Source: Clostridiales bacterium
Lineage (GTDB): Bacteria; Bacillota; Clostridia; Christensenellales; Aristaeellaceae
DNA length: 64,000 nt
Direction of reading: 5' to 3'
NCBI GenBank assembly: GCA_012523405.1
Contig: JAAYIN010000095.1
Location: forward strand, 1 to 64,000
The position numbers were made by a program, and so were the translations under genes. Each line of letters opens with the position of its first letter. Within the stretch, counting starts at the first letter, position 1. Below, piece after piece: positions 1 to 64,000 of this stretch. Under the pieces are notes generated by a model, which had not been told where the DNA came from, searched no databases, and worked only from the letters and a program-made list of their open reading frames with translations.

Positions 1-248
1 ATACGAAAGACCATATCAAAGATTTTATCAGTCGTAACACCGCCGCTTAACGCTCTTAGATTCGCTGACTGAATGACTGGACCCTCCGCCGTCGGGTCAG
101 AAAAAGGAATGCCTAGCTCGACCAAATCGGCACCCGCTTTGACCATTACACTCACCAACGCTTCTGTGACCTCAAGCGATGGATCTCCGCAAGTGATAAA
201 GGGAATGAACGCCTTGCCATGATCAAATGCTTTTGCAATATTACTCAT
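1..248 (-). CDS. trpA: Tryptophan synthase alpha subunit, N-terminal part (cut by window edge)
   Basis: TrpA cleaves indole-3-glycerol phosphate to indole and glyceraldehyde 3-phosphate in the cytoplasmic TrpA2B2 complex. Only the first 82 or so codons are present; the rest lies beyond base 1. The translation contains the family motifs [11 protein letters not shown] near the N-terminus and [15 protein letters not shown] about 50 residues in, which carries the catalytic-region Asp. The start is ATG at 248-246. It overlaps the trpB stop codon by 8 bases, so the two are translationally coupled as is usual for this pair. It is the last gene of the trpDCFBA operon seen here. Confidence 0.95.
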
Positions 249-1428
249 ATAATTCTTCCCCCTTATATCTAGCAATCGCGGCACAGTCCTTATCGCCTCG
301 ACCAGAGAGATTAATGACGATGATTTGATCTTTTCTCATTTGTGGTGCAAGTATAAGAGCATGTGCAACCGCGTGAGCACTTTCAATCGCCGGAATTACG
401 CCTTCCATGCGTGACAGGTATTCAAATGCATGTACTGCTTCATCATCGGTTACAGCAACGTATTCGGCTCGCCCAATATCGTGTAAGTAGGCATGTTCAG
501 GGCCGATACCTGGATAATCAAGTCCAGCTGAGATTGAATAAACAGGTGCAATCTGACCATAATCATCCTGACAGAAATAAGATTTCATTCCATGAAATAT
601 ACCAAGGCGCCCCGTGTTGAGCGTTGCCGCAGTGTCAGCAGTGTCAATCCCGCGCCCCGCAGCCTCACAGCCAATCAGGCGAACGCTCTTCTTATCGATG
701 AAATGATAGAATGCACCAATGGCATTTGAACCTCCGCCCACACAGGCAAGAACCACATCTGGCAGTTTGCCCTCCTTTTCCATCAGTTGGCTTTCGATCT
801 CGCGGCTGATAATGGCTTGGAAATCACGGACCATCTCAGGAAATGGATAGGGTCCCATAACAGAGCCCAATACGTAATGCGTATCATCAATGCGATTTGT
901 CCATTCGCGGAAGGTTTCGGATACTGCATCCTTGAGTGTCGCCGTACCTGCATCAACGGGATGCACTGTCGCGCCAAGCAAGCGCATACGATACACATTG
1001 AGCGCTTGACGTTCGCAGTCCTCACGCCCCATATAGATCACGCATTCCATATTCATCATCGCAGCAACCGTTGCCGTCGCTACGCCATGCTGTCCTGCGC
1101 CTGTTTCAGCAATGACTCTTGTTTTGCCCATACGCTTCGCTAGCAGCATCTGACCGATAACGTTATTGATCTTGTGCGCACCCGTGTGGTTTAGGTCTTC
1201 ACGCTTGAGATAGATTTTCGCACCGCCAAGATCCTCCGTCATACGCTGTGCGTAATACAAACGACTTGGGCGATTAGCGTATTCGTTTAGCATTTCAGTA
1301 AGCTCCGCGTTGAACTGCGGATCATCCTTCCAACGCTTATACGCTTGTTCGAGTTCTAGTATTGCGTTCATCAGTGTCTCGGGGATATACTGTCCGCCGT
1401 GAACACCGAATCTTCCCTTCTTATCCAT
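241..1428 (-). CDS. trpB: Tryptophan synthase beta subunit
   Basis: This PLP enzyme condenses indole with L-serine to give tryptophan. The product is 395 residues, full length for the family. Visible motifs are [13 protein letters not shown] at the N-terminus, the PLP-binding lysine in HTGAHKINN (about Lys86), the substrate loop AETGAGQHG and the PLP-phosphate loop GGGSNAIG. The gene overlaps trpF upstream (ATG at 1428-1426, the trpF stop at 1421-1423) and trpA downstream, so all members of the operon are physically coupled. This is the standard trpB1 type that works with TrpA, not the stand-alone TrpB2. Confidence 0.98.
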
Positions 1429-2044
1429 GAGAATCCTCCTTCATATTGCGAACAGCATCGATAAATGCTTTAACTTTTAGGCTGTCCTTGACTCCGTTTG
1501 TTTCCACATTGCTGCTTACATCCACACCATAAGGCGATATTTGACCCAGTGCATTGGCCACATTACTTGCACCAAGACCGCCTGCCAAGAAGTATGGACG
1601 ATTGACAGCACTTGCTAGCTGCCAATCAAATGCAGTGCCCGTCCCTCCGCCGCCGTTGTCAAGCAATATGCAATCTGCGCTAGAATGAATCGCTTTTTGG
1701 ATATCATCATCAGTATCAATCCGAAATGCCTTCCAAATCGGCTTGTTCGTGAATTGCCTGAGAGATGCAATATATCCTTCGTCTTCCTGCCCATGGAGCT
1801 GAGCGATGCCGATGATTCCTTTGGTTAGCAGATCACCAACAATTTCTGGCTCTTCATTTACAAATACGCCTACTACTTTGATTTTGGGGGATAGTTTAGC
1901 TACAAGCTCTAGCGCCATCTCAGGAGTAATATATCGCTTACTCTTCTTTGCAAAGACAAAACCAATATAATTAGGTTTACATGCATTGACCATTTCGACA
2001 TCTTCATCCCTTCGAAGACCACAAATCTTAATTTTCGTCATCAT
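1421..2044 (-). CDS. trpF: Phosphoribosylanthranilate isomerase
   Basis: TrpF converts N-(5-phosphoribosyl)anthranilate to the 1-deoxyribulose form (CdRP), the third step of tryptophan synthesis. The 207-residue protein is a typical (beta/alpha)8 barrel of normal length. The N-terminal KIKICGLRR carries the catalytic Cys, and [15 protein letters not shown] carries the catalytic Asp and a phosphate-binding loop. [10 protein letters not shown] is the second phosphate loop. The ATG at 2044 overlaps the trpC TGA as an ATGA junction; a second ATG follows directly. TrpF and TrpC are separate genes here, not fused. Confidence 0.97.
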
Positions 2045-2823
2045 TGACCTCTTAGCCTTTGCAGCATGCCTTTTTTATCATTTGATCGCATGAATGTCTC
2101 GCCGATCAGCACAGCATTTACATCCATGCTTCGAAGCTGCGCCACATCGTCCGCGGTTTGTATCCCGCTCTCAGCTACGAAAAGCGTATTGGAAGGCGCA
2201 ATTTTTCTCAACCTTGCGCTATTGGAAACATCGACAGAAAAATCCTTGAGGTTACGGTTGTTGACTCCGATGATGCGTGCCCCCGCATCCACAGCACTAT
2301 GAATTTCTTGCTCATTATGGGCCTCCACAAGCGCAGAGAGCCCAAGTGTATCGCATAACACAATATAGTCCCTCAGTGCACAGGTGTCCAGCAAGGAGCA
2401 AATTAACAGCACTGCGGATGCCCCCAAAACCTTCGCTTCATATATCATGTACTCATCAATGGTAAAGTCTTTCCTGAGACACGGAATGGATACCGCTTCT
2501 GAAATTTCTTTCAGGTATTCATCTCTGCCAAGGAACCACTTTGGTTCTGTTAAAACCGAGATAGCGGATGCACCAGCGGCTTCATAATCTTTGGCGATCT
2601 GCACATATGGGAACTCAGGAGCAATCAACCCTTTTGATGGGGAAGCTTTTTTACATTCACAGATAAATGCAATATCATCACATTGCAGTGCTTTCTCAAA
2701 AGGGAAGTCCGTGTCAGCATTCATACCTTGAGCTTGTTTTGCAAGCTCCGGCATAGGATATATGTTCTTCGCCTCAGCAACACGCTGCTTTGCATGCTCA
2801 GCCAATTGATCCAGAATGTTCAT
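2041..2823 (-). CDS. trpC: Indole-3-glycerol phosphate synthase
   Basis: TrpC closes the indole ring by decarboxylating CdRP to indole-3-glycerol phosphate. The product is 260 residues. Motifs seen are FICECKKASPSKG (catalytic Glu and Lys), LTEPKWFLG, CLRKDFTIDEYMIYEA (catalytic Lys), VEAHNEQE, IIGVNNRNLKDF and FVAESGI. The preferred start is ATG at 2823-2821, behind an AGGTGA element; a GTG at 2832 overlapping the trpD stop is an alternative that would add three residues. It lies between trpD and trpF with overlaps or near-overlaps on both sides. Confidence 0.96.
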   Translation of the reverse strand: MNILDQLAEHAKQRVAEAKNIYPMPELAKQAQGMNADTDFPFEKALQCDDIAFICECKKASPSKGLIAPEFPYVQIAKDYEAAGASAISVLTEPKWFLGRDEYLKEISEAVSIPCLRKDFTIDEYMIYEAKVLGASAVLLICSLLDTCALRDYIVLCDTLGLSALVEAHNEQEIHSAVDAGARIIGVNNRNLKDFSVDVSNSARLRKIAPSNTLFVAESGIQTADDVAQLRSMDVNAVLIGETFMRSNDKKGMLQRLRGQ

Positions 2824-2828
2824 ATTGA

Positions 2829-3848
2829 TCACCTATTCGTTGCTAGAATGAATTCATCCAGCTTTTTTAACGCATCACCATTATCGATTAACTCAGCTGC
2901 TAGTGTAATACCATCTGCAATATTATCAGCTTTTCCAGCAACAAAGAGGGCTGCACCCGCGTTCATTAGCACCGCACAGCGTTTAGGTCCTTGTTCGCCG
3001 CCCAATACAGCTCGCGTGATGGCTGCATTCTCCGCTGGTGTACCGCCGCGCAGATCATCCTTCGTGCAACGTTCAAATCCAAAGTCTTCAGGCGAAATAA
3101 CGATTGATCGATAGTAACCATCCTTAATTTCGCAAATAGTAGTCGGTGCACTCATAGAGATTTCGTCTAGCTTGTCCTGCCCATAAACAACGAGTCCACG
3201 CTTGACACCAAGCGTTGTCAGCACCTTTGCAATAGACTCAACCAGATGCTCGTCATATACGCCTAGCAGCATCATGCTTGGATTTGCTGGGTTAGTCATA
3301 GGACCGAGGATATTGAAGACAGTTCTAAATCCAAGCTCCTTACGTATTGCACCCACATATTTCATTGATTTATGATAGGTCTGCGCAAATAGAAAGCACA
3401 TGCCCACCTCATTCAAAAGATCATACGAACGCTCAGGTCCTAGATTGATATTTGCACCTAACGCTTCTAGGCAGTCTGCAGCGCCGCATTTTGAGGAGGC
3501 CGCTCTATTGCCATGCTTTGCTACCTTAACGCCTGCTGCTGCAATGACCAACGACGCGGTCGTTGAGATATTGAAGCTTTGTGCACCGTCTCCGCCTGTG
3601 CCGACAATATCGAGCACTTCCATGCCAGGATGGGGGACTGGTGTAGCGTGAGAGCGCATTGCCGCAGCGCAGCCCGCAATCTCATCGATGGTTTCGGCTT
3701 TGGTACTCTTTGTTGAAAGCGCCGATAAAAAGGCTGCTGTTTGGGTGGGCGTTGTTTCCCCGCTCATAATTTCATTCATGACGGCGAACGCCTCGTTATA
3801 GGATAAGTCCTTTTTTCCTACAATTTTTTGAATAGCTTCCTTAATCAT
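2829..3848 (-). CDS. trpD: Anthranilate phosphoribosyltransferase
   Basis: TrpD transfers phosphoribose from PRPP to anthranilate, the second committed step of the pathway. The chosen start gives 339 residues, normal for the family. The reading frame stays open upstream, but an AGGAGG at 3857-3862 sits 8 bases before the ATG at 3848, and the upstream extension is T-box leader sequence. The PRPP-binding loop [32 protein letters not shown], and [12 protein letters not shown] identify the family. It is the first gene of the operon. The usual upstream trpE and trpG are not in this window, so anthranilate synthase must be encoded elsewhere or be missing. Confidence 0.96.
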
Positions 3849-3921
3849 AATCATATCCTCCTTATTTAGTAGCAATGCTAAAATTAGCACTGTTATGGTT
3901 TCATCAGAGTTTCTTGAAAAC

Positions 3922-3959
3922 AAAAATTCGCCCCTGACAGATAGTCTGTCAAGGACGAA
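3922..3959 (-). terminator. T-box attenuator terminator
   Basis: On the minus strand a 15-base stem (TTCGTCCTTGACAGA pairing with TCTGTCAGGGGCGAA, with G-U pairs) has a 3-base loop and is followed by TTTTTG. It lies directly after the T-box motif and about 75 bases before the trpD start, the expected place for the regulated terminator of a T-box leader. Confidence 0.9.
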
Positions 3960-4195
3960 TGAATTCACTCGCGGTACCACCTTGATTTACAGCCGGAGCT
4001 GTACGCTTAGCAGGATACATGCATATCCCCGACAACTGACGTATGTCAACACGTTGCAGAATACTCGGCATTGCCTTTGACTGCACCCTCAGCGGTCCAT
4101 TTGATGATTTGTTTTCCGCCCGATTTACAGCACCTCGGGCTCTCTGTAGGAGCATCCTCATCTTTATCTCCGCGTCAACGGTTTATATGAAGTTT
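3922..4195 (-). promoter_or_regulatory. Tryptophan T-box riboswitch leader
   Basis: The minus-strand leader between the promoter and trpD carries the T-box sequence AAGGTGGTACCGCG (plus-strand 3970-3984), the hallmark that pairs with the uncharged tRNA acceptor end. A stem I region with an AGAGAG element lies upstream, and a candidate specifier codon UGG, followed by A as expected, is at 4099-4097. A strong terminator hairpin follows the T-box. By family knowledge, uncharged tRNA-Trp would stabilise the antiterminator and switch on trpDCFBA. The T-box is certain from sequence; the UGG assignment rests on position and on the genes controlled. The 5' boundary is inferred from the promoter. Confidence 0.92.
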
Positions 4196-4200
4196 GCATT

Positions 4201-4229
4201 ATTGTATCAGCTGCATTTTCCAATGTCAA
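4201..4229 (-). promoter_or_regulatory. Promoter of the trp operon
   Basis: Minus-strand TTGACA (4229-4224) and TACAAT (4206-4201) are separated by exactly 17 bases, a near-consensus vegetative promoter. It lies just upstream of the T-box leader. The stretch from 4230 to 4387 holds no gene and no other element I can recognise. Confidence 0.85.
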
Positions 4230-4387
4230 TGATATGACTGTTTTTTTACCGTGTTTTCATGGAGCTTAAGCATACAAATCTACCGATTCAATCGGGAGGT
4301 AAAATCTTTAGAAGGGCAAGAGCAGTCTGATGATATTTGATTCTGCTAACTAACGAAGGTTCTAACAATCAATTGGTCTCTCCCAAA

Positions 4388-5557
4388 TCATAATGACTCT
4401 CTGCTTTTTATTAGGTCAATCCAGCTCATCATGGTGTCAAAGACGAGTTTGCTATTGCCAACATTGCAGTGATTGGATGCTTCTTCCGCTTTGGTAAATA
4501 AACGGTATGTCACAGAGCGCACATTGACAAGCGCATCCAGTTCGTCCTTGTAGAGTTCTCGCTTGATAAAGTGATCTTCCGCCGCTCCGATGACAAGTAC
4601 AACCTGCGTAATTCGATCAGCGATGTCCATCATCTGGAAGTCATTCAGCTTTTTAACATACTCAAAGGGTGTCTTCGCCTCATACGCATACATACCATGG
4701 CGCATTGCCCAGTCCATGTTTTTTTCTCGTTTCATCAACATGCGCAGGAGCGCATTCATTGGTCCTTTCAAGTTATGCAGGATACTCCATTTGACAATCT
4801 GTTTCAATGGCTTTGGAAAACCGCCGATCCCAACATCTAGAAAGTTGGGAAAGACGCTCCAGCCGATAACCCGCTGGATGCGGCTATCAAAAGCGGCAGC
4901 GCGTGGCGCGAGCATACCGCCCAGTGATGCACCAATGATGGTGATGTCATCCATTTGCAGCGCATCCAGAATCGCGCTAACAGGTTTCTCCCACTGATAG
5001 GTGAAATGCTTGCCCTGTTCGCGGATCACTCCGCCTTGTCCGGGCCCTTCCATGAGATAGACCTCATAGCCATTTCAAGTCAAGTACAGCATTGGAAAGA
5101 AAAGCTCCTCAAAGTAAGAATCGTTACCTCCATGCAGCAAAATGATGTCCTTGGGCACACCCTCTGGCTTGCCGTGCATAATGGGCAAAGCAACATCTTC
5201 ATAAGGCACTTCTATTTTCTCTACAGCACCGCTTGTAAAGTAGCTCGCGTAGTATTCATAAAACAAAGAGGTTGCCTTACGATAATATTTCTGCTTGTCC
5301 TCGTCCCCGTCATACATGAAGAACTCACTCATTATGTAATAGGCGATGGCGTTTTCTATCCGCTTTTCCCGCATTGCAATATCACCGAGCTCGATCAGCA
5401 CCTTTTTCCATGTTGTGCTATCCGTGATTTTGCTTGCAATTGGTTCACTATCCTCCAGACGGCCGCCATCCCACATAATGACACGGTTGAGTTGAAAATC
5501 AAAATTAGGCTGTGAATTGAGTTTGTATATGCCGCGCTTAAATGTAATTTCATGCAT
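4388..5557 (-). pseudogene. Alpha/beta hydrolase interrupted by an in-frame UGA
   Basis: One continuous reading frame of 390 codons (including the final stop) is broken only by TGA at 5077-5075 (codon 161). The part before it contains DIILLHGGNDSYFEE, the beta-strand and oxyanion region of an alpha/beta hydrolase. The part after it resumes in the same frame with NGYEVYLMEGPGQGG, the nucleophile elbow GASLGG and a late VIGAAEDHF acid-loop motif. The N-terminal extension before the hydrolase fold resembles acyl-peptidase or carbohydrate-esterase-like families, but I cannot name a substrate. The start at 5557 follows AAAGGAGG by 7 bases. The gene lies downstream of an AraC regulator that is interrupted in the same way. 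Most likely a recent nonsense mutation; sequencing error or readthrough cannot be excluded. Confidence 0.75.
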
Positions 5558-5622
5558 AAAAATGCCTCCTTTGCTCACGCTTACTCTAGCACAGGAGGCA
5601 ATGGGAGGCTTTCAAACACATG

Positions 5623-6345
5623 CTAATAAGCAGCAAAAATTTCAGAGAGGGCGATGCCAAACATCCGCTTGCAGGTGGAGGCCATATGGGCGGAGCCAGA
5701 AAACCCCGCATGGAGAGCAGCCGTGGTTAAGCTTTCTCCATAGAGAACATATTTAGCTGCCTTTTGCATTTTAATGAGGACAATATAGCTGGAAAGAGAA
5801 ATCTTTACCTGTTCCTTAAACAAATGCGACAATCGGCTTTGTGATAAACCCGTACAATTACGCAGGCAAACGAAAATATCTGCGTCAATCGACTCGTTTT
5901 CAGCAAGGAATTGCAAAACACCCTTGATTCAGCGATCATATCGTCCGCTATCGCGATGCGTTACCTCAAACGCCTGAAAGATCGTCTCTTGTACTCCTTC
6001 AAGATCATTCGTACGGTAAGATGCATGCGTGTCCTTAACGAGATCATCCTGCAAAAGGCAAAATGACTCACTTTGTAATACCGCATCAAGTCGCGTGGAA
6101 AATTCGCTGGTGTGTTCAACGAGCAGCACAAGCATATAGCCGCGCGTTACTCTGGCAGTATGCGGCACGTTGGACGCGATATATAGTCCTTTGCCTGTGA
6201 TCATTTGCCCGCCGATTGAACAGATAAGCTCTCCATGAATGCCAAATAGAAGATGCTTTGCAAAATGCTTGTGCTCTTGCGGAGTAGGGTAGGTAGCGGT
6301 CAGGATAATATGGTCGTCGGTAAACAGTACATTTTCATATATCAT
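5623..6345 (-). pseudogene. AraC-family regulator interrupted by an in-frame UGA
   Basis: A 240-residue AraC-type regulator frame is broken once, by TGA at 5931-5929 (codon 139), and continues in the same frame. Before the stop lies a cupin-like sensor domain (QEHKHFAKHLLFGIHG, with PHTARV as a second cupin motif). After it lies a helix-turn-helix pair with LSQSRLSHLFKEQ and the second-helix region HAGFSGSAHMASTCKRMFG, both diagnostic of AraC DNA-binding domains. The ATG at 6345 follows AAGGAA closely; an upstream TTG at 6369 is the alternative. The gene sits between a TetR regulator and the interrupted hydrolase on the same strand, so it may have controlled the hydrolase. The two halves as they stand would separate sensor from DNA-binding domain. 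Confidence 0.75.
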
Positions 6346-6385
6346 TGATTCCTTCGCTTTATATCCCAAAATCGAAATACTACTT

Positions 6386-6961
6386 TCATTTGCTAATGAT
6401 CAAATCACAGATTATCTGTAATTGCTTATCAATTTCTTCTTCTGTAATATTGAGCACATTTGAATTAACCTCCAAACTATCTAGCAGCAGTAAGACGGTC
6501 AATGCAATTGCGTCAGTATCAAACGCTTTAAATTCCCCAGTGTCTTGACCATACCGAAGGAGAATAACCATTGAGTTTTGAGCAGCCATTCTTCGTTTCT
6601 GCATATAGTCCTGCTGGTCAGTTTCCTTATGGACGAATTCTTGTATTGCGAATGTGAATCCTTCACTGCTGCCCATAATGCCAGTATGTTTTCTATCCTG
6701 TAAAAACCACCTAAACATGAGTTCAGCGGGTATCTTCTTTTTAATAGAATCACATTGCATCTCACCTTTTTCGTCTTTGTCTTGACTGAGTAGTTCTATA
6801 AATATTTCTTTAGTAGAACCAAAATAATGGTATAGCCCGCCTCGACTCATATCGCAGATGTCGCAGATGTCTTTCATGGTAACCCTAGAATACCCATACT
6901 GCGAAAAATAAAGTTTTGATTTTTCTAGTATCTGCTGTTTGGTTTTGTCACTCTTTTTCAA
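6386..6961 (-). CDS. TetR-family transcriptional regulator
   Basis: A 191-residue protein with the TetR N-terminal helix-turn-helix: KQQILEKSKLYFSQYGY, then VTMKDICDICDMSRGGLYHYFGSTKEIF, where the recognition helix GGLYHYF is typical. The C-terminal ligand and dimer domain is unlike anything I can name, so the inducer is unknown. A divergent promoter region with an inverted repeat (7001-7066) lies immediately upstream, as expected for an autoregulated TetR repressor. The gene it would control on the other side appears to be lost or reduced to a fragment. Confidence 0.93.
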   Translation of the reverse strand: MKKSDKTKQQILEKSKLYFSQYGYSRVTMKDICDICDMSRGGLYHYFGSTKEIFIELLSQDKDEKGEMQCDSIKKKIPAELMFRWFLQDRKHTGIMGSSEGFTFAIQEFVHKETDQQDYMQKRRMAAQNSMVILLRYGQDTGEFKAFDTDAIALTVLLLLDSLEVNSNVLNITEEEIDKQLQIICDLIISK

Positions 6962-7000
6962 TACAAATATTCCTCCGATTTATATCTTGATTTTTGCTGG

Positions 7001-7029
7001 TTGACAACATATCGACACGAGCGTATAAT
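7001..7029 (+). promoter_or_regulatory. Rightward promoter in the tetR operator region
   Basis: TTGACA (7001-7006) and TATAAT (7024-7029) are separated by 17 bases, a perfect consensus promoter. The spacer contains ATCGACACG, whose exact inverse lies in the opposing promoter at 7050-7058. The promoter reads toward the short ORF at 7098. Confidence 0.85.
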
Positions 7030-7037
7030 TCAACCAT

Positions 7038-7066
7038 ATTATAGACGCACGTGTCGATAATGTCAA
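7038..7066 (-). promoter_or_regulatory. Leftward promoter and candidate operator of the TetR gene
   Basis: On the minus strand TTGACA (7066-7061) and TATAAT (7043-7038) are 17 bases apart, again perfect consensus. The spacer carries CGTGTCGAT on the plus strand (7050-7058), the inverse of the element in the facing promoter. A 24-base imperfect palindrome (7037-7060, 9 of 12 positions matching) overlaps the -10. The two promoters face each other with 8 bases between their -10 boxes, so one bound repressor dimer pair could close both. Confidence 0.8.
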
Positions 7067-7097
7067 CTGTGCTTTTTTCAAAGGAGGTTAGTATTTC

Positions 7098-7178
7098 ATG
7101 GAAAACACCATGCAAATGTATCAGCGGCTATTCATCTACACAAGTCCGTCAGCATCAGCATGGGTGATTTACTGGTAG
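7098..7178 (+). CDS. Short ORF behind the TetR-controlled promoter (possible gene remnant)
   Basis: A 26-codon ORF starts at ATG 7098, 10 bases after a strong AAAGGAGG (7080-7087), and is served by the perfect promoter at 7001-7029. It ends at TAG 7176-7178. The peptide has no recognisable domain. Reading continues in another frame (about 7112-7426) without clear family resemblance and then overlaps the DUF2087 gene. With full expression signals but no sensible product, it is most likely the 5' stub of a former TetR target gene; a functional small peptide is the less likely alternative. The region 7179-7388 otherwise holds nothing I recognise. Confidence 0.3.
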   Translation: MENTMQMYQRLFIYTSPSASAWVIYW

Positions 7179-7388
7179 CAATCACACTGTTTAAGAATTT
7201 GAATACTATAACTAAAAGTATACCCCCTCTCCTTACTCGAATGCAAGAAGATTTAACTGGTGTTAATCTGTCGATAACTGAGAGAACAACTACAGCGATT
7301 GTTAAAAAAGGAGTACAGGGAAAGTACTACAACAAAAAATTTACTTTGAGCTGCTCAGTCAATCGACGGCTAGGAAAGGAAAATCAAA

Positions 7389-7706
7389 ATGGATACATCG
7401 AATATAAAAATCAGTCAATTTCTTGATAAAGATGGGCGCATTAGTAAACTACCTATCAAACACTCTGCGCGTACAGCCGTTTTATCATATCTTGCTCAAA
7501 AATTTGACACAGACAAACTATATACAGAAAAAGAAGTGAATACAATTTGTGATAGCTGGCATACTTTTCATGATTATTTTATATTGCGTCGCAACTTGGT
7601 GGAAGAAAAGTTCCTTATGAGGAAAATTGACGGCTCCTGCTACTGGCGCAATAATGATATTCAGTCCTCAGATTTAGATGTAAAGGTAAAGAACAATGGG
7701 CAATAG
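7389..7706 (+). CDS. DUF2087 domain protein
   Basis: A 105-residue protein matching the DUF2087 pattern: a lead-in with RISKLPIKHSARTAVLSYLAQKF, then YTEKEVNTICDSW, then DYFILRRNLVEEKFLMRKIDG and a terminal YWR. In this family the domain is often fused to or next to DNA-binding or nuclease-like proteins, and a small winged-helix-like role has been suggested, but no biochemical function is established to my knowledge. The ATG at 7389 follows GGAAAGGAAA. The gene overlaps the next one (GIY-YIG family) by 11 bases, implying joint translation. Confidence 0.85.
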   Translation: MDTSNIKISQFLDKDGRISKLPIKHSARTAVLSYLAQKFDTDKLYTEKEVNTICDSWHTFHDYFILRRNLVEEKFLMRKIDGSCYWRNNDIQSSDLDVKVKNNGQ

Positions 7707-8037
7707 ACGCAAAGAATTAAAAGCACAATATAAGCAGCGCAAGGTGACTGGCGGAATCTACCGTATTACAAATCAGAGAAACGGACGATTTTATCTTAGC
7801 CAAACCACTGACATGCAAGGTACCCATAACTGGTTTTTAAGCTGCTGCGCCTCTGCTCTTTGCACGCATCCATGCTTGGTCAGAGAATGGGATAGCTATG
7901 GAAAAGAAGCGTTTGTATTTGAAGCGTTGGAAACATGGGAAAAGGACGCCGAACAATCGAACGGTGAGTTCGCAAGTGATTTGCAAGAACTTTTTGAAAT
8001 ATGGGATAGCAAATTGCCACAAGATAACAGGTATTAA
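7696..8037 (+). CDS. GIY-YIG family small protein
   Basis: A 113-residue protein with GGIYRITNQRNGRFYL at residues 19-34, a degenerate GIY-YIG module: the GIY half is intact and the second half reads FYL in place of YIG. It has a conserved small-family layout with an N-terminal Lys/Arg-rich KELKAQYKQRK and a C-terminal acidic WEKDAEQSNGEF segment. I recognise this as the short GIY-YIG family often found next to DUF2087 genes in Firmicutes. Whether it still cuts nucleic acid is doubtful given the altered motif. It starts inside the end of the DUF2087 gene. Confidence 0.75.
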   Translation: MGNRRKELKAQYKQRKVTGGIYRITNQRNGRFYLSQTTDMQGTHNWFLSCCASALCTHPCLVREWDSYGKEAFVFEALETWEKDAEQSNGEFASDLQELFEIWDSKLPQDNRY

Positions 8038-8284
8038 TAGAAACACAAAATGCGGACGTTCTGTAACAAAAGTAGTGATTGATTGATATAAACAACAAGA
8101 TCATAAAGCGAATAGATAACAAATGGGGCAGTCAGACTGAAAAATCTGACCGCATTATTTCTATTTTGCCCTCAGAACCACACCGCCGCTGCAAAGCCGC
8201 CTTTGAAATAATGGTGTTCGTCTTTAAGTCATCTGTCTGCGGCAAACAAAATAGATGTTGAATGCCGAGTAGTGAAAATATTTA
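8038..8284. other. Gene-poor interval between the GIY-YIG gene and the HD-domain gene
   Basis: About 250 bases with no convincing gene. There is one small inverted repeat, GTCAGA with TCTGAC around 8131-8150, but no clear T-tract follows, so a terminator call is weak. A 60-codon open frame on the plus strand lacks a ribosome binding site and family resemblance. Confidence 0.5.
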
Positions 8285-8755
8285 TTAGCAGGAGGCAAGA
8301 CCAAATTCATTGAGTAGGTTATTATAGCGCTTCATTTCCCATTCGGATACTGGAAAACCAGCGTTATAAAGACAATGATCCATCACGTCGGCGTCTTTTA
8401 GCAATTCATCATATTGATCATGAATCTTACTTTTATCGCTGTGCCTAGAGATAGCAGTAGTAATTAGTGTGATTTCATGATCACTATATTGGTTCATTTC
8501 ATCGAGAATTGATTTTGCTTGCTCCGCACCTTTTATTGCATGATTATCACTACTTCCGCCTGTCATGTAGCAAATATCATGCAACATTCCACAAGTTGTA
8601 GCAAGCTCAATATTCAAATTGCGCTTCATAGATAACAATGTGCAAAAACGCGCCACCCCACACATATGTGATATGTACATGCGGAATTTATCAGGGTCTT
8701 CTTTATCAATTAGTTTATCAATCTCATTGCGCAAGTTTTCAAGTCTGTTTTGCAT
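8285..8755 (-). CDS. HD-domain protein, probable metal-dependent phosphohydrolase
   Basis: A 156-residue protein with an HD-superfamily core: a first His in YISHMCGVARF, the HD doublet in CGMLHDICYM, further His residues in NHAIKGAEQA and ISRHSDKS, and the closing Asp in LLKDADVMDH. Such stand-alone HD proteins hydrolyse phosphate esters of nucleotides or related substrates, but the substrate here cannot be read from the sequence. The ATG at 8755 is preceded by GAGGTG. It lies directly downstream of the tmRNA terminator on the same strand and seems to be an independent gene. Confidence 0.85.
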   Translation of the reverse strand: MQNRLENLRNEIDKLIDKEDPDKFRMYISHMCGVARFCTLLSMKRNLNIELATTCGMLHDICYMTGGSSDNHAIKGAEQAKSILDEMNQYSDHEITLITTAISRHSDKSKIHDQYDELLKDADVMDHCLYNAGFPVSEWEMKRYNNLLNEFGLASC

Positions 8756-8806
8756 AGGAAATCACCTCGAAACATAAATTTTCTTAACTTTATTGTAAAA
8801 ATAACA

Positions 8807-8847
8807 AAAACCTGCAGAATAAGCAATTAGCCGATTCTGCAGGTTTT
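8807..8847 (-). terminator. Terminator of the tmRNA gene
   Basis: A perfect 14-base stem (AAAACCTGCAGAAT with ATTCTGCAGGTTTT) closes a 13-base loop. On the minus strand it ends in TTTTTGTTATTTTT. It lies 4 bases after the mature 3' end of tmRNA. Confidence 0.93.
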
Positions 8848-8850
8848 AAT

Positions 8851-9196
8851 TGGTGGAGGTGAGGGGAATTGAACCCCTGTCCGAAAGCACGCCGATATGG
8901 TTTTCTCCGAGCGCATCTAAGGATTTAAGATTCCCCTCACCACACGCCCCTTAGCGGGCTTGTGGCTACGGTAGCTTCATAATTACGGGCACAGCCTCAA
9001 AGCTTTAGCGTACTCGTTCCCCACATTAATGACGCCGATACCCTAATCTGCGGGTAACTAGGATCGACGCACGGCATTAAGCCGCGAATGCGTAATTATT
9101 ATTGTCAGTTATTGTTTGTCCCCGTTGTTACGCGGTCAGGGGCCGCGGCTCGCTTGCCATACCTCCGAAAACTCCCGTCGAAACCAGTACACCCCC
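8851..9196 (-). ncRNA. ssrA: Transfer-messenger RNA (tmRNA)
   Basis: tmRNA rescues stalled ribosomes and tags the nascent chain for proteolysis. On the minus strand the 5' end is GGGGGTGTACTGGTTTCGAC and the 3' end is a T-arm (GGTTCAATTCCCCTC) followed by CACCTCCACCA. The 5' GGGGGTG pairs with the 3' CACCTCC as the acceptor stem, and CCA is encoded. The tag reading frame ends GAC AAT AAT AAT TAC GCA TTC GCG GCT TAA at 9106-9077, giving (T)DNNNYAFAA. The first tag residue, Thr or Asp, is uncertain. A TACAAT -10 lies at 9207-9202. smpB is immediately upstream on the same strand. Confidence 0.97.
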
Positions 9197-9220
9197 ATAA
9201 TATTGTAAATGCTGACACAT

Positions 9221-9688
9221 TTACATGTCTCTGCTTTTGAATGCACGTTCGATTTCGCGTTGTGCATCCTTTGATGCAGCAGTATCACGCTTGTCGTGCA
9301 AGTGCTTACCTCTGCATAGTCCCATTTCGAGCTTCATCCGTCCGTCTTTCAGATAAACCCTCAGCGGAATCAATGTGAATCCTTGCCTGCTTACCAGACC
9401 AGATAGCTTACGGATTTCGCTTTTATGAAGCAAAAGCTTTTTGGGACGTAGGGGATCAACATTATTAATGTTTCCCTGCTCATAAGGGCTGATATGCATG
9501 CCTTCGGCGAAAATTTCGTTTCTGCGAATCATGCAATAGCTTTCCTTGAGATTTACACGTCCCTGACGCATGCTTTTTACTTCTGTGCCAACCAGTGCCA
9601 AGCCGCATTCGTAGGTTTCATCCACAAAATAATCATGGTACGCTTTTCTATTAGCAGCAATTGGCTTAATGCCTTTTTGTTTTGCCAT
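9221..9688 (-). CDS. smpB: SsrA-binding protein SmpB
   Basis: SmpB binds tmRNA and brings it to stalled ribosomes. The 155-residue product has the family signature: [30 protein letters not shown] in pieces near the N-terminus, [28 protein letters not shown] and the C-terminal KGKH-like [11 protein letters not shown] followed by a basic tail that folds into the decoding centre. The start ATG at 9688 is preceded by AAGGAGG. The stop is 24 bases from the tmRNA 5' end, so the RNA and its partner protein are encoded side by side and may share transcription. Confidence 0.98.
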
Positions 9689-9730
9689 GGTTGAAACCTC
9701 CTTCTAACTTATTTACTGGTGCATCACAGT

Positions 9731-9760
9731 ATTATATCATGGTATGTGGAAAAAGTGCAA
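9731..9760 (-). promoter_or_regulatory. Promoter of smpB
   Basis: Minus-strand TTGCAC (9760-9755) and TATAAT (9736-9731) are 18 bases apart, about 45 bases before the smpB start. It lies back to back with the proA promoter. Confidence 0.75.
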
Positions 9761-9764
9761 GTAC

Positions 9765-9793
9765 TTGATAATACGGTCTTCTTGTCATATAAT
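9765..9793 (+). promoter_or_regulatory. Promoter of proA
   Basis: TTGATA (9765-9770) and TATAAT (9788-9793) are separated by 17 bases. The proA start is 30 bases downstream of the -10. Confidence 0.8.
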
Positions 9794-9822
9794 GCAAAAT
9801 GTAATGAGTGAGGGGGAGAACA

Positions 9823-11124
9823 ATGGCTGATCAATATAGTATTCAGGAAATGTCTCAAATGGCGAGGCAAGCATCATTCAAGCTGGCTGCAACGAGCTTG
9901 GCGAAGAGAAATGAAGCCTTGCAAGCAATTGCAGATGCAATTGTTAAAAACAAACAGCAAATTCTTGAAGCCAACGCCTATGATATCGCTGAAGCGAAAG
10001 ACACATTGTCTGCTCCATTGCTAAGCAGGCTCAAACTAAACGATGATAAATGTGCTCGAATGGTGGATGGTGTACTTTCCTTAATTGAGCTAGCTGATCC
10101 CCTTGGCAGTGTGAACTATGCAAAAGAATTAGCTGATAGGCTTAATTTATATCGAGTTGCCTGTCCTATCGGCGTTGTCGGGATTATTTTTGAAAGCAGA
10201 CCCGATGCACTTGTACAGATTTCCACACTATGCCTGAAAAGTGGTAATACCGTTCTGCTAAAGGGCGGGCGAGAGGCTGCGCACACAAATGAAATCCTAG
10301 CAAAAATCATCGTCGACGCATCTGTATCCTGCGGATTGCCTGAAAATTGGTGCGGTCTGCTTCATTCGCGCGAGGATGTACAGGAAATGCTCAAGCAGCA
10401 TGACTCCATTGATTTGATTATCCCGCGTGGAAGCAATGAATTCGTACGTTATATTATGAAAAACAGCGAGATTCCTGTTCTGGGTCATTCAGACGGTCTA
10501 TGTCACGTCTATGTGGATGACCCATGCGATCTTAAAATGGCCGTTAAACTCGCGGTAGATAGCAAAGCTCAGAATCTTTCTGTGTGCAATACCGCAGAAA
10601 CCCTTCTTGTCCATCAAAATATTGCTGGTGATTTCCTGCCTAAAGCTGCAAAAGCGCTAGCAGACAAAGAGATCACCCTCTATGGAGATGAAAAAACGCA
10701 GGGCATGATAGCATGCTTGCCTGCGTGTGAAGAAGACTGGGAAACAGAGTATTTGGATGCGAAGCTTTCGATTAAGATTGTTGCGTCTATTGATGAGGCA
10801 ATTGATCATATCAATCATTATGGTTCACATCATACAGATAGTATTGTCTCATCGGATATAAATCACGTAAATCAGTTCTTTTCTCTTGTGGATAGTGCAG
10901 ACGTGTTTCACAATTGTTCTACGCGCTTTGCAGACGGCTTCTTATTTGGCTTTGGTGCTGAAGTCGGCATTGCCACTGGGAAGCTCCATGCCCGCGGGCC
11001 TATGGGCATGGAAGGTCTTTGCACATACAAATATCGCCTTTATGGAAGCGGTCAAACACTTACAGACCTTAATAACGGACAGATCACGTTAACACATAAT
11101 GACATCCAAAAGCGCTTGCCGTAA
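9823..11124 (+). CDS. proA: Glutamate-5-semialdehyde dehydrogenase (gamma-glutamyl phosphate reductase)
   Basis: ProA reduces gamma-glutamyl phosphate with NADPH in proline synthesis. The 433-residue product has the usual length. Motifs include CPIGVVGIIFESRPDA, LKGGREAAHTN, the catalytic-cysteine region LSVCNTAETLLVH, DSIVSSD and the C-terminal GFGAEVGIATGKLHARGPMG. The ATG at 9823 follows GAGGGGGAG; an in-frame GTG at 9808 overlaps that site and is rejected. proB is not adjacent; proC is 21 kb away in this window. The stop codon abuts the bioY stop of the opposite strand with no terminator between. Confidence 0.97.
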   Translation: MADQYSIQEMSQMARQASFKLAATSLAKRNEALQAIADAIVKNKQQILEANAYDIAEAKDTLSAPLLSRLKLNDDKCARMVDGVLSLIELADPLGSVNYAKELADRLNLYRVACPIGVVGIIFESRPDALVQISTLCLKSGNTVLLKGGREAAHTNEILAKIIVDASVSCGLPENWCGLLHSREDVQEMLKQHDSIDLIIPRGSNEFVRYIMKNSEIPVLGHSDGLCHVYVDDPCDLKMAVKLAVDSKAQNLSVCNTAETLLVHQNIAGDFLPKAAKALADKEITLYGDEKTQGMIACLPACEEDWETEYLDAKLSIKIVASIDEAIDHINHYGSHHTDSIVSSDINHVNQFFSLVDSADVFHNCSTRFADGFLFGFGAEVGIATGKLHARGPMGMEGLCTYKYRLYGSGQTLTDLNNGQITLTHNDIQKRLP

Positions 11125-11685
11125 TCAATCCATCGAGTATAAACGAAGCGGCTTTTCAAGTCTTTGACCCAAAAGTGCTGCCAAAATTCCTTTAATCACA
11201 TCCATAGGTAGGAATGCAAAGCAGTAAGCACTTAGGAGTACGCCCATGGACACAGGCGAACCAAGATAAAGCCCTTTCAGTGCTGCAATATAGGCTAGTG
11301 CAATTACATAGTTGACTACAATACCCACAAGTGAAGCAATATAGCGTGAGCTTTTTTGACTTGGCAGCTTTTTACGCGTAATGGATACCGCTGCTGCCGA
11401 GAAGGGAAATGCCAATAGATAGCCAAATGATGGGGTTGCGATTACAGCAGGACCGGCAACCGCTGAGAATACAGGGAGTCCAAGCAATCCAAGGAATAGA
11501 TACACACCAATGGTGTATACACAATATTTCCACGGAAGGATTTGACCGCATAGGATCACAAAGAATACCTGCGTGGTGACAAGGACATCTGTTCCGGGAA
11601 TGCTGAATTTAAGCCATAAGGTTGAAATAACAATGAGTGCACACATAAGAGCCGAATAAGTAATCAATTTTGTTTTGTTGTTCAT
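11125..11685 (-). CDS. bioY: Biotin transporter BioY (ECF substrate-binding component)
   Basis: BioY is the membrane S-component that captures biotin, alone or with the ECF energising module. The 186-residue protein has about six hydrophobic segments. The family pattern shows in the loop around TTQVFFVILCGQILPWKY, in GLLGLPVFSAVAGPAVIATPSFGYLLAFP, and in FLPMDVIKGILAALLG near the C-terminus. No ecfAAT or biotin synthesis genes lie nearby, so it must share energising subunits encoded elsewhere. A BirA-like inverted repeat lies in its promoter. Confidence 0.93.
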   Translation of the reverse strand: MNNKTKLITYSALMCALIVISTLWLKFSIPGTDVLVTTQVFFVILCGQILPWKYCVYTIGVYLFLGLLGLPVFSAVAGPAVIATPSFGYLLAFPFSAAAVSITRKKLPSQKSSRYIASLVGIVVNYVIALAYIAALKGLYLGSPVSMGVLLSAYCFAFLPMDVIKGILAALLGQRLEKPLRLYSMD

Positions 11686-11701
11686 CCTCTATACCTCCGT
11701 T

Positions 11702-11762
11702 GCGTATACCAAGTATCGTCATTCGGTATACGCATAATACTTGATGAGAGATTGTTTGTCAA
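11702..11762 (-). promoter_or_regulatory. bioY promoter with BirA-like biotin operator
   Basis: On the minus strand TTGACA (11762-11757) and TATTAT (11739-11734) are 17 bases apart. Directly downstream is a perfect 10-base inverted repeat, TGCGTATACC (11701-11710) and GGTATACGCA (11725-11734), with a 14-base spacer. The known BirA operator in Firmicutes is an inverted repeat ending ACC, a spacer of 14-16, then GGT. The match in arrangement and core is good, so biotin-dependent repression by BirA is inferred. Confidence 0.75.
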
Positions 11763-11814
11763 GGTCTATTTTGATACCCTTGTGCATATCATCAATGCGA
11801 AGGGAGGCTATATC

Positions 11815-12123
11815 ATGACACAAATCAATTCAAGTATACTGGAAGGCAATTCAAGTAAAAAAAACATCCACTCTTTGATGATCGATCAGCGAAAGCATGC
11901 ATCTATCAGCGGCGTAACCGATGTGTGCAGTTTTCACGAAACCGAAATTGTTTTAAAAATCGACAGCGGCATCATGGTCATTGGCGGTCAAAACCTGCAT
12001 GTTGCCAAACTACTTTTAGAAGATGGACGATTGGACATAGATGGTCATATTGACAGCGTTGTGTACGAGGCACCAAGAAAGCAGGTCAAGCATCTGTTCT
12101 CATGGAAGTGGTTTAATAAATGA
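11815..12123 (+). CDS. yabP: YabP-type sporulation protein
   Basis: YabP/YqfC family proteins are made during sporulation and are needed for normal spore formation in Bacillus; molecular function is unclear. The 102-residue product has HSLMIDQRKHASISGVTDVCSFHETEI and a later ALLEDG-like LLLEDGRLDIDGHIDSVVYE, which match the family layout. The ATG at 11815 follows AGGGAGG; the frame is open upstream but lacks a site there. It overlaps yabQ by 4 bases, and the yabP-yabQ-divIC order matches Bacillus, supporting the call. Confidence 0.9.
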   Translation: MTQINSSILEGNSSKKNIHSLMIDQRKHASISGVTDVCSFHETEIVLKIDSGIMVIGGQNLHVAKLLLEDGRLDIDGHIDSVVYEAPRKQVKHLFSWKWFNK

Positions 12124-12443
12124 GTCTATTCTTTGAAACAACAGCACAAGCACAGATTTTCCTTGCAACAATCCCTCTTGGATTTCTTATCGCGGTTTTG
12201 TGCGATATTCTTTCCTATTCCAAGCGTATGCAGCCGATCCTAGATGTTCTTTGCTTGCTTGTTTGTGGGCTGGTTTTTATTTTTCTCACCTTGCTATTCA
12301 AGGATAAAGGGGTACGGCTCTACCATATCCTTGCGCTTCTTGTAGGCGCAATCCTATATCTATTTGGACTAAGAAGTTTACTGACGAAAATCAGGGGACG
12401 CTTTTCCAAAAGATTAGATAAAAATAGGAAAAACACAACGTAA
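12120..12443 (+). CDS. yabQ: YabQ-type spore cortex membrane protein
   Basis: YabQ is a membrane protein required for spore cortex formation in Bacillus. This 107-residue protein has about three hydrophobic segments (near residues 12-28, 38-58 and 68-88) and a basic C-terminal tail KIRGRFSKRLDKNRK. The opening SLFFETTAQAQIFLATIPLGF is typical. The call relies on these features and on its position between yabP and divIC. It starts by ATG overlapping the yabP stop. Confidence 0.88.
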   Translation: MSLFFETTAQAQIFLATIPLGFLIAVLCDILSYSKRMQPILDVLCLLVCGLVFIFLTLLFKDKGVRLYHILALLVGAILYLFGLRSLLTKIRGRFSKRLDKNRKNTT

Positions 12444-12521
12444 ACAGAAGATTTTCAGAAGGGTTTTTTCTTCCAATGTCGAAATATTATAGATACAAGT
12501 TTATTTAGGGAGGGATCAACT

Positions 12522-12836
12522 GTGCGCAAGTCAGTGAACATGTGGGTGACAGTCATCATTGCGGTTGTTGTCATCGTAGGGTTTTTCTGCGTTAGCACAC
12601 GTCTGGTTTCAACCACCGATGAGCTGAGCAAGACACTTAGCGCCAACAACCTTCGCTTGTCGGATCTGCAAGGCGAACAAACCGAATTGAACAATACACT
12701 AAAGACCGTAGGAACTGATGCTTTTATTGAGCAGCAAGCAAGAACGCTCTACGGGTATATGATGCCAGATGAAATTCGCTTTGTGCTTTCAAACCCAGAG
12801 ATTCTGGAAATTCAAGATCAAATACCTTCTCCATAA
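12522..12836 (+). CDS. divIC: Septum formation initiator, DivIC/FtsB family
   Basis: DivIC is a bitopic division protein that works with FtsL and DivIB at the septum. The 104-residue protein has a short cytoplasmic start, one membrane helix (about residues 7-26) and a coiled-coil extracytoplasmic segment with STTDELSKTLSANNLRLSDLQGEQTELNNTL split into heptads. The end EQQARTLYGYMMPDEIRF matches the conserved region of the family. The start is GTG at 12522 behind AGGGAGGG. It follows yabQ as in Bacillus. Confidence 0.92.
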   Translation: MRKSVNMWVTVIIAVVVIVGFFCVSTRLVSTTDELSKTLSANNLRLSDLQGEQTELNNTLKTVGTDAFIEQQARTLYGYMMPDEIRFVLSNPEILEIQDQIPSP

Positions 12837-12856
12837 GAGAGGGTATTTCTGTTTTT
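12820..12856 (+). terminator. Terminator after divIC
   Basis: AAATACC and an inner TCTC pair with GAGA and GGTATTT around a short loop, followed by CTGTTTTT. The stem begins within the last codons of divIC. Confidence 0.85.
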
Positions 12857-13005
12857 ATGCAGTCTCATCAGCCTATCAACTACATATGAGCTGCTAATAC
12901 TTTGAGTACATATATAAGCTAAACGCTATATCAATCCTAGCTATACATTCATAAGTGTTTTAATAGCTGTATTTAAATGAAATAAAAACAAATGAGGTGA
13001 CTGAG

Positions 13006-13902
13006 TTGCGAACAGCTGTCATTGGTATTGGTTCAAACTCTCTGCGGATGCTGGTAGCGGACATTACAGACGATAGACTAAATCGTTTACATCGTTATCG
13101 CAGGGGCTTACGTGTGTTCGCTGCGCTTGACAGTGCAGGGAACATCACCCCTGATATGATCCAGACGGCATGCGATAGTGTCAAGGAGTTTCAAGTCATT
13201 GCCAATGAACGAGGCGCAAGTTCAGTGTGTTTATTTGCAACCAGCGCAGTCAGGGACGCTAAAAATCAAGTTGCATTTACCCAAGCACTCCAGAAGGCTA
13301 CCGGACTTACGCTTGAAGTATGCAGCGGAGAATGTGAAGCGTTGTTATCATTTAGAGGCGCAGCAAACGCAGGCCAATGCGGCGTAATTGATATCGGCGG
13401 CGGATCAACCGAAATTGTATGCGGCAACATGCAGAATATAGAATTTTCAACCAGTCTTCAAATGGGTGCCGTTCGTCTTTCACGAAAAATAAGCATCAAC
13501 ACGATTGATGAAGCTTATCACGCAGTACAAGCAGTCAAGTCGATTGTAAAGCCCTGCCAAGATGCAGTATTATCAACAAATGTAGCCAACTGGATCGGTG
13601 TAGGCGGTACATTTACCACGCTTGCAGCATTGGTTCAAAGAATCCCATGGGATCAAAAAGAGCTCATTCATGGATTCACACTCACAAAAGAGGATATCAT
13701 CGCGGCTATGGAGCATCTAGCGCCAATGCCTATATCCGATCGCTTAGAGCTTCCCTATTTGCAGCCGCAGCGCGCAGATATCATCGTTCATGGGATTGCC
13801 GTCTTACTTGCCTGCATGACCGAGCTTCATATCAGCAAAATAACCGTAAGTGAATATGGAAATTTAGAAGGATATTTAAAAACAAAATATCTGTCAAAGT
13901 AA
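13006..13902 (+). CDS. Ppx/GppA family phosphatase
   Basis: This family covers exopolyphosphatase and pppGpp phosphatase of the ASKHA fold. The 298-residue protein shows the phosphate-1 motif VIGIGSNSLRMLVAD, the ATSAVRDAKN motif with the conserved Arg/Asp, GECEALLSF, the phosphate-2 loop GVIDIGGGSTEI and the adenosine-type GVGGTFTTLAAL. It is the short (about 300 residues) form, lacking the C-terminal HD-like extension. The TTG at 13006 lies 6 bases after GAGGTG and is preferred over a GTG at 12997 inside that site. Polyphosphate or pppGpp preference cannot be told from sequence. The gene follows divIC in many Clostridia. Confidence 0.9.
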   Translation: MRTAVIGIGSNSLRMLVADITDDRLNRLHRYRRGLRVFAALDSAGNITPDMIQTACDSVKEFQVIANERGASSVCLFATSAVRDAKNQVAFTQALQKATGLTLEVCSGECEALLSFRGAANAGQCGVIDIGGGSTEIVCGNMQNIEFSTSLQMGAVRLSRKISINTIDEAYHAVQAVKSIVKPCQDAVLSTNVANWIGVGGTFTTLAALVQRIPWDQKELIHGFTLTKEDIIAAMEHLAPMPISDRLELPYLQPQRADIIVHGIAVLLACMTELHISKITVSEYGNLEGYLKTKYLSK

Positions 13903-14101
13903 TTGAATTTGTCTTTGTTTGTTTTTTTCATAGAATGTACTTCCTTTTTTCATGATTATCTGATACAATAAAACACGACTTATAATAGTTCGTAATATAT
14001 AGAATCATTTTTAGAGAAAATCTCTTTACATTAATATCTAAATATCTAGGCGTATCGTCGCCGAGATTTAAAGAATAAAATATGATTAAGGGGGATCTAT
14101 A

Positions 14102-16186
14102 ATGGCTAGCTATCAAACTAAGGATATCCGTAATCTTGCCCTCATGGGGCATGGCAGCGAGGGCAAAACGACGCTGATGGAGGCTTTGCTTTTCGCTGCT
14201 GGCGCTATTGACCGCCAAGGCCGCGTGGAAGATGGTAACACCGTTACTGACTTTGAGGCGGAAGAAGTAAAGAGAGGTATCTCCATCAGTGCTGCCATCG
14301 CGCCGATTGACTGGAATCAGAAGATGCTTAACGTCATCGATCTGCCAGGTTATTTCGATTTTGTTGGCGAGACGATGGGTCCCCTGCGCGTTGTAGAAAC
14401 CGCAGCAATCCTCGTAAGTGCTGTAGGTGGAATTGCTGTTGGTACAGAAAAGGCTTGGAGCTATGCAACCAAGAACAATGTTGGTAAAATGTTCATCGTT
14501 AACCAGATGGATCGCGATCACGCAGATTTCTCCAAAGTAGAATCTGATCTACGTGCTCGTTATGGCAACAGCGTTGTGCCGATTTTTCTCCCAATTGGTG
14601 CTGGTGAGAATTTTACAGGCGTAGTCAGTGTTCTTGAGAACAAGGCTTATGAAGGCGGCGTTAAAGGCGGCCTCAAAGAAGTGCCTGTTCCCGCGAGCAT
14701 GGCTGACGATATTGCAGCAGCATTGGAAGAAATTACAGAAGCAGCCGCAATGTCCGATGATGAGCTGACGATGAAGTATTTGGAAGAGGGCGAGCTGTCC
14801 GAGGAAGAAATCCTTGAAGGCTTCAAATTTGGTATGTTTACAGGCCAAATCGTTCCCGTTGTTCCTTGCTCCGCACTCACAGGTGTTGGCGTAAAGACGC
14901 TGCTTGATGTCATGGCTGATTATCTGCCTTCACCCAAGCGTGCAGTTTATAAGGGTGTTAATCCCAAGACAAATGAAGAAGAAACTCGTGCTTGCAAGAG
15001 CGACGAGCCTTTCAGCGCATTTGTTTATAAGACCATCGCTGACCCGTTTGTCGGCAAGCTCTCCCTCTTTAAGGTGACGAGCGGCACACTATCGGGCAAT
15101 GGCAATCTCTACAATGCCAGCGCTGATAAATCTGAAAAGATTGCAGGCATCTATGTTCTTCGCGGCAAAAAGCAGATCAATACACAGTTGCTAAACGCTG
15201 GCGATATGGGCGCATTGTCAAAGCTTCAGTACACCAATACCGGAGATACGCTTTGTGACCCCGCTAAGCCTATCAAATTCCCCGGCATCAACTATCCTGT
15301 ACCCTGCGTTGGCAAGGCAGTATTTGCAGCCAAGCAAGGCGAAGAAGACAAGGTCTTTAGCGGACTTGCCCGTCTACTGGAAGAAGATCCGTCCATCAAG
15401 ATCGAAAAGAACGTTGAAACAACCGAGACGATTCTATACGGTCAGGGCGAACTTCACCTTGAAGTCATTAAGAATAAGCTAGCAGCTAAGTTTGGCGCAA
15501 AGGCAGACCTGCAAGATCCTCGCATTCCTTACCGCGAGACCATTAAGAAGACGGTCAAGGTACAGGGACGCCACAAGAAGCAATCTGGTGGTCATGGACA
15601 ATTCGGCGATGTATGGATCGAATTCTCTCCCATCGGCGATACTGGTATTGACTTTGAGTTTGAAGATGCAGTAGTCGGCGGTTCTGTTCCGCGTAACTTC
15701 ATTCCTTCCGTTGAAAAGGGACTTCGCGAGAACATCGGTCGCGGTGTTTTGGCAGGCTACCCAATGGTTGGTCTGCATGCAAAGCTCTATGATGGTAGCT
15801 ATCACGCGGTTGACTCGTCTGAAATGGCATTTAAGACGGCTGCTCGTGTTGCATTTAAGAAGGGCTGTATTGAAGCTGGTCCTGTGCTTCTTGAGCCAAT
15901 CATGCATGTAGAAATCCTTGTTCCAGACGACTATATGGGCGATGTTATGGGCGATATGAATAAGCGCCGCGGTCGCATTCTGGGCATGAATCAGGTTGAT
16001 GGACAACAACAGCTTATTGCAGAAGCACCTCAATCTGAAATGTTTAAGTATGCAACGGACCTTCGCTCCATGACACAAGCTCGTGGTTCGTTCATCATGT
16101 CATTTGAACGTTATGAAGAAATTCCTGCTAACGTAGCGCAGAAGATCATCGATGGCGCAAAGAAGGACGAAGAGGACGAAGATTAA
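14102..16186 (+). CDS. Elongation factor G-like GTPase (EF-G paralogue)
   Basis: A 694-residue translation-factor GTPase with the five-domain EF-G layout. The GTPase motifs are altered relative to canonical EF-G: G1 is GHGSEGKTTL, G3 is DLPGYFDF where DTPGH is usual, and G4 is NQMD where NKMD is usual. KRGISISAA is the switch I segment. Domain IV carries GGHGQFGDVWIEF, and domain V has EPIMHVEILVPDDYMGDVMGDMNKRRGRI. This matches the EF-G2-like paralogue group found beside, not instead of, true fusA. No rpsL, rpsG or tuf genes flank it, in keeping with a paralogue. The role in translation is not established. The ATG follows AAGGGGGA. Confidence 0.9.
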   Translation: MASYQTKDIRNLALMGHGSEGKTTLMEALLFAAGAIDRQGRVEDGNTVTDFEAEEVKRGISISAAIAPIDWNQKMLNVIDLPGYFDFVGETMGPLRVVETAAILVSAVGGIAVGTEKAWSYATKNNVGKMFIVNQMDRDHADFSKVESDLRARYGNSVVPIFLPIGAGENFTGVVSVLENKAYEGGVKGGLKEVPVPASMADDIAAALEEITEAAAMSDDELTMKYLEEGELSEEEILEGFKFGMFTGQIVPVVPCSALTGVGVKTLLDVMADYLPSPKRAVYKGVNPKTNEEETRACKSDEPFSAFVYKTIADPFVGKLSLFKVTSGTLSGNGNLYNASADKSEKIAGIYVLRGKKQINTQLLNAGDMGALSKLQYTNTGDTLCDPAKPIKFPGINYPVPCVGKAVFAAKQGEEDKVFSGLARLLEEDPSIKIEKNVETTETILYGQGELHLEVIKNKLAAKFGAKADLQDPRIPYRETIKKTVKVQGRHKKQSGGHGQFGDVWIEFSPIGDTGIDFEFEDAVVGGSVPRNFIPSVEKGLRENIGRGVLAGYPMVGLHAKLYDGSYHAVDSSEMAFKTAARVAFKKGCIEAGPVLLEPIMHVEILVPDDYMGDVMGDMNKRRGRILGMNQVDGQQQLIAEAPQSEMFKYATDLRSMTQARGSFIMSFERYEEIPANVAQKIIDGAKKDEEDED

Positions 16187-16203
16187 TCTTCAACTCATAC
16201 TTG

Positions 16204-16236
16204 ATGGGACCGATGCTTATGATGCGTCGGTCCCAT
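16204..16236 (+). terminator. Hairpin after the EF-G paralogue
   Basis: A perfect 10-base inverted repeat (ATGGGACCGA with TCGGTCCCAT) closes a 13-base loop. The following bases (TGCAATG) are not T-rich, so it may only slow RNA polymerase or protect the 3' end. Confidence 0.55.
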
Positions 16237-16270
16237 TGCAATGTATGGAAGAATACTAGGAGGCTACAAT

Positions 16271-17194
16271 ATGATTACTACCGTGTGTATGAATCCATCC
16301 TTTGATAAAACCGCTTCTGTTGAATCGCTGGAGAAGGGTACTGTAAACAGACTTAACAACGTATCAGTTGATGTAGGCGGCAAAGGGATTAATGTTGCCG
16401 TTGTGCTCAATCGACTCGGAATTGATGTCAATTGCGTGAGTTGCCTTGGCGAAACAGATGAAGCTTCCTTTATGCACCTGATCAAAAAAGAACATATCGC
16501 GCTTAAATATCTCACTGTACCTGGTGAGATACGAACGAATCTTAAACTCTTTGATCAAAACGAGAAAGTCATCACCGAGTTTAACGAGCCCGGACTAGAG
16601 CTGGATGAAGAGCAGCTACAGTCGTTTATCAGCCTGCTATCGCAAACGGCTGAGCACAGTGAATATGTCGTGCTTAGCGGTCGATTGCCGCTTGGTTGTC
16701 CGGAAACAACCTATCAGCGATGCATGCAAGCAGTCGATGGGAAAAAATGCGTACTTGACGCTGCCGGTGATTCACTCCTGCATGGCATTAAAGAGCATCC
16801 GTTTTTAGTGAAGCCTAACCTACCTGAAATGGAATCCATCATGAAAAATGAACTTCGCACACTTCGCTCTATTCGTGATGCAGCGCTATTTTTAATGGAG
16901 TACGGCGCTCAAAATGTCATTGTCTCCATGGGCAAGTATGGTGCACTATCAACCAATGGGTCACAAACTTTTTTTGCACCAGCATTGATGGTAGAAGCAA
17001 AATCCACAGTCGGTGCAGGAGACGCTATGATCGGCGGGATTATGATGGGGCTTGCACGCGGCGAGAGCTTATCCGATTCATTCCGTTATGGTGTAGCGGC
17101 AGGCGCTGCGAGCGTCATGACCGAAGGAACACAGCTACTGCGCGTGAGTGATTTTGAAAATTTATTGCCAAAGGTAACAGTGCAGGAAGTATGA
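16271..17194 (+). CDS. 1-phosphofructokinase / tagatose-6-phosphate kinase family (PfkB)
   Basis: A 307-residue PfkB-family sugar kinase. ITTVCMNPSFDKT and VDVGGKGINVAVVLNRLG are the N-terminal family signature, and STVGAGDAMIGGIMMGLARG is the C-terminal signature with the catalytic Asp. This subgroup phosphorylates fructose 1-phosphate or tagatose 6-phosphate; there is no fructose PTS or tagatose gene alongside, so the substrate stays open. The ATG at 16271 lies behind AGGAGG at 16258-16263. Its TGA stop overlaps the next gene's ATG. Confidence 0.88.
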   Translation: MITTVCMNPSFDKTASVESLEKGTVNRLNNVSVDVGGKGINVAVVLNRLGIDVNCVSCLGETDEASFMHLIKKEHIALKYLTVPGEIRTNLKLFDQNEKVITEFNEPGLELDEEQLQSFISLLSQTAEHSEYVVLSGRLPLGCPETTYQRCMQAVDGKKCVLDAAGDSLLHGIKEHPFLVKPNLPEMESIMKNELRTLRSIRDAALFLMEYGAQNVIVSMGKYGALSTNGSQTFFAPALMVEAKSTVGAGDAMIGGIMMGLARGESLSDSFRYGVAAGAASVMTEGTQLLRVSDFENLLPKVTVQEV

Positions 17195-17673
17195 AAAAAC
17201 CGATCGAACGCCAGTTTATCCGCTGCGGACAACGCAATAAATGGATGCTAAAGGATGATCTAATCGCCTTAAGACCAGCATCCTATCACAGGCGGGTAAG
17301 CATCATGAATGCGAAATCAATGATCTTTGAGATTATTGACATTCAAAGCAGAAATGTAGCAGGGGAAATTGCGCTTCGCATAGGCGAAAGCGATAGTTTG
17401 TTTTATCTTGGCCATATTGGGTATCATATTAACCCGCCTTATCGCGGAAAGCATGCAGCGGTTCATGCCTGCCTGCTTTGTTTTCCTTTGCTCAGAGAGC
17501 TTGGCATGACGTCAATTGTTTTGACTACCGATGTGGATAATATCGCCAGTATGAAAACCTGCGAATACTTAGGCTGCGAATTAGAGAGTACTGTGGAAGT
17601 GCCCTATTGGTGCAGTGCAGAGTACACCATAAGTACAAGAAAACTACGTTATGTGCTTGAAATACCCGAATAA
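17191..17673 (+). CDS. GNAT-family N-acetyltransferase
   Basis: A 160-residue protein with a GNAT core: GHIGYHINPPYRGKHAAVHACLLCF in the strand-4/helix-3 region (the acetyl-CoA loop appears as PPYRGKHAA) and NIASMKTCEYLGCELE as the closing motif. The substrate is unknown. It starts within an ATGA overlap with the sugar kinase gene, so the two are co-translated; whether they share a pathway is unclear. Confidence 0.85.
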   Translation: MKKPIERQFIRCGQRNKWMLKDDLIALRPASYHRRVSIMNAKSMIFEIIDIQSRNVAGEIALRIGESDSLFYLGHIGYHINPPYRGKHAAVHACLLCFPLLRELGMTSIVLTTDVDNIASMKTCEYLGCELESTVEVPYWCSAEYTISTRKLRYVLEIPE

Positions 17674-17767
17674 AGATGAGCAATCTGCTCAAAATGCGTT
17701 AATAGCTTTTCTTTTTGCATAAGATAGGGTAAAATACCATGGGAAGATTCGGAAAGGTGGTGCTTCT

Positions 17768-18565
17768 TTGGAAGCGATAATTCATGGTTGTCGTTTGTTT
17801 TACCGTATGCAAAAGAAAGAAGATACCCAAGCTCCTACGATTCTACTGCTCCATGGCTGGGGATGCGATAGCTCCATGTTTTCATTCATTGAAAGTGATC
17901 TGTCTGCAAGCGCCTCAGTATGTTCATTGGATTTCCCTGGTCATGGTAAAAGCGATGAACCTCCTGAGCCTTGGGGGGTACCGCAATACGCTGAGCAAGT
18001 CAAAGAACTGCTATCACAGCAATCCATCGATCGTGTGCATGTCGTTGCCCATTCATTTGGAGGACGTGTAGCGATCTATTTGGCGTCTACCTACCCTGAT
18101 TTAATTGACAAGCTTGTCATCACAGGGGGCGCAGGCATCAAGAAACCACTCTCTGATTCACAGCTTAAGCGCCAACAAACGTTCAAGCGGTATAATGCCG
18201 TTCTTAACTCCATGAAGAACATTGCGCCGCTTGCAACAACCGCTAACAAAATGCAAACCTCTTTGCGCAAGCGCTTTGGCTCTGCTGATTATATCAAGCT
18301 AGATGAGGTTATGCGTCAGAGTTTCAGTCAAATCGTCTCGCTTGATCTGTACCCAAATCTGGCGAATATCAAATCCTCCACGTTGCTAATATGGGGGAGT
18401 ATGGATACGGAAACCCCCTTATGGATGGGTGAGCAGATGGAAAAAGAGATTCCTGATGCAGGTCTTATTGTTTTTGAAGGCCGCACACATTTTGCATTTA
18501 TTGAGGAGTGGCAACGTTTCCTAGTCATTATCAAGGAATTCTTTTTTGGGGGTAATAACGCGTGA
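17768..18565 (+). CDS. Alpha/beta hydrolase
   Basis: A 265-residue alpha/beta hydrolase with the oxyanion motif LLLHGWGCDSSMF, DFPGHGKSDEP, the nucleophile elbow HVVAHSFGGRVAIYLA (Ser in GHSFGG-like context), an acid-loop Asp in LLIWGSMDTETP and the catalytic His in GRTHFAFIE. The full triad is visible, so it should be active as an esterase or lipase-like enzyme; the substrate is unknown. The TTG start at 17768 lies behind GGAAAGGTGG. Its stop overlaps the GTG start of the MurF-like gene, which suggests a cell-envelope connection. Confidence 0.9.
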   Translation: MEAIIHGCRLFYRMQKKEDTQAPTILLLHGWGCDSSMFSFIESDLSASASVCSLDFPGHGKSDEPPEPWGVPQYAEQVKELLSQQSIDRVHVVAHSFGGRVAIYLASTYPDLIDKLVITGGAGIKKPLSDSQLKRQQTFKRYNAVLNSMKNIAPLATTANKMQTSLRKRFGSADYIKLDEVMRQSFSQIVSLDLYPNLANIKSSTLLIWGSMDTETPLWMGEQMEKEIPDAGLIVFEGRTHFAFIEEWQRFLVIIKEFFFGGNNA

Positions 18566-20187
18566 GTACACTATCGTCTGAATGGCGAATCATTGCAAAA
18601 TGGGTGTTGGCTATGATACCCGTGCTATCCTCCTTGCTTGCTGCAGGGGGAATTTTGCATTACTTCCAACTAGAGAGTTATCAGTTCCCGGGCTTTTTCA
18701 GAACGCTAAAGCGCAACTATCAAAAGAGCATATTTCCGGGACTTTGCGTAACGGTGACAAGCCTTCTCCTATACTATATTTTCTACTCTGTGTGGGATCA
18801 GTCATCCAATACTGTGATCTTGCTCCTCATTCTCATGTTACCTATCTCAGCTTTGATTGGCTATATAATCAAGCGAATATTTACTGTGAAGAAAGCCAAG
18901 AAGAAGTTTGCTTATACAGGCAGAGTCAAGCGCTTGTATGTGGTGTTTTTCATTGTGATGACCATCATCTCATATGCATTATCAACATTGCCATGGGCTA
19001 TTTTGCCTGCCATGTGGCCTATCCTGCTCCCGCTCGTGGCTGCGCTAGCCGGTTTGCTCGCCTGGCCAATTGAAAAAATCATCAGCGAGTGTTATTTCAG
19101 AGATGCGCGCAAGAAGCTTCTCGCTAACCCAAAGCTCATCCGAATCGGGATCACAGGCAGCTATGGCAAAACATCGGTCAAGTACATTCTTGGCACGATT
19201 TTGAGCGAGAAATATCCAACGCTTATTACGCCCGCCAGCTTCAACACGCCTATGGGTGTTACACGGACAATCCGCGAGAAGCTAACCCCATCCTATCAGG
19301 TGTTTGTCGGCGAGATGGGCGCAAGACATGTTGGTGACATTAAGGAAATGTGCCGGCTTGTACATCCTACGATCGGTATTGTTACCTCCGTTGGACCTCA
19401 GCATCTGGAAACATTCAAAACCATAGAGCGCGTTGCTAAAACAAAGTATGAGCTGATCGATAAGCTTCCCAAAGAAGATTCTCATGCATACTTTTACGAC
19501 GATCAATCGTTTTGCAGACAGATGTACCATAAGACAAGCAAAAACAAGACCTTATGCGCCAAGGACTCACCATCTGCCGATGCATGGTTTAGCGATGTGT
19601 CCGTGTCTGCACAAGGCAGCACTTTCATGCTTCATATCAAGGACAAAGGGAGCATTGAGTGCCAAACAAAATTATTAGGTGAACATAATATCCAGAACAT
19701 CACATTGGCAGCAGCAGTGGCCAGTGATCTTCATTTGTCCCTCAAGCAAATTTCTCACGGAATAGTGAAATTGCAACCGATACAGCATCGTCTCGAGCTG
19801 CTTAACCACCAAGGAAGCTTCACCATCATCAACGATGCATTTAACAGCAATCCAGTGGGAGCAAAGGCTGCGCTTGAGGTGCTCAAAGGTTTCCCATCTC
19901 GCCGTATCATCATCACACCTGGTATGGTTGAGCTTGGAGAAAAAGAAGAAGCGTATAATCGTGAGTTTGGTAAGAATATGGTAGGTTGTGTGGATGTTGC
20001 GATTATTGTTGGCAAGAACCGCGCAACGCCCATCATTGAAGGTTTGCTCGAAGCTGGTTTCCCAAAAGATGCGATTCACCGCGTGGATAGTCTGGATCAA
20101 TCCACCGTGCTTCTTCATTCTATGGTATTGCCAACTGATACCGTCTTGTATGAAAATGATTTACCTGATAATTATCAGGATGCCTGA
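18562..20187 (+). CDS. MurF-type ligase with N-terminal membrane domain
   Basis: MurF adds D-Ala-D-Ala to UDP-MurNAc-tripeptide. This 541-residue protein is longer than standard MurF because about 170 N-terminal residues form five or six membrane segments. The ligase part has the ATP loop IGITGSYGKTSVKYIL, the TPASFNTPMGVTRTI motif, GEMGARHVGDI, the SVGPQHLETF His motif, GEHNIQNI and DAFNSNPVGAKAAL. It starts with GTG overlapping the hydrolase stop and is followed 23 bases later by ddl, whose product D-Ala-D-Ala is the MurF substrate. This is strong context for a peptidoglycan role. A classical murF may exist elsewhere in the genome. Confidence 0.9.
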   Translation: MSTLSSEWRIIAKWVLAMIPVLSSLLAAGGILHYFQLESYQFPGFFRTLKRNYQKSIFPGLCVTVTSLLLYYIFYSVWDQSSNTVILLLILMLPISALIGYIIKRIFTVKKAKKKFAYTGRVKRLYVVFFIVMTIISYALSTLPWAILPAMWPILLPLVAALAGLLAWPIEKIISECYFRDARKKLLANPKLIRIGITGSYGKTSVKYILGTILSEKYPTLITPASFNTPMGVTRTIREKLTPSYQVFVGEMGARHVGDIKEMCRLVHPTIGIVTSVGPQHLETFKTIERVAKTKYELIDKLPKEDSHAYFYDDQSFCRQMYHKTSKNKTLCAKDSPSADAWFSDVSVSAQGSTFMLHIKDKGSIECQTKLLGEHNIQNITLAAAVASDLHLSLKQISHGIVKLQPIQHRLELLNHQGSFTIINDAFNSNPVGAKAALEVLKGFPSRRIIITPGMVELGEKEEAYNREFGKNMVGCVDVAIIVGKNRATPIIEGLLEAGFPKDAIHRVDSLDQSTVLLHSMVLPTDTVLYENDLPDNYQDA

Positions 20188-20210
20188 TAAAGGTTTTGGA
20201 GGGGTTTTGT

Positions 20211-21422
20211 ATGAATAAAATTCAACTGGGTGTTGTTTTTGGAAGCCGCACTTGCGAACACGAGGTATCCATCATCAGTGCCGTGCAGCTCATGCGTGCT
20301 GCCAATCAGCAAATCTATGATTTGATTCCCATTTACATCAACAAAAAAGGGGAATGGTACACGGGCGATCCGCTGTTTGACATGGCTAGCTATACACCTT
20401 TTGATGAAAATAAAAAGGGAATTATTCGTGTTAACTTGGATGTCACTGCCGGCTCAGGCGCGTTGACTACAGTTGAGCGCGGCAAAGGTCTATTTGGCAA
20501 GGACAAGGAAACCATTGTTGCAAGGCTTGATTGTGTGATCCCTGTGATGCACGGCATGCATGGCGAAGATGGTACACTGCAAGGGTTGCTTGAAATGTGC
20601 AATATTCCCTATGCAAGTTCAGGCGTTGGCGCTTCTGCGATGGGCATGGATAAAGTCTATATGAAGCAGTATTTTAAGGGCGGCAATTTCCCTGTACTAC
20701 CCAGCTGCTGGTTCCTGCGTAAGGCATGGGAAAAAGATCAAGAGGCTATTCTTGATGACATTGAAAAACAACTCCCATATCCAATTTTCGTCAAACCTGC
20801 ATCTCTGGGTTCATCCATCGGCGTCACTAAAGCAACCGATCGCAAGTCCCTTGAAGACGCTCTGGACCTAGCCTTTGAATTCGACCGAAAAGTGCTGGTC
20901 GAGCAGGGGCTAAACGAGCCGCTCGAGCTGAATTGTTCAGTGCTTGGCTATAACGGGGATGCGCATGCCAGCGAAATCGAAATGCCAGTTTCCGGCGGCG
21001 ATTTGCTTACATTCATGGATAAGTACGGCAGCGGCGGCAACTCAACAAAGGGCATGGCCTCTTTGAAGCGTATTCTGCCAGCTCCAATTGAGCCCGAGTT
21101 GCGCGACGAGATCAAGAAGCTATCTGTTGATATTTTTAATGATATGGACTGTAAAGGCGTTGTCAGGATCGACTATATGTTTGATGCTGATAGCAATAAG
21201 GTCTATATTACAGAGATCAATACCATTCCAGGATCCCTTGCGTTCTATCTATGGGAGAAAACTTCCATGCCCTATGCACAGCTCATTGACAACATGGTCA
21301 AGTTCGCAATGGAAGCCCAGCAAGACAAAGACGACAGCAACTTTGCTTACACCTCCGACATCCTAAGCAGCGTAACGATTGGCGGCAAAGCAGGTGCAAA
21401 AAGCGGGCTTAAGAACGCTTAA
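20211..21422 (+). CDS. ddl: D-alanine--D-alanine ligase
   Basis: Ddl joins two D-Ala molecules with ATP. The 403-residue protein has GVVFGSRTCEHEVSIISA at the N-terminus, VIPVMHGMHGEDGTLQGLLE, PIFVKPASLGSSIGVTKA in the ATP-grasp domain and VYITEINTIPGSLAFYLWE (metal-binding Glu and Asn) at the C-terminus. It is of the longer subtype seen in vancomycin-type and some clostridial enzymes. The TIPGSLAFYLW segment is characteristic of the family; residue-level D-Lac or D-Ser specificity was not tested. The ATG at 20211 lies behind GGAGGGG. It is paired with the MurF-like gene. Confidence 0.95.
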   Translation: MNKIQLGVVFGSRTCEHEVSIISAVQLMRAANQQIYDLIPIYINKKGEWYTGDPLFDMASYTPFDENKKGIIRVNLDVTAGSGALTTVERGKGLFGKDKETIVARLDCVIPVMHGMHGEDGTLQGLLEMCNIPYASSGVGASAMGMDKVYMKQYFKGGNFPVLPSCWFLRKAWEKDQEAILDDIEKQLPYPIFVKPASLGSSIGVTKATDRKSLEDALDLAFEFDRKVLVEQGLNEPLELNCSVLGYNGDAHASEIEMPVSGGDLLTFMDKYGSGGNSTKGMASLKRILPAPIEPELRDEIKKLSVDIFNDMDCKGVVRIDYMFDADSNKVYITEINTIPGSLAFYLWEKTSMPYAQLIDNMVKFAMEAQQDKDDSNFAYTSDILSSVTIGGKAGAKSGLKNA

Positions 21423-21437
21423 TTACAAAGGAGAACT

Positions 21438-23309
21438 ATGGTAGATTTAGCGAATATCAAAGATCCTGCGGATGTAAGACGATTAAGCCAAGAAGAATGT
21501 GAAGTACTAGCAGATGATATCCGCACCAAGATTATTCAAACCACTTCTCAAAACGGTGGTCATTTATCCTCTAATCTAGGTGTGGTCGAAATAACACTTG
21601 CACTTCATCGTATCTTTAACACGCCGACTGATAAGATCGTTTTTGATGTGGGTCACCAAGCATATGCCCATAAGTTAATTACCGGTCGATATGATGTTTT
21701 CGATTCTCTCCGCACATTTGGCGGTATATCAGGATTTCCAAGGCAATGCGAAAGTGAATATGATTGCTTTGAAGCAGGGCATGCCTCAACGGCTATTTCT
21801 GCTGCCCTTGGGCTCGCGCGTGCAAGAGATGCCAAAGGCGATAAAAATCATGTAATCGCAGTCGTGGGCGATGGTGCATTGACAGGCGGCATGTGCTATG
21901 AAGCACTCAATGATTGCGGAAACACCAAAACAAAGCTCATTGTCATCCTCAATGACAATGAAATGTCAATTGCTCAGAATGTTGGTGCACTTAGCAAGCA
22001 TTTATCTGCACTGCGTTCCAGCGCGAGCTGGGTAAGTACAAAAAACCGCGTGAAATATAGGTTGGTTAAGATACCATTAATTGGTGAAGCGCTCTCGCGC
22101 TCCATTCATCGAGTCAAGCAAACCATTAAAAGAGTATTTATCGACGAGGGTTTCTTTACGACTCTCGGCTTTCGTTATATCGGTCCAATTGACGGCAATG
22201 ATTTAAATGCACTGGAAATCGTATTGGATAGAGTCAAGGATATTGATGAGCCCGTCGTCATTCATTGCTATACAAAGAAGGGCTATGGCTACAATAAAGC
22301 AGAATTAAAGCCTGAAGAATTTCATGGAACACCTCCGTTCTTTGTTGATAACGGAAAAGTAAACGCAGGGAAAAGCATCAGCAATGGTGACATCGCTAAC
22401 CGTAAGCTTATCCAAATGGCAGAGGAGGATGCACGAATTCAGGTCATTACCGCCGCTATGCCGCTTGGCACAGGCACTGATTCATTTCAAGCATTGTTTC
22501 CGCAGCGTTTCTTTGATGTTGGCATCGCAGAAGAGCATGCTGTCACAATGTCGGCTGGCATGGCAGCTGGGGGAATGAGGCCTTTTTTCTTTGTCTATTC
22601 CACCTTTCTGCAACGCGGCTATGACCAAGTGCTGCATGATGTATGCATTCAAAATCTACCCGTGATCTTCATGATCGATCGAGCTGGTTTATCCAACGAA
22701 GATGGGCAATCGCATCAGGGGCTCTACGATTTTGCTTACCTGAGGCATATTCCCAACATGAGTGTTCTCGCGCCTGCAGATGCAAACGAACTGACGCTTA
22801 TGATCCAAGCTGCCCATAGCCTTGGTTCACCGATCTCAATTCGCTATCCCAAAAATGCCGATACACTTCCGGATGGCTATCAAATTGATTCGTTTGAAAT
22901 CGGAAAATGGCAGACGCTTCGAAATGGCAGCACTGCCGCGCTTCTTAGCGTTGGTTCAATGACATCGGCTGCGCTACGCGTTGCAGACCAGCTTGAGCGC
23001 GAAGGCATTGAGTTGACCGTCATCAATGCATCCTCCATTAAGCCGCTTGATTCCGCTTGTTTAGACCAAGTGTTTGCAAGCCATGTACCAATCTTTACGG
23101 TTGAAGAACATATGCTTCTTGGAGGGTTTGGCAGTGCGGTGCTTGAATATGCTGCCAAGTCAAACCTTCAGCCTCAAATCAAACTCATCGCAGTTGATGA
23201 TCGATATGTGCAGCATGGTGATCATGCTAGTCTCTTGCGCGATGTGCATTTGGATGATGAAAGCATCATATCCACCATTCGCGATACAATTGTACCAAAG
23301 GCGGTTTAA
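21438..23309 (+). CDS. dxs: 1-deoxy-D-xylulose-5-phosphate synthase
   Basis: Dxs condenses pyruvate and glyceraldehyde 3-phosphate using thiamine diphosphate, the entry step of MEP isoprenoid synthesis. The product is 623 residues. Motifs are HLSSNLGVVEITLALH, DVGHQAYAHKLITGR, the TPP-binding VVGDGALTGGMCYEALN with LNDNEMSI, GIAEEHAVTMSAGMA and DRAGLSNEDGQSHQG. It sits directly before tlyA, nadK, argR and recN, an order widely kept in Firmicutes (dxs-tlyA-argR-recN). The ATG follows AAAGGAGA. Confidence 0.97.
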   Translation: MVDLANIKDPADVRRLSQEECEVLADDIRTKIIQTTSQNGGHLSSNLGVVEITLALHRIFNTPTDKIVFDVGHQAYAHKLITGRYDVFDSLRTFGGISGFPRQCESEYDCFEAGHASTAISAALGLARARDAKGDKNHVIAVVGDGALTGGMCYEALNDCGNTKTKLIVILNDNEMSIAQNVGALSKHLSALRSSASWVSTKNRVKYRLVKIPLIGEALSRSIHRVKQTIKRVFIDEGFFTTLGFRYIGPIDGNDLNALEIVLDRVKDIDEPVVIHCYTKKGYGYNKAELKPEEFHGTPPFFVDNGKVNAGKSISNGDIANRKLIQMAEEDARIQVITAAMPLGTGTDSFQALFPQRFFDVGIAEEHAVTMSAGMAAGGMRPFFFVYSTFLQRGYDQVLHDVCIQNLPVIFMIDRAGLSNEDGQSHQGLYDFAYLRHIPNMSVLAPADANELTLMIQAAHSLGSPISIRYPKNADTLPDGYQIDSFEIGKWQTLRNGSTAALLSVGSMTSAALRVADQLEREGIELTVINASSIKPLDSACLDQVFASHVPIFTVEEHMLLGGFGSAVLEYAAKSNLQPQIKLIAVDDRYVQHGDHASLLRDVHLDDESIISTIRDTIVPKAV

Positions 23310-23312
23310 TCA

Positions 23313-24122
23313 ATGGCAGACAAAATACGAGCAGACTTAGCCCTTGTCAGGCAAGGTCTTGCAGCAAGCAGAGAGCGTGCGCAAGCGATGATAATGGCTG
23401 GTCAGGTGTACGTCAAAGAAGTTAAAATCATTAAATCATCTGACAAAGTCGATGAAAGTGAAGAACTGATCGTCAGAGGACATATCCATCCCTTCGTGGG
23501 TCGCGGCGCATTAAAACTAGATAAAGCGGTCAAAGCCTTCGGTGCTGATGTTGAAGGTGTGATTGCAATGGACATCGGCGCTGCAACAGGCGGATTCACT
23601 GATGTTCTGCTTCAAAATGGCGCAAAGCACGTTTATGCAATCGACGTTGGATATGGTCAACTTGACTGGAAAATCAGAAATGATGAGCGTGTTACCGTAC
23701 TTGAACGAACAAATGCGCGTTACCTCACCGAAAAGGAAATACCAGAAGTGCCAAGTATCACAGTGATGGATGTTTCGTTTATATCTGTGAAGCTCATCTT
23801 GCCGGTTGCAGCTGCGCTTATGCAGAAAAAAGGGATATTCTATATTCTGATCAAGCCGCAATTTGAGGCCGGACGCGAGTTCGTAGGCAAAAAAGGGGTC
23901 GTACGCGATCCCAAGATTCACATTCAGGTCATTTCTGAAATTGCATCATTTGTGCCGAGCTTCGGCTACCGGATGGCGCAGATCGATTTTTCGCCCATCA
24001 CCGGACCAGAAGGCAATATCGAGTATATTACGCAGCTTCTCCCTCAAAATGAAAGCCCTGCTGTCACGCAGGATCGAATTGACGAAGTTGTTGCGCTTGC
24101 TCATAAAATGCTTGCCAAATAA
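23313..24122 (+). CDS. tlyA: TlyA family rRNA 2'-O-methyltransferase
   Basis: A 269-residue protein with an N-terminal S4 RNA-binding domain (RADLALVRQGLAASRERAQAMI, residues 4-25) and a FtsJ-like methyltransferase domain. The SAM loop is MDIGAATGGFTDVLL, followed by AIDVGYGQLDWKI, VMDVSFISVKLIL and LIKPQFEAGRE. In mycobacteria TlyA methylates 16S and 23S rRNA and affects capreomycin sensitivity; the Firmicutes YqxC group is less studied. It is called hemolysin A in older annotations. It follows dxs by 3 bases. Confidence 0.93.
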   Translation: MADKIRADLALVRQGLAASRERAQAMIMAGQVYVKEVKIIKSSDKVDESEELIVRGHIHPFVGRGALKLDKAVKAFGADVEGVIAMDIGAATGGFTDVLLQNGAKHVYAIDVGYGQLDWKIRNDERVTVLERTNARYLTEKEIPEVPSITVMDVSFISVKLILPVAAALMQKKGIFYILIKPQFEAGREFVGKKGVVRDPKIHIQVISEIASFVPSFGYRMAQIDFSPITGPEGNIEYITQLLPQNESPAVTQDRIDEVVALAHKMLAK

Positions 24123-24148
24123 CCGTCATTATGCACAATCACGTCTAA

Positions 24149-24177
24149 TTGCATAGTTATGCAGTGTGTGTTATAAT
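24149..24177 (+). promoter_or_regulatory. Promoter of nadK-argR-recN
   Basis: TTGCAT (24149-24154) and TATAAT (24172-24177) are 17 bases apart. Transcription would start near 24184. An ATG at 24183 would then not be inside the message, so the ATG at 24204 is the better nadK start. Confidence 0.75.
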
Positions 24178-24203
24178 ACCTCATGGAAAGTAGGCGTTTG
24201 CCG

Positions 24204-25049
24204 ATGAAAAAGGTGTATATGGTTATGCACCAGCACAAGCCCAATATGATCGAGCTGCTAAAGACGATCGTTCGCACCTTTAATGAGGCTGATATTCAAG
24301 TTTCTTGTGAGCCATGGCTTTTGAAATGCTTGGATTCTGATCTCGCATCTTTATTCTGTGGTGATCCTCCTTTCGCGTGCGAAGCCATCGTTTCAGTAGG
24401 CGGGGATGGCACCCTCCTTCGCGCCAATATACTGTCAACGGAGCACAATATCCCGCTGCTGGGTATCAATGTTGGCACGATTGGGTTTTTGGCAGAAGTT
24501 GAACTGGATCAGCTTGAAATAGCTTGTAAGCTGCTGCGAAATGACGAGTATACACTGGATGCACGCATGATGCTTAAGGCAGTTGTCAATGGTTCTACCT
24601 TTCTTGCGCTCAATGATGTTGTGCTAAGCCGCGGCGGCTATACAAGGTTAATTGGTCTGAATGCATGGGTTGATGCTGATCATATTGGTCGCTTCATTGC
24701 TGACGGCCTAATTGTATCAACGCCAACAGGTTCAACAGGGTATTCGCTTTCAGCAGGCGGACCGATTATCCACCCGGCAGTTGACTGCATGCTGATCACG
24801 CCCATTTGTGCGCATTCATTGCAGCATCGACCGGTTGTTGCCGCTGCCTCGCAGTGCATCACGGTGAAGCTGGATAAGGATCATAATACAAAAGCAATGA
24901 TCTCCATCGATGGGCAGAAGATGTTCGAACTAGGCGAAGGACAAGTACTGACCATCACACGATCAGAGCGGCGCACTCGTTTTATTCGCTTTGAGCCAAA
25001 GAGCTTTTTTTCCAAAATCAGAATCAAACTCTCAGAGTGGAGTTGCTGA
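24204..25049 (+). CDS. nadK: NAD kinase
   Basis: NadK phosphorylates NAD to NADP with ATP. The 281-residue protein has the hallmark VSVGGDGTLLRA with the catalytic Asp, GINVGTIGFLAE, the LNDVVLSR motif (Asn-Asp in place of the common Asn-Glu), DGLIVSTPTGSTGYSLSAGGP and a C-terminal DGQ motif SIDGQKMFEL. The start choice is explained by the promoter 27 bases upstream; an earlier in-frame ATG at 24183 is less likely. The gene is inserted between tlyA and argR, as in many Clostridia. Confidence 0.95.
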   Translation: MKKVYMVMHQHKPNMIELLKTIVRTFNEADIQVSCEPWLLKCLDSDLASLFCGDPPFACEAIVSVGGDGTLLRANILSTEHNIPLLGINVGTIGFLAEVELDQLEIACKLLRNDEYTLDARMMLKAVVNGSTFLALNDVVLSRGGYTRLIGLNAWVDADHIGRFIADGLIVSTPTGSTGYSLSAGGPIIHPAVDCMLITPICAHSLQHRPVVAAASQCITVKLDKDHNTKAMISIDGQKMFELGEGQVLTITRSERRTRFIRFEPKSFFSKIRIKLSEWSC

Positions 25050-25075
25050 TATATTGACTGAGGAGCGTGCAACGG

Positions 25076-25525
25076 ATGAAATCATCCAGACAAATTGCCA
25101 TTTTAGAAATTATCAACGATCAATCTGTAGAAACACAGGAAGATCTAGCAGATAGATTAAAAGCACACGGATTTCAAGTAACGCAGGCAACCGTATCGCG
25201 CGACATTAAGGAACTGCGGCTTGTGAAAGTTCTATCTCCAGATGGTGCCTACCGATATGCCACTGCTGATAAGACCGAAAACGGAATCAATGACAGGCTC
25301 ATTCGCATGTTCAGCGATACCGTGGTCAGTATGACCAGCGCATATAATCAGATCATTATCAAAACGATTTCAGCAAGCGCAAATATTGCTGCTGAAACCA
25401 TTGATAGCTTGCAATGGCCAGAGATTCTTGGCACAATTGCAGGGGACAATACCATTTTGATGATTGTTCGAAGTGTTGATGACGTAAAGCCCATCATGGA
25501 GCGGCTTAATGCACTATTACACTAA
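25076..25525 (+). CDS. argR: Arginine repressor ArgR
   Basis: ArgR is a hexameric arginine-dependent regulator of arginine synthesis and breakdown. The 149-residue protein has the winged helix with ETQEDLADRLKAHGFQVTQATVSRDIKELRLVKV (in two parts) and a C-terminal arginine-binding and oligomerisation domain ending GTIAGDNTILMIVRS, which carries the Gly-Asp-(Asn/Asp)-T motif. The ATG at 25076 lies 10 bases after GAGGAG; the GTG at 25067 is too close. The gene lies next to recN as in Bacillus (ahrC-recN). Confidence 0.96.
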   Translation: MKSSRQIAILEIINDQSVETQEDLADRLKAHGFQVTQATVSRDIKELRLVKVLSPDGAYRYATADKTENGINDRLIRMFSDTVVSMTSAYNQIIIKTISASANIAAETIDSLQWPEILGTIAGDNTILMIVRSVDDVKPIMERLNALLH

Positions 25526-25554
25526 TCCAGACAAACGAAAGGAACGTGCGATCC

Positions 25555-27264
25555 ATGCTCGTGTCTATGACCGTGCGCAATATCGCGCTAATTGAAAAGC
25601 TTCAAATTGATTTTCACAAAGGCATGCAAGTGTTGAGCGGTGAAACCGGCGCAGGTAAATCTATCATTGTTGATAGCATTAATCTCATGCTGGGTGAACG
25701 TGCTGATAGGGGACTCATTCGCTCGGGCTGTGAAAAGGCCTCGGTTGAAGCTTTGATTGACATTACAGATTGTCCTGAAGCCGCCATCATCCTCCAAGAG
25801 CAGGAGCTTGAGGCAGAGGATCACCTGCTCTCCATCTATCGCGAGATTTCTATTTCTGGGCGAAATATATGCCGTGTATGCGGTGTGATTGTTCCGCTCG
25901 GTTTTTTGCGTCAATTGTCCGCTGTTCTAGTTGATATACATGGTCAGCATGATCATCAAAGCCTTCTGGACAGCAAGAACCATATGGCGTTTCTTGACTC
26001 CTTTGGCAAAGATGATTTTATCAAGCAGAAAGGCTGCGTAGCCGCCTCCTATCATATTTGGAAGGAAAGCAGCTCAAAATTCTCTGCATTGCGCAAGGAA
26101 AATGCTCAAAGGGTACAGCGTCAGGACTATCTTTCCAGTCGCGTCAAAGAGCTCGATCAAGCCAGGCTCACCGTTGGAGAAGATGCGAAGCTAGCTTTGG
26201 AGCGTGATCGCTATGCAAGCGCAGAACGCATCAACAAAGCCATACGCAAAGCTTATGAGCTTGTATCGCTTGGCAACAAAGAGCAAAGTGTGACCAGCAA
26301 GCTGGGGGAGGCGCGAAACGCGCTGGAGGGAATTGAGGATCTTGATGATCGTTTTGCTTCCCTTGCTGCAAGACTTTCATCCGTTTATTACGAAGCTGAG
26401 GAAATAGGAATTGAACTTCGTGATATCTATGAAAGTGAAAGATTTGATCCCAATCGCTATGAATCAGTTCAAGAACGGCTTGATTTAATCCGGAGGCTGG
26501 AAAAGCGGTACAGCATGTCATCAGACGAGCTTGTAGAGCATCATGAGGTGATCAAAGAAGAGCTCAGTCAGCTTGGCGGTATGGAATCAAAGCTCAAACG
26601 TGCAGAGAGTGATTATAAGCAAAAGCTTCAGCAATACCGACTTGATGCCGGCAAACTGACAAAAGCAAGGCAAACACTTGCGCATGAATTTGAAGCCATG
26701 ATGGAACAACAACTCCAGGACCTAGGAATGGAGAAAACACGCTTTGCTTGTGTTTTTGAACAGCTAGCTCCAGATCAAAAGAAAATTCCATCTGAGAATG
26801 GCGATGATCACATATCATTTTTCATCGCTCCAAACCCAGGCGAACCATTAAAGCCCCTTGATAAAACCGCTTCAGGAGGTGAATTATCCCGGTTAATGCT
26901 TGCTATGAAAGCTGCTGGAGCTGAGAACGACGGTATTCCCTGTATGATTTTTGATGAAATCGATACGGGTATCAGCGGACATATTGCCGGTGTTGTTGCT
27001 GAGAAAATGGCGTCCATTGCTCGATACCATCAAGTTCTCTGTGTCACGCACCTTGCCCAGATAGCAGCGATGGCTGACACACAATATCTTGTGAAAAAAC
27101 AAGTTGTGGGGGATAGAACCTTTACGAGCGTCAAGGAACTCGACGCAAATGAGCGAGTAGTCGAGATTGCTCGCTTGATTGGCGTTACAGATGGTCATCA
27201 TGAAAGCGGCATGGCACATGCTAAAGCAATACTTGAGGATTCACAGGAAAAAAAGAGCCAGTGA
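25555..27264 (+). CDS. recN: DNA repair protein RecN
   Basis: RecN is an SMC-like ATPase acting early in double-strand break repair. The 569-residue protein has the N-terminal Walker A VLSGETGAGKSIIVDSINLMLG, a long coiled-coil middle (about residues 150-370) and the C-terminal signature TASGGELSRLMLAMK, followed by the Walker B CMIFDEIDTGISGHIA and CVTHLAQIAAMAD. The ATG at 25555 is 11 bases after AAAGGA; a GTG at 25546 is too close. I see no LexA box directly upstream. Confidence 0.96.
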   Translation: MLVSMTVRNIALIEKLQIDFHKGMQVLSGETGAGKSIIVDSINLMLGERADRGLIRSGCEKASVEALIDITDCPEAAIILQEQELEAEDHLLSIYREISISGRNICRVCGVIVPLGFLRQLSAVLVDIHGQHDHQSLLDSKNHMAFLDSFGKDDFIKQKGCVAASYHIWKESSSKFSALRKENAQRVQRQDYLSSRVKELDQARLTVGEDAKLALERDRYASAERINKAIRKAYELVSLGNKEQSVTSKLGEARNALEGIEDLDDRFASLAARLSSVYYEAEEIGIELRDIYESERFDPNRYESVQERLDLIRRLEKRYSMSSDELVEHHEVIKEELSQLGGMESKLKRAESDYKQKLQQYRLDAGKLTKARQTLAHEFEAMMEQQLQDLGMEKTRFACVFEQLAPDQKKIPSENGDDHISFFIAPNPGEPLKPLDKTASGGELSRLMLAMKAAGAENDGIPCMIFDEIDTGISGHIAGVVAEKMASIARYHQVLCVTHLAQIAAMADTQYLVKKQVVGDRTFTSVKELDANERVVEIARLIGVTDGHHESGMAHAKAILEDSQEKKSQ

Positions 27265-27384
27265 TAAAAGGAAATGCTTGTGAAATGTTAGACAATCCTT
27301 TTCGCTTAACACCGAATGTGCTATAATATGATAGGTTTTGTGTAAATTGAATAATGAATAATGAGTCAGGAAGGACGATAAAGC

Positions 27385-28731
27385 ATGAGCACTGTACACA
27401 GATTTCCCGGCGGCATCCACCCGCATGAGGGAAAGGGAGGGAAAGCGGTAACCGCAAGCCTACCCATTGTGCAAGCACCTCAGCCATCACGCGTGATGAT
27501 TCCGCTGAAGCAGCACATAGGTAGCGTATGCAAGCCGCTGGTAAACAAAGGCGACTTCGTAAAGGTTGGACAGATGATTGGTGAACCCGTTGGCGCTATG
27601 AGCGCAGCGATTCATGCATCGGTTTCAGGAAAGGTTATTGGTTGTGAATCATGTATTGTTGCTGATGGAACTGAGCAACTATGCGTAATTATTGATAATG
27701 ACTTCAAGGATGAATGGGTGGACCTACAACCCACGCAAAATCCAGCGAGCATTACAGGTACACAACTTTCTGATATTGCAAGGCAGATGGGTATTGTTGG
27801 CCTTGGTGGTGCTACATTCCCAACCGCAGTCAAGCTTTCCATTCCTCAGGATAAAAAGGTAACCACACTCATCCTAAACGGAGCCGAGTGCGAACCTTAC
27901 CTTTCTGCTGACCATCGATTGATGGTTGAACAAGCAGAGCAGATTGTGAGCGGCGCTAAGCTTGTAAAGTCTGCTCTTGGCATTGAAAAAGTACTCATCG
28001 GAATTGAAAACAACAAGCCCGATGCTATTACTGCACTGCAAAAAGCATGCGAGGGAATAAACGGCTTTGAAGTTGTATCCCTGAAGGTCATGTACCCGCA
28101 AGGCGGCGAAAAGCAACTGGTCTATGCACTTACGCACAAGACAGTAAAAGCAGGGAAGCTACCTCTTGACCTTGGTATCATCGTCATGAACGTAGGCACT
28201 TGCTATGCACTTAATCGTGCGGTATACGAAGGACGCCCGCTGATTGACCGCATTGTAACCGTAGGCGGCTGTGTGAATAACCCCGCTAACTACTGCGTTC
28301 GTATTGGTTCGCCTGTTGAGTGGCTCATTGATACGTCAAAAGGTCTTTTGCAAGAAACAAAAACGCTCATTTATGGCGGCCCAATGATGGGCGCGGCCAT
28401 TAGTCGTGAGGATATCCCTGTAACAAAGGGTTGCAGCGGCATCGTTGCACTGGATAAGCTAAGCGCATTGGCTCAAGAGGGTCCTTGCATTCGCTGCGGA
28501 AGATGCATTGAAGCATGCCCGATGAAGCTTGCTCCCGCTACAATCGATCGCTATACAAGGCATCGCATGTTTGAAGAAGCAGAGAAAGCAGATGCCATGT
28601 CTTGCCTAGAGTGCGGAGCATGCGCATGGAGCTGTCCGGCACGCCGCAACCTCACGCAGAGTTGCCGTACCGCAAAGCATATGATTAAAAAGCAGCAGCA
28701 ACAAGAAGCTGCAATGAAGGGAGGCAACTAA
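27385..28731 (+). CDS. rnfC: Rnf complex subunit C
   Basis: RnfC is the peripheral NADH-oxidising subunit of the ferredoxin:NAD oxidoreductase that pumps Na+ or H+. The 448-residue protein starts with FPGGIHPHEGKGG, has the NADH/FMN-binding region GIVGLGGATFPTAVKL and LILNGAECEPYLSADHR, the soluble-ligand-binding domain near residues 230-310, and two [4Fe-4S] motifs, CIRCGRCIEACP and CLECGACAWSCP. A likely TATAAT -10 is near 27325, and the start follows AGGAAGGACG. It is the first gene of the rnfCDEAB operon. Confidence 0.96.
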   Translation: MSTVHRFPGGIHPHEGKGGKAVTASLPIVQAPQPSRVMIPLKQHIGSVCKPLVNKGDFVKVGQMIGEPVGAMSAAIHASVSGKVIGCESCIVADGTEQLCVIIDNDFKDEWVDLQPTQNPASITGTQLSDIARQMGIVGLGGATFPTAVKLSIPQDKKVTTLILNGAECEPYLSADHRLMVEQAEQIVSGAKLVKSALGIEKVLIGIENNKPDAITALQKACEGINGFEVVSLKVMYPQGGEKQLVYALTHKTVKAGKLPLDLGIIVMNVGTCYALNRAVYEGRPLIDRIVTVGGCVNNPANYCVRIGSPVEWLIDTSKGLLQETKTLIYGGPMMGAAISREDIPVTKGCSGIVALDKLSALAQEGPCIRCGRCIEACPMKLAPATIDRYTRHRMFEEAEKADAMSCLECGACAWSCPARRNLTQSCRTAKHMIKKQQQQEAAMKGGN

Positions 28732-28732
28732 T

Positions 28733-29740
28733 ATGCAAAAGAAGCTCGTTGTATCCTCATCACCTTTTTTGCGTAATACAGCTGTTTCAACTTCCGGCAT
28801 TATGCTAGATGTCATCATTGCATTGCTGCCAACAGCGCTTGCCGCAGTATGGTTCTTCGGTTTACCTGCACTTTCACTTATTATAGTCTCTGTATTTTTC
28901 GCTGTTCTGTCTGAGCTTGTCTATCAACGGCTCACGCATCAGAAATCTACCATTAGTGATCTAAGTGCTGTTGTAACGGGTTTACTTCTCGCTTTTAACA
29001 TCCCGGCGAATGCACCTTGGTGGATCGCGGCGATCGGTTCTATCCTTGCAATCATTTTGGTCAAGCAGATTTTTGGCGGTCTTGGACAAAACTTTGTGAA
29101 TCCTGCACTTGCAGCCAGAACCATCCTGATGCTTTCATGGACTGGCCTCATGGCCGCAACTGCCATCCCAAACGGCGGTCAGCTCTTTGGTTTGGGCGAA
29201 GTGTTAACAGATGCAGTAGCAGGAGCAACCCCGCTTTCCAGCTCCAGCGGATACTCTGTATGGCAGCTATTTGTAGGTAATGTACCCGGTATGCTCGGTG
29301 AAACCTGCAAACTGACGCTGCTGCTCGGCGGTATCTACTTAATCGTACGCCGCGTAATCGATTGGCGCGTACCTGTATCGTTCCTCGTGACAGCATTTGT
29401 TCTGTTCTATCTGCAGTACGGCGTAGTTTACTCAGCAGATAGCGGCTCACAGAATGTACTCTATCAACTGCTAAGCGGCGGATTGATTCTTGGTGCATTC
29501 TTCATGGCTACTGACTATGTAACTTGTCCTGTATCAAAATGGGGCAGAGTGATCATGGGTATCGGCTGCGCATTGATTCTATTCGTTATCCGCGTGTACA
29601 ACAATGGATATCCTGAAGGCTGTTCCTTTGGTATCCTGTTCATGAACGTTCTTACACCCCTCATTGATAAATGGACAGCACCCAAGTCCTTTGGCTCTGT
29701 CAAACGCGAGAAAGTCAAGAAGGGAGGCGCTGAGGCATGA
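28733..29740 (+). CDS. rnfD: Rnf complex subunit D
   Basis: RnfD is a membrane subunit of the NqrB/RnfD family that normally carries covalently bound FMN. The 335-residue protein has about nine or ten membrane segments. The flavin attachment region reads DAVAGATPLSS with the acceptor Thr near residue 166; the position before GAT is Ala where Ser or Thr is common. NFVNPALAARTILML and GCSFGILFMNVLTPLID are conserved family blocks. Its TGA overlaps the ATG of rnfE, so rnfG, which normally stands here, is absent. Confidence 0.95.
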   Translation: MQKKLVVSSSPFLRNTAVSTSGIMLDVIIALLPTALAAVWFFGLPALSLIIVSVFFAVLSELVYQRLTHQKSTISDLSAVVTGLLLAFNIPANAPWWIAAIGSILAIILVKQIFGGLGQNFVNPALAARTILMLSWTGLMAATAIPNGGQLFGLGEVLTDAVAGATPLSSSSGYSVWQLFVGNVPGMLGETCKLTLLLGGIYLIVRRVIDWRVPVSFLVTAFVLFYLQYGVVYSADSGSQNVLYQLLSGGLILGAFFMATDYVTCPVSKWGRVIMGIGCALILFVIRVYNNGYPEGCSFGILFMNVLTPLIDKWTAPKSFGSVKREKVKKGGAEA

Positions 29741-30375
29741 AAAAGCAATCTCTTTCAAAGGTCTTTATGAATGGTATTCTCAATGAGAATCCAATCTTCC
29801 GTCTACTGCTCGGTATGTGCCCAACCCTTGGTATTTCAACGGCAGCCTCCAACGGCATTGGCATGGGGCTTGCAACGACATTTGTATTGGTTTTTTCTAA
29901 CATGGTTATCTCAGCCCTTCGCAATATCATTCCAGAGAAGGTTAGAATTCCAAGCTTTGTTGTTGTTATCGCAACTTTCGTTACGATTATTGATCTAATC
30001 ATCAAGGCATTCATTCCAGCGCTTTCAAGCTCATTAGGCATCTATATCCCGCTCATCGTTGTTAACTGCATTATCTTTGCACGTGCAGAGGCTTTTGCAT
30101 TTAAGAACCCTGTCTTGCCATCCATCGTAGACGGAATTGGCATGGGACTTGGTTTCACCCTCGGACTGACCCTTCTTGCCTCAGTCCGCGAAATCCTAGG
30201 CACAGGTAAGTTCTTCGGGATGCAGCTTATGCCTGCGAGCTATCAACCCATGGCTGTTATCATCAGCCCAACGGGCGGATTCATTATGCTGGGTACCCTG
30301 ATTCTAATCGTTAATGCGATTGTGAACAGTATCCAAAAGCGTAAGAGCATGAAAGCAAGGGGTGAGATTGCATGA
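29737..30375 (+). CDS. rnfE: Rnf complex subunit E
   Basis: RnfE is a six-helix membrane subunit homologous to RnfA and NqrD/E, which together form the ion path and bind an iron-sulfur centre. The 212-residue protein shows [20 protein letters not shown] at the start, the paired Cys-containing half-helices ([10 protein letters not shown] and [15 protein letters not shown]), and [21 protein letters not shown]. Overlapping junctions (ATGA on both sides) couple it to rnfD and rnfA. Confidence 0.94.
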
Positions 30376-30950
30376 ATAATTTGTTATTGATTATCGTCGG
30401 CAGTGTTCTTGTTAACAACTTCGTCATGTCTCAGTTCCTTGGTATTTGCCCGTTCCTTGGTGTTTCCAAAAAGGTTGAAACCGCGATGGGTATGGGCATG
30501 GCTGTTACATTCGTTATGGCCATTGCGTCTTTCTTTGCCTATTTGATTCAAAACTACCTGCTTATTCCGCTCAATCTTGAGTACATGCAAACCATTGCGT
30601 TTATCCTTGTAATCGCTGTGCTAGTACAGATTGTTGAAATTGCACTAAAGAAAATAAGCAACTCGCTTTATCAAGCACTTGGTGTATACTTGCCACTCAT
30701 CACAACAAACTGCGCTGTTCTTGGTGTAGCTCTTCTGAATGCCCGCGAAGAATACAACCTAATTGAGTCCGTTGTTAACGGTACAAGCGCAGCAATCGGC
30801 TTTACACTTGCTATCGTAATCTTTGCAAGTATTCGTGAGCGACTTGCAGTAAGCAACATGCCTAAGTGGATGGATGGGTTCCCTGGCGCACTAATCACTG
30901 CTGGTCTCATGTCGCTTGCATTCCAAGGCTTCTCAGGACTGCTTCATTAA
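30372..30950 (+). CDS. rnfA: Rnf complex subunit A
   Basis: RnfA is the partner of RnfE in the membrane core. The 192-residue protein has [20 protein letters not shown] in the first half and [14 protein letters not shown] in the second, each with the conserved Cys that coordinates the membrane [2Fe-2S] cluster shared with Rnf[21 protein letters not shown] is also conserved. It has six predicted membrane segments. It begins by ATGA overlap with rnfE. Confidence 0.94.
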
Positions 30951-30968
30951 GAAAGGAGGGCTCATATA

Positions 30969-32024
30969 ATGTTAACACAGATTCTAATCGGAACAGGCGT
31001 TATTGGTGGATTAGGGCTTGTCTTTGGCTTGCTGCTATCTGTTGCCAACAAGATCTTTGAAGTCCCCTCCGATCCCAAGCGTGACGCTGTCAGAAGCTGC
31101 TTACCCGGTGCAAACTGCGGTGCATGTGGTTATCCTGGTTGTGATGGTCTTGCAGATGCGATCGTTGCAGGTAATGCACCCATCAGCGCATGTCCAGTTG
31201 GCGGAAGCGCTGTAGCAGATCAAATCTCCGAAATCATGGGAACCGATAAAACACCTGATCAGGTCAGAAACATTGCTACCGTTGTCTGCCAGGGCACAGT
31301 TGATCGCTGTAAGACGAAGTTCCCCTATCACGGTATTCAGGATTGTGTATCCGCCAGTCTTGTCAATGATGGCAATCGAGCATGCAAATACGCATGTTTA
31401 GGACTTGGCACATGCGTATCCGTATGTCAATTTGATGCGATTCATATTGATGAACATTCCAAAATTGCTGTAATTGACCCTGATAAATGCCAGAGCTGTG
31501 GTGCTTGCATCACTGCATGCCCCAAAAGCGTCCTTAGCCTCCAGCCTGAAACCGTTCCAGTGCGTCTGCTATGCCGTGCTGCCGAAGAGGGAGAGGTTGT
31601 TAGTGATAACTGCAAAATCGGTTGCGTGGGCTGCGAAATCTGCGCGGGTGCATGTAAGTTTGGTGCTCTCACAATCGAAAATCACCTTCCCGTCTTTGAC
31701 TGGAGCAAGTGCGTAAGCTGTATGATGTGCGCTGAAGCATGTCCCACTGGTGCACTTTGGGGCGATTTTGATAATCGTATGATCGCTGAAATCGATCGTG
31801 ACCTATGCATCGGATGTACTATCTGTAAGAGAAATTGTAAGTTTGATGCGATTTCTGGTGAGCTTAAGCAGCTCCATGAGATCAACGAAGCTTGCACAGG
31901 CTGTGGTCAGTGCGTGAAGAAATGCCCAAAGAAAGCAATTACACTGCACGTACGCGATCATGAGCGTGATGCAAATGCAAAAGTCGGGACAACACCTGAA
32001 GCTTTTGCAGTACCTAAGAAATAA
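30969..32024 (+). CDS. rnfB: Rnf complex subunit B (multi-cluster ferredoxin-like)
   Basis: RnfB accepts electrons from ferredoxin. The 351-residue protein has an N-terminal membrane anchor (about residues 5-27), then the CLPGANCGACGYPGC cluster motif, then several CxxCxxCxxxCP ferredoxin-type motifs: CQSCGACITACPK, CVGCEICAGACK, CVSCMMCAEACP, CIGCTICKRNCK and CTGCGQCVKKCP, plus a variant CKYACLGLGTCVSVCQ. This is the extended clostridial form with more clusters than the proteobacterial protein. It starts behind AAAGGAGG and closes the operon before a terminator. Confidence 0.96.
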   Translation: MLTQILIGTGVIGGLGLVFGLLLSVANKIFEVPSDPKRDAVRSCLPGANCGACGYPGCDGLADAIVAGNAPISACPVGGSAVADQISEIMGTDKTPDQVRNIATVVCQGTVDRCKTKFPYHGIQDCVSASLVNDGNRACKYACLGLGTCVSVCQFDAIHIDEHSKIAVIDPDKCQSCGACITACPKSVLSLQPETVPVRLLCRAAEEGEVVSDNCKIGCVGCEICAGACKFGALTIENHLPVFDWSKCVSCMMCAEACPTGALWGDFDNRMIAEIDRDLCIGCTICKRNCKFDAISGELKQLHEINEACTGCGQCVKKCPKKAITLHVRDHERDANAKVGTTPEAFAVPKK

Positions 32025-32030
32025 TAGCAA

Positions 32031-32058
32031 TGCGGCAGATGTAGGTCTGCCGCAGTTT
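32031..32058 (+). terminator. Terminator of the rnf operon
   Basis: TGCGGCAGA (32031-32039) and TCTGCCGCA (32046-32054) form a perfect 9-base stem with a 6-base loop, followed by GTTTTC. Confidence 0.88.
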
Positions 32059-32096
32059 TCTATCCATTGTCATAATCATAGAAGGGAAATGAAACT

Positions 32097-32909
32097 ATGA
32101 AGGTTGGTTTTATTGGAGCAGGGAATATGGGCGCTGCTATTATGAAGGGCGCATTCAAAAATGGCGTTCTCAACCCAAATGAAACGATGGTCTATGATAT
32201 TAATCATGGTACCACAGAGAAGCTAGCACAGGAATATCCTCTCTCCATCGCCGATAGCAATAGCCAAATCGCGTCTGAATGTGAGTGTATTATACTAGCC
32301 GTTAAGCCTCAATTTTTGGGTGCAGTTCTTGCAGAAATCAAGGATTGCTTGGATGATGACAAAAAGGTTATCTCCATTGCTGCTGGATGGTCTATGGATA
32401 TGCTGGCAGATGCTCTAGGACGGGATAATGCTCCGCAGCTTATGAGAGTCATGCCTAACACACCAGCACTCGTTGGTGAAGGCTACTCAGCCATTGCTGA
32501 TAACACCACCTTTAGCGAATCAATGCTCAGTTGGGCAAAGGAGCTTCTGGGTTCACTCGGATTTGTTCAAGTGATCTCTGAAAATCTGTTTGACGCTGTT
32601 ATTGCAGTAACCGGCAGCAGCCCCGCCTATGTATTCATGCTCATTGAAGCGATGGCTGATGGGGGAGTGAAGCTTGGCATGCCTAGGCAAACCGCCATTC
32701 ACGCCGCAGCTCAGGCGGTCTTTGGCTCGGCGAAAATGGTCCTTGAAACAGAGCAGCACCCCGCACAGCTTAAGGATAATGTATGCTCTCCTGCAGGTAC
32801 AACCATCGAAGCGGTTGAGGCCCTCGAGAAGGGCGGATTCAGAGGCATTATTTTGGATGCAATGGATCAATGCGCTGAAAAAAGCCGCAAAATGACACAA
32901 AACAAATGA
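32097..32909 (+). CDS. proC: Pyrroline-5-carboxylate reductase
   Basis: ProC reduces pyrroline-5-carboxylate to proline, the last step of the pathway whose middle enzyme ProA is at 9823. The 270-residue protein begins VGFIGAGNMGAAIMKG (dinucleotide loop), has ILAVKPQFL, RVMPNTPALVGEG, and the C-terminal signature AVTGSSPAYVFMLIEAMADGG with QLKDNVCSPAGTTIEAVEALE. The ATG follows AGAAGGGAAA. It lies in a run with rnhA. Confidence 0.97.
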   Translation: MKVGFIGAGNMGAAIMKGAFKNGVLNPNETMVYDINHGTTEKLAQEYPLSIADSNSQIASECECIILAVKPQFLGAVLAEIKDCLDDDKKVISIAAGWSMDMLADALGRDNAPQLMRVMPNTPALVGEGYSAIADNTTFSESMLSWAKELLGSLGFVQVISENLFDAVIAVTGSSPAYVFMLIEAMADGGVKLGMPRQTAIHAAAQAVFGSAKMVLETEQHPAQLKDNVCSPAGTTIEAVEALEKGGFRGIILDAMDQCAEKSRKMTQNK

Positions 32910-32925
32910 AGAGGATATAAATCAG

Positions 32926-33417
32926 ATGACAGAAATCGCACCTAAAAAGAAGATCACTCTATATACGGATGGCGCCTGTTCAGGCAATCCCGGCCCGGGG
33001 GGTTGGGGATGTGTACTAAACTACAATGGTAAAATCAAAGAGATGTCCGGTCATATGCCTAATACCACCAACAATCGTATGGAGCTTTTTGCTGTAATCA
33101 GTGGCCTTGGCGCCCTAAAAGAAGCATGCATTGTAGAAGTATATTCAGACTCAGCGTATACTGTGAATGCATTTAGGGAACACTGGATAGATAACTGGCA
33201 AAAGAACGGTTGGATGAACAGCAAAAAACAACCAGTTGAAAATTCTGATTTATGGAAGCTATTGCTTCATATGATTAAAAGCAAAAAGCATGAAGTAACA
33301 TTTCACAAGGTAAAGGGGCATTCCGATAACCCATGGAATAATCGCTGTGATGAACTAGCTACTTCTGCGATTGTTGAGTTCCGTCGATTGAACACAGAGC
33401 GTGAGGAAGAAAAATAA
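32926..33417 (+). CDS. rnhA: Ribonuclease HI
   Basis: RNase HI cuts the RNA strand of RNA-DNA hybrids. The 163-residue protein has LYTDGACSGNPGPGGWG with the first catalytic Asp, TTNNRMELFAVISGL with the Glu, VYSDSAYTVNAF with the second Asp, and HKVKGHSDNPWNNRCDELA with the His loop and last Asp. It also keeps the basic handle region (WQKNGWMNSKKQPVEN). It follows proC by 16 bases and ends before a bidirectional hairpin. Confidence 0.96.
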   Translation: MTEIAPKKKITLYTDGACSGNPGPGGWGCVLNYNGKIKEMSGHMPNTTNNRMELFAVISGLGALKEACIVEVYSDSAYTVNAFREHWIDNWQKNGWMNSKKQPVENSDLWKLLLHMIKSKKHEVTFHKVKGHSDNPWNNRCDELATSAIVEFRRLNTEREEEK

Positions 33418-33478
33418 TTGTGATCAAGATGATACATATGTATTTTCCAAATAGAATTCAAGCGAATTGACTTTGCAA

Positions 33479-33519
33479 AACAAAAGCTATGCGGCAAACA
33501 GATGCTGCATAGCTTTTGT
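33479..33519 (+). terminator. Terminator after rnhA
   Basis: ACAAAAGCTATGC pairs with GCATAGCTTTTGT around a 15-base loop and ends in TT. The symmetric A/T flanks let it work in both directions. Confidence 0.85.
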
Positions 33520-33540
33520 TAATAAAAACGCTTGAATCCA

Positions 33541-33569
33541 TTGACAGATAGGGGTTTGTGTGTTATTAT
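33541..33569 (+). promoter_or_regulatory. Promoter of the tyrosine recombinase gene
   Basis: TTGACA (33541-33546) and TATTAT (33564-33569) are separated by 17 bases. The gene start is 90 bases downstream of the -10, leaving a leader that contains an inverted repeat. Confidence 0.8.
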
Positions 33570-33575
33570 TGTTTC

Positions 33576-33611
33576 ATACTATTCGCTAAAGAATACTTTT
33601 ACGAATAGTAT
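33576..33611 (+). repeat. Inverted repeat in the recombinase leader
   Basis: ATACTATTCG (33576-33585) and CGAATAGTAT (33602-33611) are a perfect 10-base inverted repeat with a 16-base spacer. It begins 7 bases after the -10 box. It could be a repressor operator at the transcription start or a leader hairpin; no T-tract follows, so it is not a terminator. Confidence 0.7.
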
Positions 33612-33658
33612 CATATCTACATGACTACTTTCCATTGATTTGTTGGGGTGAGCTAATA

Positions 33659-34780
33659 ATGACTACATTAACCTATCATGAGATCACCAATGCTGAACGC
33701 ACAGAAAAAGTCAGAAAGAAATTATTATCGCTGCCTCCATCATGTTCTGATTTTATCAATAGCATTATGATGACCACTAGTCCGCTGACGCGTATGGCGT
33801 ACACGATCGATTTACAGACGTTTTGCGATTATGCGGCTAAGGAGATCCCCTATTTCGCCTCTAAACCAGCCTCTCAATGGACAGATGAAGATTTAGGACA
33901 ATTCACAGCGCGTGATCTCAATGGCTATGCTGGTTATTTAACCCTATACTTCAAGCAAAATGAAAAGGATGACGAAAAGCAAAAAGTGCTGCGAAATCAC
34001 GAATGCGGTGTTATGCGTAAGCTATCCTCATTGCGCTCATATTTTGACTATTTATTTAAAAATGAGCGGATTAGCGGTAACATTGCAGCCTTGGTGTCAT
34101 TACCAAAGCTGCATGAGAAACCAATCATGCATTTGATTGGCGAAGAAGTAGAAAAACTATTGAGCGTAGCTCAGGATGGTACAGCGCTAACTGATGTGCA
34201 GCAAAGATATCATAAACTAACGCGCACAAGAGACTATGCAATACTGATGTTGTTTTTAGGTACAGGTATCCGCGTCAGCGAATGCGTAGGTATTGATATG
34301 GATGATCTCGACTTCACTATGAATGCCGTTCTTGTCACCCGAAAAGGCGGCAATCAAGTTATCCTGTATTATCCTGACGAAGTCGCAGATGCACTCAAGC
34401 AATACTTATTGGAACGCAAGAAGATTAAAACCGATAAGCTACATCAAAACGCTCTGTTTCTATCATTGCAGAAGAAGCGCATTTCTCAGCGTGCGGTTCA
34501 AATCATGGTGAAGAAGTATTCATCCATTGCTGTGCCGCTCAAGAAGAAAATGAGCCCTCACAAACTCAGAAGTACCTATGCAACTCGTCTTTATCATGCG
34601 ACCGAGGATATTTATCTTGTGGCTGATGCACTTGGTCATTCTGATGTCAATACAACGCGAAAGCACTATGCCGCCATGAGCGATCAGCGCAGACGAGATG
34701 CTGCTAAAAGCGTTTATTTACCAAAGTCATCCATTTGCGCCAATATTGATCCAAGTGATGACAAGAATAGCAGCAAATAG
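33659..34780 (+). CDS. Tyrosine recombinase (XerC/D-like)
   Basis: A 373-residue site-specific recombinase with an N-terminal SAM-like core-binding domain (residues 30-140) and a C-terminal catalytic domain. All catalytic residues are visible: Arg205 in GIRVSE, Lys229 in TRKGGN, His301 and Arg304 in PHKLRST, His327 in LGHSD and Tyr337 in KHYAAM. It is longer than standard XerC or XerD. No phage genes or att-like repeats flank it; it sits between rnhA and lexA, which suggests a chromosomal role. The ATG at 33659 lies behind GGGGTGAG. Whether it resolves chromosome dimers is an inference. Confidence 0.9.
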   Translation: MTTLTYHEITNAERTEKVRKKLLSLPPSCSDFINSIMMTTSPLTRMAYTIDLQTFCDYAAKEIPYFASKPASQWTDEDLGQFTARDLNGYAGYLTLYFKQNEKDDEKQKVLRNHECGVMRKLSSLRSYFDYLFKNERISGNIAALVSLPKLHEKPIMHLIGEEVEKLLSVAQDGTALTDVQQRYHKLTRTRDYAILMLFLGTGIRVSECVGIDMDDLDFTMNAVLVTRKGGNQVILYYPDEVADALKQYLLERKKIKTDKLHQNALFLSLQKKRISQRAVQIMVKKYSSIAVPLKKKMSPHKLRSTYATRLYHATEDIYLVADALGHSDVNTTRKHYAAMSDQRRRDAAKSVYLPKSSICANIDPSDDKNSSK

Positions 34781-34793
34781 AAACATTCGTTCG
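34780..34793 (-). promoter_or_regulatory. LexA (SOS) box upstream of lexA
   Basis: Read on the minus strand, the 14 bases are CGAACGAATGTTTC, an exact fit to the Gram-positive SOS box consensus CGAACRNRYGTTYC. It lies just upstream of the -35 of the lexA promoter, as expected for autoregulation. Confidence 0.85.
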
Positions 34794-34801
34794 ACAAACG
34801 C

Positions 34802-34830
34802 TTGAAAATAAACATTGCATATGGTAAACT
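34802..34830 (+). promoter_or_regulatory. Promoter of lexA
   Basis: TTGAAA (34802-34807) and TAAACT (34825-34830) are 17 bases apart, 31 bases before the lexA start and next to the SOS box. Confidence 0.75.
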
Positions 34831-34861
34831 GATAACAATTGAAGCGTAAGGAGTGAAGGTT

Positions 34862-35470
34862 TTGAGTAATCCTCGTGGTGATACACAGGCAAAAATCCTT
34901 GCGTACATCGAGAAAGCAACACTACAAAAGGGTTATCCCCCATCTGTACGTGAAATTTGTACGGCAACAGGTCTAAAGAGTACTTCCACAGTTCACGGAC
35001 ACTTGATTCGTCTTGAAAAAAAGGGACTTTTATATCGTGATTCTATGAAGCCACGCGCAATTTCTGTACCTGTTGACCATCAGATGTATCGCAGTGAAAT
35101 GGTAAATGTACCAATAGTAGGCCGCGTTACTGCTGGTATGCCCATATTAGCAACAGAGAATATAGAAGATTATATTGCTCTGCCTGAGACTATGCTTGGC
35201 AAAGGCGAACATTATATATTGTCAGTTTGCGGCGAGAGTATGATCGAAGCAGGTATCATGGATGGTGATTACGTAGTTGTAAAGAAGCAAACCACTGCAT
35301 ATAATGGAGATATCGTGATTGCAATGATCGAAGATGAGGCAACCGTCAAGCGTTATTACCGCGAAGATGGTCATTTCAGATTGCAGCCTGAAAACCAAAC
35401 GATGCAGCCAATCATCGTACCTGATGTAACGATTCTGGGTAAAGTGGTCTCCCTTTATAGATTATTTTAA
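34862..35470 (+). CDS. lexA: SOS repressor LexA
   Basis: LexA represses DNA damage genes and cleaves itself when RecA is activated. The 202-residue protein has an N-terminal winged helix (GYPPSVREICTATGLKSTSTVHGHL) and a C-terminal S24 peptidase domain. The Ala91-Gly92 cleavage site lies in RVTAGMP, the catalytic Ser126 in CGESMIEAG and Lys163 in ATVKRYY. The start is TTG at 34862, about 8 bases after AAGGAG; a GTG at 34853 overlaps that site. A matching SOS box lies upstream. Confidence 0.96.
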   Translation: MSNPRGDTQAKILAYIEKATLQKGYPPSVREICTATGLKSTSTVHGHLIRLEKKGLLYRDSMKPRAISVPVDHQMYRSEMVNVPIVGRVTAGMPILATENIEDYIALPETMLGKGEHYILSVCGESMIEAGIMDGDYVVVKKQTTAYNGDIVIAMIEDEATVKRYYREDGHFRLQPENQTMQPIIVPDVTILGKVVSLYRLF

Positions 35471-35515
35471 TAGTAATAATATCAACATATAAATTAATAG
35501 GAGTTGAATCTTAGC

Positions 35516-36202
35516 ATGGCATGGTGGGAAATATGTCTGCGCTTGTTTTTGGCCGTTGTAATCGGATGTATCATTGGTATTGAACGTGAACGTAAGAATC
35601 GACCTGCAGGTATGCGTACTCATGTGCTTGTTTGTGTAGGTGCTTCTATTATCGCCATAATGGAAAATATGATGATCGCTGATACCATTGCACTTAATGC
35701 AAGCTTTGCTAGTACCGGTATTGCCATCAGTTATGGACGCATCAGCGCCCAAGTCGTAAGTGGTATCGGTTTTCTTGGCGCAGGAACGATTTTCGTCAGT
35801 CAAAAAAAGATCGCAGGTCTTACAACAGCGGCCTCTCTTTGGAATGTAGCTTGCCTTGGGCTTGCTATTGGGATGGGTTACTACATTATTGCTGTCGCAG
35901 GCTGTATTATCGTTATTATCACGCTCACATTACTTCAGCGTGTCGTTCGGGTAAATGCTGTCAAGCATGTTGAAATCAAGTTCATCCATCGGGTTGAAAC
36001 CATTGCATTTATCAACGACTATTTTCAAAGCATTGGTGTCAATATTCTTGACATCGACTTCCACGTAGAAAACAAGGGAAAGTATAATCTTTATACTAAT
36101 ATCTATACGCTGGATATGCACGGAAAAGCTACGTATAAGGACATCGTTAACAAGCTATCTGAATATGCAAATATTCAAGGTATTCGTACAAGAAACACAT
36201 AA
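35516..36202 (+). CDS. MgtC/SapB family membrane protein
   Basis: A 228-residue MgtC-family protein with four or five membrane segments in the first 145 residues and a soluble C-terminal ACT-like domain. The family signature is present: GIERERKNRPAGMRTHVLVCVGAS, then RISAQVVSGIGFLGAGTIFV and GLTTAASLWNVACLGLAIGMG. MgtC proteins are tied to magnesium homeostasis and acid or virulence-related survival in other bacteria; the role here is unknown. The ATG at 35516 lies 11 bases after AGGAG. Confidence 0.92.
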   Translation: MAWWEICLRLFLAVVIGCIIGIERERKNRPAGMRTHVLVCVGASIIAIMENMMIADTIALNASFASTGIAISYGRISAQVVSGIGFLGAGTIFVSQKKIAGLTTAASLWNVACLGLAIGMGYYIIAVAGCIIVIITLTLLQRVVRVNAVKHVEIKFIHRVETIAFINDYFQSIGVNILDIDFHVENKGKYNLYTNIYTLDMHGKATYKDIVNKLSEYANIQGIRTRNT

Positions 36203-36220
36203 GTCATTGGACATACATCA

Positions 36221-36256
36221 AAACAGAGCTGCGCCAAGTGCCCTAGCTCTGTTTTT
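36221..36256 (+). terminator. Terminator after mgtC
   Basis: AAACAGAGCT (36221-36230) and AGCTCTGTTT (36245-36254) form a perfect 10-base stem with a 14-base loop, ending in a T-run. Confidence 0.9.
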
Positions 36257-36330
36257 GATTGTTTACTCACCAATATGAAAGAAGAACATACAGTAAAGCG
36301 TGAGCACTTTTATGTTAGGGGGATTATCGT

Positions 36331-36726
36331 ATGAGTGGACGTACATCACCATTTGAAGCATTGACGGGTCTAGAAAAGCAACTTAAGTGGCTAGAATATC
36401 AAACCATCACATTACCCTATGTCAGCAGTCAACTAGATGATATGGAAGAGGAAACGCAAGTAGCATCCGCATCATTAGCGCATACAAAAGCTGAACATCT
36501 GGTTCAAAAATCAAAGGAACTTTTGAATCAAGTCACAAAGCCTCAACCAACCCAAGTAACATCAGAAAATGAGCAACAAGCGAAAGCCGCACAAAAGCAA
36601 CCATTGCCGTCAGGCACTAGTCAGGGCGATTTTCAAAGAACAAGGCATACACAGTATGATGCTGTGATTGCCCGCATGAAACAAGCCGAGAAAAAAACCA
36701 GCGGATTCTATAACATATCATCCTGA
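36331..36726 (+). CDS. Hypothetical small acidic/Gln-rich protein
   Basis: A 131-residue protein that I do not recognise. It has no signal peptide and no membrane segment. The first half looks helical (LTGLEKQLKWLEYQTI and a Glu/Ala-rich stretch), and the second half is rich in Gln, Lys, Pro and Thr and probably unstructured. An AGGGGG lies 9 bases before the ATG, so translation is likely. It is preceded by its own terminator-bounded gap and overlaps the opposite-strand glycosyltransferase by 19 bases at the 3' end. No function is inferred. Confidence 0.65.
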   Translation: MSGRTSPFEALTGLEKQLKWLEYQTITLPYVSSQLDDMEEETQVASASLAHTKAEHLVQKSKELLNQVTKPQPTQVTSENEQQAKAAQKQPLPSGTSQGDFQRTRHTQYDAVIARMKQAEKKTSGFYNISS

Positions 36727-37931
36727 TGCATGTCGCGAAGCATTTGGACCATCTTCCTGCATTGAACAGTTGGATTCTTCTCGCTTAATACATAAGCTCT
36801 CGCCAGTTCTCCGCGTAACGCGAGATCTTCCAAAGGTAGCGCCATCGTCTCCTGAACTGCTTGGATGATGCCCTCTGTACCAATCTGATTGATATAGTAT
36901 AAGTAATCATCATAATCCGATGGAATTCCTTCAAGTTGATAACAGAGAATGGGTTTCCCAGACCTCATGTATTCCAATGTTTTGCTAGGAAATGAATAGC
37001 GAGTAAACGCGCCTTCAGGTGAACGCGGATTGATTAAAAGGGTCGCACGAGCTTGAAGGCGTAATGCTTCTTCCTGTGAAACAAATCCAAAATAATATAT
37101 ATTATGATAAGCGTCGGCTGCTTTTTGAATTTCATCTGCCATATCCCCGCGGCCACATAGCAGTAGATCATATTGGGGCATCTGCATAAACGCTGATAAC
37201 AGTTCGCCAATGCCAAGTTCTTTGTTTAAGGTTCCTGCATAAAGAACAGATTGACGCTCATCTTCTCCTCTATTCTCTTGCATATGCTCGGTGTTATGGG
37301 TCGTTATCAAGCCTTCAATGACCATTCTTCGTTTGTTTTGAACTTGAAGTGCTTCAGCCATAGGTTCCGTTAAGAGAACATAGCTGTCAAACGCTGAAGA
37401 TAGTGCAATTTGGCGCTTTCCGATTATGCGCTCCAGTTGCTTTGTAAGCCCTGTTCTGCCAGATGATAAGCCGAGTTCGTTGGGCAAATCGGTCACAATA
37501 ACAGATGCCTTTAGATCGGGATATGTCTTTTTTGCAGCAAAAACAGCCTGCATAAAGGGCAGATATATCGTATAAAGGACAATGGTTCGATTGTTTTCGT
37601 TTTTGTTAAGCCATTCCAAAAGAGCCTTTGTTGCTCGTCTTTCCCTGCCTTTTTGCTTGATCATTGGGAGATTGATACAGCCTATTTCTTGTATTCTATG
37701 ATCATATATGCTTTTTTTGATTCTTATCTTCTTGTAGTGCATTGGATAAGCACCAACGGGCAAAGCATTGAGAATGGACAAGCTTTCGTTTGCCTGTAAA
37801 TTTGCTTCTATGCCTTCGACAAAAGCACGCTGATAGCTGTTAATCTGGTTTTGCAAACCATCCTTTGAGTTCCTCGAGACCTCTTCCATTAGATCATTAG
37901 GATACATCAAGGTCATCATTAGTACATTCAT
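36708..37931 (-). CDS. Glycosyltransferase, GT4-like
   Basis: A 407-residue two-domain glycosyltransferase. The C-terminal domain has VLYAGTLNKELGIGELLSAF, LLLCGRGDMADEIQ, and the donor-binding region NPRSPEGAFTRYSFPSKTLEYMRSGKPIL with the Glu of the E-x7-E type motif. The ATG at 37931 lies 8 bases after AAGGAG and overlaps the TGA of the preceding gene (ATGA). It is the last gene of a three-glycosyltransferase run, probably making a surface polysaccharide or glycolipid. Sugar donor and acceptor are unknown. Confidence 0.88.
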   Translation of the reverse strand: MNVLMMTLMYPNDLMEEVSRNSKDGLQNQINSYQRAFVEGIEANLQANESLSILNALPVGAYPMHYKKIRIKKSIYDHRIQEIGCINLPMIKQKGRERRATKALLEWLNKNENNRTIVLYTIYLPFMQAVFAAKKTYPDLKASVIVTDLPNELGLSSGRTGLTKQLERIIGKRQIALSSAFDSYVLLTEPMAEALQVQNKRRMVIEGLITTHNTEHMQENRGEDERQSVLYAGTLNKELGIGELLSAFMQMPQYDLLLCGRGDMADEIQKAADAYHNIYYFGFVSQEEALRLQARATLLINPRSPEGAFTRYSFPSKTLEYMRSGKPILCYQLEGIPSDYDDYLYYINQIGTEGIIQAVQETMALPLEDLALRGELARAYVLSEKNPTVQCRKMVQMLRDMHQDDML

Positions 37932-39133
37932 TTGCAAAGCTCCTTATATAGATCAAGGTATGCCAGAAAGGTCTTTTCACTATCAAACAGCTTGGAACGC
38001 TTCAAACAGTCCGCCTGCATTTTATGGCTGCTATGGCATAACGTCTCTATCGCCTGTGCGAGGGATGGAACATCCTCTTTATCCACAACGATTCCGCAGC
38101 TCTCATCCACCGCTTCGGGACATCCGCCCGTTCTAAATACTGCAATCGGTGTGCCGCATCCCAATGCCTCTAGATTGACCATCGGCATATTGTCCTCCAT
38201 CGTAGGATTCGCAAAGCAATCTGCTGCCGTGTACCAAGCCACCAAATCCTCAGTGCTGTCGGTATGTGTAATGCCAATAAAATCCGAAGGCAGTGCTTTC
38301 ACTTGCTCACCTGACAATCCGATAACGACGAATTGATAATCATCACCTAATTGCTTGGATGCCTCAAGCAAATATCGAAGCCCTTTCCTCGCGTCCCATT
38401 CAGATGCTGCTGAAAGAACAATGTGCTTTCGATCGATATGATATCGCTTTCTTATATCGTTTTCGCTTGGCTTAAATACCGCTAGATTCACCCCATTGAC
38501 AATCGTACGCACCTCGTAATCTGACATAAATGACTTGCTTAATGGTTCTTTCATCCACTCGCATGGCGGGACAAAAGTGAGGTTTTTAAGCTTTGTGAAC
38601 ATTCTTTTCTTATGATGGTAATTTCGGCTTGATCCATCAAGTCCAATATTTATTGGATAACTGCTTTGCTGAGGGCAATGGTGACAATGCGTTTGCCATT
38701 TATCGCACTGAGCATAATCGAAATATGCACAATGCCCCGTAAACGACCAGCAATCATGCAATGTCCAAACAACAGGCACAGCTATATCGTTCAAATACTG
38801 AAAGAGCATCTCATGATTGAGGTAGCAGCCGTGAATATTGTGTAAATGCACGAGCTGAGGTTTGAACTGATTCATTTTGCTGATTAACTGCTTTGTTCCG
38901 ATATGACTTCCATAGCCTTCAGCATCAAATAGCTTGCGCATTCCCCCATGGATTTTGCGTTCAATCGGTGTACCAATTCTATAAGCATAGTACTCCAGTT
39001 CACTTGGAACCTCACCTGCTCCATAGCCGATCAGGCACTCGCCGCCATCCGCCGCGACAAGCTTCGCAATTTCAGTTGTAATTCTACCCGTACTCTTAAT
39101 TCCACAGAAGGTATTGAGCTGAAAAATACGCAT
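37928..39133 (-). CDS. Glycosyltransferase, GT4 family
   Basis: A 401-residue GT-B glycosyltransferase. The N-terminal domain has MRIFQLNTFCGIKSTGRITTE and VHLHNIHGCYLNHEMLF, and a Cys-rich insert HCAYFDYAQCDKWQTHCHHCP that I associate with a subset of these enzymes that act on surface polysaccharides. The C-terminal domain has LSAASEWDARKGLRYLLEA and FANPTMEDNMPMVNLEALGCGTPI, the nucleotide-sugar binding motif. The insert's Cys and His residues could bind zinc, which is an inference. It is 1 base downstream of the next glycosyltransferase. Confidence 0.9.
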   Translation of the reverse strand: MRIFQLNTFCGIKSTGRITTEIAKLVAADGGECLIGYGAGEVPSELEYYAYRIGTPIERKIHGGMRKLFDAEGYGSHIGTKQLISKMNQFKPQLVHLHNIHGCYLNHEMLFQYLNDIAVPVVWTLHDCWSFTGHCAYFDYAQCDKWQTHCHHCPQQSSYPINIGLDGSSRNYHHKKRMFTKLKNLTFVPPCEWMKEPLSKSFMSDYEVRTIVNGVNLAVFKPSENDIRKRYHIDRKHIVLSAASEWDARKGLRYLLEASKQLGDDYQFVVIGLSGEQVKALPSDFIGITHTDSTEDLVAWYTAADCFANPTMEDNMPMVNLEALGCGTPIAVFRTGGCPEAVDESCGIVVDKEDVPSLAQAIETLCHSSHKMQADCLKRSKLFDSEKTFLAYLDLYKELCK

Positions 39134-39134
39134 T

Positions 39135-40331
39135 CTATCGACCTCCTGCCAGCGAAGTTAGCATCTCTTCCAGCTTGTCCATATGGTCTTTCTTGGTAAA
39201 ATGCGCTTGGTAATAGTCTCTGCCGCGATCCCCCATCACGTTTCTTTCAGGATCGCTAATAAACTGCCGTACGACCTTAGCAAATGCCTCAGCATCTTCT
39301 GCTGGTGCACAATAGCCGCAATTCGCTTTTTCAATTATATAAGGTGTTTCTCCCGCAATGGAGCCTAGGACAGGTTTCCCTGCGGCCATATAACTCTGCA
39401 CCTTACCTGGTAATGTGTCGTTCACACTCACATCATTACGCATGCTGACCAGCATCGCATCCGCCATTGCATAAAAGCTTGGCATATCGCTTAGCGGTCT
39501 GCGTCCGTAGAAGGTCACAACATGGTCAACTTGCAGGTCTTTAGCCAGCTGAATGCAGGTTTCATAGTTTGAGCCCTCTCCAACAATATGCCAGCGAATA
39601 GGCTCATCCTTAAGCAACTGCGCCGCTTCAATCAAGACCTCAACCGCTTGTACTTTTCCGATATTCCCTGCAAATATAAGATTGATTTCACTTGACAGTT
39701 CCTTTTGCGGGAGTTCGCCGTCAAAAATATCATCTGCAAATTGAGGCATATACTGATCATCACCTACATGCAAATGATGCACATCAAGCAGATACTTCTG
39801 GAACCGCTTTGACGAATAGATCAGCACATCAGCCTTTTGATAAACCCATTTGCTCACATGAGTCATGCATCGATAAAAGAGCGAGTTCTCCTTGACATTC
39901 ATAGCGGCTAAGCATGCGGGCCAAATATCAAGCACATAGATCATCAGTTTCTTTTTAGTGAAGCATCTTAGCAATGAAGCAGGTAAACTCATCAAAACTG
40001 GCGATGTAGAATAAGCGTAGATCACGTCGTAATCACGCTTCATCAATAATGCCTTGACAGATGCTGATGTCATATAGCTAACATAATTGATCGCAAGTCC
40101 AATTTTAGACGGTTTACGTCCTATTTCAAAGCAGCGGCGTATCTTCACACCATTGCGTTCTTGCCTTCGATTCTGAAATTTTTTGTATTCTTTCGGCACA
40201 ATGCCAGTCGGATAATTTGGTAATCCAACAAGCGCGGTTACTTCATGACCACGCGAAACAAGATCCTCGCATATTTCCGTTATTCTGAAGTTCTCAGGCC
40301 AATAATGTTGACAAATTACCAATATCTTCAT
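39135..40331 (-). CDS. Glycosyltransferase, GT4 WbuB-like
   Basis: A 398-residue enzyme starting MKILVICQHYWPENFRITEI, the characteristic opening of WbuB-type fucosamine and related glycosyltransferases. It has LVGLPNYPTG, VIYAYSTSPVLMSLPAS, IFAGNIGKVQAVEVLIEAA and a C-terminal PGKVQSYMAAGKPVLGSIAGETPYII. It is the first of three consecutive glycosyltransferases and is 11 bases downstream of the amidohydrolase gene, so it may share that transcript. The acceptor cannot be predicted. Confidence 0.9.
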   Translation of the reverse strand: MKILVICQHYWPENFRITEICEDLVSRGHEVTALVGLPNYPTGIVPKEYKKFQNRRQERNGVKIRRCFEIGRKPSKIGLAINYVSYMTSASVKALLMKRDYDVIYAYSTSPVLMSLPASLLRCFTKKKLMIYVLDIWPACLAAMNVKENSLFYRCMTHVSKWVYQKADVLIYSSKRFQKYLLDVHHLHVGDDQYMPQFADDIFDGELPQKELSSEINLIFAGNIGKVQAVEVLIEAAQLLKDEPIRWHIVGEGSNYETCIQLAKDLQVDHVVTFYGRRPLSDMPSFYAMADAMLVSMRNDVSVNDTLPGKVQSYMAAGKPVLGSIAGETPYIIEKANCGYCAPAEDAEAFAKVVRQFISDPERNVMGDRGRDYYQAHFTKKDHMDKLEEMLTSLAGGR

Positions 40332-40342
40332 ACATCACAGAT

Positions 40343-41656
40343 TCACTTTTCGTTATTAGCGCGCTCAAAAAGAAGCGCAGCCTCTGCCTTAGCTCGTGCT
40401 ATGACGGCTTTTGGATCAAGAGTAGTATACTTGCCTTCGTGATAAAGTACCTTGCCGTCCACCATCGTCATTTGCACATCAGAGCCTTGAATTGAATAAA
40501 CCAGATCGCTCTGCAAATCATTGCATGGACAGATATGAGCGCCATCAATGGCAACAATGATGATATCAGCGAGATACCCTTCCTTGATCAAGCCTAAATT
40601 GTCATAACCCAAAGCACTTGCGCCAACGCTGGTTGCAGCTGCAATGGTTTGAGCAGGTGAAACCACCGTAGGGTCAAGCGTATTTCCCTTTTGAAGCATA
40701 GGCATCAGCTTGATCTCTTCCCACATATTCAAGTTGTTATTGCTTGCTACGCCATCCGTGCCAAGCGCGATCTTGCATCCACTTTCCAGCATTCTGGCAA
40801 TCGGAGCAATACCGCTCGCCAGCTTTAAATTGCTGATAGGGTTGTGTACAATCGTAACATTGCGTTTCGCAAACAGCTCGATTTCATCCTCTTCTAGCCA
40901 CACACAGTGCGCGGCTAGTACAGGACGCTCAAGCAGTCCCTGCTGCTCTAGATAATGGGGCGGGGTCACTCCCCTGCGCTCAATGCACTCATTGCGATCA
41001 AGCTTCGTTTCGCTGACATGAATATGAACCGTTAAATCCATTTCATCAGCTGCTTGCTTAATCTGCCTGAGTACCTTTTCAGTTGTCGCGCCCTCACTGT
41101 GAGGTGCAAGGCTGACCCTGATGCGATCGTTGGATGATCCATGCCATTTCTTAGCAAACGCTATCCCCGGAATCAGGTCAGTACAGCTCTCATCAAAGTC
41201 CACTACCCCATGTCCGAGCATCGCACGCATGCCGCTATCGCGCACGCCTTCAGCGACCATATCCATATGCATGTACATATCATTGAAAGACGTTGTGCCA
41301 AATCGGAGCATTTCCATAATGCCAAGGTCTGTACCTGCACGAACAGCTTCATCTGTTAAATGCCTTTCTACTGGGAAAATAGCATCGTTGAGCCAACGTT
41401 CCAGCCTTAGATCGCTGCCGATGCTGCGTAGCAACGTCATAGGCGTATGAGTATGCATATTGCATAGCCCTGGCATAGCTAACCCGCCATGTCCATCAAT
41501 CACTTCATCTGCCTCAAAAGCAGGTGCATCCGTGCGTGCTCCTGCATAGACAATCAAATGATCAACAATATGTATTTGTGCATCCTGAATAAAAGGAATA
41601 TCCTTCTGAGTTGTTACGCCCGGTGTCATTAAAACATTGGTAATACAAATACGCAT
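40343..41656 (-). CDS. mtaD: Amidohydrolase, 5-methylthioadenosine/S-adenosylhomocysteine deaminase-like
   Basis: A 437-residue metal-dependent deaminase. The metal-binding HxH is in CNMHTHTPM, the next ligands are in HIHVSETKLD and LAAHCVWLEEDEIELF, and the final Asp is in ALGTDGVASNNNLNMWEE. The first 55 residues and the C-terminal 60 form the usual beta-sandwich. The MtaD/SAH deaminase group is the best fit; guanine deaminase or chlorohydrolase-like members are alternatives. The ATG at 41656 lies behind GGAGGA. A TTGACA/TATAAT promoter is directly upstream, and the three glycosyltransferases follow. Confidence 0.85.
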   Translation of the reverse strand: MRICITNVLMTPGVTTQKDIPFIQDAQIHIVDHLIVYAGARTDAPAFEADEVIDGHGGLAMPGLCNMHTHTPMTLLRSIGSDLRLERWLNDAIFPVERHLTDEAVRAGTDLGIMEMLRFGTTSFNDMYMHMDMVAEGVRDSGMRAMLGHGVVDFDESCTDLIPGIAFAKKWHGSSNDRIRVSLAPHSEGATTEKVLRQIKQAADEMDLTVHIHVSETKLDRNECIERRGVTPPHYLEQQGLLERPVLAAHCVWLEEDEIELFAKRNVTIVHNPISNLKLASGIAPIARMLESGCKIALGTDGVASNNNLNMWEEIKLMPMLQKGNTLDPTVVSPAQTIAAATSVGASALGYDNLGLIKEGYLADIIIVAIDGAHICPCNDLQSDLVYSIQGSDVQMTMVDGKVLYHEGKYTTLDPKAVIARAKAEAALLFERANNEK

Positions 41657-41696
41657 CAAAAGTCCTCCTGAATTAGTAAATAGTGTGTATGTTTTT

Positions 41697-41724
41697 ATTA
41701 TAAGTTACGTTGTATATTTGTCAA
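41697..41724 (-). promoter_or_regulatory. Promoter of the amidohydrolase-glycosyltransferase operon
   Basis: Minus-strand TTGACA (41724-41719) and TATAAT (41702-41697) are 16 bases apart, about 40 bases before the gene start. Confidence 0.82.
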
Positions 41725-41726
41725 GT

Positions 41727-41758
41727 AAAAGCCCGAACGCGCAAGGCATCGGGCTTTT
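41727..41758 (-). terminator. Terminator after ftsK
   Basis: AAAAGCCCGA (41727-41736) and TCGGGCTTTT (41749-41758) form a perfect 10-base stem with a 12-base loop. On the minus strand it ends in TTTTACTTG, 5 bases after the ftsK stop. Confidence 0.9.
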
Positions 41759-41763
41759 ACTTT

Positions 41764-44649
41764 CTATGACAGCGAGTGCTTCATACTATCAAATTCTTCC
41801 CTTGACATCAGCACATCGCGCGGTTTGCTGCCTGCCGATTTGCTGACAATTCCGCGAGTCGCCATTTCATCAATTAGGCGTCCAGCCCTAGCATAGCCAA
41901 TTTTCATTCTGCGCTGTAGCATGCTGATGCTGGCTTGTCCGTCGTTAATGACCATTTCAATCGCCTCTGCAAGGCGTTCGTCTAAATCGCTGTCTCCGCC
42001 GCCATCGTCAAGCGGATTCAGGACTTCTTCATCCGCTTCCACAGCTTCAATGACGTTAGGATCGAAATCCACTCTGGAGTGATCACCGATATACTCAACC
42101 ACCCGCTCAGTCTCAGCATCGCTCATAAAGCAGCCTTGCACACGAAGCGGTGAGCTTGATCCCGTTGGCGAATAGAACATATCGCCTCGTCCAAGCAATT
42201 TTTCCGCACCATTTTGATCAAGGATCGTACGGCTGTCAATACTGGATGAAACCGCAAAAGCTATGCGGGAGGGTACGTTCGCCTTGATGAGTCCTGTAAT
42301 AACGTCTACAGTAGGCCGCTGGGTTGCAACCACCATATGAATGCCCGCTGCACGGGCAAGCTGCGCAATACGAATAATACTCTCCTCAACTTCCTTTTTG
42401 CAAGCAAGCATGAGGTCAGCAAGCTCATCAATGATGATAACAATACGCGGCAGCTTCTCCTCGCCAGGTTCCAGCTTTGCATTGTAACCAGCGATATTAC
42501 GAGCATTTTTGCTTTGAATCTTATGATAGCGATCAAGCATTTCAGCAACAGCCCAAGCGAGTGCTCCTGCAGCTTTATGGGGATCGCTGACAACTGGAAT
42601 CAGCAAATGCGGAACCACATTATAGCACTGAAGCTCGACAACCTTGGGGTCAATCATGATCATTCGAACTTCTTCAGGTGGCGAACGGAAAAGAATACTG
42701 TTGATAATCGTATTGATACATACAGATTTACCGCTGCCTGTCTGTCCCGCTATCAGCAAGTGAGGCATTTTCCCAAGGTCGCATATCACAGGCTTGCCTG
42801 TAATATCACGTCCCAGTGCGACAGCCAAGGGTGATTTCTCAGCCTGCATTTCAGGGCTTAGCAGCACTTCTGCAAGAGATACACTTTGAATTTCTTTATT
42901 GGGTATCTCAATGCCAAAAAGATTGGTGCCAGGTATCGGTATCTCGATACGCACACCGCCATTGGCTGCCATATCAAGCGCTATGTTATCCGCAATGCCC
43001 ATAATGCGCTTCACATTGACACCGCTGGAAATAAGCCCAAGTTCGAAACGAGTCACCGCAGGTCCATGAGTCACGCGTTGTACACGCGCTGGAATGCTGA
43101 AGCTCTCAAGCGTTTGCTCAAGTTTGGTTGCATTCTCGCTATCCATGGCCCGCGTGTCCACATCCTTATGCTGCATTAATTTCAGCAGTTCTATCGGCGG
43201 ATAGGTATAGGGTTTCTTTTCAGCCTCTACATTTGTTGGCACAATTGGAGATGGTCTTTTGGTTGTGTTAATGACAGGAGCATAAGGCGAAGTTGACTGC
43301 TTGTTTGCCGTGTCTGTTTGTCTTTTATATGCTGCATGATGATCAATGGCAACAGGCTGCACCTGAGGTACTGCAATGGGCTGAGGCGCCGCTTCAGAAT
43401 TAATCGCGTCATTAGCAGCCATGATCACCGGGCTGACATAGGGCTGCTCAGTTGGGAGCTGTGCATTTTCATCCTCTTGTATCTGCTTTGCAATGTCAGC
43501 TTTTCTTTTTCTGATCTCCTCAAGCCTTTTCAGCGTCCGCTTGCTTGCTGCTGGGGAGGCAGTTTCCTCCGCTTGATCAGCTAGAATCTCATCATCTACA
43601 ATACCCACTTCACGGGGTGTGAATGTCATTGATGTTTGATATTGATTAGATGTTGCAGCGCCTTGCTTGTTCGCTTTCTTGTTTTTCTTCCAAGGAAGCT
43701 GTCTGCCTTCAGGGATGATCAGCTCATCGTACATATCAGGTTCTGCAGCCTGCGGTGCCTGCTGGGCGGCCATTTGGTTCATCATGCCATACTGAACATC
43801 CTGAACCTGCGCGGGGGGCTGCTGAACAAGCATGCTTCCGTAGGGCGGATAAACGATCTGTTGTTGAGGCTGCTCGCCGAATTGTTCAACAGCATTTTTA
43901 GCATTGCGCAAATAGGTAGGGGTAATCAGCAACCGCTCATTTTGTTCGTTTGCGAGCTGTTGCTGATCGAGCATTTGCTGGTATTGCTGTGCGCTTAACT
44001 CCTCGTCCTTGCGTTCTCGTCGTTCATCCATTGTTTCGCGCATGTTAAATATGAAACCAGACACATCAAAACGCGAAACAAACAGAACACAAACAGCAAT
44101 GACAATAAAAAGCACAACCGCACTAATGGTCGTCCCAAGGAATGTCCAAGTCGGCCAAGCCAGCAGCATACCAAGTGCACCGCCAGCCTCACCCGTTGTT
44201 GCACATAGGCGATAAGCTGCGCTGATAACGTTGATAAACCCGCCTGGGTTTGGTATTGGCGGCGAAGCCGCATTGTTAAGATACACCGCATAATCCATGA
44301 ACGATGAGGTTCTGATTTTGCTCAGTAAATTCGTAATGGCAAGCACGCAGAAATAAGCGATGGTTATCAAAATAATTCCACGCTTTGGCATGCCGCGACC
44401 TGCGGAAAAGGCAGTGAGTAAACCCGCCCAAATCAAAAGAACGCTAATACCGATACACAATCCCCCGCCTAGTCCATGCATCACTTGCTTTACATAGGAG
44501 AAGAACGTACCGCTAATACCGCCAACCACAGACAGAAGTGTAATCACACCTAAAGTGATCAGCAGAATTCCAGTCAACGCAAAAGCAGCCAGTGTACTAG
44601 ACTCGTACTGGCTGGAATTTCTGCTCTTACTTGTTCTAGGTGTGCTCAT
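41764..44649 (-). CDS. ftsK: DNA translocase FtsK/SpoIIIE
   Basis: This septum-located ATPase pumps chromosomal DNA into daughter cells or the forespore. The 961-residue protein has four N-terminal membrane segments (about residues 20-215), a long Gln/Pro-rich linker (about 225-490), and the motor. The motor has LIAGQTGSGKSVCINTII (Walker A), MIMIDPKVVELQCYNVVPHL, IVIIIDELADLMLACKKEVEE (Walker B) and ATQRPTVDVITGLIKANVPSRIAF. The C-terminal 65 residues are the DNA-orienting gamma winged helix. The ATG lies behind GGAGGG. Whether it serves vegetative or sporulation transfer cannot be told. Confidence 0.96.
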   Translation of the reverse strand: MSTPRTSKSRNSSQYESSTLAAFALTGILLITLGVITLLSVVGGISGTFFSYVKQVMHGLGGGLCIGISVLLIWAGLLTAFSAGRGMPKRGIILITIAYFCVLAITNLLSKIRTSSFMDYAVYLNNAASPPIPNPGGFINVISAAYRLCATTGEAGGALGMLLAWPTWTFLGTTISAVVLFIVIAVCVLFVSRFDVSGFIFNMRETMDERRERKDEELSAQQYQQMLDQQQLANEQNERLLITPTYLRNAKNAVEQFGEQPQQQIVYPPYGSMLVQQPPAQVQDVQYGMMNQMAAQQAPQAAEPDMYDELIIPEGRQLPWKKNKKANKQGAATSNQYQTSMTFTPREVGIVDDEILADQAEETASPAASKRTLKRLEEIRKRKADIAKQIQEDENAQLPTEQPYVSPVIMAANDAINSEAAPQPIAVPQVQPVAIDHHAAYKRQTDTANKQSTSPYAPVINTTKRPSPIVPTNVEAEKKPYTYPPIELLKLMQHKDVDTRAMDSENATKLEQTLESFSIPARVQRVTHGPAVTRFELGLISSGVNVKRIMGIADNIALDMAANGGVRIEIPIPGTNLFGIEIPNKEIQSVSLAEVLLSPEMQAEKSPLAVALGRDITGKPVICDLGKMPHLLIAGQTGSGKSVCINTIINSILFRSPPEEVRMIMIDPKVVELQCYNVVPHLLIPVVSDPHKAAGALAWAVAEMLDRYHKIQSKNARNIAGYNAKLEPGEEKLPRIVIIIDELADLMLACKKEVEESIIRIAQLARAAGIHMVVATQRPTVDVITGLIKANVPSRIAFAVSSSIDSRTILDQNGAEKLLGRGDMFYSPTGSSSPLRVQGCFMSDAETERVVEYIGDHSRVDFDPNVIEAVEADEEVLNPLDDGGGDSDLDERLAEAIEMVINDGQASISMLQRRMKIGYARAGRLIDEMATRGIVSKSAGSKPRDVLMSREEFDSMKHSLS

Positions 44650-44671
44650 TACTTAATTCCCTCCGAAAACA

Positions 44672-45835
44672 TTACTTGTTTATTTGAATAGACGCTAGCA
44701 CACCCTCATCATTGGAGTGGAGTCGTAGCTCATATGTACCATAGTGATACAGATCACTTTGGCCAATCGGCAAATTGTAATCATATGCCATATTTTCTGT
44801 AAATGTTATGACTTGGTCCGGTTCGCCAAGAGCCTCATGCCATGTGCTTTGCTTCGTCTCGCCGATGATCAGACCGTACAAGCCTCCTCTTTTCAGCTGA
44901 ATTCCTTCAATCACTGAATGGTCGTATCCAGCTTCGATGGAATCAGAAATGATAAGCACTTGGCGAAACTGCGGAGACTCGATAAGATAATATCTTCCGC
45001 CGGGAAAGGTATCGGGCGTACGAACCAAACGATACTGATCAATCAATGCCGTCATGCTCTCATCAAGCTTTGCAGGTACATGCGGCAATTCGCCGCTCGT
45101 AACAGATTCTTCAATAAGCTTTTTTGTCTCAGAGACGGTATACGTTTGTGGCAACACGCCGATGCGCGCCGCAACACCTTGCTCGTCCTCGCGTAACAAG
45201 CCTGCTAATTCTTCGTAATAAAATTGACATGCGCCGCTGTATCCGCTAAGCAAACCAAACTGATCTGAGGGATAATAGAATGTAATCCCATCCTGATCAA
45301 TTGCAAACGAATCAACTGGCAATGGTGTTATTTCACTATTGTCCATATAGCTTGAAAGTTCATCCGATAGCGTAGCGACCGCTATCCCCTCCATGACCTC
45401 GGCAGCATTCTGCACGTCAGTAAACAGATCATTAAGCGTTAGCCGCTCGCCAGTGGTAAGATCATAGCTCAAAGCAGTATATGCATGCCCCTCACGGTTA
45501 TTTGGCATCTTGCCATATGCGCTGATCACCACAGAATAGATATCGTTTTGCAGGTACTCTTGATAGATAACCTTCAAACCCCACAGGCTGTCTTTTAATG
45601 TACTCAATGTAATGTAATGTTTAGTTATGTTTGCTGATAACAGAATATCATCATTAATTTTCTTTTGTATTTCCTGATTTTCCATGCCAGAGAGCTGCGG
45701 ATACGCAATGACATCATCGCCACTTTCCATTCGTACTTCTTTTGTGGTGATCGATGTACTTTCTTCTCCATAGGCATAAACATTTGATGCTATCAATATC
45801 ATTGCAAGTATACATATAATCGTTTTCTTAAGCAT
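44672..45835 (-). CDS. Secreted DUF3298-type protein
   Basis: A 387-residue exported protein. Residues 1-22 form a signal peptide (Lys-Lys, hydrophobic core IICILAMILIAS, cleavage after VYA). The middle (about residues 25-215) has DUF3298/RsiV-like features: YPQLSGMENQEIQKKIND, SYDLTTGERLTLNDLF and DGITFYYPSDQFG. The remaining part has no domain I recognise. Such domains bind lysozyme in the anti-sigma factor RsiV, but no sigma factor gene is adjacent and there is no C-terminal membrane segment. The ATG at 45835 lies 8 bases after AGGAAG. It has its own promoter. Confidence 0.8.
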   Translation of the reverse strand: MLKKTIICILAMILIASNVYAYGEESTSITTKEVRMESGDDVIAYPQLSGMENQEIQKKINDDILLSANITKHYITLSTLKDSLWGLKVIYQEYLQNDIYSVVISAYGKMPNNREGHAYTALSYDLTTGERLTLNDLFTDVQNAAEVMEGIAVATLSDELSSYMDNSEITPLPVDSFAIDQDGITFYYPSDQFGLLSGYSGACQFYYEELAGLLREDEQGVAARIGVLPQTYTVSETKKLIEESVTSGELPHVPAKLDESMTALIDQYRLVRTPDTFPGGRYYLIESPQFRQVLIISDSIEAGYDHSVIEGIQLKRGGLYGLIIGETKQSTWHEALGEPDQVITFTENMAYDYNLPIGQSDLYHYGTYELRLHSNDEGVLASIQINK

Positions 45836-45872
45836 GGTAGTCACTTCCTTTATACAATCTTTTGCATATTAC

Positions 45873-45901
45873 ATTTTACATCACAATTATCATTGTTGCA
45901 A
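45873..45901 (-). promoter_or_regulatory. Promoter of the DUF3298 gene
   Basis: Minus-strand TTGCAA (45901-45896) and TAAAAT (45878-45873) are 17 bases apart, 38 bases before the start codon. Confidence 0.7.
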
Positions 45902-45973
45902 GTTTGTTACAATATTTGACTTGTTATTACACATAATGTCATGTAACTCTATCTTTTATGCTGAAGCATGGTT

Positions 45974-46576
45974 TTATTCAGTCGTTTTGGCATGATCTCC
46001 ATTGGATGTAAGCATTGGTTGAAGCTGCACACCCGTTAACGCCGCTGATATTGTTTTGGGAATTTGAGCGAAATCCGCAACTAACGAACGTGGTTTTTTG
46101 ACAGGATCATCTTGACTAAACGGTACAAAGTACACATTTCGCCAAGTGAGTAGTTTGCCAATGTTCTGTGCGGCAGCCCCAAGCCCGTCATTTGTCGAAA
46201 CCGCAATAACGAGCGGTGCTTCATTGCGCAGATGACTCTTAGCGCCTAATAACGCCGGTGTATCAAATATACCGTTAACTAGCTTTGCCAAGCTGTTTCC
46301 TGTGGCAGGTGCGAGCAGGTAAACATCCGTTAGTCTCTTGGGTCCGATGGGCTCTACTTGCTGTAATGTATGGAGCGGCTGATGACCTGTGATAGCGAAG
46401 ATTCTTTCCTTCAAATACTCAGCTGTCATGAACCTTGTATCCAGATCGCCTGCGTGATCCGATACAACCGGCAATACATCATAGCCGCGCTTCACCAGTT
46501 CTTCCATTTGTTTCAATGCACGTTCAAATGTGCAATATGATCCTGTTAATGCAAATCCAATGACGGTCTTTTTCAT
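45974..46576 (-). CDS. dpaB: Dipicolinate synthase subunit B
   Basis: DpaB (SpoVFB) is the flavoprotein-like subunit that, with DpaA, makes dipicolinic acid in the mother cell for loading into the spore core. The 200-residue protein is of the flavoprotein/HFCD fold: VIGFALTGSYCTFERALKQM at the start, then LLAPATGNSLAKLVNGIFDTPALLGAKSHLRN and VIAVSTNDGLGAAAQNIGKLL. The ATG lies in an overlap with the dpaA stop (46573). It shows the organism is a spore former. Confidence 0.95.
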   Translation of the reverse strand: MKKTVIGFALTGSYCTFERALKQMEELVKRGYDVLPVVSDHAGDLDTRFMTAEYLKERIFAITGHQPLHTLQQVEPIGPKRLTDVYLLAPATGNSLAKLVNGIFDTPALLGAKSHLRNEAPLVIAVSTNDGLGAAAQNIGKLLTWRNVYFVPFSQDDPVKKPRSLVADFAQIPKTISAALTGVQLQPMLTSNGDHAKTTE

Positions 46577-47421
46577 TTTGATGCCTCCGCTATCAATTCA
46601 GTAGCCACATTCATTAACGCTTGTGCCGCTGTGTGCGGCGCATACTTTGCGGGCAATGCAGGAAGGATGAGAGGATGTATATCCAGCGACTCTGCATCTG
46701 CCTTTGCAAAACCGTAAGGGGCACTTGCAAGCTCGAGTATGCAAGCCTCCTTGGATAGAGCGTTTAGAAACGAACGCTCCATGACATGTGCGGGTACCGT
46801 GTTCAGGATAATCGCGATGCGCTCAGCTATGCTAGGCATATCTGCAATCGCAATTGCCCTCATCCCATCGTTTTGTGCTTGTATACGCGGTTGTTCGCGC
46901 CTTGCTGCCACCCATACATCCGCGGCGCCAAGTGCCTTGAGGCGGCGTGCGGTAGCGCGTCCAAACAACCCATATCCAATGACTAGCACCGTCATGTTCA
47001 TGATGGTCTTCTTGGTTCGCTGCATTGCTTCATAAACAGACGCTTCTGCGGAAATATCCGCATTCATTTGAAGAAAAGCGTCCGATCCCGCATAGTAACA
47101 TAATGTGATATGCTTGCCTGATTCGTTTTGAGCGAGAACATATGAATCAATACCCTGCCCCGATAATATGATCGCATCACTTTTTACATGATCGAGCACA
47201 TCGCTTGGATGCAACGTAAGTCCTGTATATGTAGGCACACAATCGTTCTTCATTGCGAACGGATATGGAAATAGCAATAGATCGGCTTGATCTATTTCTG
47301 CTGTTTTTTCGTCACCTGTTTCCAACCCAATCGTTCCAACCTCATAACCCGCACTCTCCAGTAAAGAGGCCAGATGAACTGCACGTTCATCGCCGCCGAC
47401 AACTAAGATCTTTTTCAACAA
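46573..47421 (-). CDS. dpaA: Dipicolinate synthase subunit A
   Basis: DpaA (SpoVFA) is the NAD(P)-binding subunit of dipicolinate synthase. The 282-residue protein starts LKKILVVGGDERAVHLASLL and has a second Rossmann motif VIGYGLFGRATARRLKALGA. The start is TTG at 47421 (or the next TTG at 47418), 8 bases after an AGGAGG at 47437-47432; the frame is open for 23 more codons but has no site there. The ribosome binding site lies in the descending arm of a strong hairpin, and a sporulation-type -10 element lies at the edge of its loop (see findings). Confidence 0.93.
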   Translation of the reverse strand: MLKKILVVGGDERAVHLASLLESAGYEVGTIGLETGDEKTAEIDQADLLLFPYPFAMKNDCVPTYTGLTLHPSDVLDHVKSDAIILSGQGIDSYVLAQNESGKHITLCYYAGSDAFLQMNADISAEASVYEAMQRTKKTIMNMTVLVIGYGLFGRATARRLKALGAADVWVAARREQPRIQAQNDGMRAIAIADMPSIAERIAIILNTVPAHVMERSFLNALSKEACILELASAPYGFAKADAESLDIHPLILPALPAKYAPHTAAQALMNVATELIAEASK

Positions 47422-47478
47422 TAAAACCGCCTCCTGCTGATGCGTTGATATAGCATCGTATGCAAGAGGCGGTTTTAT
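47421..47478 (-). terminator. Hairpin between the GH65 gene and dpaA
   Basis: Arms of 17 bases match at 16 positions: ATAAAACCGCCTCCTGC (47421-47437) and GCAAGAGGCGGTTTTAT (47462-47478), with a 24-base loop. On the minus strand the second arm ends in TTTTATTG. It can terminate transcription of the upstream phosphorylase gene. The same arm contains the dpaA AGGAGG, so in read-through RNA the site would be paired. Confidence 0.85.
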
Positions 47479-47489
47479 GTGCGATGTCA

Positions 47490-49748
47490 TTAGATTTTAT
47501 GTTCGATTGTATCCGTCAGTGTCATGTTTTCGCCGCAAAGCTTTATTTCTAGCGATTCGCCGCTTAATAGTTCAACTGTTGCAAGCTCTTTTTGGACATG
47601 AACGCGTATCAAACGGTCCCGATAATGGAACTGAAACGCATAACCATCCCAAGCGTCCGGCAAGAATGGGCTTAAGCTCAGTCCATCCACTGTACGCATT
47701 CCGGCAAAGCCTTGTGCAATGGAGAGCCAGCTTCCTGCCATGCTCGTGATATGCAGACCATCATCTGTATCGTTATTTAGATTATCAAGATCTAGGCGAG
47801 CCGTCCTCTGATACATTTCAACTGCCTTCTCATGATAGCCCAGCTGCGCAGCTAGTATGCTATGCACACAGGGCGACAAGCTGCTCTCGTGTACCGTCAT
47901 AGGCTCATAGAAATCAAAGTTTCGCTTGATCGTATCCGTATCGTATAGGTGATTCAAAAAATAGATGCCTTGGAGGACATCCGCCTGCTTAATAAAGCAG
48001 CTACGGAGGATATGATCCCATGACCAATTCTGATTGATTGGACGCTGTCCCTCAGGAATATCGCTTGCTGGCATGATATCTTTATCCAGGAATGTATCGT
48101 GCTGCACGAAAATGCCCATTTCATCATCCGCAGGATAATACATGCGATCAACAACATCTTGCATATGTGCAAGCGCAGATTGGGTAACGCCTAGCTGCTC
48201 TAGTCTCTGGCTGGATGCCTTCTGTGCTTCTTTGCAAAACAGCTCAATGCTCCAAGCAGCGATGCGATTTGTATACCAGTTATTGTTGACATTGTTCTCA
48301 TATTCATTCGGACCGGTTACGCCATGAATCATATAATGCTGCTTGCGCTTGGAAAAATGAGCACGATCCGTATAGAACGTTGCAATACCGCAAAGAACAT
48401 CGAGTCCTTGGTGCTGCATATACTCAAAATCGCCTGTATAAGTAGCATAGTTAAAGATCGCATGAGCGATTGCACCATTACGGTGAATCTCTTCAAAGGT
48501 GATTTCCCACTCATTATGGCACTCTATGCCCGTGAAGGTGACCATAGGATAAAGTGCACCTTCAAGCCCCTGCTGCTTGGCATTAAAATACGCACCATCC
48601 AGCTGCAACCAACGATAAAGCAGAAGCTGCTTAGCAACATCCTGACCTGCAATCGCCATGTAAACAGGCAGGCAATAGGCTTCTGTATCCCAATAAGTTG
48701 CTCCGCCATATTTTTCACCTGTGAAGCCCTTGGGACCAATGTTAAGCTGTGCATCATCGCCTGAGTAAGTGCTCAAAAGCTGGAACAAATTAAAACGAAT
48801 GCCCTGTTGAGCTGCGTCATCGCCTTCAATAATCACATCACAGCCGTTCCAGCGCTCGCGCCATGTTGCAACATGAGAATCCTTGAGCTCTTGATATCCG
48901 ATCTCACGAGCGCGAGATGCAGCTTTTAGTGACATGGTTGTCAGTACGCTTTCTTCACAATCGCGGCTTGTAAAGCAAAGTACAAACTTCTCAAGCGTAG
49001 TGGTTTCGCCAGCATGAACCATGCCCGAATAGATCGACTCCACATATCCACTCTCGCATTTGCGTTCGTTCATTTCAAGTCCATCTGCCCAGCAGCTCAT
49101 CGCTGCACTTACAGCAAAGCGTGGTGCAGCAAACGGATTTTCCTTGGTCTTGGTCAGGAGGGCAAGCCCATCCTCTGTTTCTTCCTCCAAGAGCATGTCC
49201 CAGAAGGTCTCATCATAGTTACTATCAAGGTTCTTCACATTTGCATCCAAATAAGGCTTCATGACAATAAATGCATCAAAATCTGCTGTGATAGCGTACC
49301 TGATAGCAAGTAATTCTTTTTGAGCAAGCGATACAAAACGCTCTGCTGCAACACTCACATTACCCTTCTGCGTTTTCACAGTAAAACGGCGGAGGAAAAG
49401 ACCCTTTTGCATATCAAGCTCCAGATGATAATCAAGAACGTCTGCCGTACTCAAATCAAGCGGTTCATCATCGATCTCAATATGAATACCGTTTAACCTT
49501 ACAGCATTGATTGCTTTTCCAAAATATTGCGGATAACCATTTTTCCACCAGCCGACACGCGTTTTATCAGGAAACCAAACACCGCCGATATATGTGCCTA
49601 AATGGGTGTCACCGTTATAATCCTCTTCAAAATTACCACGCATACCCATATAGCCATTACCTATAGAAGTAAGGCTCTCTGAAAGGCGCATACTCGCTTT
49701 ATCAAGTTCAGTCACGACTACCTTCCATGGATGAATTTCAAATCCCAT
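47490..49748 (-). CDS. Glycoside hydrolase family 65 disaccharide phosphorylase (maltose phosphorylase type)
   Basis: GH65 enzymes split alpha-linked disaccharides with phosphate to give beta-glucose 1-phosphate and a sugar. The 752-residue protein has SIGNGYMGMRGNFEE, GGVWFPDKTRVGWWKNGYP, YGGATYWDTEAYCLP, and the catalytic Glu482 in HGVTGPNEYENNV. The close match to the lactobacillal maltose phosphorylase pattern at the N-terminus favours maltose; kojibiose, trehalose and nigerose phosphorylases are alternatives. No beta-phosphoglucomutase or sugar transporter adjoins it. The ATG at 49748 lies 8 bases after AGGAG. Confidence 0.9.
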   Translation of the reverse strand: MGFEIHPWKVVVTELDKASMRLSESLTSIGNGYMGMRGNFEEDYNGDTHLGTYIGGVWFPDKTRVGWWKNGYPQYFGKAINAVRLNGIHIEIDDEPLDLSTADVLDYHLELDMQKGLFLRRFTVKTQKGNVSVAAERFVSLAQKELLAIRYAITADFDAFIVMKPYLDANVKNLDSNYDETFWDMLLEEETEDGLALLTKTKENPFAAPRFAVSAAMSCWADGLEMNERKCESGYVESIYSGMVHAGETTTLEKFVLCFTSRDCEESVLTTMSLKAASRAREIGYQELKDSHVATWRERWNGCDVIIEGDDAAQQGIRFNLFQLLSTYSGDDAQLNIGPKGFTGEKYGGATYWDTEAYCLPVYMAIAGQDVAKQLLLYRWLQLDGAYFNAKQQGLEGALYPMVTFTGIECHNEWEITFEEIHRNGAIAHAIFNYATYTGDFEYMQHQGLDVLCGIATFYTDRAHFSKRKQHYMIHGVTGPNEYENNVNNNWYTNRIAAWSIELFCKEAQKASSQRLEQLGVTQSALAHMQDVVDRMYYPADDEMGIFVQHDTFLDKDIMPASDIPEGQRPINQNWSWDHILRSCFIKQADVLQGIYFLNHLYDTDTIKRNFDFYEPMTVHESSLSPCVHSILAAQLGYHEKAVEMYQRTARLDLDNLNNDTDDGLHITSMAGSWLSIAQGFAGMRTVDGLSLSPFLPDAWDGYAFQFHYRDRLIRVHVQKELATVELLSGESLEIKLCGENMTLTDTIEHKI

Positions 49749-49827
49749 GATGTGGTCTCCTTTCACTTGTGCAATCGTTTGTACTGTCATCATCCTACTG
49801 TATCATTTTGTAAAAGTCAATAGTAGG

Positions 49828-50856
49828 TTAGCTACTTTTTCGTTTCTTCTTTATCATAATGGGTAAGAACACAAATATCAAGCAGCACACTCCAATTGGT
49901 GCATACAATTTATCAATAATATCCGAAAAGCCAATAAAAGAAACGATAATTGGGAGCAAAAGCGTAATAATGTTTGATGTAGTTGAAGGCATAACATAGC
50001 TCTCTATCGCATTTCGAAGCGTACATATAATTGCGATCAGCGTAGTAAATATCGCTAAATAGAGAAGCAACACGCTCACTACAAAGCCATAGGTACCAAA
50101 CTGGGAGAGCAGCTTCACGATAGGAAATGCTTCGTTTTGAAGTTCTGGGTGCTTTAAGTACAAATAGTTGCTCAGAAAAAGCATCCCAATCAGAATAAAA
50201 CCGAATATTGCAGAAAGCCTACAGACATTACGGCTCGTTTGATTGGCGCACTTACATACCACACCAATGGCAATTGTGAGATTCATGGCAGCATAAGCGA
50301 TTGCATTGACAGCACCGAATGCTATGGAAGTACGGTCTGCTGAGCTTTGTAGCTGCACCACCCATTGGTCATCGTTTTTTTGCGCAAGAACAAATAGAAT
50401 GGCACCAGTGAAAAGGACTGTAAGTATACCGCTAATATATGAAATGGATTTTGTACTGCCAAAACCCAGCCACCATGCCAAGCATAGTGTGCCCAATGCG
50501 CCAATAGGATATGCCCATTCAAACGTCCATAGCAATTCAACCATATGACCCGACGCAGAGATCATTGCTCCGCCTGTAATCGACATTAATGCAATCGCAC
50601 ATACTTGGCTTCCATGTCGACTTACTTTTGAATATCCGCTAAATATGCCGCACCAATTTTCTGTACATTGACTGCCTGCGGCTCGCATGGTTAGGCTGCA
50701 AAGCATGATCATTACGCAGGCAGCAAGCAATATCAGCCACCATGAATGAACACCAAAACGTGTGAAAAAAGTCATGATTTCTCGTCCAGATGCAAAACCC
50801 GCACCGATCACTGCACCAACACATGCAATTGCACCTTCAACGTTTCGATTCTTCAT
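49828..50856 (-). CDS. YkvI-type membrane transporter of the LeuT fold
   Basis: A 342-residue integral membrane protein with about ten hydrophobic segments. It opens with ACVGAVIGAGFASGREIMTFFTRFG, the signature of the YkvI group within the amino acid/sodium symporter superfamily, and ends with a basic tail. Substrate and coupling ion are unknown. The ATG at 50856 lies 6 bases after GGGGGAG. No neighbouring gene suggests a function. Confidence 0.85.
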   Translation of the reverse strand: MKNRNVEGAIACVGAVIGAGFASGREIMTFFTRFGVHSWWLILLAACVMIMLCSLTMRAAGSQCTENWCGIFSGYSKVSRHGSQVCAIALMSITGGAMISASGHMVELLWTFEWAYPIGALGTLCLAWWLGFGSTKSISYISGILTVLFTGAILFVLAQKNDDQWVVQLQSSADRTSIAFGAVNAIAYAAMNLTIAIGVVCKCANQTSRNVCRLSAIFGFILIGMLFLSNYLYLKHPELQNEAFPIVKLLSQFGTYGFVVSVLLLYLAIFTTLIAIICTLRNAIESYVMPSTTSNIITLLLPIIVSFIGFSDIIDKLYAPIGVCCLIFVFLPIMIKKKRKSS

Positions 50857-50989
50857 ATAGCACTCCCCCATATTATTGCATAGATATGCATATAAAGATG
50901 GTATGCACCAAGGCTTAGCATCATGCCTGACGAGCCAAGCTCACGGGCAGGAGATACGAAATTTCTGCGATGCGCAGTATGCGATTCGG

Positions 50990-51018
50990 TTGCACATTTG
51001 GTTTTTCCGTGAGATAAT
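50990..51018 (+). promoter_or_regulatory. Promoter of the radical SAM gene
   Basis: TTGCAC (50990-50995) and GATAAT (51013-51018) are 17 bases apart, 60 bases before the gene start. Confidence 0.7.
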
Positions 51019-51077
51019 GAATTGATTAGCAGCGATTTATCTGCTCTGGTCAATTCATATTAAGAAGGAGAACTATT

Positions 51078-52805
51078 GTGGAAGGTTCTATCATACTATG
51101 TGTTCTCAATGCAAAGCATGTCCATGCCTCACCTGCTCCATGGTGTCTGGCAGCAGGCGTAAAGGCATATCAGCCTGCGCTTTATGATCAAGTCAAAGTT
51201 GTAGAAGCGACAATTAATGAGTCGCCAAACGATATATTTACCAGAATCATCGAAACCACGCCTAGCATCATCGGTTTTTCGTGCTATTTATGGAATATTC
51301 AGATGACGCTTGCATTATGCACCGAACTGAAAAAGGCACTGCCTGATCTCATCATCGTACTTGGCGGGCCGGAGGTCAGTTACTGCGCTTATGATGTTTT
51401 AGAAAGGCATGCTCAAATCGACTATATTCTTGCCGGCGAAGGCGAAACGAGCTTCCCTGCATTTGCCGCAGCGATACTATCGCAGAATGATGCTCAGCCA
51501 TTACAAGAAGACGCAAGAAACACCATCGCAGGATTATGCGGTCACAGACATGATGGCAGCATCTATACAAGTGAGGAATGCGTGCTAAATGAGAATGTTC
51601 CCTCGCCCATGGACGCTGGATATGCAGAAGCTATTCAGAAGCGTATCGCTTACATTGAAACGAGCCGCGGTTGTCCGTACAGCTGCGCATTCTGCCTTTC
51701 AGGACGATGCGGCTCACCGCGCTTCTTTCCACTTGAGTCTGTTTTTAAGGACTTAATCCGCATTGCCAACAGCGGTGCAAGAACCATCAAGTTTGTAGAT
51801 CGAACCTTTAATGCCAATGCCGTGCATGCCAATAAAATATTGCAGTTTATTCTGGATCATTATGGAGACGAGCTCCCCAGCGGCACTTGTTTTCACTTTG
51901 AAATCGCAGGAGATATTCTTCGCGAAGAAACATTTGTGCTGCTTGAGAAGATGCCAGTTGGCGCTGTTCAGCTCGAAATCGGAATGCAGTCCTTCTGTGA
52001 AAAAACACTGGAAGCTGTTAAACGAAAAACCAATACCACCATTCTAAAGGCAAATATTCGCCGATTGATGGCGATGAACAACATGCACATTCACATTGAT
52101 TTGATTGTGGGTTTGCCTTATGAGGATATGACAATTTTTTCTGATAGCTTTAACACTGCCTATGCACTCAAAGCGCAAATGCTGCAAGTTGGCTTTTTGA
52201 AGCTGTTGCATGGAAGTGCTATGCGCAGCGAACCACAAAACTACCCTTGTGAGTACAGCGCCAATCCCCCTTATGAGGTTACTTCCACTCCATGGATATC
52301 AAATAATGAATTTCGAATTCTTCACTATTTTGAGGATATGGTTGATCGTATATACAACAGCGGTCGTTTTCGCCATACAGCGCAGTATGCACTCAGCGCA
52401 GCAAAGCTCACGCCGTTTGACTTGTATATGAGCCTTGGGCACGGCGCATATGGGGCTAAAGTAGGAAGTGGTATTTCTCTTGATGAATTCACAATATTCC
52501 TAAAAAGACATCTTTTAGCACTCGATGGAATTGAAGAAGATCATTTGCGTGATGCCTTGGTCAGGGATCGGCTTTCTACAAACGCCGGACGTCTGCCTCC
52601 AAGCTTAGTCATCAAGGATGGTCTCCTTAGCAACGCAAAAAGGAAGCTTGCCAAATCCAATCCCCTCGGTGAAGATGTGCGCCGCGGCGTTGCACTTTTA
52701 TACGGTGCCAAAACACTGTGCTGGGTTGACCATCATCCGCTGACACGCAATCCCATCACCAACAGTTGGCTGATTAACGAGGTTGCAATCGATTCGTTTA
52801 TATAA
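51078..52805 (+). CDS. B12-binding radical SAM protein (DUF4080 type)
   Basis: A 575-residue protein with an N-terminal cobalamin-binding domain (residues 5-130, including VLNAKHVHASPAPWCLAAGV and IVLGGPEVSY) and a radical SAM core starting at ETSRGCPYSCAFCLSG, whose three Cys bind the [4Fe-4S] cluster. The C-terminal 180 residues are DUF4080-like (HYFEDMVDRIYNSGRF). The B12 domain lacks a clear DxHxxG, so cobalamin may bind base-off without His or be absent. The substrate is unknown. The GTG start at 51078 lies behind AAGGAGA. Confidence 0.88.
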   Translation: MEGSIILCVLNAKHVHASPAPWCLAAGVKAYQPALYDQVKVVEATINESPNDIFTRIIETTPSIIGFSCYLWNIQMTLALCTELKKALPDLIIVLGGPEVSYCAYDVLERHAQIDYILAGEGETSFPAFAAAILSQNDAQPLQEDARNTIAGLCGHRHDGSIYTSEECVLNENVPSPMDAGYAEAIQKRIAYIETSRGCPYSCAFCLSGRCGSPRFFPLESVFKDLIRIANSGARTIKFVDRTFNANAVHANKILQFILDHYGDELPSGTCFHFEIAGDILREETFVLLEKMPVGAVQLEIGMQSFCEKTLEAVKRKTNTTILKANIRRLMAMNNMHIHIDLIVGLPYEDMTIFSDSFNTAYALKAQMLQVGFLKLLHGSAMRSEPQNYPCEYSANPPYEVTSTPWISNNEFRILHYFEDMVDRIYNSGRFRHTAQYALSAAKLTPFDLYMSLGHGAYGAKVGSGISLDEFTIFLKRHLLALDGIEEDHLRDALVRDRLSTNAGRLPPSLVIKDGLLSNAKRKLAKSNPLGEDVRRGVALLYGAKTLCWVDHHPLTRNPITNSWLINEVAIDSFI

Positions 52806-52812
52806 TATTGAA

Positions 52813-52857
52813 GCATGCTTGCTTTCATTTTTACACATGAAGGCAAGCATGTTTTTT
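52813..52857 (+). terminator. Terminator after the radical SAM gene
   Basis: CATGCTTGC (52814-52822) pairs with GCAAGCATG (52843-52851), with inner TTCA/TGAA pairs and a run of six T after the stem. Confidence 0.92.
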
Positions 52858-53045
52858 GATTATTTTATAGTGAAACAGCTTTATCAAGTTTCAGAAACAA
52901 TATACATAGTTGCCATATTACGACCATCTTTTCGTGGCGTTATTTTCATATATAGTTCACTGTGCATAGTTTTTGTGTAAGCATTTTGTATATAACGACT
53001 TTTTCATTTTCACTGCTTGACTCTACAGTGAAACAATGCTACGCT
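52858..53045 (+). promoter_or_regulatory. Regulatory region with repeated TGAAAC elements upstream of the sugar ABC genes
   Basis: This gene-free stretch before the binding-protein gene holds AGTGAAACA twice (52869-52877 and 53028-53036) and a related GATGAAACAATG near 53049. TGAAAC (52871-52876) and GTTTCA (52888-52893) form an inverted repeat with an 11-base spacer. TTTCACTG (53008-53015) and CAGTGAAA (53026-53033) form another with a 10-base spacer. A candidate promoter, TTGACT (53017-53022) with TACGCT (53040-53045) 17 bases on, is straddled by the second repeat. TGAAA/TTTCA half-sites are common in RpiR-family operators, so the RpiR protein encoded at 57585 is the likely ligand; this is inference. 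Confidence 0.6.
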
Positions 53046-53144
53046 TCAGATGAAACAATGGTTCGCAGAAAAAGCAGATTCACGTAACATTCATCCGCTT
53101 TGCGACCAAACGAGCGTTATTTAAAAATTGAAGGAGGTTCCATC

Positions 53145-54686
53145 GTGAAAAAACTACTCTCAATGCTGCTGGCTCTAAGCATGCTACTAACCTTTGCTTC
53201 CATTCCTGCTATGGCACAAGCAAGTGAACCGATCAAGATTTCCTTGTACTACTCCGATAACGCAACACTCCCCTTCCAGGAGGACTGGCTCACTGTTCAA
53301 ACTATTGAAGAAATGTACAATATCGACTTTGAGTTCGAGGTCATCCCGATTGCTGACTACGCAACCAAAGTATCAACCGCACTAAACGTCGGCGGCAATA
53401 CACTACCCGATGTTATCCTGTATCAAAGCACCAAGGGCGAAAATGCTTCATTGGCGCTCAATGGCGTATTGGCACCACTTAGTGACTACAGTGACTGGAC
53501 CCCTAATTTCAACGCACGCGTTGAAGAGTTTGGCCTTCAGGACAGCATTGATGCACTAAAGCTTAGCGATGGCAAGCTTTATTATCTGCCTTCCTTGACA
53601 GACATTCCTTTCTATGATGGCGGCCTTATTCTTCGTCAGGACTATCTAGAGACCAAGGGCTTGGATGCTCCGAAGACCTTTGATGACCTTTATGAAATCC
53701 TAAAGGCTTACAAAGCAGATTATCCGGACTCCTATCCTCTGACCATTCTAGCTGGCCCCCGCGTTCTTTATCGTATGACAATGCCTTCCTATGGCATTAG
53801 TCTTGGTAAGAACGGTGCATCCGGCACAAACACATTGAGCTGGAATTACGAGACCAAAGAGTACTTCGAAGGCGCAACCAGCGATGAGTACAGAGCATAC
53901 ATCTCCTTCTTCGCAAAGCTATATGCTGAAGGTCTGCTTGATCCTGAAATGGCTGATCCCATTGATGGCGATCGCTGGACCCAGAAGATGGCGAACGGCT
54001 CTGCAATGGCAACCTATGCATACTACGATCAAATCGGCGGCGCAGAAGCAGCTTCTGAGATCGAAGGAATCAACCTGAACATGTATCCCTGCCTAGAAGG
54101 AACAGCAGGCGCACATCACCAACCCAAGAGCTCCACAGGCTCTGGTATCCTCATCCCCACCAAAACAGCTGAGCGCGATGATTTCGAGCAAGTTGTTCGT
54201 GCAATCGACAATGCATTCTTCTCTGAAGAAGCAGCTAAAGTTTGGTGCCTTGGTGTTGACGGCGTAACATATACCGAAGAAGCTGGCGTTGTTAGCTACT
54301 CTGATGAACTGGTCAATTCTCCTGACGGCGTCTACAAGACACTACAGGTTAAGTATGGCTGCGGCAGTGATGTAACCCAGATGGTATGGTACAATGCACG
54401 CGAAATGACCAAGTATGATGCAAACTATTCCGAGATCAACGCAGCTGTTGCTGCAATGGATGGCGTCATCCAGGCGATCCCCCCAACCCCCATGTTTGAT
54501 GATTTGACCGCTGAAGATGCTGGCATGCTCCAAACACCCCTAAGCGATTCTTGGGAAGTATGGAATGATGCATTCTTAACTGGCAAAAAGTCCATCGAAA
54601 CCGATTGGGACGAATATGTTGCTGAAATGCAAAGCAAGGGCATTGAAGAATTCTGCGCGATCTACAACGACAATCTCGCAAAATAA
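53145..54686 (+). CDS. Extracellular sugar-binding protein of an ABC importer
   Basis: A 513-residue solute-binding protein of the large LplA-like (oligosaccharide) class. Residues 1-23 are a signal peptide (KKLLSMLLALSMLLTFA, cleavage after PAMA). No Cys follows, so there is no lipobox, unlike most Gram-positive binding proteins. The mature part has the two-lobe pattern with NVGGNTLPDVILYQ, DGKLYYLPSLTDIP and GSGILIPTKTAERDDFEQVV. The start is GTG at 53145 behind AAGGAGG. It is followed by two permeases and murQ, so muropeptide-derived sugars are the predicted cargo. Confidence 0.9.
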   Translation: MKKLLSMLLALSMLLTFASIPAMAQASEPIKISLYYSDNATLPFQEDWLTVQTIEEMYNIDFEFEVIPIADYATKVSTALNVGGNTLPDVILYQSTKGENASLALNGVLAPLSDYSDWTPNFNARVEEFGLQDSIDALKLSDGKLYYLPSLTDIPFYDGGLILRQDYLETKGLDAPKTFDDLYEILKAYKADYPDSYPLTILAGPRVLYRMTMPSYGISLGKNGASGTNTLSWNYETKEYFEGATSDEYRAYISFFAKLYAEGLLDPEMADPIDGDRWTQKMANGSAMATYAYYDQIGGAEAASEIEGINLNMYPCLEGTAGAHHQPKSSTGSGILIPTKTAERDDFEQVVRAIDNAFFSEEAAKVWCLGVDGVTYTEEAGVVSYSDELVNSPDGVYKTLQVKYGCGSDVTQMVWYNAREMTKYDANYSEINAAVAAMDGVIQAIPPTPMFDDLTAEDAGMLQTPLSDSWEVWNDAFLTGKKSIETDWDEYVAEMQSKGIEEFCAIYNDNLAK

Positions 54687-54740
54687 GCAATCCCTCTCTA
54701 TGCGGCACGTATATCTAAAAGTATCAGATGAATGAAGCGG

Positions 54741-54774
54741 GCCGCACCATGGGTTACCGTGGTGCGGCTTTTGT
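54741..54774 (+). terminator. Hairpin between the binding protein and permease genes
   Basis: GCCGCACCA (54741-54749) and TGGTGCGGC (54760-54768) form a perfect 9-base stem followed by TTTTGTT. Partial termination here would give more binding protein than permease, a usual arrangement for importers. Confidence 0.88.
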
Positions 54775-54805
54775 TATTCATCGCCACATCAAAGGAGGTG
54801 TCTGT

Positions 54806-55768
54806 ATGGGACAAAGTCGTAAAAACAACCCATCTGCAGATTCAATTTCAGTTTTTAAAAAAGAATCGTTTTCTTCACATTTTAAGCGATATTGGCAATT
54901 ATATGCCATGCTGACGCTCCCTGTTATCTACTTTATCATCTTTAAGTATGTTCCCATGCTTGGTAACGTACTGGCATTCAGGCGCTATCGTCCCGGTCTT
55001 GGTCCATTTGGAACAGAATGGGTTGGCTTCCGTTACTTTGAGAAATTCATGGGTGATCGAGCATTTTGGCAAGCTTTTCGCAATACGCTCACAATATCTC
55101 TGTTAAATCTGCTGATCAACTTCCCCATTCCAATTATATTTGCAATCATGCTCAACGAGGTCAGGCATCTACGCTTTAAAAAGCTAGTGCAAACCGTGAG
55201 CTATATGCCCCGCTTCGTGTCAACCGTTGTTGTGATTGCCATGATGAGCGAAATTCTATCCCCTTCATCAGGACTGCTTAATATGTTTTTAAAAAACACA
55301 TTCGGCATGACACCCATTTACTTTATGAATGAACCACAATATTTCCGCCTGCTCTATGTATTAACCGACACATGGCAGTTCACGGGCTGGACAGCGATTA
55401 TCTATCTAGCCGCAATCACCTCTATCTCCAATGACTTGTTTGAGGCCGCTAAAATCGATGGTGCATCGCGTTTTCAGCAGATCAGATACGTAACCATCCC
55501 GTCCATCATGCCCACCATTATGGTCATGTTCATTTTGAATGTTGGACGTCTGCTCTCGCTGGGATTTGAAAAGGTGCTGCTCATGTACACCCCTTCCAAT
55601 TCTTCCGTATCCGACATCATTGATACACTGGTATACCGTGTTGGTCTTGCCAATCAAAACTATTCCTACGCAACCGCAATTGGTCTTTTCAGCGGTATCA
55701 TCGGCATTATCCTTGTCACATCAAGCAATTACATTAGCCGCAAAACAACCGGCGATAGCATTTATTAA
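54806..55768 (+). CDS. ABC sugar permease, LplB type
   Basis: A 320-residue permease with six membrane segments. The N-terminal part is WQLYAMLTLPVIYFIIFKYVPM, typical of LplB. The EAA loop that contacts the ATPase is EAAKIDGASRFQQIRYVTIPSIMP. It partners with the permease that follows and the binding protein before it. No ATPase gene is present in the locus, so a shared MsiK-like ATPase is expected elsewhere. The ATG at 54806 lies behind AAAGGAGG. Confidence 0.93.
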   Translation: MGQSRKNNPSADSISVFKKESFSSHFKRYWQLYAMLTLPVIYFIIFKYVPMLGNVLAFRRYRPGLGPFGTEWVGFRYFEKFMGDRAFWQAFRNTLTISLLNLLINFPIPIIFAIMLNEVRHLRFKKLVQTVSYMPRFVSTVVVIAMMSEILSPSSGLLNMFLKNTFGMTPIYFMNEPQYFRLLYVLTDTWQFTGWTAIIYLAAITSISNDLFEAAKIDGASRFQQIRYVTIPSIMPTIMVMFILNVGRLLSLGFEKVLLMYTPSNSSVSDIIDTLVYRVGLANQNYSYATAIGLFSGIIGIILVTSSNYISRKTTGDSIY

Positions 55769-55782
55769 AGGAGGGAAGTAAC

Positions 55783-56676
55783 ATGGTCACAACAACTAAA
55801 GAACGCACAACCATTAAGCGTGGTGCGGGCAGTTTCTTACTAGACATCATCGTATATGCTGTGATGATCGGTTCATTGCTTATCTGTCTATTGCCTTTTT
55901 TGTACATGATTGCTCTCTCATTTTCCGATGCAAAAGCGATCACAAACAATCAGGTAAGTTTCTTTCCCGTCGGCTTTAATCTTGGTGCGTATACGCAAAT
56001 ATTCACGTATCCGAACTTCTTCCGTGCCTATGGGAATACCTTTATCTACACAATATTTGGTACTTTTATCTCGCTCATGATGACAATTCTATTTGCCTAC
56101 CCGCTCTCCAAAACATTCCTCAAAGGTCAGCCATTCTTTATGAAAATGGTCATTATCAGCATGTTTTTCTCTGGCGGTTTAATTCCAAACTTCCTGATTA
56201 TCTCAAACCTGCAATTGACCGGTACCATATGGGCAATGCTCCTGCCTTTTGCAATCAATCAGTTTAATCTGATTATCCTTGTTAACTTCTTTAAAACACT
56301 GCCAACTGAAATTGAAGAGGCAGCTCTTATTGACGGACTCAATTACTTTGGTATACTATTTAGAATCGTTCTACCCCTTTCCACTGCGTCTATTGCAACT
56401 GTCGGACTATATACCGCCGTTTTCTTCTGGAATGACTGGTTCAATAGTTTGCTCTACCTCAACTCCAGACAATATCCCGTGATGCTCTATCTTCGCAATA
56501 TTGTCAACGGAACAACCATGCTTGGCGATGCAGCTGGTTTTGGCGATAAATCCACGATTGGTATTTCGCTCAAATCCGCAGTGATTGTTACCTCCACTCT
56601 TCCCATTATCATGATTTATCCCTTCCTGCAAAAGTACTTTGTCAAAGGTATGACTGTCGGTGCAGTCAAAGGATAA
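55783..56676 (+). CDS. ABC sugar permease, LplC/YtcP type
   Basis: A 297-residue permease with six membrane segments. The second half has [20 protein letters not shown], the EAA loop [22 protein letters not shown] and [13 protein letters not shown], the pattern of LplC/YtcP. It forms the heterodimeric channel with the LplB-like partner 14 bases upstream. murQ starts 17 bases downstream, indicating a shared transcript. Confidence 0.93.
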
Positions 56677-56693
56677 TACAAAGGAGCTATGAT

Positions 56694-57584
56694 ATGGTAC
56701 AGTTAAATTCAATTGATACAGAGATGCAAAATCCGAATACCGCCAAAATTGATTGTCAGAATACCCTAGGTATGCTCAAACTCATCAATAGCGAGGATCA
56801 ACAAGTTGCTTTTGCTGTAGAAAAAGAATTGCCTCATATCGCACAAGCAGTCGATGCTATCTATGAAAAACTTCACAATGGCGGCAGGTTGATCTATTGC
56901 GGTGCAGGAACATCAGGCAGGCTTGGTGTACTGGACGCCTCAGAATGTCCGCCTACCTTTGGCGTGCCTGATCATCTTGTACATGGCATCATTGCGGGTG
57001 GAATAGATGCACTCACCAATGCAATGGAGGGTGCGGAGGATGACTTTGACGGCGGCATGAGAGATCTTAAAGCCATTGATTTTTCTAGCAATGATGCGGT
57101 TGTCGGCATTGCTGCCAGCGGAAGAACGCCTTATGTTCTTGGTGCAATGGCCCATGCCCATTCACTTGGCGCTCCAACCATAGGCATTACTTCATGCGAA
57201 AACAGCGGGCTATCAAAGTATGTTGATGTCTGCATTGCACTTCAAACAGGTCCCGAGGTCATCACAGGCTCAACCCGCATGAAGAGCGGCACAGCACAGA
57301 AAATGGTGCTTAATATGCTCTCCACAACTGCGATGATTAAGCTTGGCAAAGTATATGGGAATCTCATGGTTGACGTGAAAGCAACCAACGAAAAGCTTGT
57401 CCAGCGAGCCATCTCCATTGTTATGACCGCAACAGATGCGGATGAGGCAACTGCAAAAAAAGCGCTTGAGCAATGCGATTATTCATGCAAGCAAGCCATC
57501 GTGATGTTGCTGCTCGGCACAGACGAAGATGGAGCAAAAAAAGCCCTTGAAAAGGCTGACGGCCATATCTCAAGGGCTTTATAA
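56694..57584 (+). CDS. murQ: N-acetylmuramic acid 6-phosphate etherase
   Basis: MurQ removes the D-lactyl ether from MurNAc-6P, giving GlcNAc-6P and D-lactate. The 296-residue SIS-domain protein has [24 protein letters not shown] with the catalytic Glu, [40 protein letters not shown], and a C-terminal small helical domain. It is co-transcribed with an ABC importer, not with the murP PTS gene found in Bacillus. The last 45 bases contain a terminator stem. It is convergent with the RpiR gene, with the stop codons abutting. Confidence 0.96.
57540..57583 (+). terminator. Terminator overlapping the 3' end of murQ
   Basis: AAAGCCCTTGA (57540-57550) and TCAAGGGCTTT (57570-57580) are a perfect 11-base inverted repeat. 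It encodes the last murQ codons and also lies at the convergent end of the RpiR gene, so it can serve both. A long T-tract is not present. Confidence 0.75.
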
Positions 57585-58457
57585 TCATTCACCTGTCACG
57601 CGGTGAGGTATGCAGCTATTAAAGCTATTTTCAAGCCGTACTTTTGCTCTATGATAATCCAGATGCGCTACCGCAGTATAAAGCACATCGATGAGTATCA
57701 ACTGCGAAATACGGCTGCTCATCGCTCCGCTTCGCCTATAGACCTCTGGGCAGGAGGTATATAGCGCATAATCAACCAGCGAAACAATCGGCAGCCGACC
57801 ATATTGGGTTACACTGATTAACGTTGCGCCTGTTTTGCGTGCGATCTCGATTAACTCGATGATCTCCTTCGTCCTGCCCGAATGGGAGAAATAGATACCA
57901 ACATCGCGTTGCGTCATATTAGCAGCATAGGTCAGCTGAATATGAAAGTCTCGGCAATTGACCACATTCATCCCAATCCGCAACAGCTTGTTATACAGGT
58001 CTTCCGCAACGAGTGCAGATGCACCAACACCGAATAATTTCACCGAATCCGCCCTGATGATCTTTCCAGCAACTTCCTTAATTTGTTCAGGATTAATCAA
58101 TCTCATGGTATCTTCAATCGCTTGAATACTACCATTTCTGACCGTGTCGATCATTTGCTCGACGTTTGAATGTCCTGATATATCAGCATATAGCGCCTCT
58201 TGTGCAATTGGTTTTGGGTCTTTTTGCGCATTGAGTTCGGTAAATAGCTGTTTTTTTAAATCCTTTAGTCCATAGAATCCAAGCGTTTTGCTAAAGCGTA
58301 CCCATGAGACTTGACTCACACCAGCAGCTTTTGCCAGTGATGCAATCGGCATGTGAAATACATCATCAATATGTGCCAGAAAATAGGTGGCCACTTTCTT
58401 TTCCGAAGGGCATAACGTTTCCAATATGTCACGTGTGCGGATTTCAATTCCCGTCAT
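57585..58457 (-). CDS. MurR/RpiR-family transcriptional regulator
   Basis: A 290-residue regulator with an N-terminal helix-turn-helix (MPIASLAKAAGVSQVSWVRFSKTLGFYGLKDLK in pieces) and a C-terminal SIS domain (KLFGVGASALVAEDLYNKLL, GIYFSHSGRTKEIIELIEIA). In Escherichia coli MurR senses MurNAc-6P and represses murQP; the same effector is likely here because it sits within the muropeptide locus. The ATG overlaps the anmK TGA as ATGA. Candidate sites are the TGAAAC elements upstream of the binding-protein gene and in the anmK-namZ gap. Confidence 0.93.
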   Translation of the reverse strand: MTGIEIRTRDILETLCPSEKKVATYFLAHIDDVFHMPIASLAKAAGVSQVSWVRFSKTLGFYGLKDLKKQLFTELNAQKDPKPIAQEALYADISGHSNVEQMIDTVRNGSIQAIEDTMRLINPEQIKEVAGKIIRADSVKLFGVGASALVAEDLYNKLLRIGMNVVNCRDFHIQLTYAANMTQRDVGIYFSHSGRTKEIIELIEIARKTGATLISVTQYGRLPIVSLVDYALYTSCPEVYRRSGAMSSRISQLILIDVLYTAVAHLDYHRAKVRLENSFNSCIPHRVTGE

Positions 58458-59635
58458 ATGCTCACCTTCCCCATAATCACCGGATGTTTTGCACCGGTTG
58501 CGTTTGGAACATTGTTACATAAACCGTGTAAACATTCATTGGCAAGAATCGCAAATGCGATCGCTTCTTTGGCATCACTGTCCATTCCCAAATCCTCATT
58601 TGTCAGTACAGGGATGGTTAGCAAATCTCTAAATGAATTCAGCAATGTCATGTTTTTGCTTCCGCCGCCTCCTATGATGAGTTTATCAGGCTTTGGACTG
58701 CACAACTGATCAATTCCTATTCTGACTCATTCAGCCGTGAAGCGAGTCGCCGTTGCCAGCATGTCAATTAGGCTGATGCTACGCTCCTCTCCAAAGGCTA
58801 CAAGCCGAGTAACATAATCAGCACCATAATCCTCACGTCCAGTTGTTTTAGGCGGTTTACGGCTTAAATAAGGGTCTTGCAGCATGAAGGATAATAATTC
58901 CTCGTTGACGAATCCCTTTGCAGCCATATATCCCCCATCATCAAAATACTTTTCTCCATTTGTGATGATTTGGACAAGCGCATCCATGACCATGTTTCCA
59001 GGTCCTGTGTCAAACGCATACGTATCCTCAAGTGAACCCGCGCGCGGCAGCACAGTTATATTGCCTATTCCTCCGATGTTTTGCAGTCCAACCGTTTCAT
59101 CGTTGCTTCTGTACAACAAGAACTCCGTATAGGGGACCAGCGGTGCGCCGCATCCGCCGGCTGCCATGTCACGAACCCTGAAGTCACTAACGACCACGCA
59201 ATCCATTCCCTCGCATATGACCGAAGGTTCTCCCAGCTGTAATGTAGCGCTGATCATATGCCCTAGGTAAGGCGTAGCAACTGGAATATAGTACAATGTT
59301 TGCCCATGACTTCCTACAAAATCCACTTCCGATGTACTTACGCCGGATTGTCTGCAGACTTCCTTGCATGCTTCAAGAGATAATTGTCCAAGCAAGAAGT
59401 GAAACAAGCTAAGCTCTTTTGAACCACCTGATACACCTGTGGCAAGACGCAATATTGTCTCCCTGATTTCATTGGCATACGGAATAGAGACAAATCCCTT
59501 TTGCGTAACCTTTGTCTCCGTCCCCGATCCGCTTATTTCAACAAGCGCTGCATCCATACCATCCGCCGATGTACCGCTCATCAGACCAATTCCCAGCAAT
59601 GTTTCTTTTTTTGTCAAAGTGTAGAGTGATTTCAT
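58454..59635 (-). pseudogene. anmK: Anhydro-N-acetylmuramic acid kinase interrupted by an in-frame UGA
   Basis: AnmK opens the anhydro ring of 1,6-anhydroMurNAc while phosphorylating it to MurNAc-6P. The frame of 394 codons (including the stop) is broken once, by TGA at 58729-58727 (codon 303), and continues in frame. Before the stop are LGIGLMSGTSADGMDAALVEI (ATP loop), VGSHGQTLYY and NIGGIGNITVLP, DTGPGNMVMDALV and TATRFTAE. After it come PDKLIIGGGGSKN and the C-terminal helix. All family motifs are intact, so the lesion is recent or tolerated. The ATG at 59635 lies behind AAAGGAG. The final TGA overlaps the RpiR ATG. Confidence 0.85.
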
Positions 59636-59678
59636 GGAAATCTGTCTCCTTTGCTTATGAAAGTTTGTTTCTAATTCG

Positions 59679-59707
59679 ATTGTACTCGTTGTAATTTTAT
59701 TTGTCAA
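59679..59707 (-). promoter_or_regulatory. Promoter of anmK-rpiR, with a small GAAA/TTTC repeat
   Basis: Minus-strand TTGACA (59707-59702) and TACAAT (59684-59679) are 17 bases apart, a strong promoter. Just beyond, GAAA (59659-59662) and TTTC (59668-59671) form a short inverted repeat with a 5-base spacer, a possible RpiR half-site pair in the leader. A matching rightward promoter for namZ is not obvious. Confidence 0.7.
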
Positions 59708-59720
59708 GGAGGTGCTATTC

Positions 59721-60872
59721 ATGATTCGTCTTGGTATTGAAAGAGTTTCAGAATACCGCGAAGTTTTCTCTGGAAAAAAATTAGGAATGATCACCGCTCC
59801 ATCGGGCACAGATCAAAAACTGCATTCATCTGCCGAATTATTCATGCAGCAATATCCATTATCCGCTTTTTATGGTCCAGAGCATGGAATCCGCGGCGAA
59901 GCCGATGCAGGCGACCCTGTTGATGGTGTCATGATTGACGTAAGAACAGGACTCCCCATGTACAGCCTTTACCGCACCGATAGCAAGGATTTTACCGCCG
60001 ATATGCTTGAGGGCATTGACGCTTTGGTTTATGATATACAGGATCTTGGACTTCGCTTTTATACCTATATATCCACAATGGTCAAAGCACTTGAAGCGTG
60101 CACTGCTTACGGCAAAGAGTTGATCATCCTTGATAGACCTAATCCGCTTGGCGGGCAATGCATTGATGGCGGTCGTCTGCATAACGATTACGAAAGTTTC
60201 GTAGGCTGCTACGATATCCCCATTCGATATGGGCTTACCATCGGTGAACTGGCGATGATGGTGCATTCGGAGCAAAAGATGAATTGTAAGCTCACCGTAA
60301 TTCCCATGACGGGATGGACACGCGATCTCTTGTTTCCAGACCTAGGTTATCCCTTTTTGATGCCTAGTCCATCTATTCCAAACTTTCATAACGCCATGCT
60401 TTATGCTGGCACCTGCTTGCTTGAGGGGACAAACATCTCCGAGGGACGCGGCACATCAGACCCCTTCGCTATCCTTGGCGCACCATTCATTGATGCGTTC
60501 GATCTTTGTGACGCCCTACATTCGCTCAGAATTCCGGGTGTACTCATTACCCCTACCTTCTTCACGCCCAGTGCAAGCAAGCATGCAGGAAGCCCATGTC
60601 AGGGCGTTCACCTGCATCTAACCAGTCCATCCGCTTACCCTGCTGTATCTACAGGCGTACAGATCATCGACACCCTTCGGACACTATATCCCAAGGACTT
60701 TTCATATGCATCTTCACTGGAAGTCAATCATAAGCATATGCTTGATTTGCTCAGCGGCAGCGATGCACTCAGAACAAACCTCAGTACAGAGCCGCTCCTT
60801 GAGGAATGGAAAAAAGATAGTTTGGATTTTGAAGAACGTTCATCTTCGTATCATTTATATGGATGGAGGTAA
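59721..60872 (+). CDS. namZ: Exo-beta-N-acetylmuramidase NamZ (DUF1343, GH171)
   Basis: NamZ removes terminal MurNAc from the non-reducing ends of peptidoglycan fragments. The 383-residue protein has the DUF1343 pattern: LGMITAPSGTD, AFYGPEHGIRGEADAGDPV, LVYDIQDLGLRFYTYISTM, ILDRPNPLGG and EGTNISEGRGTSDPF. The ATG at 59721 follows AAGGAGGTG, and the protein begins directly with the catalytic domain, with no signal peptide, in contrast to the secreted Bacillus enzyme YbbC. It is the first gene of the namZ-nagZ-kinase-GNAT unit. Confidence 0.93.
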   Translation: MIRLGIERVSEYREVFSGKKLGMITAPSGTDQKLHSSAELFMQQYPLSAFYGPEHGIRGEADAGDPVDGVMIDVRTGLPMYSLYRTDSKDFTADMLEGIDALVYDIQDLGLRFYTYISTMVKALEACTAYGKELIILDRPNPLGGQCIDGGRLHNDYESFVGCYDIPIRYGLTIGELAMMVHSEQKMNCKLTVIPMTGWTRDLLFPDLGYPFLMPSPSIPNFHNAMLYAGTCLLEGTNISEGRGTSDPFAILGAPFIDAFDLCDALHSLRIPGVLITPTFFTPSASKHAGSPCQGVHLHLTSPSAYPAVSTGVQIIDTLRTLYPKDFSYASSLEVNHKHMLDLLSGSDALRTNLSTEPLLEEWKKDSLDFEERSSSYHLYGWR

Positions 60873-60877
60873 ACCCC

Positions 60878-62437
60878 TTGCTTAACATGTCATTGAAGCA
60901 AAAGATCGGTCAAAGAATTGTTGTTGGCTTTCCCGGATATGAGATTCCGGCAGAACTGGAAAGCCTTGTGAAGGAGCATTATGTCGCTAACTTCATATTG
61001 TTTTCAGAGAACATACGTGATAAATCGCAAGCAAAGCAGCTTTGTGCAGACCTACAAGCACTAACGCTTCGCCATACGGGTACATCTGCATTCATTACCA
61101 TTGACCAAGAAGGCGGCATTGTTTCGCGCCTTGGAAGCGATGCAGCTGTTGTGCCAAGCGCCATGTGTATTTCAGCTTCAGGAAATCCGAAAAACGCCTA
61201 CACAGCTGGATATATCACCGGAAGTGAGCTTGCTGCCATTGGCGTTAACTTTGACCTTGCGCCCAATATGGACGTAAACTCCAATGCTGCCAATCCTGTA
61301 ATTGGCGTACGCAGCTATGGAGACACGCCTCAAACCGTCAGCATCTATGGCACAGAGATGATCCGTGGTCTCATGGACGGCGGCGTGCTATGCTGCGCAA
61401 AGCACTTTCCTGGGCATGGAGATACGGCAATTGACTCTCATTTAAGCCTTCCGCTCGTTGATAAAACCGTTACCGAACTGGAAGCATGTGAACTCGCTCC
61501 CTTCAGGGCTGCTATTGCTGCAGAGGTTCCCGCCATCATGACAACCCACATCCTCTTTCCTCATCTCGAACCCAAAGAAATACCTGCAACCATGTCCAGA
61601 CGTATCATCACGGATTTACTCAAGGAGCAAATGGGGTTTGAAGGACTGGTATTGTCAGATTGTATGATGATGCAAGCCATTCAAAAGTTCTATGGTACTG
61701 TAAACGGTATGGTGCAAGCAATTCATGCAGGGGTTGATTTGGTCTTCACCTCGCATAGTATGGCTTTTGCCAAGGATGCCTGCATTGCGATTGAAGAAAA
61801 CTTGCATTCAGGCATGCTCAGCATGGAGGAGATGGATGCATCTGTCCAAAAAATACTGATGTACAAAGCTCAAGTTAAACCATCGACCGCTTCCATAGAC
61901 CTTGTTGGTTGCCAGGAGCACCGCAATCAAGTCAAACAATTGATGAACGACGGTATGTCCGTTGTCCATCTCCCTGAAACTGGACTTCCTGCAATCGGTT
62001 CTAATCCCCTATTTTTAGGATGTCATCCATTCCGCCCCACCATTGCTTCCAATCCAGAGGATTTTAGCATCAGCTTTCCAACGCTGATGCAAGCTCAGCT
62101 CAGCGGAGATGCGATAGCAACGCCAGTTGATCCAACTGATAGCGAGATAGATGATATTACGCTAGAAACCAAAGACCACACTTCCATAGTCATTGGAACG
62201 TATAACGGTCATATCAAAAAAGGACAGCTACAGCTGGTGCATGCACTTGCTACGCTTGATATACCTGTTATCTGTATAGCGCTGCGCAATCCATATGATT
62301 TACTCGATCTGCCTCAAAATGTTGTAACAATCGCTGCCTATCAATATGACAAGCTGAGCATTGATGCAATCGTTGATCTATTGAAAGGCAAATTGACAGC
62401 TGCAGGAAAATTACCCCTGCAAAAGCTCGGAGGTTGA
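60878..62437 (+). CDS. nagZ: Beta-N-acetylglucosaminidase NagZ (GH3)
   Basis: NagZ releases GlcNAc from GlcNAc-MurNAc or muropeptides. The 519-residue GH3 enzyme has FITIDQEGGIVSRLG, the loop motif KHFPGHGDT (residues 175-183, His-Asp dyad used as acid/base) and the nucleophile Asp261 in LSDCMMM. The C-terminal 170 residues form a second domain as in the longer Firmicutes NagZ. The TTG at 60878 is 7 bases after GGAGGT; there is no signal peptide, so the enzyme is predicted to be cytoplasmic. It follows namZ by 5 bases. Confidence 0.93.
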   Translation: MLNMSLKQKIGQRIVVGFPGYEIPAELESLVKEHYVANFILFSENIRDKSQAKQLCADLQALTLRHTGTSAFITIDQEGGIVSRLGSDAAVVPSAMCISASGNPKNAYTAGYITGSELAAIGVNFDLAPNMDVNSNAANPVIGVRSYGDTPQTVSIYGTEMIRGLMDGGVLCCAKHFPGHGDTAIDSHLSLPLVDKTVTELEACELAPFRAAIAAEVPAIMTTHILFPHLEPKEIPATMSRRIITDLLKEQMGFEGLVLSDCMMMQAIQKFYGTVNGMVQAIHAGVDLVFTSHSMAFAKDACIAIEENLHSGMLSMEEMDASVQKILMYKAQVKPSTASIDLVGCQEHRNQVKQLMNDGMSVVHLPETGLPAIGSNPLFLGCHPFRPTIASNPEDFSISFPTLMQAQLSGDAIATPVDPTDSEIDDITLETKDHTSIVIGTYNGHIKKGQLQLVHALATLDIPVICIALRNPYDLLDLPQNVVTIAAYQYDKLSIDAIVDLLKGKLTAAGKLPLQKLGG

Positions 62438-62441
62438 CGTT

Positions 62442-63356
62442 ATGCTCTTTGTTGGATGGGATGGCGGTGGGACGAGCACAAAAGTACTCTGCATGTCCAA
62501 GGACGGGTCGATCGTTGCACAAAATCAATTTGGCACGCTAAACCTCAATGGGTCAAGCGAGGATAGCATATCAGCTACAATCAGTAGTTGCTTGACTTGG
62601 ATGAGGGCGCAAGGTGAATGCGCGAGCTTATGCGTTGGTGCAGCAGGTATCAGCAACCAGCACGCAAAATCAACTCTGCAATCCTTGATTAGAAGTCAGG
62701 GCTATGACGGTCGTTTGCAGATTGTCGGCGATAGTGATATTGCACTTACAGGGGCTGTTGGCGACAGCGGCTTTGTCCTTATTGCAGGCACTGGCTCGAT
62801 ATGCATTGGTCAAGCGACGGACGGCCAGAAGGCACGCTGCGGTGGGTTCGGGCATATCCTTGACGACAAGGGGAGCGGCTATGCAATTGGACGTGATATT
62901 CTTGTTGCTGTCATTCGTGCCCAAGATGGCAGAGATCAAGCTACAGAGCTAACCGCTTTGGTAGAAAACAAGCTTGGATTCAATGATCCTGCATCCATTG
63001 TCACCTATGTACATGACGCGAACCGAGCAAAGTCAGATATTGCTGGACTCGCGCCGCTGCTATCAATTGCATATCATCATGGTGATCATGCCGCTGAAAC
63101 GATTGTCCGCAAAGCCTCTAAGCAACTATATATGCTAGTCAACGGTGCCGCGAGTCAAATCAATGTCGATAATCCCAAGCTAGCATTTCTCGGAAGCATT
63201 CTGACTCATTGTGAACCAATCACCATAGAAACCACCAGACTAATTGAATCAAAGCTCCCCCATGTACAAATCATTAAACCTCTGCATAGTGCGTCTTTTG
63301 GCGCAGCTACTCTTGCTTACAAGTATGATCAATTGGAGGGTATGAACAATGGCTGA
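62442..63356 (+). CDS. GlcNAc/MurNAc kinase, BadF/BadG ATPase family
   Basis: A 304-residue ASKHA-fold kinase with the phosphate-1 loop VGWDGGGTSTKVLC, the phosphate-2 segment VLIAGTGSICIG, CGGFGHILDDKGSGYAIGRD and an adenosine-type LAFLGSILTH. It resembles the clostridial MurK type, which phosphorylates both MurNAc and GlcNAc at O6 after import without phosphorylation. That fits an ABC importer locus lacking a PTS. The ATG lies behind GGAGGT, 4 bases after nagZ. GlcNAc-only specificity remains possible. Confidence 0.9.
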   Translation: MLFVGWDGGGTSTKVLCMSKDGSIVAQNQFGTLNLNGSSEDSISATISSCLTWMRAQGECASLCVGAAGISNQHAKSTLQSLIRSQGYDGRLQIVGDSDIALTGAVGDSGFVLIAGTGSICIGQATDGQKARCGGFGHILDDKGSGYAIGRDILVAVIRAQDGRDQATELTALVENKLGFNDPASIVTYVHDANRAKSDIAGLAPLLSIAYHHGDHAAETIVRKASKQLYMLVNGAASQINVDNPKLAFLGSILTHCEPITIETTRLIESKLPHVQIIKPLHSASFGAATLAYKYDQLEGMNNG

Positions 63357-63834
63357 TATGCTCGTACGTCTTTTAGACTTGCCCGAAGCTGATTCTCTGC
63401 TACAAAAACTTGAAATGGAAAACATTCAGATACGCCGTGCCATTGCCCCTGACAAGTTTCGCGTGGTCAACTGGGTCAAAGAACATTCCAGTATAAGCGG
63501 CGCAGGCGAATGTGATGTTTGCTTCTCCCACACACCCGTCAGCTGCTTTATCGCAACTGAAGGCGCAAAAATCATTGGCTTTGCATGCTATAATGCTACA
63601 GCGCCAGACTTTTTCGGACCGACACGCGTGCTGGAGGACTACAGAGGTCGCGACATCGGCAAAGCGCTTTTGCTGCGGTCACTTCATGCTTTGCGTGACG
63701 AAGGCTATATCTATGCCATCATCGGCGGAATTGGTCCACAAATATTCTATGAAAAATGTGTAGGCGCGACGCTCATTGAGCATTCAACACCGGGAATCTA
63801 CAAGGACTTTATCGGTGCACTGGAAAAGAAATAA
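63349..63834 (+). CDS. GNAT-family N-acetyltransferase at the end of the muropeptide unit
   Basis: A 161-residue GNAT protein. FIATEGAKIIGFACYNATAPDFFGPTRV forms the central strands, EDYRGRDIGKALLLRSLHAL holds the acetyl-CoA loop, and FYEKCVGATLI is the closing motif. The start overlaps the kinase stop by 8 bases, behind GGAGGG, so it belongs to the same unit. A tempting idea is re-acetylation of de-N-acetylated amino sugars from modified peptidoglycan, but this is inference from position only. Confidence 0.88.
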   Translation: MADMLVRLLDLPEADSLLQKLEMENIQIRRAIAPDKFRVVNWVKEHSSISGAGECDVCFSHTPVSCFIATEGAKIIGFACYNATAPDFFGPTRVLEDYRGRDIGKALLLRSLHALRDEGYIYAIIGGIGPQIFYEKCVGATLIEHSTPGIYKDFIGALEKK

Positions 63835-63852
63835 CATCAGCAAACCGCAAAC

Positions 63853-63889
63853 AAAAAGCTCAAGTGCTTATCGCTACTTGAGCTTTTTT
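63853..63889 (+). terminator. Terminator of the namZ unit
   Basis: AAAAAGCTCAAGT pairs with ACTTGAGCTTTTT around a 10-base loop, flanked by A and T runs on both sides, so it also serves the gene converging from the right. Confidence 0.93.
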
Positions 63890-63904
63890 GCTTATTAACT
63901 TTCA

Positions 63905-64000
63905 TTATCTGAACATGCGTTCAAGTTCTTCATACTTTTCATGTGTGATCAAAGCATCATGTTTCGTACCTTCAAGCCTAACAACATAAGTCCAGCGGCC
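63905..64000 (-). CDS. C-terminal end of an unidentified protein (cut by window edge)
   Basis: The minus strand from the window end reads an open frame of about 31 codons ending in LITHEKYEELERMFR and TAA at 63907-63905. It converges on the shared terminator at 63853-63889, as expected for a real gene end. The fragment is too short to name. Confidence 0.5.
   Translation of the reverse strand, partial: GRWTYVVRLEGTKHDALITHEKYEELERMFR

Follow-up and report, generated by a model that had tools for sequence, protein, structure and literature searches.

A candidate peptidoglycan-sugar salvage locus joining a CUT1-type ABC importer to NamZ and NagZ without signal peptides

Gene content and organization of the locus

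The window (the whole stretch of 64,000 nucleotides that was analysed) contains a set of ten genes for which an earlier note had proposed ABC import of peptidoglycan saccharides and their processing inside the cell. Open reading frames together with Pfam and NCBIfam profile matches bore out this gene set in full, in position and in family: genes for a solute-binding protein (SBP), two permeases and MurQ are followed by rpiR and anmK on the reverse strand, and then by namZ, nagZ, a MurK-like kinase gene and a gene for a GNAT acetyltransferase. Features lie on the forward strand unless stated otherwise.

The SBP gene (53145..54686; SBP_bac_8, 1.5e-17) encodes a CUT1, AlgQ/Smon0123-like protein and starts with a GTG codon that has an AAGGAGG Shine–Dalgarno sequence in front of it; the protein has an N-terminal signal peptide, lacks a lipobox and matched no NCBIfam family at E 0.001. 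Between this gene and the first permease gene a pattern scan, the only evidence for this feature, gave a hairpin with a T-rich tail (54739..54770), which may keep the permease transcript below the level of that of the SBP; terminator-like sites in the hairpin region numbered six, fewer than in shuffles (mean 10.5). Permease 1 (54806..55768) is of the LplB/UgpA type, matching BPD_transp_1 (3.3e-16) and the UgpA model (6.8e-17, under its equivalog cut-off). Permease 2 (55783..56676), of the LplC/UgpE type, matched the UgpE model at 3.6e-12, again under the equivalog cut-off, and reached 23.5 bits with BPD_transp_1 against a Pfam cut-off of 26.4; in NCBIfam it matched three models, all of CUT1 permeases (UgpE, GlcU and MalG). 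Both permeases scored best with CUT1 models and not with peptide importers. An SBP with two permeases and an often shared ATPase is the make-up of a CUT1 importer, and a stand-alone gene for a UgpC/MsmX-type ATPase is present elsewhere in the genome.

MurQ, the MurNAc-6-phosphate etherase (56694..57584), was over cut-off with both NF003915 (1.5e-127) and TIGR00274, and no second MurQ in the genome reached the cut-off; a NagA over cut-off was found there as well. The rpiR/murR-type regulator gene (57585..58457, reverse strand) encodes an HTH domain (HTH_6, 1e-15) and a SIS sugar-phosphate domain (1.5e-17), and its product matched the MurR model at 5.7e-41, under the equivalog cut-off. The anmK gene, for anhydro-MurNAc kinase, lies on the reverse strand as had been proposed (58727..59635; AnmK, 8.5e-64), but its reading frame is cut short by a stop after 302 codons, with a recognisable C-terminal part in the same frame behind the stop. 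AnmK matches of relatives (n = 22, two being the same record) run for 374–397 amino acids from match start to stop, with one record at 687.

The product of namZ (59721..60872) is a predicted exo-beta-N-acetylmuramidase of the NamZ family, which we take to be GH171. Both NamZ_N (4e-72) and NamZ_C (4.1e-44) were well over cut-off, and the protein aligns along its length with the solved chain 4k05, keeping PEHG. NagZ, a GH3 beta-N-acetylglucosaminidase by its profile match (60863..62437; GH3, 3.5e-80), carries the GH3 motif KHFPGHGDTAIDSH and the loop KHFPGHGDTxxDSH, aligned with 6k5j, its best solved relative; with the beta-N-acetylhexosaminidase NCBIfam model it gave 1e-57 and 195.8 bits for a cut-off of 207. 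The MurK-like MurNAc/GlcNAc kinase (62442..63356) has the BadF/BcrA fold (BcrAD_BadFG, 5.7e-31), and its best solved relative is 8zo3 (2.4e-45), which is named a MurNAc/GlcNAc kinase. The GNAT acetyltransferase (63349..63834; Acetyltransf_7, 2.6e-7) matched nothing in the PDB at E 0.01 when searched alone, and as a profile it matched four generic acetyltransferases, with no close solved relative among them; we presume that it may be GlmA-like, re-acetylating glucosamine or glucosaminides. A terminator-like hairpin (63853..63888, pattern scan) lies at the close of the gene set.

NamZ and NagZ lack signal peptides and the genome lacks PTS_EIIC

As the earlier note had supposed, neither NamZ nor NagZ has a signal peptide from any usual start codon, as judged by a check of the open reading frames and a hydropathy scan. 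The open frame before namZ is hydrophobic, yet a signal peptide from this frame was discarded as it has no ATG, GTG or TTG ahead of GTG 59712; given this and the good ribosome site at ATG 59721, the absence of a NamZ signal peptide stands. Among relatives, none of the 38 NamZ proteins scored had a signal sequence in the hydropathy scan, nor did 36 of the 37 NagZ proteins or any of the scored copies of either enzyme at importer loci; of the SBPs, the positive control, 49 of 52 were above the line. The scan left out matches below 150 bits (400 for the SBP; no floor for GNAT) or starting after query residue 25, and its counts, like the AnmK lengths, hold a few records twice (e.g. L036 = L117). 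Secretion as in Bacillus was therefore found neither for the window NamZ nor for its 38 scored relatives. One relative, L039, has a secreted GH3–NamZ fusion; it was scored under NagZ and its NamZ half falls outside the NamZ count.

Profile searches of the genome's own assembly, which is 96% complete, gave no PTS_EIIC match; the genome therefore has no murP, and a MurP encoded outside the window was dropped as an explanation. Of 26 genomes chosen for having the cluster, 12 gave no PTS_EIIC match and 14 gave matches of unassigned sugar (13 over cut-off), so that MurP may be present in those 14. From its sequence, the cytoplasmic MurNAc kinase of the window is predicted to stand in for the PTS.

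The solute-binding protein and sequences upstream of its gene

The closest solved chains to the SBP are Smon0123 (1e-17), AlgQ2 (3.4e-15) and AlgQ1 (2.3e-14), all binders of acidic saccharides, either di- or oligosaccharides. Of 12 mapped Smon0123 ligand contacts the SBP keeps one, so that the pocket known from Smon0123 cannot be carried over to it; a thirteenth contact, His36, falls outside the alignment. A GAG-disaccharide specificity by homology with Smon0123 is thus not supported, the remoteness of the alignment making this weak evidence.

Upstream of the SBP gene there are two direct copies of TGAAACAATG(C/G)T(A/T)CGC, 22 bases apart (53029..53066), which are the only exact matches in the window and which form a probable operator of the RpiR/MurR-like regulator. 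An imperfect palindrome, TGAAACAANGTTNC, allowing at most two mismatches, occurred at 25 of 64 loci in the 300 bases ahead of the SBP gene; dinucleotide-shuffled versions of these regions (n = 100) gave a mean of 2.9 and a maximum of 9. The pattern had been written after inspecting the upstream regions of 15 loci; the 49 loci outside these gave 12 matches, with a mean of 1.83 and a maximum of 7 in 100 shuffles. Random stretches gave 95 matches in 3200, and the shuffles are the better control because these stretches are mostly coding DNA.

The importer recurs beside muropeptide genes in two phyla

The search for relatives of the SBP yielded 65 loci, spread over Bacillota and Spirochaetota, with identities of 48–79%; the neighbourhoods of these loci, many of them in MAGs, were scored for six muropeptide genes (murQ, nagZ, namZ, anmK, badF and GNAT). 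At least one of the six was present at 51 of the 65 loci and at least two at 39; all six were present at eleven, in seven different gene orders. The GNAT gene was at 24 of the 65 loci and lay directly behind nagZ in 15 of the 21 loci having both. The survey rejects a chance neighbourhood of importer and mur genes, and a recurrent link in shuffled orders across two phyla is what a dedicated importer predicts.

Sampling of the order gave the SBP in 6 and NamZ in 17 of 396 genomes, all six SBP genomes being among the 17; murQ was present in 6/6 of these SBP genomes versus 77/200 genomes of the family. Against the link, tblastn of the neighbourhoods placed the importer right beside several muropeptide genes in only one (G129) of the five other SBP genomes of this sample. 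Further, none of the six genes was present at 14 of the 65 loci, some of which are on short contigs; L106, L119, L136 and L137 had none despite at least 8 kb on both sides, L136 being a 48% relative in the same MAG as L135. These 14 loci favour the view that the importer has an unrelated oligosaccharide as its substrate and adjoins the mur genes by history alone, as does the fact that such importers are common in these genomes, the window's own genome having nine other places with SBPs weakly related to this one. We nevertheless consider this the least probable of the alternatives, and a very improbable one, as the link survives seven gene orders and two phyla and the shared upstream motif recurs before SBP genes. 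In addition, for the 29 loci without murQ, 13 of the 15 genomes searched have murQ elsewhere; none was found in the genomes of L136 and L108.

Five loci (L080, L082, L087, L091 and L139) have the order SBP–permeases–murQ with no nagZ or namZ within the stretch examined, an arrangement that fits monosaccharide uptake as murQ is there without these hydrolases nearby. The importer might then carry only free MurNAc (or GlcNAc), with secreted hydrolases cutting glycans outside, for which the L039 fusion is a precedent, and with cytoplasmic NamZ and NagZ handling fragments that enter by another way. We regard this as unlikely: NagZ and NamZ are both present at 22 of the 65 loci, without signal sequences in the copies scored, and cytosolic exo-glycosidases beside the importer would make little sense if it took up monosaccharides alone. 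The closest solved SBPs, moreover, bind di- or oligosaccharides.

Genes of the PF00144 beta-lactamase fold, a family that we take to include B. subtilis AmiE, were present at 5 of the 65 loci. They are one reason to consider that whole muropeptides, with both sugars and stem peptide, are imported as by AmpG or YejBEF-YepA; another is that ABC import of muropeptides is reported for Agrobacterium (PMC9790009). Set against this, no amidase, L,D-carboxypeptidase or peptide ligase is among the families of the window cluster and the permeases resemble those for sugars, such that uptake of intact muropeptides appears distinctly improbable.

Proposed pathway

Given the absent signal peptides, the absence of PTS_EIIC and the recurrent link between importer and muropeptide genes, ABC import followed by internal processing is supported, and the locus is probably a self-contained module for the salvage of peptidoglycan sugars. 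The most likely reading is that of a dedicated CUT1-type importer with MurNAc/GlcNAc saccharides as its predicted substrate, which would be cut, phosphorylated and de-etherified inside the cell.

In such a pathway the secreted SBP would catch MurNAc/GlcNAc saccharides released outside, most likely the disaccharides MurNAc-GlcNAc and GlcNAc-MurNAc or short peptide-free glycan pieces, and the two permeases, powered by the shared UgpC/MsmX-type ATPase, would import them unphosphorylated. Cytosolic NamZ would remove MurNAc and NagZ would remove GlcNAc; as each acts on one sugar at the non-reducing end, the pair could strip an alternating chain. The GNAT enzyme may re-N-acetylate de-acetylated sugars, making them acceptable to the hydrolases. 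The MurK-like kinase would then yield MurNAc-6P and GlcNAc-6P, AnmK, if unbroken, would phosphorylate anhydro-MurNAc, and MurQ would convert MurNAc-6P to GlcNAc-6P to be passed on by NagA. The RpiR regulator is envisaged to repress via TGAAAC-type sites, with a sugar phosphate relieving this repression.

The gene set looks like a real, uncharacterised route of peptidoglycan recycling, as the same set recurs, reshuffled, in many other bacteria. Whether it amounts to a widespread third route for peptidoglycan sugars, beside the MurP-type PTS and AmpG/Yej-type muropeptide import, is a proposal that we hold to be evenly balanced; in it, CUT1 uptake of whole MurNAc/GlcNAc disaccharides or longer glycans would be followed by alternate cytosolic stripping by NamZ and NagZ, the GNAT enzyme re-acetylating first.

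Relationship to known systems

The earlier note had presented the pathway as a new variant. The claim has to be narrowed, as separate parts are already published. Neither the combination nor a report of such an importer was found in a search of open literature, in titles, openings of abstracts and passages, that covered NamZ poorly. The transporter that neighbours the MurK, GlmA and NagZ genes of C. acetobutylicum is presumably an oligopeptide-type ABC system, and to our knowledge that system has no NamZ. The window resembles it in the combination of a cytoplasmic NagZ, a MurNAc/GlcNAc kinase and a possible glucosamine/glucosaminide N-acetyltransferase. YejBEF-YepA is a peptide-type importer and, unlike it, the system here has a sugar (CUT1) importer with an AlgQ-like SBP.

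For C. acetobutylicum, MurK, GlmA and the cytoplasmic NagZ, an enzyme of a Gram-positive, are credited to Reith and Mayer (2011), as cited in PMC4974736, PMC4680927 and PMC10465942, and a 2026 review states that NagZ may be cytoplasmic in Gram-positives and that uptake there is primarily by ABC transporters, naming DppBCDF-YkfD (PMC13204101). The B. subtilis cluster murQ-murR-murP-amiE-nagZ-ybbC(namZ) has in common with the window the grouping of murQ, a MurR-type regulator, NagZ and NamZ, and GlcNAc-6P as the endpoint; in B. subtilis, however, the action of NagZ and AmiE is extracellular and the PTS protein MurP phosphorylates MurNAc on uptake (PMC5061867), whereas here there are an ABC importer, no PTS_EIIC, enzymes without signal peptides and a MurK-like kinase in place of PTS phosphorylation. 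The S. aureus MurP/MupG system takes up whole MurNAc-GlcNAc for cleavage in the cytoplasm, as is proposed here, but PTS uptake gives a 6-phosphate disaccharide for which MupG is needed where the window has NamZ (PMC6262408). In Agrobacterium, YejBEF-YepA likewise puts an ABC importer in AmpG's place for cell-wall fragments (PMC9790009). The Smon0123 and AlgQ1/AlgQ2 importers, with SBPs of a related family, take in acidic di- or oligosaccharides that are cut inside, and the available part of that paper does not mention muropeptide genes (PMC5717064).

Some bacteria have murQ without murP, S. coelicolor being one (PMC5061867), and the importer is a candidate for MurNAc uptake in Bacillota and Spirochaetota. 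Such uptake would account for a cytosolic location of NamZ and NagZ, and annotation could then give a specific name to a sugar importer that now has none. The subject is also relevant to bacterial feeding on cell walls, whether their own or those of other bacteria.

MupG-type genes were found near the ABC importer at L079 and L084, with no NamZ in the stretch examined; at loci that lack NamZ, its role may fall to MupG or a GH4 enzyme. The other recurrent neighbours of the importer were mostly ABC ATPases and the conserved flanks of one Lachnospiraceae group, and a DeoR regulator is also encoded at L079.

Gene content of the locus

Gene and family searches of the window recovered all ten genes described in the earlier note, with gene order and strands as given there. 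The gene for the solute-binding protein (SBP; 53145-54686, + strand) starts at GTG 53145, with AAGGAGG in front. Terminator-like hairpins, identified purely by pattern matching, lie 5' (52810-52855) and 3' (63853-63888) of the gene set and between the SBP and first permease genes (54739-54770). The region holds six such sites against 10.5 in shuffles, i.e. no enrichment.

MurQ scored above curated cut-offs. Both domains of NamZ were found, and its full-length alignment with the solved chain 4k05 keeps the PEHG stretch. NagZ has a GH3 domain with the KHFPGHGDTAIDSH loop; among solved chains, the GH3 beta-N-acetylglucosaminidase 6k5j comes closest to it. For the BadF-type kinase the best solved match is 8zo3, named as a MurNAc/GlcNAc kinase (2.4e-45). 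The GNAT protein showed no close resemblance to any solved chain. Its gene lies directly 3' of nagZ in 15 of the 21 loci having both; in the window the kinase gene separates the two. The glucosamine/glucosaminide N-acetyltransferase of C. acetobutylicum is presumably GlmA, encoded near nagZ. Reith and Mayer (2011; cited in PMC4974736 and PMC4680927) name such an enzyme in their title, and PMC4680927 describes a fungal GH3 enzyme that, through a fused acetyltransferase, is able to cleave de-acetylated substrate. By analogy the GNAT of the window may enable NagZ to act on de-acetylated substrate, a re-acetylation role that the placement behind nagZ supports.

The anmK gene is present at 58727-59635 (- strand) as proposed, although not as an intact frame: an in-frame stop follows 302 codons, and the C-terminal part is still recognisable behind it in the same frame. 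The 22 AnmK matches in relatives run for 374-397 amino acids from where the match begins to the stop codon, with one exception, a record at 687. Recoding is unlikely, since TGA serves as an ordinary stop at this locus, terminating rpiR, nagZ and the kinase gene; the anmK stop may be an assembly error (the genome is in 130 contigs) or mark a real pseudogene.

Linkage of the importer to muropeptide genes

Across 396 genomes of the order, with the SBP scored at E 1e-40 or better and the three best candidates taken per genome, NamZ was found in 17 and the SBP in six, all six also NamZ-positive. murQ was present in 6/6 SBP genomes versus 77 of 200 genomes of the family, counts that are non-independent through kinship. 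Among the five other SBP genomes the importer adjoins several muropeptide genes in one (G129), lies ~6.4 kb from murQ in another (G293) and stands apart from muropeptide genes in two (G374 and G190); in G003 the importer locus ends at the contig end.

One genome per species (GTDB 220) was then scanned with two short peptide patterns, giving 65 loci with SBP relatives (48-79% identity), Clostridia, Paenibacillaceae, Sphaerochaeta and Treponema included, judging by record titles; five (L104, L105, L117, L131, L141) were already among the order-survey genomes. With the window proteins as queries and a threshold of 80 bits, 51 of the 65 carried at least one of the six muropeptide genes and 39 at least two (MurQ 36, NagZ 36, NamZ 24, GNAT 24, BadF kinase 22, AnmK 20); RpiR was found at 27. 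Where each flank extended for 8 kb or more (19 loci), the figures were 15 and 11. The importer set is more broadly distributed than the earlier note had seen. murQ was missing from 29 loci; a search of 15 of the genomes concerned found it elsewhere in 13, three of these being counted also in the order-survey murQ test.

All six genes occurred at 11 loci, in seven gene orders. The window's own order is that of three of the 11 (L077, L081, L118). PTS_EIIC, the marker domain for MurP, had no match in 12 of 26 genomes picked for the cluster, a weak one in one and matches over cut-off in 13; these proteins may include MurP.

Further permease pairs of the LplB/C type, 29-41% identical to the window's own, occur next to namZ or rpiR at two Treponema MAG loci (L116, L129) and may represent a second importer of these sugars. 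Beta-lactamase-fold (PF00144) genes, possibly AmiE-like amidases, lie near the cluster at L107, L109, L117, L118 and L123.

Cellular location and route of uptake

Signal sequences were sought by extending each frame upstream to the farthest usual start and scanning for an 11-residue hydrophobic core (Kyte-Doolittle threshold 2.2), at loci from both surveys with a few records counted twice. A core above threshold was found in 49/52 SBPs, in 1/37 NagZ and, by the same hydropathy scan, in 0/38 NamZ. The window namZ has a hydrophobic in-frame stretch upstream, and that frame contains no ATG, GTG or TTG ahead of GTG 59712. The view that both enzymes lack a signal peptide therefore held.

The sole positive NagZ comes from another genome of the family, at a locus that is not an importer locus; it is a 1048-amino-acid protein (L039, 2793-5939) with an N-terminal signal-like sequence and a NagZ-like GH3 domain joined to NamZ, the NamZ half being left out of the NamZ count. 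By its sequence it is a secreted counterpart of the NagZ/NamZ pair, so secreted forms do occur in near relatives.

An SBP without a lipobox is unusual for a single-membrane cell. By a crude pattern, with some records counted twice, a lipobox was found in 28 of 68 SBPs; it was absent from SBPs of this order and many of Spirochaetes, examples being those of the window (53145-53230), L036 and L058-L060.

The source genome (3.56 Mb, 130 contigs, 96.14% complete, 1.4% contaminated) gave zero PTS_EIIC matches, in agreement with the proposed absence of murP; three proteins carry a PEP-utiliser domain. OB_MalK had one match over cut-off and one weak match below it. The former is a UgpC/MsmX-type (UgpC/MalK-like) ATPase (L142, 769-1920, on contig C87), likely the shared motor of the importer; the 3.2 kb read around its gene holds no sugar permease, as expected where several importers use one ATPase. 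The genome has no close SBP paralogue: nine other places matched, the best (L062) at 93 bits and 29% with no muropeptide genes in the surrounding 16 kb.

Comparison with described systems

In their available parts, published accounts describe PTS-based clusters in B. subtilis and S. aureus and a murQ without murP in S. coelicolor (PMC5061867), PTS entry of whole MurNAc-GlcNAc followed by internal cleavage (PMC6262408), and cleavage that is extracellular in B. subtilis, unlike E. coli and C. acetobutylicum (PMC4974736). The accessible text of PMC13204101 gives MurP or MurT for MurNAc uptake and mainly ABC transporters, e.g. DppBCDF-YkfD, for Gram-positive uptake; it allows NagZ of Gram-positives to lie either outside the cell or in the cytoplasm and places NamZ outside. 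An Agrobacterium muropeptide ABC importer is also in print (PMC9790009, as far as available). ABC import of cell-wall fragments is therefore not new in itself, which narrows the novelty first proposed to the combination of a CUT1 importer with murQ and cytosolic NamZ; no paper listed in searches of the open literature, which covered NamZ poorly, described this.

Substrate

MurNAc is an acidic amino sugar, and the SBP family fits it for that reason: among solved SBPs, Smon0123, a binder of unsaturated chondroitin disaccharides, and the alginate binders AlgQ1/AlgQ2 come closest. Only one of 12 mapped Smon0123 ligand contacts is kept, so the pocket differs from that of Smon0123. The pairing of NamZ with NagZ, together at 22 of the 65 loci, argues for di- or oligosaccharide substrates.

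Two loci with no NamZ in the stretch read carry MupG-type (DUF871) 6-phospho-muramidase genes near the ABC importer (L079, 8591-9673; L084, 6798-7889). This is odd, because S. aureus MupG acts on a 6-phosphorylated disaccharide and ABC import adds no phosphate. Genes of one GH4 glycosidase cluster stand beside the importer at L084 (15351-16661) and L112 (8097-9419), with relatives at L113, L114, L124, L134 and L138; six of the seven loci are from one Lachnospiraceae group, and GH4 identity was scanned in four (L084, L112, L114, L138). NamZ was found in the stretch read at 0/7, some contigs being short. These NamZ-lacking loci hint that other enzymes can take over the muramidase step, which would be expected if a MurNAc-GlcNAc bond has to be cut inside.

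Regulation

Just 5' of the SBP gene, TGAAACAATG(C/G)T(A/T)CGC occurs in two copies, at 53029 and 53051, 22 bases apart. The related TGAAACAANGTTNC, derived by inspecting 14 relatives with a close RpiR, is an imperfect palindrome. E. coli MurR is relieved by MurNAc-6P (PMC5061867, in the part available), and by analogy RpiR could bind the upstream motif and be relieved by MurNAc-6P. With at most two mismatches and within 300 bases upstream, TGAAACAANGTTNC was found at 25 of 64 SBP genes, some loci being close kin; dinucleotide shuffling of these regions, repeated 100 times, gave 2.9 on average and never more than 9. Of the 49 loci that had not been looked at when the motif was derived, 12 had it (shuffles: mean 1.83, at most 7).
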